The position numbers and the translations under genes were made by a program. A DNA stretch of 20,027 nucleotides from a virus: positions 1 to 20,027 of IMG/VR virus record IMGVR_UViG_3300021964_007453; one strand, given 5' to 3'. Below are positions 1 to 20,027 of the stretch, piece by piece. The first letter of the stretch is position 1; each line of letters starts with the position of its first letter. The notes beneath the pieces are model-generated. The model was not told where the DNA came from. It saw only the letters and a list, made by a program, of their open reading frames with translations, and did not search any database.

Positions 1-672
1 GGAGCAAGTATGCGCGGCTGTCACGGTGGTATACCAGGTGGCTCAGGCGCATGGGCAAGAACAGACATAACTGATGCTGACTTTACAGCAGGTGATTGTT
101 ATGATATGTGTTCTGGCTGGGGCGGTCAATGGTATTGCTGTAGTTGTGTAGGGTGCCGAGGTTGTAAATCATATGTAACTGGTAACGGACTTACAAACTT
201 TTGCGCAGACGGCGGCTTTGGCGGATATGTATACTGCTTCTGCTATTACAGACAGTGTTGTATTTCAGGACCAAACGGCGATGGACGTGGTGTAGATTAC
301 GGTAATCACTATATGGGACGTTCAGGATGTTGTTCACCGTTCTATGGCACAACTTGTGGAGAATACGGTGTACCAGGATTTTATACTAACTATTGCGGCT
401 GCGGATCAGACACTAACAACTGCTATATCAAACAATGGATACCGCATTCTCCAGGATTAAACTCCACAGGTGTAGCACATGTAGGAACAAGACTTCAAGG
501 ACACGCTTGTAGAAACGAATGGGCGTTTTGCTCACATGTAGGCGGAACCGGTGGTAGAGCACATTACAACTTCCCAAGAGCCGGCGGTGGAATGAGTGGT
601 ACAACCTGCGGAGACGGTCAGTGCTGTGGACAGCCAGGCGGCACAGGCATGGTTAGAGTAACCTATAAATAA
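1..672 (+). CDS. Cys/Gly-rich virion or adhesin-like protein, 5'-truncated
   Basis: The reading frame is open to the first base of the window, and the first Met (base 10) aligns with the interior of the next gene, so this is the C-terminal part of a longer protein missing roughly 85 N-terminal residues. The visible 223 residues contain 24 cysteines, many as CC, CxC or CxxC, plus glycine-rich stretches. The segment GGIPGGSGAW near the start and the final GGTGMVRVTYK match GGGAPGGSGAW and GAPGMVRVTYR in the downstream gene, so the two are tandem paralogues. A glycine-rich body ending in G-x-VRV-x-Y is typical of phage tail-fibre and adhesin tips with polyglycine-type folds (known for such tips). 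Assignment to the virion is inferred from that resemblance and the structural neighbours. No catalytic motif was seen. The product name is tentative; that it is a real gene is well supported by paralogy. Confidence 0.75.
   Translation, partial: GASMRGCHGGIPGGSGAWARTDITDADFTAGDCYDMCSGWGGQWYCCSCVGCRGCKSYVTGNGLTNFCADGGFGGYVYCFCYYRQCCISGPNGDGRGVDYGNHYMGRSGCCSPFYGTTCGEYGVPGFYTNYCGCGSDTNNCYIKQWIPHSPGLNSTGVAHVGTRLQGHACRNEWAFCSHVGGTGGRAHYNFPRAGGGMSGTTCGDGQCCGQPGGTGMVRVTYK
664..671 (+). promoter_or_regulatory. Candidate T4-type late promoter (TATAAATA)
   Basis: An exact TATAAATA lies over the last codons and stop of the upstream gene (TAT AAA TAA, then A). In T4-like phages this is the late promoter -10 element, with the transcript starting about 6 nt beyond it, here near 677. 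That start would leave only 5 nt before the ATG at 682 and would cut off the AAGGA ribosome site at 671-675. The match may therefore be a by-product of the Tyr-Lys-stop codons. Confidence 0.4.
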
Positions 673-681
673 GGACAGGAA

Positions 682-1518
682 ATGGCAAGTTTAAGAGAAT
701 TATTAAATATCGAGACAGCAGTTGATTTAGCAGGTGCAGCAGGTGCAGTTCCAGGAAAACAATGGGTTGCGCAAGCAATTTGTTACTTTTGTGACTTCAG
801 TTCTTATCATGAAGCATGTTGCATGAACTTTATTGTTCCGTCGAGCACTACAGAACTAATATTTGATGTCTGGGGCGGCGGCGGAGGTGGCGGCCGTTCT
901 AGATGTTGTGGCGGCGGCGCACCAGGCGGATCAGGAGCTTGGAGTCGTAAAACTATTAACAGCTCACAGTTTAATACAGGTGATTGTTTTTCGGTTTTCA
1001 TTGGTAGAGCTACAGCTTGTTCACAAGATAACACAGGTTGTTTAGGATGCTATAGTTGTGTATGTTCAAGAACAGGAAGTGAAGTGCGTATGTGTTCACA
1101 AGGCGGCGGATATGGTTGCTGGTATTGCACACCTACTTGCTGTGACACAAACAGTTATTGTACTTGTGAACGTAATAGAACAGCTTCAGGCGGCGATATC
1201 AACGTAGTTGGTCACGTAGGTTGCGGATGGTACAGATGCCGTGATAACTCGTGTCATAACAAAACTGGTATTCCTTATCCAGGCGGACTACACAATAAGT
1301 GTGGCGGAGTTGTTTGGGTAAATGAATGCTGTCACTATTCATACGGCGCATGGTTAAATGAATTTGCAGGTAAACATATTATGCAAGCAGTTGGCTGGGG
1401 ATATTGCTGTAACGGTTATACACCGGGCTTAGGTGGTGCAACACAATCAACCAACAGAGGCGTATGCCGCTGTGGTACACCTGGTGCTCCAGGAATGGTA
1501 CGAGTAACATACAGATAA
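682..1518 (+). CDS. Cys/Gly-rich virion or adhesin-like protein, full-length paralogue
   Basis: This is a complete 278-residue protein with 29 cysteines (about 10%), often as CC pairs. Residues 1-45 (MASLRELLNIETAVDLAG onward) look like a folded or anchoring head. Residues about 50-66 (FIVPSSTTELIFDVW) resemble the short beta segment that precedes poly-Gly stretches in phage fibre tips, and are followed by seven glycines and then GGGAPGGSGAW. The body is Cys/Gly/Tyr/Trp-rich and ends GAPGMVRVTYR, as in the upstream paralogue. There is no signal peptide or transmembrane segment. AAGGA at 671-675 is 6 nt from the ATG, and the gene starts 9 nt after the previous stop. A receptor-binding or tail-tip role is inferred. 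Cysteine this dense is odd for a protein assembled in a reducing cytoplasm and suggests disulfides formed after lysis, or metal binding. No specific family is recognised. Confidence 0.8.
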   Translation: MASLRELLNIETAVDLAGAAGAVPGKQWVAQAICYFCDFSSYHEACCMNFIVPSSTTELIFDVWGGGGGGGRSRCCGGGAPGGSGAWSRKTINSSQFNTGDCFSVFIGRATACSQDNTGCLGCYSCVCSRTGSEVRMCSQGGGYGCWYCTPTCCDTNSYCTCERNRTASGGDINVVGHVGCGWYRCRDNSCHNKTGIPYPGGLHNKCGGVVWVNECCHYSYGAWLNEFAGKHIMQAVGWGYCCNGYTPGLGGATQSTNRGVCRCGTPGAPGMVRVTYR

Positions 1519-1528
1519 GGTAGAAAAA

Positions 1529-2407
1529 ATGGAAATTATAACACAAAACTTTACATACGATCTTCCGGACGTGTATCTAGGGTCAACTACTGAAGATGGA
1601 CTAACTGGTACAGTGTCGTACACTGGCCCGGATACAATGTGGGTATTTGTAGATGCATTAACTGGAAAACTTAATTGGGGAATGCATTGTATTAACGATC
1701 ATGACGACGATGCACAACAAATAGCAAACATACACGCAGGAGAAGATCATCGAGCAATACTAGTTACTTTTTCTCAAAATCCTTTGATTTGCTGGGCAAT
1801 GTGGGGAGAATATGACGAAGAAAATGCAAGTGAAAAAACATACACACTAGACGGTGCATCAGAACCTTACTTTACTCATTTTGATCCTATTCCTCCGCAC
1901 GAAGTTTACGACTATGATAACTTTACATATCTTATGGATCAAGGACAGTGGAAAACTCCTTATCCAATGCGCAAGCCACAACGTACACAAGAAGAGTTTA
2001 ATGATCTATTAGCAGAACTGATTGCCGATATTGAAAGAGATATTGCTGCTGATGAAGTAGATGCAGACAATACTGCATTAATGGAAGCATATAAAGCAGA
2101 AGTTGAAGCATTATCTACTACATATTCAGATGTTCCTTGGTACATGTGGCCAATGCCGGAAGCACCAGTGCTTGGCGATCCTAATGCAGAAGTTGTAGAC
2201 GAATCAGAAAGAATGATAGGCGATGTTGAATGGGATTCAGCAGACGATGGATCAGAAGGTCCCGGCGTTGCTACAAACTATCAACCAGATGATGACACAA
2301 ACATGTTACCTGATGACGCTGATGCAGATTCTAAACCTGCGCCTGAATCAGATAGTATTGACGACTACACTGATGACGGAGAATCGGGCGAATCTTCAAG
2401 TAGTTAA
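1529..2407 (+). CDS. Acidic protein with tail-fibre-assembly-like segment
   Basis: This 292-residue protein falls into three parts. Residues 1-120 form a mixed beta-like region rich in Trp, Asp and Tyr. Residues 145-212 hold a predicted helix (RTQEEFNDLLAELIADIERD), then EAYKAEVEALSTTY and DVPWYMWPMPEAP. This order (helix, Y-x2-E-x2-L, then a W-P-x-P end) resembles tail-fibre assembly chaperones and related phage domains. Residues 215-292 are an Asp/Glu/Ser-rich, probably disordered tail ending in four serines. No membrane segment is present. The gene follows the Cys-rich paralogue by 10 nt with an AAGG ribosome site and is closed by a terminator, so it ends a transcription unit. A chaperone or accessory role for the Cys-rich proteins is inferred; a structural protein is the alternative. 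The function is not established. Confidence 0.75.
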   Translation: MEIITQNFTYDLPDVYLGSTTEDGLTGTVSYTGPDTMWVFVDALTGKLNWGMHCINDHDDDAQQIANIHAGEDHRAILVTFSQNPLICWAMWGEYDEENASEKTYTLDGASEPYFTHFDPIPPHEVYDYDNFTYLMDQGQWKTPYPMRKPQRTQEEFNDLLAELIADIERDIAADEVDADNTALMEAYKAEVEALSTTYSDVPWYMWPMPEAPVLGDPNAEVVDESERMIGDVEWDSADDGSEGPGVATNYQPDDDTNMLPDDADADSKPAPESDSIDDYTDDGESGESSSS

Positions 2408-2430
2408 AAAAATAAATCGTAAAATAAAAA

Positions 2431-2455
2431 GGCTACAGAAATGTAGCCTTTTTTT
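2431..2455 (+). terminator. Rho-independent terminator
   Basis: A perfect 7-bp stem, GGCTACA (2431-2437) with TGTAGCC (2442-2448), has a GAAA loop and is followed by seven T (2449-2455). The A-run before the stem can pair with the T-run and lengthen it. The site begins 24 nt after the stop of the acidic protein gene and ends the block of Cys-rich genes. Confidence 0.92.
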
Positions 2456-2476
2456 GCGGGCAGAATAAACTGCGCA

Positions 2477-2484
2477 TATAAATA
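2477..2484 (+). promoter_or_regulatory. T4-type late promoter (TATAAATA) for the oxygenase-GT-carbamoyltransferase cassette
   Basis: An exact TATAAATA lies between the terminator and the ATG at 2490. In T4 this element occupies about -13 to -6, which puts +1 at or next to base 2490, the A of the start codon. No Shine-Dalgarno sequence lies between the element and the ATG. It therefore probably starts a fresh late transcript with little or no leader. Confidence 0.75.
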
Positions 2485-2489
2485 TTAGC

Positions 2490-3080
2490 ATGACAGTAAA
2501 TCCACAAGACGAATATAGTTTAATTGACAACTTGGTACCTAATTCGTATGCAAGTATATTAGAAACTGAACTGGAACAACAAATGCCTTGGTATTATACT
2601 CCTAGTTCATCCGGAGACGTAAAGATTGATCCTAACGACAAGCATGTAGTTAATGTTCCTCAAATGCATCATGTCTTTATTGACACTGACGGAACTACAT
2701 CTCCATACTTTCCATTAATCCAACCTCTAGTATGGTTTGTAGAAAAACACATGTCAATAAAAATTAAATCTCTTAATAGAATTAAAGCCAATTTATTGTT
2801 GCCGGGTGCTTCTACTTTAGATAACTATAATGTACCGCATATAGATCATCCTAGCGATGATCATATTAGTATGGTTTACTATGTACATGATTGTGATGGT
2901 GATACTAGATTATTTGACAATACAGTAGATCAAGGGCACGAAAATTTAAATTGTATTGGACAATTTAAACCAAAGCAAGGCCGTGCATTAGTATTTAAAT
3001 CAAATAGATTTCATGCTAGTGCTCCACCTGTTAAAGCCAAAAAAAGAATGATAATAAATTTCGTTTTACAAATAGGATAA
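2490..3080 (+). CDS. 2-oxoglutarate/Fe(II)-dependent oxygenase
   Basis: This 196-residue protein has the double-stranded beta-helix signature of 2OG-Fe(II) dioxygenases. The HxD pair is H117/D119 (PHIDHP), the distal metal His is H175 (RFHASAPP), and the 2-oxoglutarate-binding Arg is R186 (KKRMIINFVL). The opening YSLIDNLVPNSYASIL is the usual 'fixed-point' start of prolyl-hydroxylase-like members. Such enzymes hydroxylate proteins, sugars or small molecules using O2, Fe(II) and 2-oxoglutarate; the substrate here is unknown. The gene opens a three-gene unit with a glycosyltransferase and a carbamoyltransferase (gaps of 4 and 2 nt), so a carbohydrate or virion-surface substrate is inferred. 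The start codon lacks a Shine-Dalgarno sequence, and an in-frame stop (TAA, 2466-2468) lies just upstream. The next Met is residue 32, inside the conserved region, so base 2490 is the likely start. Confidence 0.85.
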   Translation: MTVNPQDEYSLIDNLVPNSYASILETELEQQMPWYYTPSSSGDVKIDPNDKHVVNVPQMHHVFIDTDGTTSPYFPLIQPLVWFVEKHMSIKIKSLNRIKANLLLPGASTLDNYNVPHIDHPSDDHISMVYYVHDCDGDTRLFDNTVDQGHENLNCIGQFKPKQGRALVFKSNRFHASAPPVKAKKRMIINFVLQIG

Positions 3081-3084
3081 AGAA

Positions 3085-4119
3085 ATGACAAACAGAGCAA
3101 AAGCATTTTTTATTAACGGAGGAGCAGGAAGAGTTCTTGCTAGTATTCCTGCGTTGGAAAAATATTATGAAGAGACTAGCAAAGACTTTATTATTGTAGC
3201 AGAAGGCGGAATGGATTTATACAAAGGACATCCAATACTACATGAACGTGCATATGACGTATGGCACAAGGGTATATTCCAAGATAAAATTATTAATATG
3301 GATGTAGTAACACCAGAACCATACAGAGTTTGGGAATACTATAATCAGAAATGTAATCTACAGCAAGGTTTTGATATTGAAATAAATGGTAAAGGAATAA
3401 GAGAATTACCTAAACCTTTTATACATCTTTCTCAAGAAGAAATAGTTAACGGAAAATCTTGCATTAAAGAAGTTGTTGAAAATGTAGGCAGTAATAAAAC
3501 GATTGTTTTCCAGCCTTTTGGTAGAGGAGTAGGAGAACACCAAGGATTTATTACTGATCCAAGCGGAAGAAGTTTTGAATATGCTAATATGGTAAGCATT
3601 GTTAAAAAATTGCAAGAAAAGGGATTTGCTGTAATTGTTATGAGCGAAATACAGTTTGACTTTCAAAAAGAAGGAACGCCGAAGCCTGTAGCACAACCTT
3701 CGGGAATTAGTTTAAAGCAATGGGCAGCAATTATTAAAGAAGCTGATTATTTCTTAGGCTGTGACAGTGTAGGTCAACATATTGCACATAGTTTAGACAA
3801 ACCTGCAACTGTAGTTACTGGCAGCACTTTTGCAGAAAATATTAGTTTTCCAGAAAATGAAAAATTTGACATACAAGATATGGGCGAAGGAAAACGTAAA
3901 TATGATCCTATCAGAGTTGTTCCAGACGAAGTAGTATCAAAAAACAATGATGGCATAATGGCAATGAATAGCTTAATTGAAGATGAAATTATTAAGTCAT
4001 TAGTAAAGAATTATGAAAAATATATTAAAAAAACTTCTTTAACTACTTCTCCTAAGAAGACTATAGAAAAAAATAAAGGAACAAAGTTAGTTCCTGGTTT
4101 AGCTACGATTAAGGAATAA
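3085..4119 (+). CDS. GT-B glycosyltransferase, heptosyltransferase (GT9)-like
   Basis: This 344-residue protein is predicted to have two Rossmann-like halves. The N-terminal half opens with FFINGGAGRVLASIPALEKY (residues 8-27), the glycine loop plus 'x2-P-x-L' helix of GT-B enzymes related to ADP-heptose:LPS heptosyltransferases. The C-terminal half has TIVFQPFGRG (139-148), the strand FAVIVMSE (181-188), and WAAIIKEADYFLGCDSVGQH (213-232) followed by KPATVVTGST. This matches the GT9 nucleotide-sugar region, normally D-S-G-P-x-H near a K-P-x-V-x-L-F-G strand; here it reads D-S-V-G-Q-H. The last 50 residues are Lys-rich and probably flexible. It would transfer a nucleotide-activated sugar, plausibly ADP-heptose given the heptose genes on the opposite strand (inference). 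AGGA precedes the ATG, and the gene sits between the oxygenase and carbamoyltransferase with gaps of only 4 and 2 nt. Confidence 0.75.
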   Translation: MTNRAKAFFINGGAGRVLASIPALEKYYEETSKDFIIVAEGGMDLYKGHPILHERAYDVWHKGIFQDKIINMDVVTPEPYRVWEYYNQKCNLQQGFDIEINGKGIRELPKPFIHLSQEEIVNGKSCIKEVVENVGSNKTIVFQPFGRGVGEHQGFITDPSGRSFEYANMVSIVKKLQEKGFAVIVMSEIQFDFQKEGTPKPVAQPSGISLKQWAAIIKEADYFLGCDSVGQHIAHSLDKPATVVTGSTFAENISFPENEKFDIQDMGEGKRKYDPIRVVPDEVVSKNNDGIMAMNSLIEDEIIKSLVKNYEKYIKKTSLTTSPKKTIEKNKGTKLVPGLATIKE

Positions 4120-4121
4120 TT

Positions 4122-5918
4122 ATGACAGATAATAAAGACATTTGGATAGCAGGTATTACACGAGGACATAATGGCGGAGTTTGCCTACTGAAAAATGGCG
4201 AAGTAATTTTTTCTACAGAAGAAGAAAGATTTACCCGTAGAAAATACGACGGTGGTCCGTTAGCTTCAATGTTAAAGATAAAGGAATATACTGATAAACT
4301 AGATCTTATGGTTATTGCTCATACCCAAACTCTTGCAGACACGTCTGGCGTAATTGATTTTACTGGTGACGATATGTATACTGGATTTGCTAGAAAACTT
4401 AGGCTAATTGATCATAAGATACCTAGCTACAATAAACCAGGCGGCGAACATCCTCAAGTATTAGACTTTAGTCATATGCATCATAGATTACATGCTGCTT
4501 GTGCATTTTATCGAAGCGGATTTCAAGATGCAGTTGCAGTGATTGTTGACGGCGCCGGAACATTTATTCCTATGACAACTGACCACGGACAAACTTGGGG
4601 ATGGGAAGTTGAATCATTGTTTGACTGTGGATACCCAGCAACATTTAAAACTTTATATAAGCATATAGGTATGCGGGATGCTGCTGGAACTCAAATAGAA
4701 AATTTAGAAATACAAAACGAAACATACGAAAGTGTAATTAGTGACAGAGCCGGAATTGTTAAAGTTTATGAAGCAGTGACAGAATACTGCGGATTTAGCG
4801 CAATTGAAGCTGGAAAGACTATGGGATTATTTCCATATGGCGAAGAAAATGATAATATTCCAAAACTCTTTCAAGAAGACGGCATTGTGCCATTAAGTAA
4901 CAGAAATCTTTTTATTCCAACATACCCAAATAGTGCATTGGTTAATTCTAATCTATTTACTGAGCTAAAAGATGGATTGGCTAGTGATGTAACTAAACTT
5001 CAAAATAGAAGAGATTTAGCATACGCTTGTCAGACACAAACTCAGGAACAAGTCGTAAATCTTATTAGAAAAGCAGTTGAAATGTCAGGAAAAACTAATG
5101 TAGTTGTTAGTGGCGGGTACGGTCTTAACTGTGTTGCTAACTATCATTATTTAGAAGCATTAAAAGATGACGGAATTAATTTATATATAGAGCCAGTTTC
5201 AAATGATGCTGGAACAGCAATGGGTGCAGCAATGATGGCGTATAAACATATGACTGACGATGCAACTGTTGAGACAGCTACAGATAGTTTATATTTAGGA
5301 ATGCATTATGATTATAAAGACTCGGAAATTGAAGAACTAGCTAATCAATATAATGCAACAGTAACTAATGCAACAAATAATGATTTAATTGAATTAATTA
5401 CAAATAAAAATATTGTTAGTATATTTCAAGGAGCATCCGAAGCAGGCCCACGTGCATTAGGTAACAGAAGTATACTGTACGATCCGACAGATCCAGATGG
5501 TAAAGATCATGTTAATGAAGTAAAGCGTAGAGAATATTTCCGTCCTTTTGCAGGCAGTATCTTAGAAGAAGATGTACACGAGTGGTTTGATTTGCGTGGT
5601 ATGGAAAGTTCACCTACAATGATGTATGCAGTGAACTGCCAGCCGGGTATTGAAGAAAAGATTCCTGCTATTATTCACGTAGACGGAACGTGTCGTATAC
5701 AAACAGTAAACAGAGAACAGAATCCTCATTACTACGATATTATCAAAGCATTTAAAGAAAAAACTGGTTGTCCAATTATCTTTAATACTAGCTTTAATCT
5801 AGGCGGCGAACCATTAGTTGAAACGCTAGACGATGCATTATGGACATTACAAGAAAGTGATATTGAATACCTATACTTACCTGAATATGGAAAGTTATTG
5901 TCTATCAAAAACGCATAA
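4122..5918 (+). CDS. O-carbamoyltransferase (NodU/CmcH/TobZ family)
   Basis: This 598-residue protein has the full family length and both domains. The Kae1-like N-terminal domain starts with IWIAGITRGHNGGVCLLKNG (7-26), then has EEERFTRRKYDGG, the metal-site segment DFSHMHHRLHAACAFY (115-130), VDGAGT (142-147), GGYGLNCVAN (331-340) and NDAGTAMGAA (361-370). The C-terminal carbamoyltransferase domain has GASEAGPRALGNRSIL (437-452), KRREYFRPFAGSI (468-480) and FNTSFNLGGEPLVET near the end. Family members make carbamoyl-adenylate from carbamoyl phosphate and ATP and place the carbamoyl group on a sugar hydroxyl. All key segments are intact, so an active enzyme is expected. The acceptor is unknown; the preceding glycosyltransferase makes a transferred sugar likely (inference). 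AAGGA is 6 nt before the ATG. The stop codon lies inside the next late promoter. Confidence 0.93.
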   Translation: MTDNKDIWIAGITRGHNGGVCLLKNGEVIFSTEEERFTRRKYDGGPLASMLKIKEYTDKLDLMVIAHTQTLADTSGVIDFTGDDMYTGFARKLRLIDHKIPSYNKPGGEHPQVLDFSHMHHRLHAACAFYRSGFQDAVAVIVDGAGTFIPMTTDHGQTWGWEVESLFDCGYPATFKTLYKHIGMRDAAGTQIENLEIQNETYESVISDRAGIVKVYEAVTEYCGFSAIEAGKTMGLFPYGEENDNIPKLFQEDGIVPLSNRNLFIPTYPNSALVNSNLFTELKDGLASDVTKLQNRRDLAYACQTQTQEQVVNLIRKAVEMSGKTNVVVSGGYGLNCVANYHYLEALKDDGINLYIEPVSNDAGTAMGAAMMAYKHMTDDATVETATDSLYLGMHYDYKDSEIEELANQYNATVTNATNNDLIELITNKNIVSIFQGASEAGPRALGNRSILYDPTDPDGKDHVNEVKRREYFRPFAGSILEEDVHEWFDLRGMESSPTMMYAVNCQPGIEEKIPAIIHVDGTCRIQTVNREQNPHYYDIIKAFKEKTGCPIIFNTSFNLGGEPLVETLDDALWTLQESDIEYLYLPEYGKLLSIKNA

Positions 5919-5921
5919 ATA
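5914..5921 (+). promoter_or_regulatory. T4-type late promoter (CATAAATA) over the carbamoyltransferase stop codon
   Basis: CATAAATA (consensus NATAAATA) includes the TAA stop of the carbamoyltransferase gene (5916-5918). The predicted +1 near 5927 leaves a leader of about 16 nt carrying GGAG (5934-5937), 5 nt from the ATG at 5943. Its spacing makes it the most conventional of the late promoters here, and it starts the fibre-gene unit. Confidence 0.75.
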
Positions 5922-5942
5922 CTCTGTAAGTTCGGAGTCAAA

Positions 5943-6341
5943 ATGAAGAATATAGATAGTTATCTTGGAAATGGATTAAATGATACTCTACTTGTAAAAA
6001 ACAATGGAGGATTTAGTCACAATGGCCCATGGAAAAATTTACAAGACGATACGTTAGTTGATAAATTTTTTATCGGTGATATAAGTTCTGCAGAATATAC
6101 TATTAACTTTGATTTAAATTCTAATAATAAAGAAATATTAAAATGTTTGGTTACAAGTAGTTTAACAGAAGCTAAGGTTGTTGTATATGCTCGTAACTAT
6201 ACAGATAACAGTTTGGCAGAAATATATGCATTAGTAAATAATCAATATGTAGAACTTTATGCTACCCCTAAAAATGTTGCATTCCGTTCTGCAAGATTTA
6301 TACATTCAGTACAATACTTTCATAATCTACATCAACTTTAA
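5943..6341 (+). CDS. Small phage structural protein (unrecognised family)
   Basis: This 132-residue protein has no enzyme motif, signal peptide or membrane segment. After a polar start (MKNIDSYLGNGLND) it is predicted mostly beta: SSAEYTINFDLN (49-60), KEILKCLVTSSL, AKVVVYARNYT (77-87), AEIYALVNNQYVELYATP and SARFIHSVQYFHNL. The pattern (an 'AEYTI' strand, a Lys/Glu-Ile-Cys-Leu-Val strand, a 'V-Y-A/G-R' strand and a final Tyr-rich strand) recalls small proteins found beside fibre genes in marine T4-like phages; this is from memory of the family type. It sits under its own late promoter and just before two fibre-type genes. A small tail, fibre or decoration role is inferred. A good ribosome site (GGAG) supports the start. 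Confidence 0.75.
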   Translation: MKNIDSYLGNGLNDTLLVKNNGGFSHNGPWKNLQDDTLVDKFFIGDISSAEYTINFDLNSNNKEILKCLVTSSLTEAKVVVYARNYTDNSLAEIYALVNNQYVELYATPKNVAFRSARFIHSVQYFHNLHQL

Positions 6342-6357
6342 TTAAGTATTTGTTTCT

Positions 6358-6365
6358 GATAAATA
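6358..6365 (+). promoter_or_regulatory. T4-type late promoter (GATAAATA)
   Basis: GATAAATA (consensus NATAAATA) is in the 42-nt gap between 6341 and 6384. The predicted +1 near 6371 leaves a 13-nt leader that contains the GGAG ribosome site at 6374-6377. It would drive the two fibre genes that follow. Confidence 0.75.
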
Positions 6366-6373
6366 CATTAGTT

Positions 6374-6377
6374 GGAG
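6374..6377 (+). promoter_or_regulatory. Ribosome binding site fixing the start at 6384
   Basis: GGAG lies 6 nt before ATG 6384. A longer in-frame reading would begin at TTG 6372 and run through this site, adding only Met-Glu-Tyr-Glu. The ATG is therefore the better start. Confidence 0.8.
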
Positions 6378-6383
6378 TATGAA

Positions 6384-7280
6384 ATGAAAAAAGCCACAGG
6401 CACACCATTTGAATCGGACTTTGGATTTAAAAGTCCAAGTTTTACTGTTGATGCATTAGGTAATATTATTGCAAATGCAATTACTACTACAGAAGCAATC
6501 GGTACTGGCGGCGATGGTGGCGCAGTTTCAGTAACATCTTATGTAATTACTGAAAATGAATCTGATACTGCTTTTCAGTTTAGTGGAGTATTGACAGGTA
6601 ATCCAACAATCGAATTAGAAAGAGGAAAAACATACACATTTGAATTAGATCTTAGTGATTTAACATTTAGTGTTTTCCTTGAAAACGGGTCTACTACATT
6701 TCCAAATATTACAGATAGTGACGGAAATACTGGCATTGCAGCAAACGGTAGATCTACTGGAATTATACAATTATCAATTACATCCGATACAGGCGATATA
6801 TTAGTTTATAAAAATGATGACGGAACAGTTTTTGGGCAATTTAATATAATAGATCCAACTGGTTCTTTTGGATCTATTGCAATATCTAATACTACACAGT
6901 CTACGGGATTAGGAACAGGGGCATTACGTGTTCAAGGCGGCACATCTATAGCTAAAGATTTATACCTAGGTGGAAACTTAGTTATGGAAGGCGTTGGCGA
7001 TGTTAAATTTGACAGTAGAACAAACCTAACACTTGGAGCACAAAATAAAATTATCGTAGTAGTTGGTGGTCAAAAGTTAGGCGAAGTAGATAGTAATGGA
7101 ATATCTGTTCCTATATACAGTTCTGCAATAGATAATACAGTAATAGGTGCAACAGAACCTGCTGTTGCTACATTTACCACAGCTAGTACCACTAACGCAC
7201 CTACTACGGTAAATAATGTTACAAATAAAGCATATGTAGATAGTCAAGACGTTGCACTATCGATAGCACTTGGAAGTTAA
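6384..7280 (+). CDS. Tail-fibre-type structural protein
   Basis: This 298-residue protein begins KKATGTPFESDFGFKSPSFT. Residues about 70-150 hold a beta domain with IELERGKTYTFELDLSDLTF, an 'RGKTY-x-F' pattern shared by many marine phage virion proteins. Next come TTQSTGLGTGALRVQGGTSI and AKDLYLGGNLVMEG, short repeated elements typical of trimeric phage fibres, then IGATEPAVATFTTA. It ends VTNKAYVDSQDVALSIALGS, matching the 'TNKxYVDS' linker often found near the C-terminus of fibre or neck-whisker-type proteins. There is no enzyme motif. The following giant fibre gene starts 2 nt after its stop, so the two are probably co-translated and may assemble together (inference). A late promoter and GGAG site precede it. 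The exact place in the virion is unknown. Confidence 0.85.
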   Translation: MKKATGTPFESDFGFKSPSFTVDALGNIIANAITTTEAIGTGGDGGAVSVTSYVITENESDTAFQFSGVLTGNPTIELERGKTYTFELDLSDLTFSVFLENGSTTFPNITDSDGNTGIAANGRSTGIIQLSITSDTGDILVYKNDDGTVFGQFNIIDPTGSFGSIAISNTTQSTGLGTGALRVQGGTSIAKDLYLGGNLVMEGVGDVKFDSRTNLTLGAQNKIIVVVGGQKLGEVDSNGISVPIYSSAIDNTVIGATEPAVATFTTASTTNAPTTVNNVTNKAYVDSQDVALSIALGS

Positions 7281-7282
7281 TA

Positions 7283-10200
7283 ATGGCAAAAAGAAAAATA
7301 GATAATTATGTTTTTAGTCCTGGAATGTCTTATAAAGGATACGTTTATCCAGATGCATATTCATTACTAGACTCAAATACAAATTATATAATTGCAGAAG
7401 CAATTGCATATATTACTAATGAAGTAAGCGAAGGCAATGCACCTTTTGATGGATATACTTATAACGAAGACAAGTGTAAAAGAGATGTTGGATTTATATT
7501 AAGCGCATATAAAAATGATTTAAGATATGGCGGAAATGCTTTATTATATGACTATGCAAGCCGGTATTATGAAAACGGAGTTGCACAAATTGACGGTGAC
7601 AGACTACCTGAAGTATCAACACATACATATATAAGAAATTTAATTACAGACTATATTTTTACAAATACTGCATTTACAAGTTTGCAGACAGAAGTTGGTC
7701 AAGTAATTGATATATCTAAAGTAGTATATACTGATTTGCAATATACTCCTACAGGTGTAAACTATAAACCTGCTACCGGAGTAATGATTTTAACAATTGG
7801 ACAACATTCTCTTAATGTTGGTGACGAAATTCATATAACAGAATCAGGATTAACATTTACATGTGCTTTAGATGCTCATGCAACTAACCATGCATATCCT
7901 AGAGGATCTGGTGCACCAAATGCTTCCGGTCATGATCCGTTTTGGGATGCACCTGTTAAAATTACAGCAGCTACAGAAACAACAATTACAATAAATGTTG
8001 GAATATCATCTAATACATCACCGCATCTATTTGTCAGTGCATTGTCTAATTCAGTAAAGTCCGGACCATCAAGCAAGATAAAGGTACTAGCTAACAGATT
8101 AGTAGACACTATTGAAAACGGATTAACAAAACTTCCAACTAGAATTAAAAATGGTTACGGATATATTAAGATACAAGGAAAATATGATCTATCTGATTTA
8201 TTACTTATATCTAACAATACTTCTAATACAACTTTGTTCAACTTTACGAACAACGATACCGGAGCAGTAATATCTACTACAAATGAAAAAATTGTTAGTT
8301 TAGCATCGGATGAAGACTTTCCAAAATATCAACAAGCAACTGATGGTGTTACCACTCTAAAATTAAATGCAGACACTAGTACACAATCTGCAACAGACGA
8401 TATACAAATCTTTATAGAAAAAACAGAGAATGGTGAAAGTGTAACAACTACTAGACCGTATGCATTTGGTACAGATGCTATTGAACGTATGCGTGTTGCA
8501 CCTGCTCTATCAATGCTTGATGCTGACTTTGAATATGGTCTACAGCCTACTAAGTGGTCAGCTATTGGTATGATGCGCGGATATCCGAGTATATATGAAG
8601 TACCGGGATCAGAAAAGAATGTACTTACTGTGGTAACTGATGCATCCGCAGGAACAGATGGCATCGGCCAATCATTGATTACTGTAACTACTGTAGGTCC
8701 GCATGGTATTGAAGCAGGACAGCCTGTTACAATTAAAGCACTTGAGGATAGTGTTTCTGGTGCAAGTAGAGCTGAAGGTTCGTTTGTTGTAATTTCAGTT
8801 CCAACGTCAACTACATTTACATATTATGCTAAAGCAAAAGTAGGAACAGTTAACCCAACAACACTGTCTACAACCTATACACAACTAAGAGAAGCTGGAT
8901 TCTATACAGGATCAAATATTAGTGTTAGCCCAGAATTTACAGTAGTAAGTAACGGATTTAGTGGAATCATGACAGCAGAATTAGATGTTGCAGTTGGATC
9001 TAATATTATACCGTACGACGGAAACACCCCAGAACTTGGTGCTCCGTTAGTGTCCGGATCAAATATTCCTGAAGGTGCTCAAGTTACACAAGCTATTACG
9101 CAATCATCAGGCGGCGGCTTATTTTTAACAGCTGATCTTGTTGGTGATGCTGGCGCAGGAGATAACCAGCTAACTGTTGCTGATGCCACAGGCATAATTA
9201 CAGGATTAGCATTTGACAGAGGCGACGGCACAGCAATTTATATTAATCAAATCGAAGGTCAAACTTTAACATTCAACGATACCTTTACCAGACCAATTGT
9301 AGGCGGAACTGCTACTTATTCAGGAATTTCAGGAAGTAATATTGATGGTATTGGATTTGATGCTCAATTTGATATTAGTTATACAGGAGGTGTCTATACT
9401 GTAGATACTATTGCTAACGGTGGCGAAGCATACGAAGTTGGTGATAGAATTTTTATAACAGCTGAAGATGTTGGAGGGATTACTCCTGCAAACGATTTAG
9501 TTCTTATTGTTGATAGTGTGTTTAGTATAGGTGTAATTGACGGAGTTACTGTTGAAGGTACTGCGTTTAGTGGAACTGGCCAAGTTGCTGGTCTTATTCC
9601 GGATGTAGACGGCGGATTAGGATTTAATGGTACATTTAATGTTGGATATACTGATGCCGCATATGATACAATAACAATTAGTCAAGAAGGTGAAGCATAT
9701 ACAGTTAACGACATTATTGTTATTAGTGGCGATACTATACCAAGCGGATCATCGCCTACAAACGATATTAGAGTTGTAATAACAGGAATAGACAGTATTG
9801 GTGGAGTTACTTCAGCAACTGTGAGCGGTACTGCTCCTGATGCTAGTGCAGAATATGATCCGATCACTTCAAGCGAATATGCATATAGTGGGTCAACAGG
9901 TTCTGGAGCAGAATTTAGAATTAATAGAGACGGGTCAGTTTATAGTGCAACCGTAACTAGTATTGGATTAAATTATCTTCCAACTGAAACATTTGTTATA
10001 TCCGGTTCTGAGTTAGGAGGATCAAGTCCAACTAATGATTGTACTATTACAATTGATAACGTAGACGGATCGGGCGGTATAACAGCAGTAAGCACAGCTG
10101 GAGTAGCAGCAAATACAAATACTATTGAAGATGTATCAGGATCAAATCTTGTAGGTTCAGCTGCTCAATTTACAGTTGATATTGCTGCTGGAGCATATAC

Positions 10201-13200
10201 TGTAACAGTAGATCAAGGTGGTCAAGATTATGGAGTTAACCAAACATTTACAGTTTCTGGAAGTGAGCTTGCTGGTGCAGATACTACTAATGATTTAACA
10301 ATAACTATTACGGCAGTAGACGCTACTGGGTTAATTAGTACAGTATCAAGTGCAGGTACAGCAAATAACGGTACAGCAACATTTACCGGAGTATCTGGAA
10401 TTAATCAAGCTTCGACTGGAACAGGAGCATTGTTTGATGTAGTTAGAAATGCAGGAACATACAGTGTAACTTTAGACAATGGCGGTACTGATTATGCAGT
10501 AGGTAATAGAATATTATTATTAGGATCACAACTTGGTGGTCAAAGCCCGTTAAACGACATTACTGTTTCAGTTGACACAGTAACAACGGGAGTAATAGCA
10601 ACAATTAGTGAGTCTTACGAAGAAGCTGTGTTAGGTGACGTTGGTGACTTTATTGCAACTGTTACTATGTCTGAATCATCAACTGGCACTATTAGCAGGC
10701 TAGACGAAATTATATTCAGTTCGTTAGCAACAATTGAAATAGAATTTCCAGCAGCGCACGGACTAGTACCTGGAGATACATTTATTGTTACTACAACTAG
10801 TGACGATGGTGTAAACAATCATGAATTATCTGCAGGATCATTTATTGCAACAAACATGCCTAGTATTACAACACTAAGATTCCAGGCTAGAGCTCCGGGC
10901 AATATTACCGATACCGACGATGCAATTCTCGGAACTATATATCCAAGACCAGATAGCTTCTTTATTCACAGACCGTATGACGGTGGTGTACAACTTGGTA
11001 CAGGCGGTCCACAACACGGCGCACAAGCAATACGTCAAAGTAAAAACTATATTCGTTACCAATCAGGTAAAGGTATTATGTATACAACTGGTGCATTGTT
11101 TGCTCCGAGTTACGACTTGCGTAGTGTTACATCAAACGGTGTAGAAAAAGGCTCAACAATTACCATTACAACAGACGATAACGATCATGGATTACAAATT
11201 GGCGGTATTATTAGACTTATTGGGGTTGAAACAGAAGGTTATAACAGTGGACCAGAAACTTATTTTGAACCTAGTTTTGACTATACAGTTTCTAACATTA
11301 TTGACGAAAGAACTTTTGAAGTCTTAGCAGAACGCAGACTAGGCGCTACAAGCGCAGTATTAGGCTTTGCGGCACAGATGAGTGTTGTAAGTTGGCACGG
11401 TGCAACTGTACGTTCGGGTATATTTGATGATCAAAACGGTATTTTCTGGGAATACGACGGCACAAACTTAAATGTAGCACAACGTACAGGAACAAAGCAA
11501 ATTGCAGGCACTATCGCTATGAAAGTTGACGAAAATGTTATTACTGGAACAAATACTAGATTTCAAGATCAACTTAAAGCAGGTGATAGAATTATTATCA
11601 AAGGCATGACACACGTTGTAACTAATATTACAAGCGCCACATCAATGACAGTAACACCGGACTTTAGAGGAGTTATTGATATTAGCGGCGCAAAAGCTAT
11701 GTTAATTAGTGATAAGAAAGTCAAACAACAAGACTTTAATTTAGATTCACTTGATGGTACTGGTCCTAGTGGTTATAATTTAGACTATGCTAAGATGCAG
11801 ATGATTGGTATTCAGTACAGTTGGTACGGTGCTGGTTTCATTGACTTTATGCTACGTGGATCAGATGGTAACTTTGTATTCTGTCACAGAATGCGTAACT
11901 CAAACGTAAACACAGAAGCATTTATGCGTTCAGGTAACTTGCCTGTGCGTTATGAAGTTACCAACGAAGGACCTCCAGGAAAACTTATAGAAGCAATGGA
12001 TGCAAGTCAAAATACAATGGAACTTGAGGATACAAGTTTCTTCCCAACAACTGGAACTGTATATATTGATAATGAAATTATTAGATTTACTGGAAACAAC
12101 AAGGCTACAAATACACTTACAGGACTAACAAGAGGAAGTACTCTTACAAACTTCCAAGCAGGTGCATCTAGAGCTTATGCAGCAGGCGATGCTGCTACAC
12201 ACGATAATAAAACTGGAGTAATTTTGATTAGTAGTACAATTACTCCGCTAATTAGTCACTGGGGATCAGCATTTATTACAGACGGCGGATTTGATGAAGA
12301 TAGAGGATATATCTTCTCTTACACAGAACCAAATATTAATGTTACTGTTATTAAACAAACTGCTTTCTTAATTAGACTAGCACCTAGTGTTTCAAATGCT
12401 ATCATCGGTGACTTAGGAGAAAGAGAACTTCTAAATAGAGCACAACTACTATTGCAAGGTATCGAATGTACTTCAGAAACTGGCACCGGAGGCATTGTTA
12501 TTGAAGGTGTTCTTAATCCTAAAAACTATCCGTTGAATCCAAACAACATTACATGGCAAACACTTGCTACAGAAGCCCAAGGTGGACAACCTAGCTTTGC
12601 GCAAATTGCTGCTGGCGGTTCTGTACAGTGGAGCACAGGTGCAGCAGCGGTTAACACAACAGCTACAGCAGCATCGACTGCAACAGCACAATTAAATTCA
12701 GGTCAGAATAACACAGGTAACAACAGAGATACTGTTTGGATATCTGCTACTGACTATAGAAATACTTTTGGATCTAATGATATAGGAATTGTAAGTGGAT
12801 TAGCACTTTCGGGTAATGGTATTCAAGCTGATACCTTTATTACAGGAGGATATATATCTCCTACAAGTAACTACGGTTACTTTAGAATTAGTCCAAGAAC
12901 TAATGGCAGCACAAGCAGAAATACATCGAATGCATTTACTGTATCATTTGGTGGCGCATTAGAAAACAGAAACTTTGCTTATTTTGATAAAACTAGTTTT
13001 GAAGCATCTAATGCAACAGCAGGTACAGCAGTTACACAATCAGGCGGCGATGTTACCTTTCCTTCAAACTCTTCAATTGCAAATGTTTCATTAGAAAACT
13101 TTGCTGGAACTGAGTATTATGAAGTTACATTTAATAACACCTTTAGTGGAACATTAGCAGCTGGAACAGGACAGGTTCAGTTTGAATTTATTGAACCTCC

Positions 13201-13420
13201 GTATGCACAGCCAGGCGAAACTGTATTTTCGTTTATTGCACAGCCAGGCGAACGTGCTGAACTTATGCTAGACAAATTGAAAGAATTAACAAATACTACA
13301 CTAGGCGGACGTGGTACATTCCCGAACGGCCCAGATGTTCTTGCAATTAACATCTATAAAGTTACAGGTGCAGCGGTTGATTCGAATGTTATTCTAAGAT
13401 GGGGTGAAGCACAGGCTTAA
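7283..13420 (+). CDS. Giant virion structural / tail-fibre protein (2045 residues)
   Basis: One uninterrupted frame of 2045 residues. The N-terminus has YVFSPGMSYKGYVYPDAYSL, then CKRDVGFILSAYKNDLRYGG (65-84), a Cys-Arg-Asp...Tyr-Gly-Gly-Asn module common in large structural proteins of marine T4-like phages. Residues about 679-1115 form five degenerate tandem repeats, listed separately. Later parts include FFIHRPYDGGVQLGTGGPQH, NYIRYQSGKGIMYTTGALF, a WYGAGFIDFMLRG segment and YIDNEIIRFTGNN followed by LTGLTRGS. The C-terminus contains LTNTTLGGRGTFPNGPDVLA. Composition is Thr/Ser/Gly/Asn-rich and beta-prone, without signal peptide, membrane segment or catalytic motif. A long fibre or host-contact role is inferred from length, repeats and partner genes. 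Its ATG follows the upstream stop by 2 nt, with GGAAG as ribosome site. Its stop overlaps that of the convergent phosphatase gene. Confidence 0.9.
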   Translation: MAKRKIDNYVFSPGMSYKGYVYPDAYSLLDSNTNYIIAEAIAYITNEVSEGNAPFDGYTYNEDKCKRDVGFILSAYKNDLRYGGNALLYDYASRYYENGVAQIDGDRLPEVSTHTYIRNLITDYIFTNTAFTSLQTEVGQVIDISKVVYTDLQYTPTGVNYKPATGVMILTIGQHSLNVGDEIHITESGLTFTCALDAHATNHAYPRGSGAPNASGHDPFWDAPVKITAATETTITINVGISSNTSPHLFVSALSNSVKSGPSSKIKVLANRLVDTIENGLTKLPTRIKNGYGYIKIQGKYDLSDLLLISNNTSNTTLFNFTNNDTGAVISTTNEKIVSLASDEDFPKYQQATDGVTTLKLNADTSTQSATDDIQIFIEKTENGESVTTTRPYAFGTDAIERMRVAPALSMLDADFEYGLQPTKWSAIGMMRGYPSIYEVPGSEKNVLTVVTDASAGTDGIGQSLITVTTVGPHGIEAGQPVTIKALEDSVSGASRAEGSFVVISVPTSTTFTYYAKAKVGTVNPTTLSTTYTQLREAGFYTGSNISVSPEFTVVSNGFSGIMTAELDVAVGSNIIPYDGNTPELGAPLVSGSNIPEGAQVTQAITQSSGGGLFLTADLVGDAGAGDNQLTVADATGIITGLAFDRGDGTAIYINQIEGQTLTFNDTFTRPIVGGTATYSGISGSNIDGIGFDAQFDISYTGGVYTVDTIANGGEAYEVGDRIFITAEDVGGITPANDLVLIVDSVFSIGVIDGVTVEGTAFSGTGQVAGLIPDVDGGLGFNGTFNVGYTDAAYDTITISQEGEAYTVNDIIVISGDTIPSGSSPTNDIRVVITGIDSIGGVTSATVSGTAPDASAEYDPITSSEYAYSGSTGSGAEFRINRDGSVYSATVTSIGLNYLPTETFVISGSELGGSSPTNDCTITIDNVDGSGGITAVSTAGVAANTNTIEDVSGSNLVGSAAQFTVDIAAGAYTVTVDQGGQDYGVNQTFTVSGSELAGADTTNDLTITITAVDATGLISTVSSAGTANNGTATFTGVSGINQASTGTGALFDVVRNAGTYSVTLDNGGTDYAVGNRILLLGSQLGGQSPLNDITVSVDTVTTGVIATISESYEEAVLGDVGDFIATVTMSESSTGTISRLDEIIFSSLATIEIEFPAAHGLVPGDTFIVTTTSDDGVNNHELSAGSFIATNMPSITTLRFQARAPGNITDTDDAILGTIYPRPDSFFIHRPYDGGVQLGTGGPQHGAQAIRQSKNYIRYQSGKGIMYTTGALFAPSYDLRSVTSNGVEKGSTITITTDDNDHGLQIGGIIRLIGVETEGYNSGPETYFEPSFDYTVSNIIDERTFEVLAERRLGATSAVLGFAAQMSVVSWHGATVRSGIFDDQNGIFWEYDGTNLNVAQRTGTKQIAGTIAMKVDENVITGTNTRFQDQLKAGDRIIIKGMTHVVTNITSATSMTVTPDFRGVIDISGAKAMLISDKKVKQQDFNLDSLDGTGPSGYNLDYAKMQMIGIQYSWYGAGFIDFMLRGSDGNFVFCHRMRNSNVNTEAFMRSGNLPVRYEVTNEGPPGKLIEAMDASQNTMELEDTSFFPTTGTVYIDNEIIRFTGNNKATNTLTGLTRGSTLTNFQAGASRAYAAGDAATHDNKTGVILISSTITPLISHWGSAFITDGGFDEDRGYIFSYTEPNINVTVIKQTAFLIRLAPSVSNAIIGDLGERELLNRAQLLLQGIECTSETGTGGIVIEGVLNPKNYPLNPNNITWQTLATEAQGGQPSFAQIAAGGSVQWSTGAAAVNTTATAASTATAQLNSGQNNTGNNRDTVWISATDYRNTFGSNDIGIVSGLALSGNGIQADTFITGGYISPTSNYGYFRISPRTNGSTSRNTSNAFTVSFGGALENRNFAYFDKTSFEASNATAGTAVTQSGGDVTFPSNSSIANVSLENFAGTEYYEVTFNNTFSGTLAAGTGQVQFEFIEPPYAQPGETVFSFIAQPGERAELMLDKLKELTNTTLGGRGTFPNGPDVLAINIYKVTGAAVDSNVILRWGEAQA
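9317..10627 (+). repeat. Five tandem protein-coding repeats of about 87 residues
   Basis: Units run approximately 9317-9574, 9575-9856, 9857-10123, 10124-10381 and 10382-10627 (82-94 residues each). The shared pattern is SG...G-x-x-F-x-V, then Y-x-VT(V/I), x-x-GG-x-x-Y-x-V/G-x-x-(I/F)-x-I-x-G-S-x-L-G-G-x-S-P-x-N-D, then T-I-x-(V/I)-x-x-V-D and a (V/I)-S-x-x-G-x-A end. Units 3-5 are the closest to each other and unit 2 the most diverged. The copies differ widely at the DNA level, so they are old rather than recent duplications. They are likely stacked beta domains of the fibre shaft (inference). Confidence 0.8.
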
Positions 13421-13431
13421 ATTGCCTGTGC
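13409..13431. other. Perfect inverted repeat spanning both convergent stop codons
   Basis: GCACAGGC (13409-13416) and GCCTGTGC (13424-13431) form an 8-bp perfect stem with loop TTAAATT. The plus gene stop (TAA 13418-13420) and the minus gene stop (TTA on the plus strand, 13417-13419) both lie in the loop and overlap. Both proteins end through the stem with Ala-Gln-Ala. It has no T-run on either side, so it is not a classical terminator, but it could mark or protect both mRNA 3' ends. Confidence 0.65.
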
Positions 13432-14016
13432 AAACTCTAGTAAATTATCAAATATATAAGTTTGTTTTGCTAGTTTCTTATATGTAAATTTACTAAGTTG
13501 TTGTTCGGTTTCTAATCCGTAACCAGTTCTTACTAATACAGGCCTTGCACCGATTTTAACAGCAGCTTTAAGATCACTTAGTTTATCTCCTACATAAAAT
13601 CCAGATTTAAATTTAATATATGGAAATTCTTTTTCGCATCGTTTAAACATACCAGTATTAGGTTTTGCAAATATATCTTTTTTATCACTTGATTCACTAT
13701 AATATAATGCATCAATACTAGGACATCCTGCCTCGCCTAGTAGCTTAAACATATATTCATGTATTGCATCAACTTCTTGTGTAGACATAATGCCTTTAAA
13801 TATTCCGCCTTGATTAGATATGATAGCTATCTTATGACCTTTTTGTCTTAGTAATGCTACTGCTTCTAAACTTCCATCTATAGGAATAAAGTCTGCAGGC
13901 TTAGTAACATATGTTCCTAAATCTTCATTAATAGTACCGTCGCGATCTAGCCCAACTACACAGTTTGTATACTTAGAAGGATCGTCCTGTGCTTGCGGTC
14001 CCCACATATTATCCAT
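13417..14016 (-). CDS. gmhB: HAD phosphatase, D-glycero-D-manno-heptose-1,7-bisphosphate 7-phosphatase-like
   Basis: This 199-residue HAD-family protein has all four motifs: VGLDRDGTINED (D24 nucleophile, D26), ISNQGG with S67, K118-P119, and YVGDKLSDLKAA with D144/D148. DRDGTIN with the SNQGG element is the signature shared by GmhB and the phosphatase domain of HisB. GmhB removes the 7-phosphate from D-glycero-D-manno-heptose-1,7-bisphosphate during ADP-heptose synthesis. HldE-like and HldD-like genes in the same run support that substrate. The Cys/His zinc loop usual in GmhB is absent: the stretch before K118 reads YYSESSDKKDIFAKPNTGM. Substrate choice is thus less certain, and another sugar phosphate is possible. 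The start overlaps the cupin gene by 8 nt; an internal ATG (Met4, 14007) is an alternative, and both lie before the conserved core. Confidence 0.8.
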   Translation of the reverse strand: MDNMWGPQAQDDPSKYTNCVVGLDRDGTINEDLGTYVTKPADFIPIDGSLEAVALLRQKGHKIAIISNQGGIFKGIMSTQEVDAIHEYMFKLLGEAGCPSIDALYYSESSDKKDIFAKPNTGMFKRCEKEFPYIKFKSGFYVGDKLSDLKAAVKIGARPVLVRTGYGLETEQQLSKFTYKKLAKQTYIFDNLLEFAQAI

Positions 14017-14410
14017 TAGATTCTTCTTTAACTACTTTTTGACTGTCGCCAGCAATAATTCTATAATTGTCTTCTACACTATCTGGAGTACTTACTTCTG
14101 TAATACTCGATCCGTCTTCTAGTGCTTCGAGTTGATGCGGCAAACAAGGAGGATTATTCCATACATCACCTTCTTTAAGTTCTGCTTCTATAAGCTGAGC
14201 ATTTTTTGGATCAATATATCTTAATTTAAACTTTCCGCTATTTACAAACCAAGTTTCGTCTTTTTCTTTGTGAAAGTGCATACTAAATTTATTACCTGCT
14301 TTTTCAAAGAACAGTATTTTCCCGCAATACTTGTCGTTAGATGCAAATATAAGTTCATATCCCCATCCCTTTGGCACTGCACCTTGTAGTCTTGTTGGTG
14401 TGTCGGTCAT
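14009..14410 (-). CDS. Single-domain cupin, possible sugar-phosphate isomerase or epimerase
   Basis: This 133-residue protein is a compact beta-barrel cupin. Cupin motif 1 is MHFHKEKDETWFVNSGKFKL (44-63) with metal ligands H45, H47 and E52; motif 2 centres on NNPPCLPHQLEAL (86-98) with H92. The arrangement resembles the cupin domain of type II phosphomannose isomerases and related sugar-phosphate proteins, including an early GWGYELIFASN stretch (a W-G-x-E-x-x-(F/W) element typical of that group). In this operon it could act on a heptose or other hexose intermediate, or bind one (inference); a regulatory cupin is also possible. AGAGG lies upstream of the ATG. The gene is 11 nt downstream of the oxygenase and overlaps the phosphatase by 8 nt, so translation is probably coupled. 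Confidence 0.8.
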   Translation of the reverse strand: MTDTPTRLQGAVPKGWGYELIFASNDKYCGKILFFEKAGNKFSMHFHKEKDETWFVNSGKFKLRYIDPKNAQLIEAELKEGDVWNNPPCLPHQLEALEDGSSITEVSTPDSVEDNYRIIAGDSQKVVKEESNG

Positions 14411-14421
14411 TGTTTTTCCTC

Positions 14422-15060
14422 TTAATTATGAATGTTTAAGTCTGCTATATTAAAGCTCATACTAATGCGCTCAACATTACTATGGAATGGATACACGGTG
14501 TGATTAAGAACTGACGGAAACAAATATATGTCTCCTGTTACAGGGGTAACATGTATGTTACTTATAACTCCGTCATCAGCATGTACAAATCCTAATTCTC
14601 CGGGACATCGCGTATTACTGTTAATAGGAATCTTTTCCTTTTCATTAGCAATTTCTTCAGGTATATCTATGTAAATAATTGAGCTAATAATCCCAGTATG
14701 AGAATGGATAGGATTAAATTCATATTGCTTTTGATAATTTATCCAAGGACCGGGTTCTGCAATTACAAAGTCAACTCCGTTTATTTGATCATAATTATTA
14801 TCAAATACATCTTTTTTATATTTGTTTAAATTATGTTCTGCATAGTTCTTAATATGCTCACTGATAAACATAATAAAATAATCCTTGTCATTAATTTCAG
14901 AAGTTAATTGTAATTGTATATTGCCCGCAAGATTCTTACCTCTGCTAATATTTTTTTCTCGTGTGGTATCTGAAACATTCTTTAAAAATTTAACTTGCTC
15001 GTCTGTAAGTTTTGACTTATATATTGAAGGCCCAAACGGATCTCTAATCTCATACTTCAT
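14422..15060 (-). CDS. 2OG-Fe(II) oxygenase (2OG-FeII_Oxy_5-like)
   Basis: This 212-residue protein shows the layout of the phage/bacterial 2OG-FeII_Oxy_5 family. FNPIHSHTGIISSIIYIDIP (115-134) has H119 and H121 at the metal-site position, IYLFPSVLNHTVYPF (178-192) gives distal H187, and VERISMSFNIADLN supplies R198 for 2-oxoglutarate. The motif is H-x-H rather than the usual H-x-D, as I recall for this family, so it does not by itself imply loss of activity. AAGGA lies 8 nt upstream of the ATG, and the start overlaps the hldD-like gene by 11 nt. The substrate is unknown. Membership in an operon of heptose enzymes suggests hydroxylation or oxidation of a sugar or of a glycosylated virion protein (inference). 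Confidence 0.8.
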   Translation of the reverse strand: MKYEIRDPFGPSIYKSKLTDEQVKFLKNVSDTTREKNISRGKNLAGNIQLQLTSEINDKDYFIMFISEHIKNYAEHNLNKYKKDVFDNNYDQINGVDFVIAEPGPWINYQKQYEFNPIHSHTGIISSIIYIDIPEEIANEKEKIPINSNTRCPGELGFVHADDGVISNIHVTPVTGDIYLFPSVLNHTVYPFHSNVERISMSFNIADLNIHN

Positions 15061-15868
15061 TTATATAATCCTTAATTTTTTTAAAGTTTATGTCTATAAT
15101 ATTAGTTAACTTTTTTGTATTTGCACAGGTATAATCTTGGTATTGGCCTTTGAGATTTTCGGGCATTGCAATGTATTCGATTTTTGCATTATACTTACTA
15201 GCAACAGCATTAGCAACTTCTTCAAAACTTTCTGGAATTCCTGTGCCTATATTGTAAATTCCTGATGTATCTTGTTCTAGCATTAAATCATGCACTTTAC
15301 AAATATCTTCTACACATACAAAGTCTCTCTTATAATTATTACTGTTTTCAAATAGTTTAATAACACCAGTATCTTTTGCTTGTTTTGTAAATTTAGTATA
15401 CGGGCTTGCTTGATCACCTTTATGATCTTCACCAAGACCGTATACATTAAAATATCTAAATCCTTGTACTAGAACTTGAAAATTATCAATATTTTGCTCA
15501 ACAAATCGATCAAATAAATATTTTGTCCAAGCATACGGACTTTGTGGTTGTAAAGGCCCAGCTTCAGTAAAGTGTGTTGTAGGACCGTATACGCTTGCGC
15601 TGGACGCATATTGAAAGTTTGTACCCATCATGTCACATGCTTGTAATAACCGCATACTGTGTTCAAAGTTTTGCTCCATAATAAGTTCAACATCAGTTTC
15701 TGTTGTAGAACTGTTAGCACCAATATGTAAAACCCAATCGTAATTACTAGGATCTGGAATAGTATTAGGAACGTATTCCCACCCTTCAACTTCGTGACCT
15801 TGTGTTTGCAAATATAATGCAAGATTAGATCCTATAAATCCTTTGTGTCCTGTAACTAATATTCTCAT
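15050..15868 (-). CDS. hldD: NAD(P)-dependent ADP-L-glycero-D-manno-heptose 6-epimerase-like
   Basis: This 272-residue short-chain (extended SDR) epimerase has the Rossmann motif G-H-K-G-F-I-G (7-13) and the catalytic Y112-x3-K116 (YAWTK). Several segments track bacterial HldD closely: IGANSSTTETD (49-59), FQYASSASVYG, GFRYFNVYG (136-144), EDHKGDQAS with K150 (the second catalytic residue of HldD), YKRDFVCVED (179-188), GIYNIGTG (203-210) and PENLKGQYQDYT. HldD inverts carbon 6 of ADP-D-glycero-D-manno-heptose, the last step of ADP-heptose synthesis. E. coli HldD is about 310 residues; this one is shorter, mostly in the N-terminal cofactor region and after the substrate loop, as is common in phage versions of enzymes. 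It overlaps its neighbours by 4 and 11 nt in a tightly coupled operon. Activity is likely because catalytic residues are kept. Confidence 0.88.
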   Translation of the reverse strand: MRILVTGHKGFIGSNLALYLQTQGHEVEGWEYVPNTIPDPSNYDWVLHIGANSSTTETDVELIMEQNFEHSMRLLQACDMMGTNFQYASSASVYGPTTHFTEAGPLQPQSPYAWTKYLFDRFVEQNIDNFQVLVQGFRYFNVYGLGEDHKGDQASPYTKFTKQAKDTGVIKLFENSNNYKRDFVCVEDICKVHDLMLEQDTSGIYNIGTGIPESFEEVANAVASKYNAKIEYIAMPENLKGQYQDYTCANTKKLTNIIDINFKKIKDYINEV

Positions 15869-16413
15869 TGCTCTTTTACCAAATTCATAAAAAATACCTG
15901 TGTAAGTCTAGAATAATCTAAACTTCTTCCAAATCCTAAATTATTACTACGATGATATTGAAACCCGTTATATAAAATAAGTCTGTTATATACATTACCT
16001 ATTCTGATAGTTTCTTCCCACTCGTCTTCGTTTCTTAAATCTTCGCCTTGATGATTGTACCCGTATACTAAACCTGTGTTTTTGTGTCTAAAAATACTGG
16101 TACCATATTCTAAAGGTGCATCGGGCGTTAAGTATAGAACACCTGCTAAATGTTTTGTATCATGATGAATCCAATTGTCGTCTTCAAATTCTGTGCAAAT
16201 TTGAAATTCTTTGCTTGCGCCTTCATGATCTACAGGAGTACCAATTAATTCTTCCAGTTTGTGATTTAGCTCTTGTTCGTATTCTGTATTTTCCCACTTT
16301 GCCCGCACTCCGGGATAATTTCCACGGATATCAAAATTGCATTGTAATGCAAATTTTCTAATTTTTTCAGGGTCGTCTAGAAAATCGTCTATTACCATAA
16401 GATTAAGATTCAT
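15865..16413 (-). CDS. DUF6445-like 2OG-Fe(II) oxygenase-fold protein
   Basis: This 182-residue protein starts NLNLMVIDDFLDDPEKIRKF (2-21), the usual 'fixed-point' opening of DUF6445-type proteins, followed by GNYPGVRAKW (31-40). A metal-site pair H83/D85 lies in NWIHHDTKHLAGVLYLTPDA (80-99), then YGTSIFRHKNTG, YNRLILYNGFQYHR (142-155) with distal H154, and SRLTQVFFMN with R169. The order and spacing fit a 2OG-Fe(II) prolyl-hydroxylase-like fold. Members are frequent in marine phages and bacteria near sugar-modification genes; their substrates are unknown. GGAG is 6 nt before the ATG. The start overlaps hldE by 11 nt and the stop overlaps hldD by 4 nt (ATGA), so it is expressed with both. Confidence 0.8.
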   Translation of the reverse strand: MNLNLMVIDDFLDDPEKIRKFALQCNFDIRGNYPGVRAKWENTEYEQELNHKLEELIGTPVDHEGASKEFQICTEFEDDNWIHHDTKHLAGVLYLTPDAPLEYGTSIFRHKNTGLVYGYNHQGEDLRNEDEWEETIRIGNVYNRLILYNGFQYHRSNNLGFGRSLDYSRLTQVFFMNLVKEQ

Positions 16414-17548
16414 TTATTTCTCCTATAATATTTGTTGTTGAATAACCGTCAACTGTTGACACAAGGTGTACTTGTGCCAAATCGTGTCCTACAACTTGTT
16501 CTACTGTATAGTCGCCGCCTTTAACTATTACATGCGGCTTAATTTCTTTAATTAATTCGTATGGTGTATCTTCGTGGAATACAATTACTTCGTCGATCCA
16601 CGGTAATATTTCTAATTGACTAATGCGCTTTGCAATATTATTAACAGGGCGATCTTCGCCTTTAAGACGCTTCACGCTTGCGTCACTATTAATTCCTACA
16701 ATAAGTTTGTCACCAATGCTACGAGCTTCTTGTAGTAGCTCAAAATGACCCGTGTGTAGTATATCAAACACTCCGTTAGTAAAGATAACTCTTTCTTCTA
16801 GATCATGTTGCTGTAGCATGTATGTGCCTACGTGCTTAACACTTTCTGTAGAACCTTTAACAGCTACCTTTAAGCATTCTTGGTAATCGTATTCTCGTGT
16901 AAGTGCATACACAAACGCAGCTAAGAAACAGTCACCTGCACCAGTTACATCTGCAACTTCTTTTGCATCTACAGGAACATTGTATTCGATACTGTCTATG
17001 GTAGCAACTACATTTTCGCCAGCATTGGTTGTAATAATATTACCTTGCCAATCTGTAAATCCAAACTTAGTAAATTCACTGTAATTAGGTTTTACTAGCC
17101 AAGCGCCTTCGTAATGACTTGCATCTTCTTTAGGATCAACAATAACACGACAATTGTATGTATTAAGATGTTTAATGATCTCAACACTTTCGTCTAGTGT
17201 ACCTTTGTTATAATCACTTAGGATAACATAGTCGTATTCGTCAAAGTCTTGTGATAGAATATATGTAAGGAATGTATTACCATCTGCAATGTAATCGTCG
17301 TCGATGCGTGTTATGTAATGACCGTCACAGATTACTCTAGTCTTTACACTAGCTTTGTCAAAGAAATCAACAAGCTCAACATCTACACCGAGACTTTTTA
17401 GATTCTCATAAACTAAGCCAGCACCGCCAACTGTTTCAACTTCACGCTGATATGTTACTACTGGAACAGGTGCTTCTGGACTAAGTCTTTTTGATGTACC
17501 GTAAATATATTTGTCGACGATTATGTCGCCTATAACTAAAACCTTCAT
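16403..17548 (-). CDS. hldE: Bifunctional heptose-7-phosphate kinase / heptose-1-phosphate adenylyltransferase-like
   Basis: This 381-residue protein fuses two domains in the order of bacterial HldE. The N-terminal PfkB-type kinase (1-245) has VIGDIIVDKYIYGTSKRLSP (5-24), SPEAPVPVV, an ETVGGAGLVYENL sugar-binding segment, VDPKED and the anion-hole DVTGAGDCF (D200, G203-D206). The C-terminal nucleotidyltransferase (250-381) has FTNGVFDILHTGHFELL (256-272) with HxGH at 265-268, GINSDASVKRLKG, VIVKGGDY and GYSTTNII (368-375). HldE phosphorylates heptose-7-phosphate at C1 and later adds AMP to give ADP-heptose. E. coli HldE is 477 residues; the shortage is mainly in the kinase domain (missing lid-like segments). 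Catalytic motifs are kept, so an active minimal enzyme is plausible. The start is fixed by the kinase opening strand but has no Shine-Dalgarno sequence. A consensus sigma70 promoter lies directly upstream. Confidence 0.9.
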   Translation of the reverse strand: MKVLVIGDIIVDKYIYGTSKRLSPEAPVPVVTYQREVETVGGAGLVYENLKSLGVDVELVDFFDKASVKTRVICDGHYITRIDDDYIADGNTFLTYILSQDFDEYDYVILSDYNKGTLDESVEIIKHLNTYNCRVIVDPKEDASHYEGAWLVKPNYSEFTKFGFTDWQGNIITTNAGENVVATIDSIEYNVPVDAKEVADVTGAGDCFLAAFVYALTREYDYQECLKVAVKGSTESVKHVGTYMLQQHDLEERVIFTNGVFDILHTGHFELLQEARSIGDKLIVGINSDASVKRLKGEDRPVNNIAKRISQLEILPWIDEVIVFHEDTPYELIKEIKPHVIVKGGDYTVEQVVGHDLAQVHLVSTVDGYSTTNIIGEINES

Positions 17549-17554
17549 ACTTTT

Positions 17555-17583
17555 ATTATACTTTCTAATAAATTAATTGTCAA
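17555..17583 (-). promoter_or_regulatory. Perfect sigma70-type promoter upstream of hldE
   Basis: On the minus strand TTGACA (17583-17578), a 17-nt spacer and TATAAT (17560-17555) match the housekeeping promoter consensus at all 12 bases with optimal spacing. The -35 box lies in the last codons of the Nudix gene, whose stop is in the spacer. The expected +1, about 7 nt beyond the -10, falls at 17548, the first base of the hldE start codon. This predicts a leaderless or nearly leaderless transcript made by host RNA polymerase early in infection. Confidence 0.88.
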
Positions 17584-18010
17584 GTAAATTAATAGTTTGG
17601 AATACAGTTTCTAGCTTGCTTAAATTAACTTTACTTTGCAAAGTATTTCGTAATCCGTGGTGTAACGGTTTCGGCCACATACGGAAACTGCACCATGCAT
17701 ATCCGTTGTGTTCACTATTTAATATTGGAATAAATTCTTTTTCTATTATACAAAGATATGTATGAAAATGGAATTTTGTATCTGCACTAACAAAACTTTC
17801 TAAAGGTAGAGTTTTCTTTATATCAGGAATAAATCCAATTTCTTCCGAAATCTCTCTTTGTAGTCCTTCCCATGGAGTTTCGCCTGCTTCATTGCCGCCA
17901 CCGACCAGACCCCAAAGGTCACTTTTCTTACCTCCAGCTCGATGTAAGAAAAGAAATCTATTAGTATCAAGAGTATAAAAGAGAGCACCACTGCATATAA
18001 TATTGTTCAT
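17573..18010 (-). CDS. Nudix hydrolase
   Basis: The protein is 145 residues from ATG 18010. It carries a complete Nudix box G-x5-E-x7-R-E-x2-E-E-x-G: GGNEAGETPWEGLQREISEE then IGF (residues 38-60 from this Met), preceded by FLFLHRAGG and WGLVGGG. The family cleaves nucleoside diphosphates linked to another group (nucleotide sugars, ADP-ribose, dNTPs, capped RNA). The Trp-Gly-Leu-Val-Gly-Gly-Gly lead is typical of nucleotide or nucleotide-sugar hydrolases, but the substrate cannot be read from sequence. A GTG at 18043 gives 11 more residues (HRPRRVSTS region) that overlap gp15 and precede the usual first strand NNIICSGALFY, so 18010 is preferred. It lies 8 nt after gp15 and 24 nt before hldE. 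Its 3' end carries the hldE promoter. Confidence 0.88.
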   Translation of the reverse strand: MNNIICSGALFYTLDTNRFLFLHRAGGKKSDLWGLVGGGNEAGETPWEGLQREISEEIGFIPDIKKTLPLESFVSADTKFHFHTYLCIIEKEFIPILNSEHNGYAWCSFRMWPKPLHHGLRNTLQSKVNLSKLETVFQTINLLDN

Positions 18011-18018
18011 ACTAGTAC

Positions 18019-19431
18019 TTACCCGCCTAGGTCGATGCGCCACGTTCCTACTGGATAATCTCCGTCGACAGCTTTAAGCCACTCGTTGTTGTCGTACTTG
18101 TATTGTGCTCCGGTGTTTAAGTTTGTTGTGTAGGTTGTAGCAGTTGCAGCACTTGCATCAAATACAATATTCCATTTGCTGCCGTCCCACTCAATAATAT
18201 CGTTTGCCTTGGCAACCAGCCCAGTTCCGTCATTGTTAGTCCATGCTTGTGCATGTACAGTTTCGCCTTCTTTGCCAATGTCGTCTAATATTAAAAGTCT
18301 TAGCCCGGAGTTTAAGTATTGTAAAGGATTAAATGTAGTAGGGTCAATAATATAATCAATACTAGTTCTTCCTTCAATAATAGTATCTTGTGGAAATGTA
18401 TCTTCGTCAAAGTCAATTTGAATAATACCTGAATCTAACGGGTTTAACGCAAATGTACCGGTAACTGTTATATCAGTATCAATGTTAGTTAAGTATATTC
18501 TACTTACACCTGCGCCATATTGTCCCGGCAATCCTTCGGTAATTGTTTCCCAGCTAACACCGCCTACTTTGCCTTTTGCATATAATTGTGCTTGATTGTT
18601 TTCAAGATAAACACCATATGTATTGTAATTTACGTTTGCCATTTCTGTTGCTAATAATGTAGATGCTTTCTTACCGAATTTATTTTCAGTACTTCCTGCA
18701 ACTGCTATATCGTCAAATTGGTTAAGTTGAGGAGCACTTACTCCGTCTTCAATTGTACCTCTAGTTTCGTCAAACATACTAGTGATAATGTTTGTAACTA
18801 CACCCATTTTCTTAACTTTAACTGGCGGACTAATGTAAATGGGTACACTAAATGTAAGTGTTGCAATATCTATTTCACTATCTACACCAACTGGAACGCT
18901 TCGGTTAGACCAAGTAACGTTTTCTAAATTAACAACAGTAATAGCAGTCCAGTCTATAAAGTTATCGCTTTTTTGCATTTCTAAACTAGGATTAAATAGT
19001 ACTAATATTTGTTCAAGTATTTGTAATTTTTGATCAGTATTACTTGCCCATATATCAGCGTTTAATCTCATTAAATACGGAGTTGGCATTAACCTTTCAA
19101 CAGTATAGTTTTTACCTTGATAGTTTTCGTACTCGCCTGTGTCTTCGTTATATGCACGTTCTCTAATATTAGATTTTTTAACAAATGTACTGTCTAGTAA
19201 GCGGGATTTATCTAATTCTAATCCTGTAATGTACACACTAATGCGCGGCGCACTTGGTAATTTATTTTCTGAGTTTTCTCTAATAATACTAGCAACTTGT
19301 CTAGTTAAATCACCGTACATCACAGGTACATCTTTTATATTGCCCTTTCCATCTTTGACTGGAAAGTTACTGAGTATACGCATCATTTGCGTAGTATACT
19401 TTCTTATTTGTCCGTCGTAGAAAAATTGCAT
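18019..19431 (-). CDS. 15: Tail sheath stabiliser and completion protein (T4 gp15-like) with C-terminal extension
   Basis: The protein is 470 residues. The N-terminal 215 residues follow T4 gp15: FFYDGQIRKYTTQMMRILSN (3-22, compare the FFYN...RRY start of gp15), NIKDVPVMYGD (31-41), RISVYITGLELD (63-74), PTPYLMRLNADIWASNTDQ (116-134), ILEQILVLFNPSLEM (138-152) and TLTFSVPIYISPPV (191-204). In T4 gp15 forms a hexamer that caps the tail tube and sheath and joins them to the neck (gp13/gp14). T4 gp15 is 272 residues; here about 250 extra residues follow, including GLRLLILDDIG, ANDIIEWDGSKWNIVFD and a final WRIDLGG. I recall similar extensions in marine T4-like relatives. Its start overlaps the upstream stop by 1 nt (TAATG). 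No late promoter was seen directly upstream. Confidence 0.88.
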   Translation of the reverse strand: MQFFYDGQIRKYTTQMMRILSNFPVKDGKGNIKDVPVMYGDLTRQVASIIRENSENKLPSAPRISVYITGLELDKSRLLDSTFVKKSNIRERAYNEDTGEYENYQGKNYTVERLMPTPYLMRLNADIWASNTDQKLQILEQILVLFNPSLEMQKSDNFIDWTAITVVNLENVTWSNRSVPVGVDSEIDIATLTFSVPIYISPPVKVKKMGVVTNIITSMFDETRGTIEDGVSAPQLNQFDDIAVAGSTENKFGKKASTLLATEMANVNYNTYGVYLENNQAQLYAKGKVGGVSWETITEGLPGQYGAGVSRIYLTNIDTDITVTGTFALNPLDSGIIQIDFDEDTFPQDTIIEGRTSIDYIIDPTTFNPLQYLNSGLRLLILDDIGKEGETVHAQAWTNNDGTGLVAKANDIIEWDGSKWNIVFDASAATATTYTTNLNTGAQYKYDNNEWLKAVDGDYPVGTWRIDLGG

Positions 19432-20027
19432 TAGTTATCTGCCCTTGGTCTAAGTGCTTTAGTAAGACTCTGCCTTTCGGTAACAGTTTCGCCGCCAATC
19501 TCAGAAGTCTTTGCATTGTTTATAAATGATGTTTTTTGTGTTTGTCTTTCAAGTGTATTACTTAATTCCATACGTACATCGTCTTGTACTTTAACCCAGC
19601 GTGTACCGTCGTATTTAAACATTCTGTTTGGCAAAAAATCTGTCCTTAAAAAGTAATCACCTTCTTGTTTATCTCTCGGAAATTGTATACCGAACCCAAA
19701 AGGCGCACCGTTTGGTGTATCGCTACCTGTGCCAACAAGATAGCCTGTGTAACCTTCTCTGTCAGGTCTATCAGTAACTTCGTCTGCACCTATACTAATA
19801 TTACTTGCATCCAAATCTGTTTCGTCTGCTGTTTTAAGTGCAACAGTACCGTCATCGTTTGTAGCAACAGTGTAGTAATGGTCAATGTCAAATCCGCTTT
19901 TAGGAGAATCTATTTCTGCTTGTGCAACTACAGCATTTGAAATTTGCATTTCTTGCTCATAAGTTGATAATAAATCTCTTAAGGTAGTATCACTACCTTC
20001 TGTTGCAGGTAAGTCGAGTATTTCAGA
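19431..20027 (-). CDS. Probable neck protein (gp14-like), 5'-truncated by window edge
   Basis: The frame stays open from the stop at 19431 to the window edge, 26 codons beyond the first internal Met at 19949, so at least the N-terminus is missing. The visible 198 residues include LRDLLSTYEQEM, FGIQFPRDKQEGDYFLRTDF, LPNRMFKYDGTRWVKVQDDV and SFINNAKTSEIGGE, ending ERQSLTKALRPRADN. There is no enzyme motif or membrane segment. In T4, gene 14 lies directly before gene 15 on the same strand, and the one-base stop/start overlap with gp15 (TAATG) fits translational coupling. The 'GD(Y)-x-LRTD-x-x-P-x-x-x-(F/Y)-x-(Y)-DG-x-RWVKV' segment recalls marine T4-like neck proteins. Identity as gp14 rests mainly on position and this segment, so it is moderate; another neck or tail-completion protein is the alternative. 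Confidence 0.65.
   Translation of the reverse strand, partial: SEILDLPATEGSDTTLRDLLSTYEQEMQISNAVVAQAEIDSPKSGFDIDHYYTVATNDDGTVALKTADETDLDASNISIGADEVTDRPDREGYTGYLVGTGSDTPNGAPFGFGIQFPRDKQEGDYFLRTDFLPNRMFKYDGTRWVKVQDDVRMELSNTLERQTQKTSFINNAKTSEIGGETVTERQSLTKALRPRADN

Follow-up and report, generated by a model that had tools for sequence, protein, structure and literature searches.

A putative viral pathway to ADP-heptose, accompanied by a GT9-fold protein and a carbamoyltransferase

Genes at the locus

The stretch of DNA analysed here (the window) is virus record IMGVR_UViG_3300021964_007453 in full, 20,027 b with 36.8% GC, and its source is described as a bacterial virus of marine origin. On the minus strand, positions 13417-17548 are occupied by six tightly packed genes, all confirmed as ORFs and read from 17548 to 13417. 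Neighbouring ORFs overlap by 4-11 b, the single gap being 11 b, and such overlaps are the pattern expected of a co-translated operon.

The first gene (16403-17548, 381 aa) encodes an HldE-like fused kinase/nucleotidyltransferase (PRK11316, TIGR02198, TIGR02199). It is followed by a 182-aa protein (15865-16413; PF20043, phrog_1644), for which the databases return only DUF6445 or 'minor coat protein' and for which the 2OG oxygenase label given in the earlier note is plausible; by a compact HldD-like ADP-heptose 6-epimerase (15050-15868, 272 aa; TIGR02197, 1eq2); by a 2OG-Fe(II) oxygenase of the 2OG-FeII_Oxy_5 family (14422-15060, 212 aa; PF13759, 64 bits); by a small cupin (14009-14410, 133 aa; phrog_7851, Cupin_1; T4-GC 307 in cyanophages); and finally by a GmhB-like HAD-IIIA phosphatase that lacks the zinc site (13417-14016, 199 aa; PRK08942, 4pnh/3l8h). 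The three heptose genes reported together in the earlier note are therefore indeed neighbours on this strand, with the oxygenase, the DUF6445/2OG-like protein and the cupin between them. Among 80 related virus loci, most have this same gene order, which excludes a chance grouping, and the cupin phrog_7851 is present in 68 of 80 HldE loci as well as in the modules of P-SSM2, S-CAM1 and S-SSM7.

The cluster ends against a convergent structural gene (7283-13420) for a 2,045-aa virion protein, and is flanked upstream by a NUDIX gene together with two genes for tail/head proteins. On the plus strand, 8-10 kb from the cluster, are a gene for a GT9 heptosyltransferase-fold protein (3085-4119; phrog_8954; T4-GC 302 in cyanophages) and, directly 3' of it, one for a NodU/NolO-type carbamoyltransferase (4122-5918; PF16861, PF02543). 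This pair is preceded by genes for two glycine-rich proteins (10-672 and 682-1518; phrog_4205), a conserved phrog_9740 protein and another 2OG oxygenase. The earlier reading ended at donor synthesis; its enzymology is likely right, but the pair at 3085-5918 was overlooked. Rfam and tRNA scans of the window gave no matches.

The predicted heptose enzymes

The HldE-like protein has the domain order kinase-nucleotidyltransferase, with a compact kinase of ~251 aa and a nucleotidyltransferase of ~130 aa, and its top family matches are PRK11316 (291 bits), TIGR02198 (176) and TIGR02199 (166), the last compared with ~42 bits for its nearest competitor among the specific nucleotidyltransferase families. 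The GAGD, SPEAPVP and HxGH motifs and the C-terminal STT are invariant or nearly so across 31 aligned relatives. In the structural model (pLDDT 90), the best match of the kinase is HldA (4e84/4e8y) at Z 27.6, with other ribokinase-family folds at Z 25 and below; a structure search gives HldA at E 1.5e-21 and the next fold at 2e-12, and HldC is among the matches. These folds follow closely behind HldA, so that it is the sequence that carries the distinction. As to the nucleotide, an arginine at the STT motif has been linked to the use of CTP or UTP (PMC11461863). The window protein has TVDGYSTT (T-x-x-G-x-STT), which is without this arginine, and ADP-heptose is consequently the expected product.

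The HldD-like protein scores 240 bits with TIGR02197 versus 72 for GalE, matches 1eq2 in the PDB at E 2.6e-48, and keeps the Rossmann GxxGxxG. Residues S116, Y140, K144 and K178 of E. coli HldD are matched in the alignment by identical ones in the window, in G049 (a 236,751-b record that is the closest collinear relative) and in three cyanophages. Y140 and K178, the catalytic bases of the E. coli enzyme, correspond to Y112 and K150, and K150 is invariant in 76 phage sequences. The Y140F mutant structure of HldD appears among the PDB matches.

For the GmhB-like protein, PRK08942 (beta anomer) gives 132 bits versus 64 for NF050049 (alpha anomer). The HAD residues D24, D26, K118 and D144 are kept, but the zinc Cys/His loop of E. 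coli GmhB is replaced family-wide by a Ser-rich loop (YYSxSSxKxDxYAKPN-like). Thus, the statement that the catalytic motifs are intact holds for HldE, HldD and the HAD residues and fails for the zinc ligands. With the right catalytic residues present and the genes under purifying selection (see below), the claim that the phage encodes three of the four classical steps is supported.

The source of the first step

The remaining step is that of GmhA. As had been noted, the gene set of the window, which is a genome fragment, contains no SIS_2 domain. The suggestion that GmhA might lie elsewhere in the phage fared less well: a first set of 50 related records (with P-SSM2, S-CAM1 and S-SSM7) and a second set of 29 (with G049) both gave no SIS_2, leaving 79 related records without a match, while the same search found the domain in 9 of 14 control genomes. 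Judged from these sequences, a phage-encoded GmhA is probably not to be expected, and the host would be its source.

A cyanophage gene annotated 'phosphoheptose isomerase' might seem to be an exception. However, it encodes a small HAD protein of 107-114 aa (MSKRYCIDIDGTIC...) that matches the EcbF/BcbF capsule phosphatases at E 1e-8 and not SIS, and the annotation as an isomerase appears wrong. Given this match, the slot seems to be filled by a phosphatase in cyanophages too, with the isomerase reaction left to the host, and the current label would conceal this dependence on the host for the first step.

It could be argued that the substrate of the enzymes is some other sugar phosphate or nucleotide-activated sugar, so that they merely resemble the heptose pathway. 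All three homologues fall below the curated equivalog cut-offs: the HldE-like protein reaches 291 of 521, 176 of 345 and 166 of 181.5 bits (PRK11316, TIGR02198 and TIGR02199, respectively), the HldD-like protein 240 of 274.6 bits with TIGR02197, and the GmhB-like protein is likewise under its cut-off. Furthermore, the kinase domain falls ~60 aa short of the TIGR02198 model, the HldD-like protein is ~40 aa shorter than E. coli HldD, mostly in the N-terminal cofactor region, and the lack of a zinc site in the phosphatase and of an encoded GmhA would also fit such a reading. We nevertheless consider it quite unlikely, given that the heptose families strongly outscore all others and K178 is kept, and given two further results. 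The first is that HldE, HldD and the phosphatase travel together, and that where HldE is missing, its partners have changed: in L088, L093, L134, L141 and L160, five HldE-less records that are probably one lineage, the GmhB-like protein has lost the nucleophile D24 as well as K118, whereas all four HAD residues are kept in the other 35 aligned proteins, and the HldD-like protein of another HldE-less record, G050, has R at the K178 position. The second is that G049 keeps the same step with an unlike kinase. Its HldE is 70.8% identical to that of the window in the nucleotidyltransferase domain versus 36.5% in the kinase domain, and the G049 kinase is nearer to the standard HldE kinase (231 bits with TIGR02198). 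The kinase domain has thus been exchanged or reshaped between the two viruses with the step retained.

The GT9-fold protein and the carbamoyltransferase

The AlphaFold2 model of the 3085-4119 protein (pTM 0.83) matches GT9 heptosyltransferases at Z 23.3-18.6, including 3tov (23.3), WaaF (1psw, 21.8), TibC (4rb4, 19.9) and WaaC (2h1h/6dfe, 19.1). Three plant NDH-PSI chains share this fold at Z 18.5-19.7, and there is then a gap from 18.5 down to the next GT-B class at 12.7. GT9 is thus the clear best match of the modelled fold. The assignment rests on the fold, as a profile alignment with WaaF/WaaC (hhalign) gives a probability of only 21% (E 0.001), albeit with the donor motif aligned. PF01075 scores 19.2 of 22 bits, under its gathering score (22.0 for the S-CAM1 homologue), and a PDB sequence search gave no meaningful match. 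The ADP-heptose-binding motif D-[ST]-x-x-x-H (D261 in WaaC) is kept as D227-S-V-G-Q-H232, in which D227, S228, Q231 and H232 are invariant. However, the position of Asp13, the catalytic base in all known heptosyltransferases (PMC5713226), is occupied in 41 phage sequences by an invariant Arg16, so that either another acceptor chemistry or no transferase activity is possible. A scan of genome contigs returned only 7 matches, each on a marine MAG contig where the neighbouring genes are phage-like, and the family therefore looks viral. The carbamoyltransferase assignment is over both Pfam cut-offs (PF16861, 201 of 27 bits; PF02543, 90 of 24).

Co-occurrence, selection and relatives

Among HldE-seeded virus records, the GT9-like gene and the carbamoyltransferase gene are each present in 27 of 29, although related records are not independent, so that co-occurrence counts of this kind overstate the number of events, and most records are fragments. 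The two exceptions (G010 and G034), both fragments, are without either gene. The carbamoyltransferase gene accompanies the GT9-like gene at 78 of 80 loci. In 50,697 annotated phage records, HldE is matched in 54 and the GT9-like protein, counted at 80% or more of the query, in 23, every one of which lies within the 54. The converse does not hold, as many records of up to 223 kb contain the pair without HldE, and at GT9 loci without nearby heptose genes the carbamoyltransferase is still present in 42 of 44. The pair therefore does not depend on ADP-heptose made by the phage: it is the core, to which some viruses have added donor synthesis, and it is plausible that other hosts supply the ADP-heptose where HldE is lacking.

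The median dN/dS values are 0.12 for HldE, 0.18 for HldD, 0.24 for the GmhB-like protein, 0.11 for the cupin, 0.08 for the carbamoyltransferase and 0.10 for the GT9-like protein. The tested genes of the module are under purifying selection. These values bear on the idea that the genes are functionless passengers, the 'stuffer DNA' for headful packaging that Sullivan et al. 2010 (PMC3037559) raised as a question for large cyanophages and left open. Large genomes and a patchy distribution would fit this idea, but the selection, the invariant catalytic residues, the order conserved in dozens of divergent viruses and the kinase domain exchanged with its step retained make it very improbable.

Most neighbouring genes of G049 share 76-93% identity with those of the window; the DUF6445 gene is kept at 57%, and the PF13759 oxygenase is missing at this position. 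Of 31 related records tested, G049 among them, 30 lack the cyanophage marker psbA (the record of L130 is the only one to have it), and the tail gene of the window is nearest to those of Sinorhizobium phage Phosso and PA5oct-type Pseudomonas phages, at ~35% identity. Together these results indicate that the window virus is probably not a cyanophage. The proposal that the host supply of heptose is missing fits cyanophages, whose hosts have an LPS without heptose (PMC4515613), but it does not carry over simply to the window virus, whose relatives lack the cyanophage marker.

A model for the use of viral ADP-heptose

Taken together, these results have led to a model, which we favour with some reserve, in which a precursor supplied by the host is turned into ADP-heptose by the virus, whose enzymes then pass the heptose to an acceptor on the virion or host surface and carbamoylate it. 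Host GmhA would convert sedoheptulose 7-phosphate to D-glycero-D-manno-heptose 7-phosphate, which the HldE-like kinase would phosphorylate; the GmhB-like phosphatase would then remove the C7 phosphate, the HldE-like nucleotidyltransferase would form ADP-heptose, and the HldD-like enzyme would epimerise this at C6 to yield ADP-glycero-manno-heptose inside the infected cell. The GT9-fold protein (3085-4119) would move the heptose onto the acceptor, where the NodU-type carbamoyltransferase (4122-5918) would carbamoylate it. The pairing of donor synthesis with sugar-attaching and sugar-capping enzymes in dozens of viruses suggests a coating of the particle or of the host surface; the likeliest acceptors are a protein of the virion and a surface glycan of the host.

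The surroundings of the genes, which include tail and structural genes as well as glycine-rich proteins and oxygenases, point to a virion protein. In this more specific and tentative version, a possibility that we would not rate as the probable one, a variant GT9 enzyme without the Asp would place heptose on hydroxylated or glycine-rich tail proteins, and the carbamoyltransferase would cap it. In the literature searched, there was no published phage system for carbamoyl-heptose. If true, carbamoyl-heptosylation of the virion would answer what viral NDP-heptose enzymes serve.

Alternatively, the ADP-heptose may feed host LPS or capsule, with the phage remodelling the envelope, for example to block superinfection or the adsorption of other phages. 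Host surface polysaccharide is the classical use of ADP-heptose, such genes have been read as LPS genes in cyanophages and pelagimyophages (PMC3037559, PMC7029224), and the precedent for carbamoyl-heptose is itself an LPS core (PMC8005017). Yet cyanobacterial LPS is without heptose (PMC4515613) while cyanophages carry the same module, the window contains no recognisable LPS assembly or export gene, and the heptose genes are embedded among virion genes. We regard this use as rather unlikely.

The reason why viruses carry NDP-heptose enzymes has been described as unsolved (PMC11573728), and an earlier study did not decide whether the 'LPS genes' of cyanophages are functional (PMC3037559). That a GT9-fold protein and a carbamoyltransferase almost constantly accompany these enzymes provides a concrete and testable proposal.

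Comparison with known systems

A module of this kind is already known from the cyanophage 'LPS genes' and from viral NDP-heptose enzymes. Cyanophages carry the same module (PMC3037559, PMC7378029): T4-GC 302-308 of the T4-like cyanophages P-SSM2, S-CAM1 and S-SSM7 has in common with the window the GT9-like protein, carbamoyltransferase, HldE activities, HldD, a HAD phosphatase, cupin, oxygenases, and a location near structural genes. However, HldE is split into two genes in cyanophages and fused in the window virus, the phosphatase is of the short EcbF/BcbF-like type rather than GmhB-like, and the window tail gene is closer to those of jumbo phages (Phosso, PA5oct) than to those of cyanophages.

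According to commentaries (PMC11461863, PMC11573728) on Tang et al. 2024, ADP-heptose synthesis was demonstrated for viral enzymes, and viruses have heptose nucleotidyltransferases, as does the window. Viruses lack the phosphatase according to the commentary PMC11461863, whereas the window operon has a GmhB-like protein and it is GmhA that is missing instead; judged by its sequence, this phosphatase would fill the step in question.

The E. coli set for the LPS inner core (HldE-GmhB-HldD with WaaC/WaaF) shares with the window the same steps, the HldE and HldD catalytic residues and the GT9 fold. The window differs in having no GmhA, no phosphatase zinc loop, Arg for Asp13 and no known LPS acceptor. 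The autotransporter heptosyltransferases TibC/AAH, which glycosylate protein with ADP-heptose (PMC4358343), also share the GT9 fold with the phage protein, at ~9% identity, but their catalytic Asp110 (equivalent to Asp13 of WaaC) is not conserved in the phage family. Finally, Pseudomonas WapO carbamoylates heptose of the LPS core (PMC8005017), so that there, as proposed for the phage, a carbamoyltransferase is paired with heptose transfer.

Between the HldE-like gene of the window (16403-17548) and that of its closest collinear relative, the 236,751-b virus record G049 (L165:5705-6961), identity is 36.5% in the kinase domain versus 70.8% in the other domain. The kinase domain has been swapped or reshaped in place between these close relatives. 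In addition, the 2OG oxygenase gene at 14422-15060 is missing from G049, where the cupin gene directly adjoins the HldD gene.

G049 also carries two additional HldE-C type nucleotidyltransferases (G049:C1:212961-213356, locus L176; 47397-47660, locus L166), one of which has a separately encoded HAD protein and a fragment of an epimerase nearby. No GmhB-like gene was seen near HldE in loci L004, L007, L052 and L057-L060 of related viruses.

Upstream of the GT9-like gene, in the window and likewise in many relatives, lies a pair of glycine- and cysteine-rich phrog_4205 proteins (10-672 and 682-1518), which are candidates for a glycan acceptor.

Three cyanophage genes (P-SSM2 PSSM2_311, L081:15113-15457; L082:11086-11409; L083:11097-11432) are annotated as "phosphoheptose isomerase". 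None contains a SIS domain, and their sequence is instead that of a small DxDGT HAD phosphatase, EcbF/BcbF-like.
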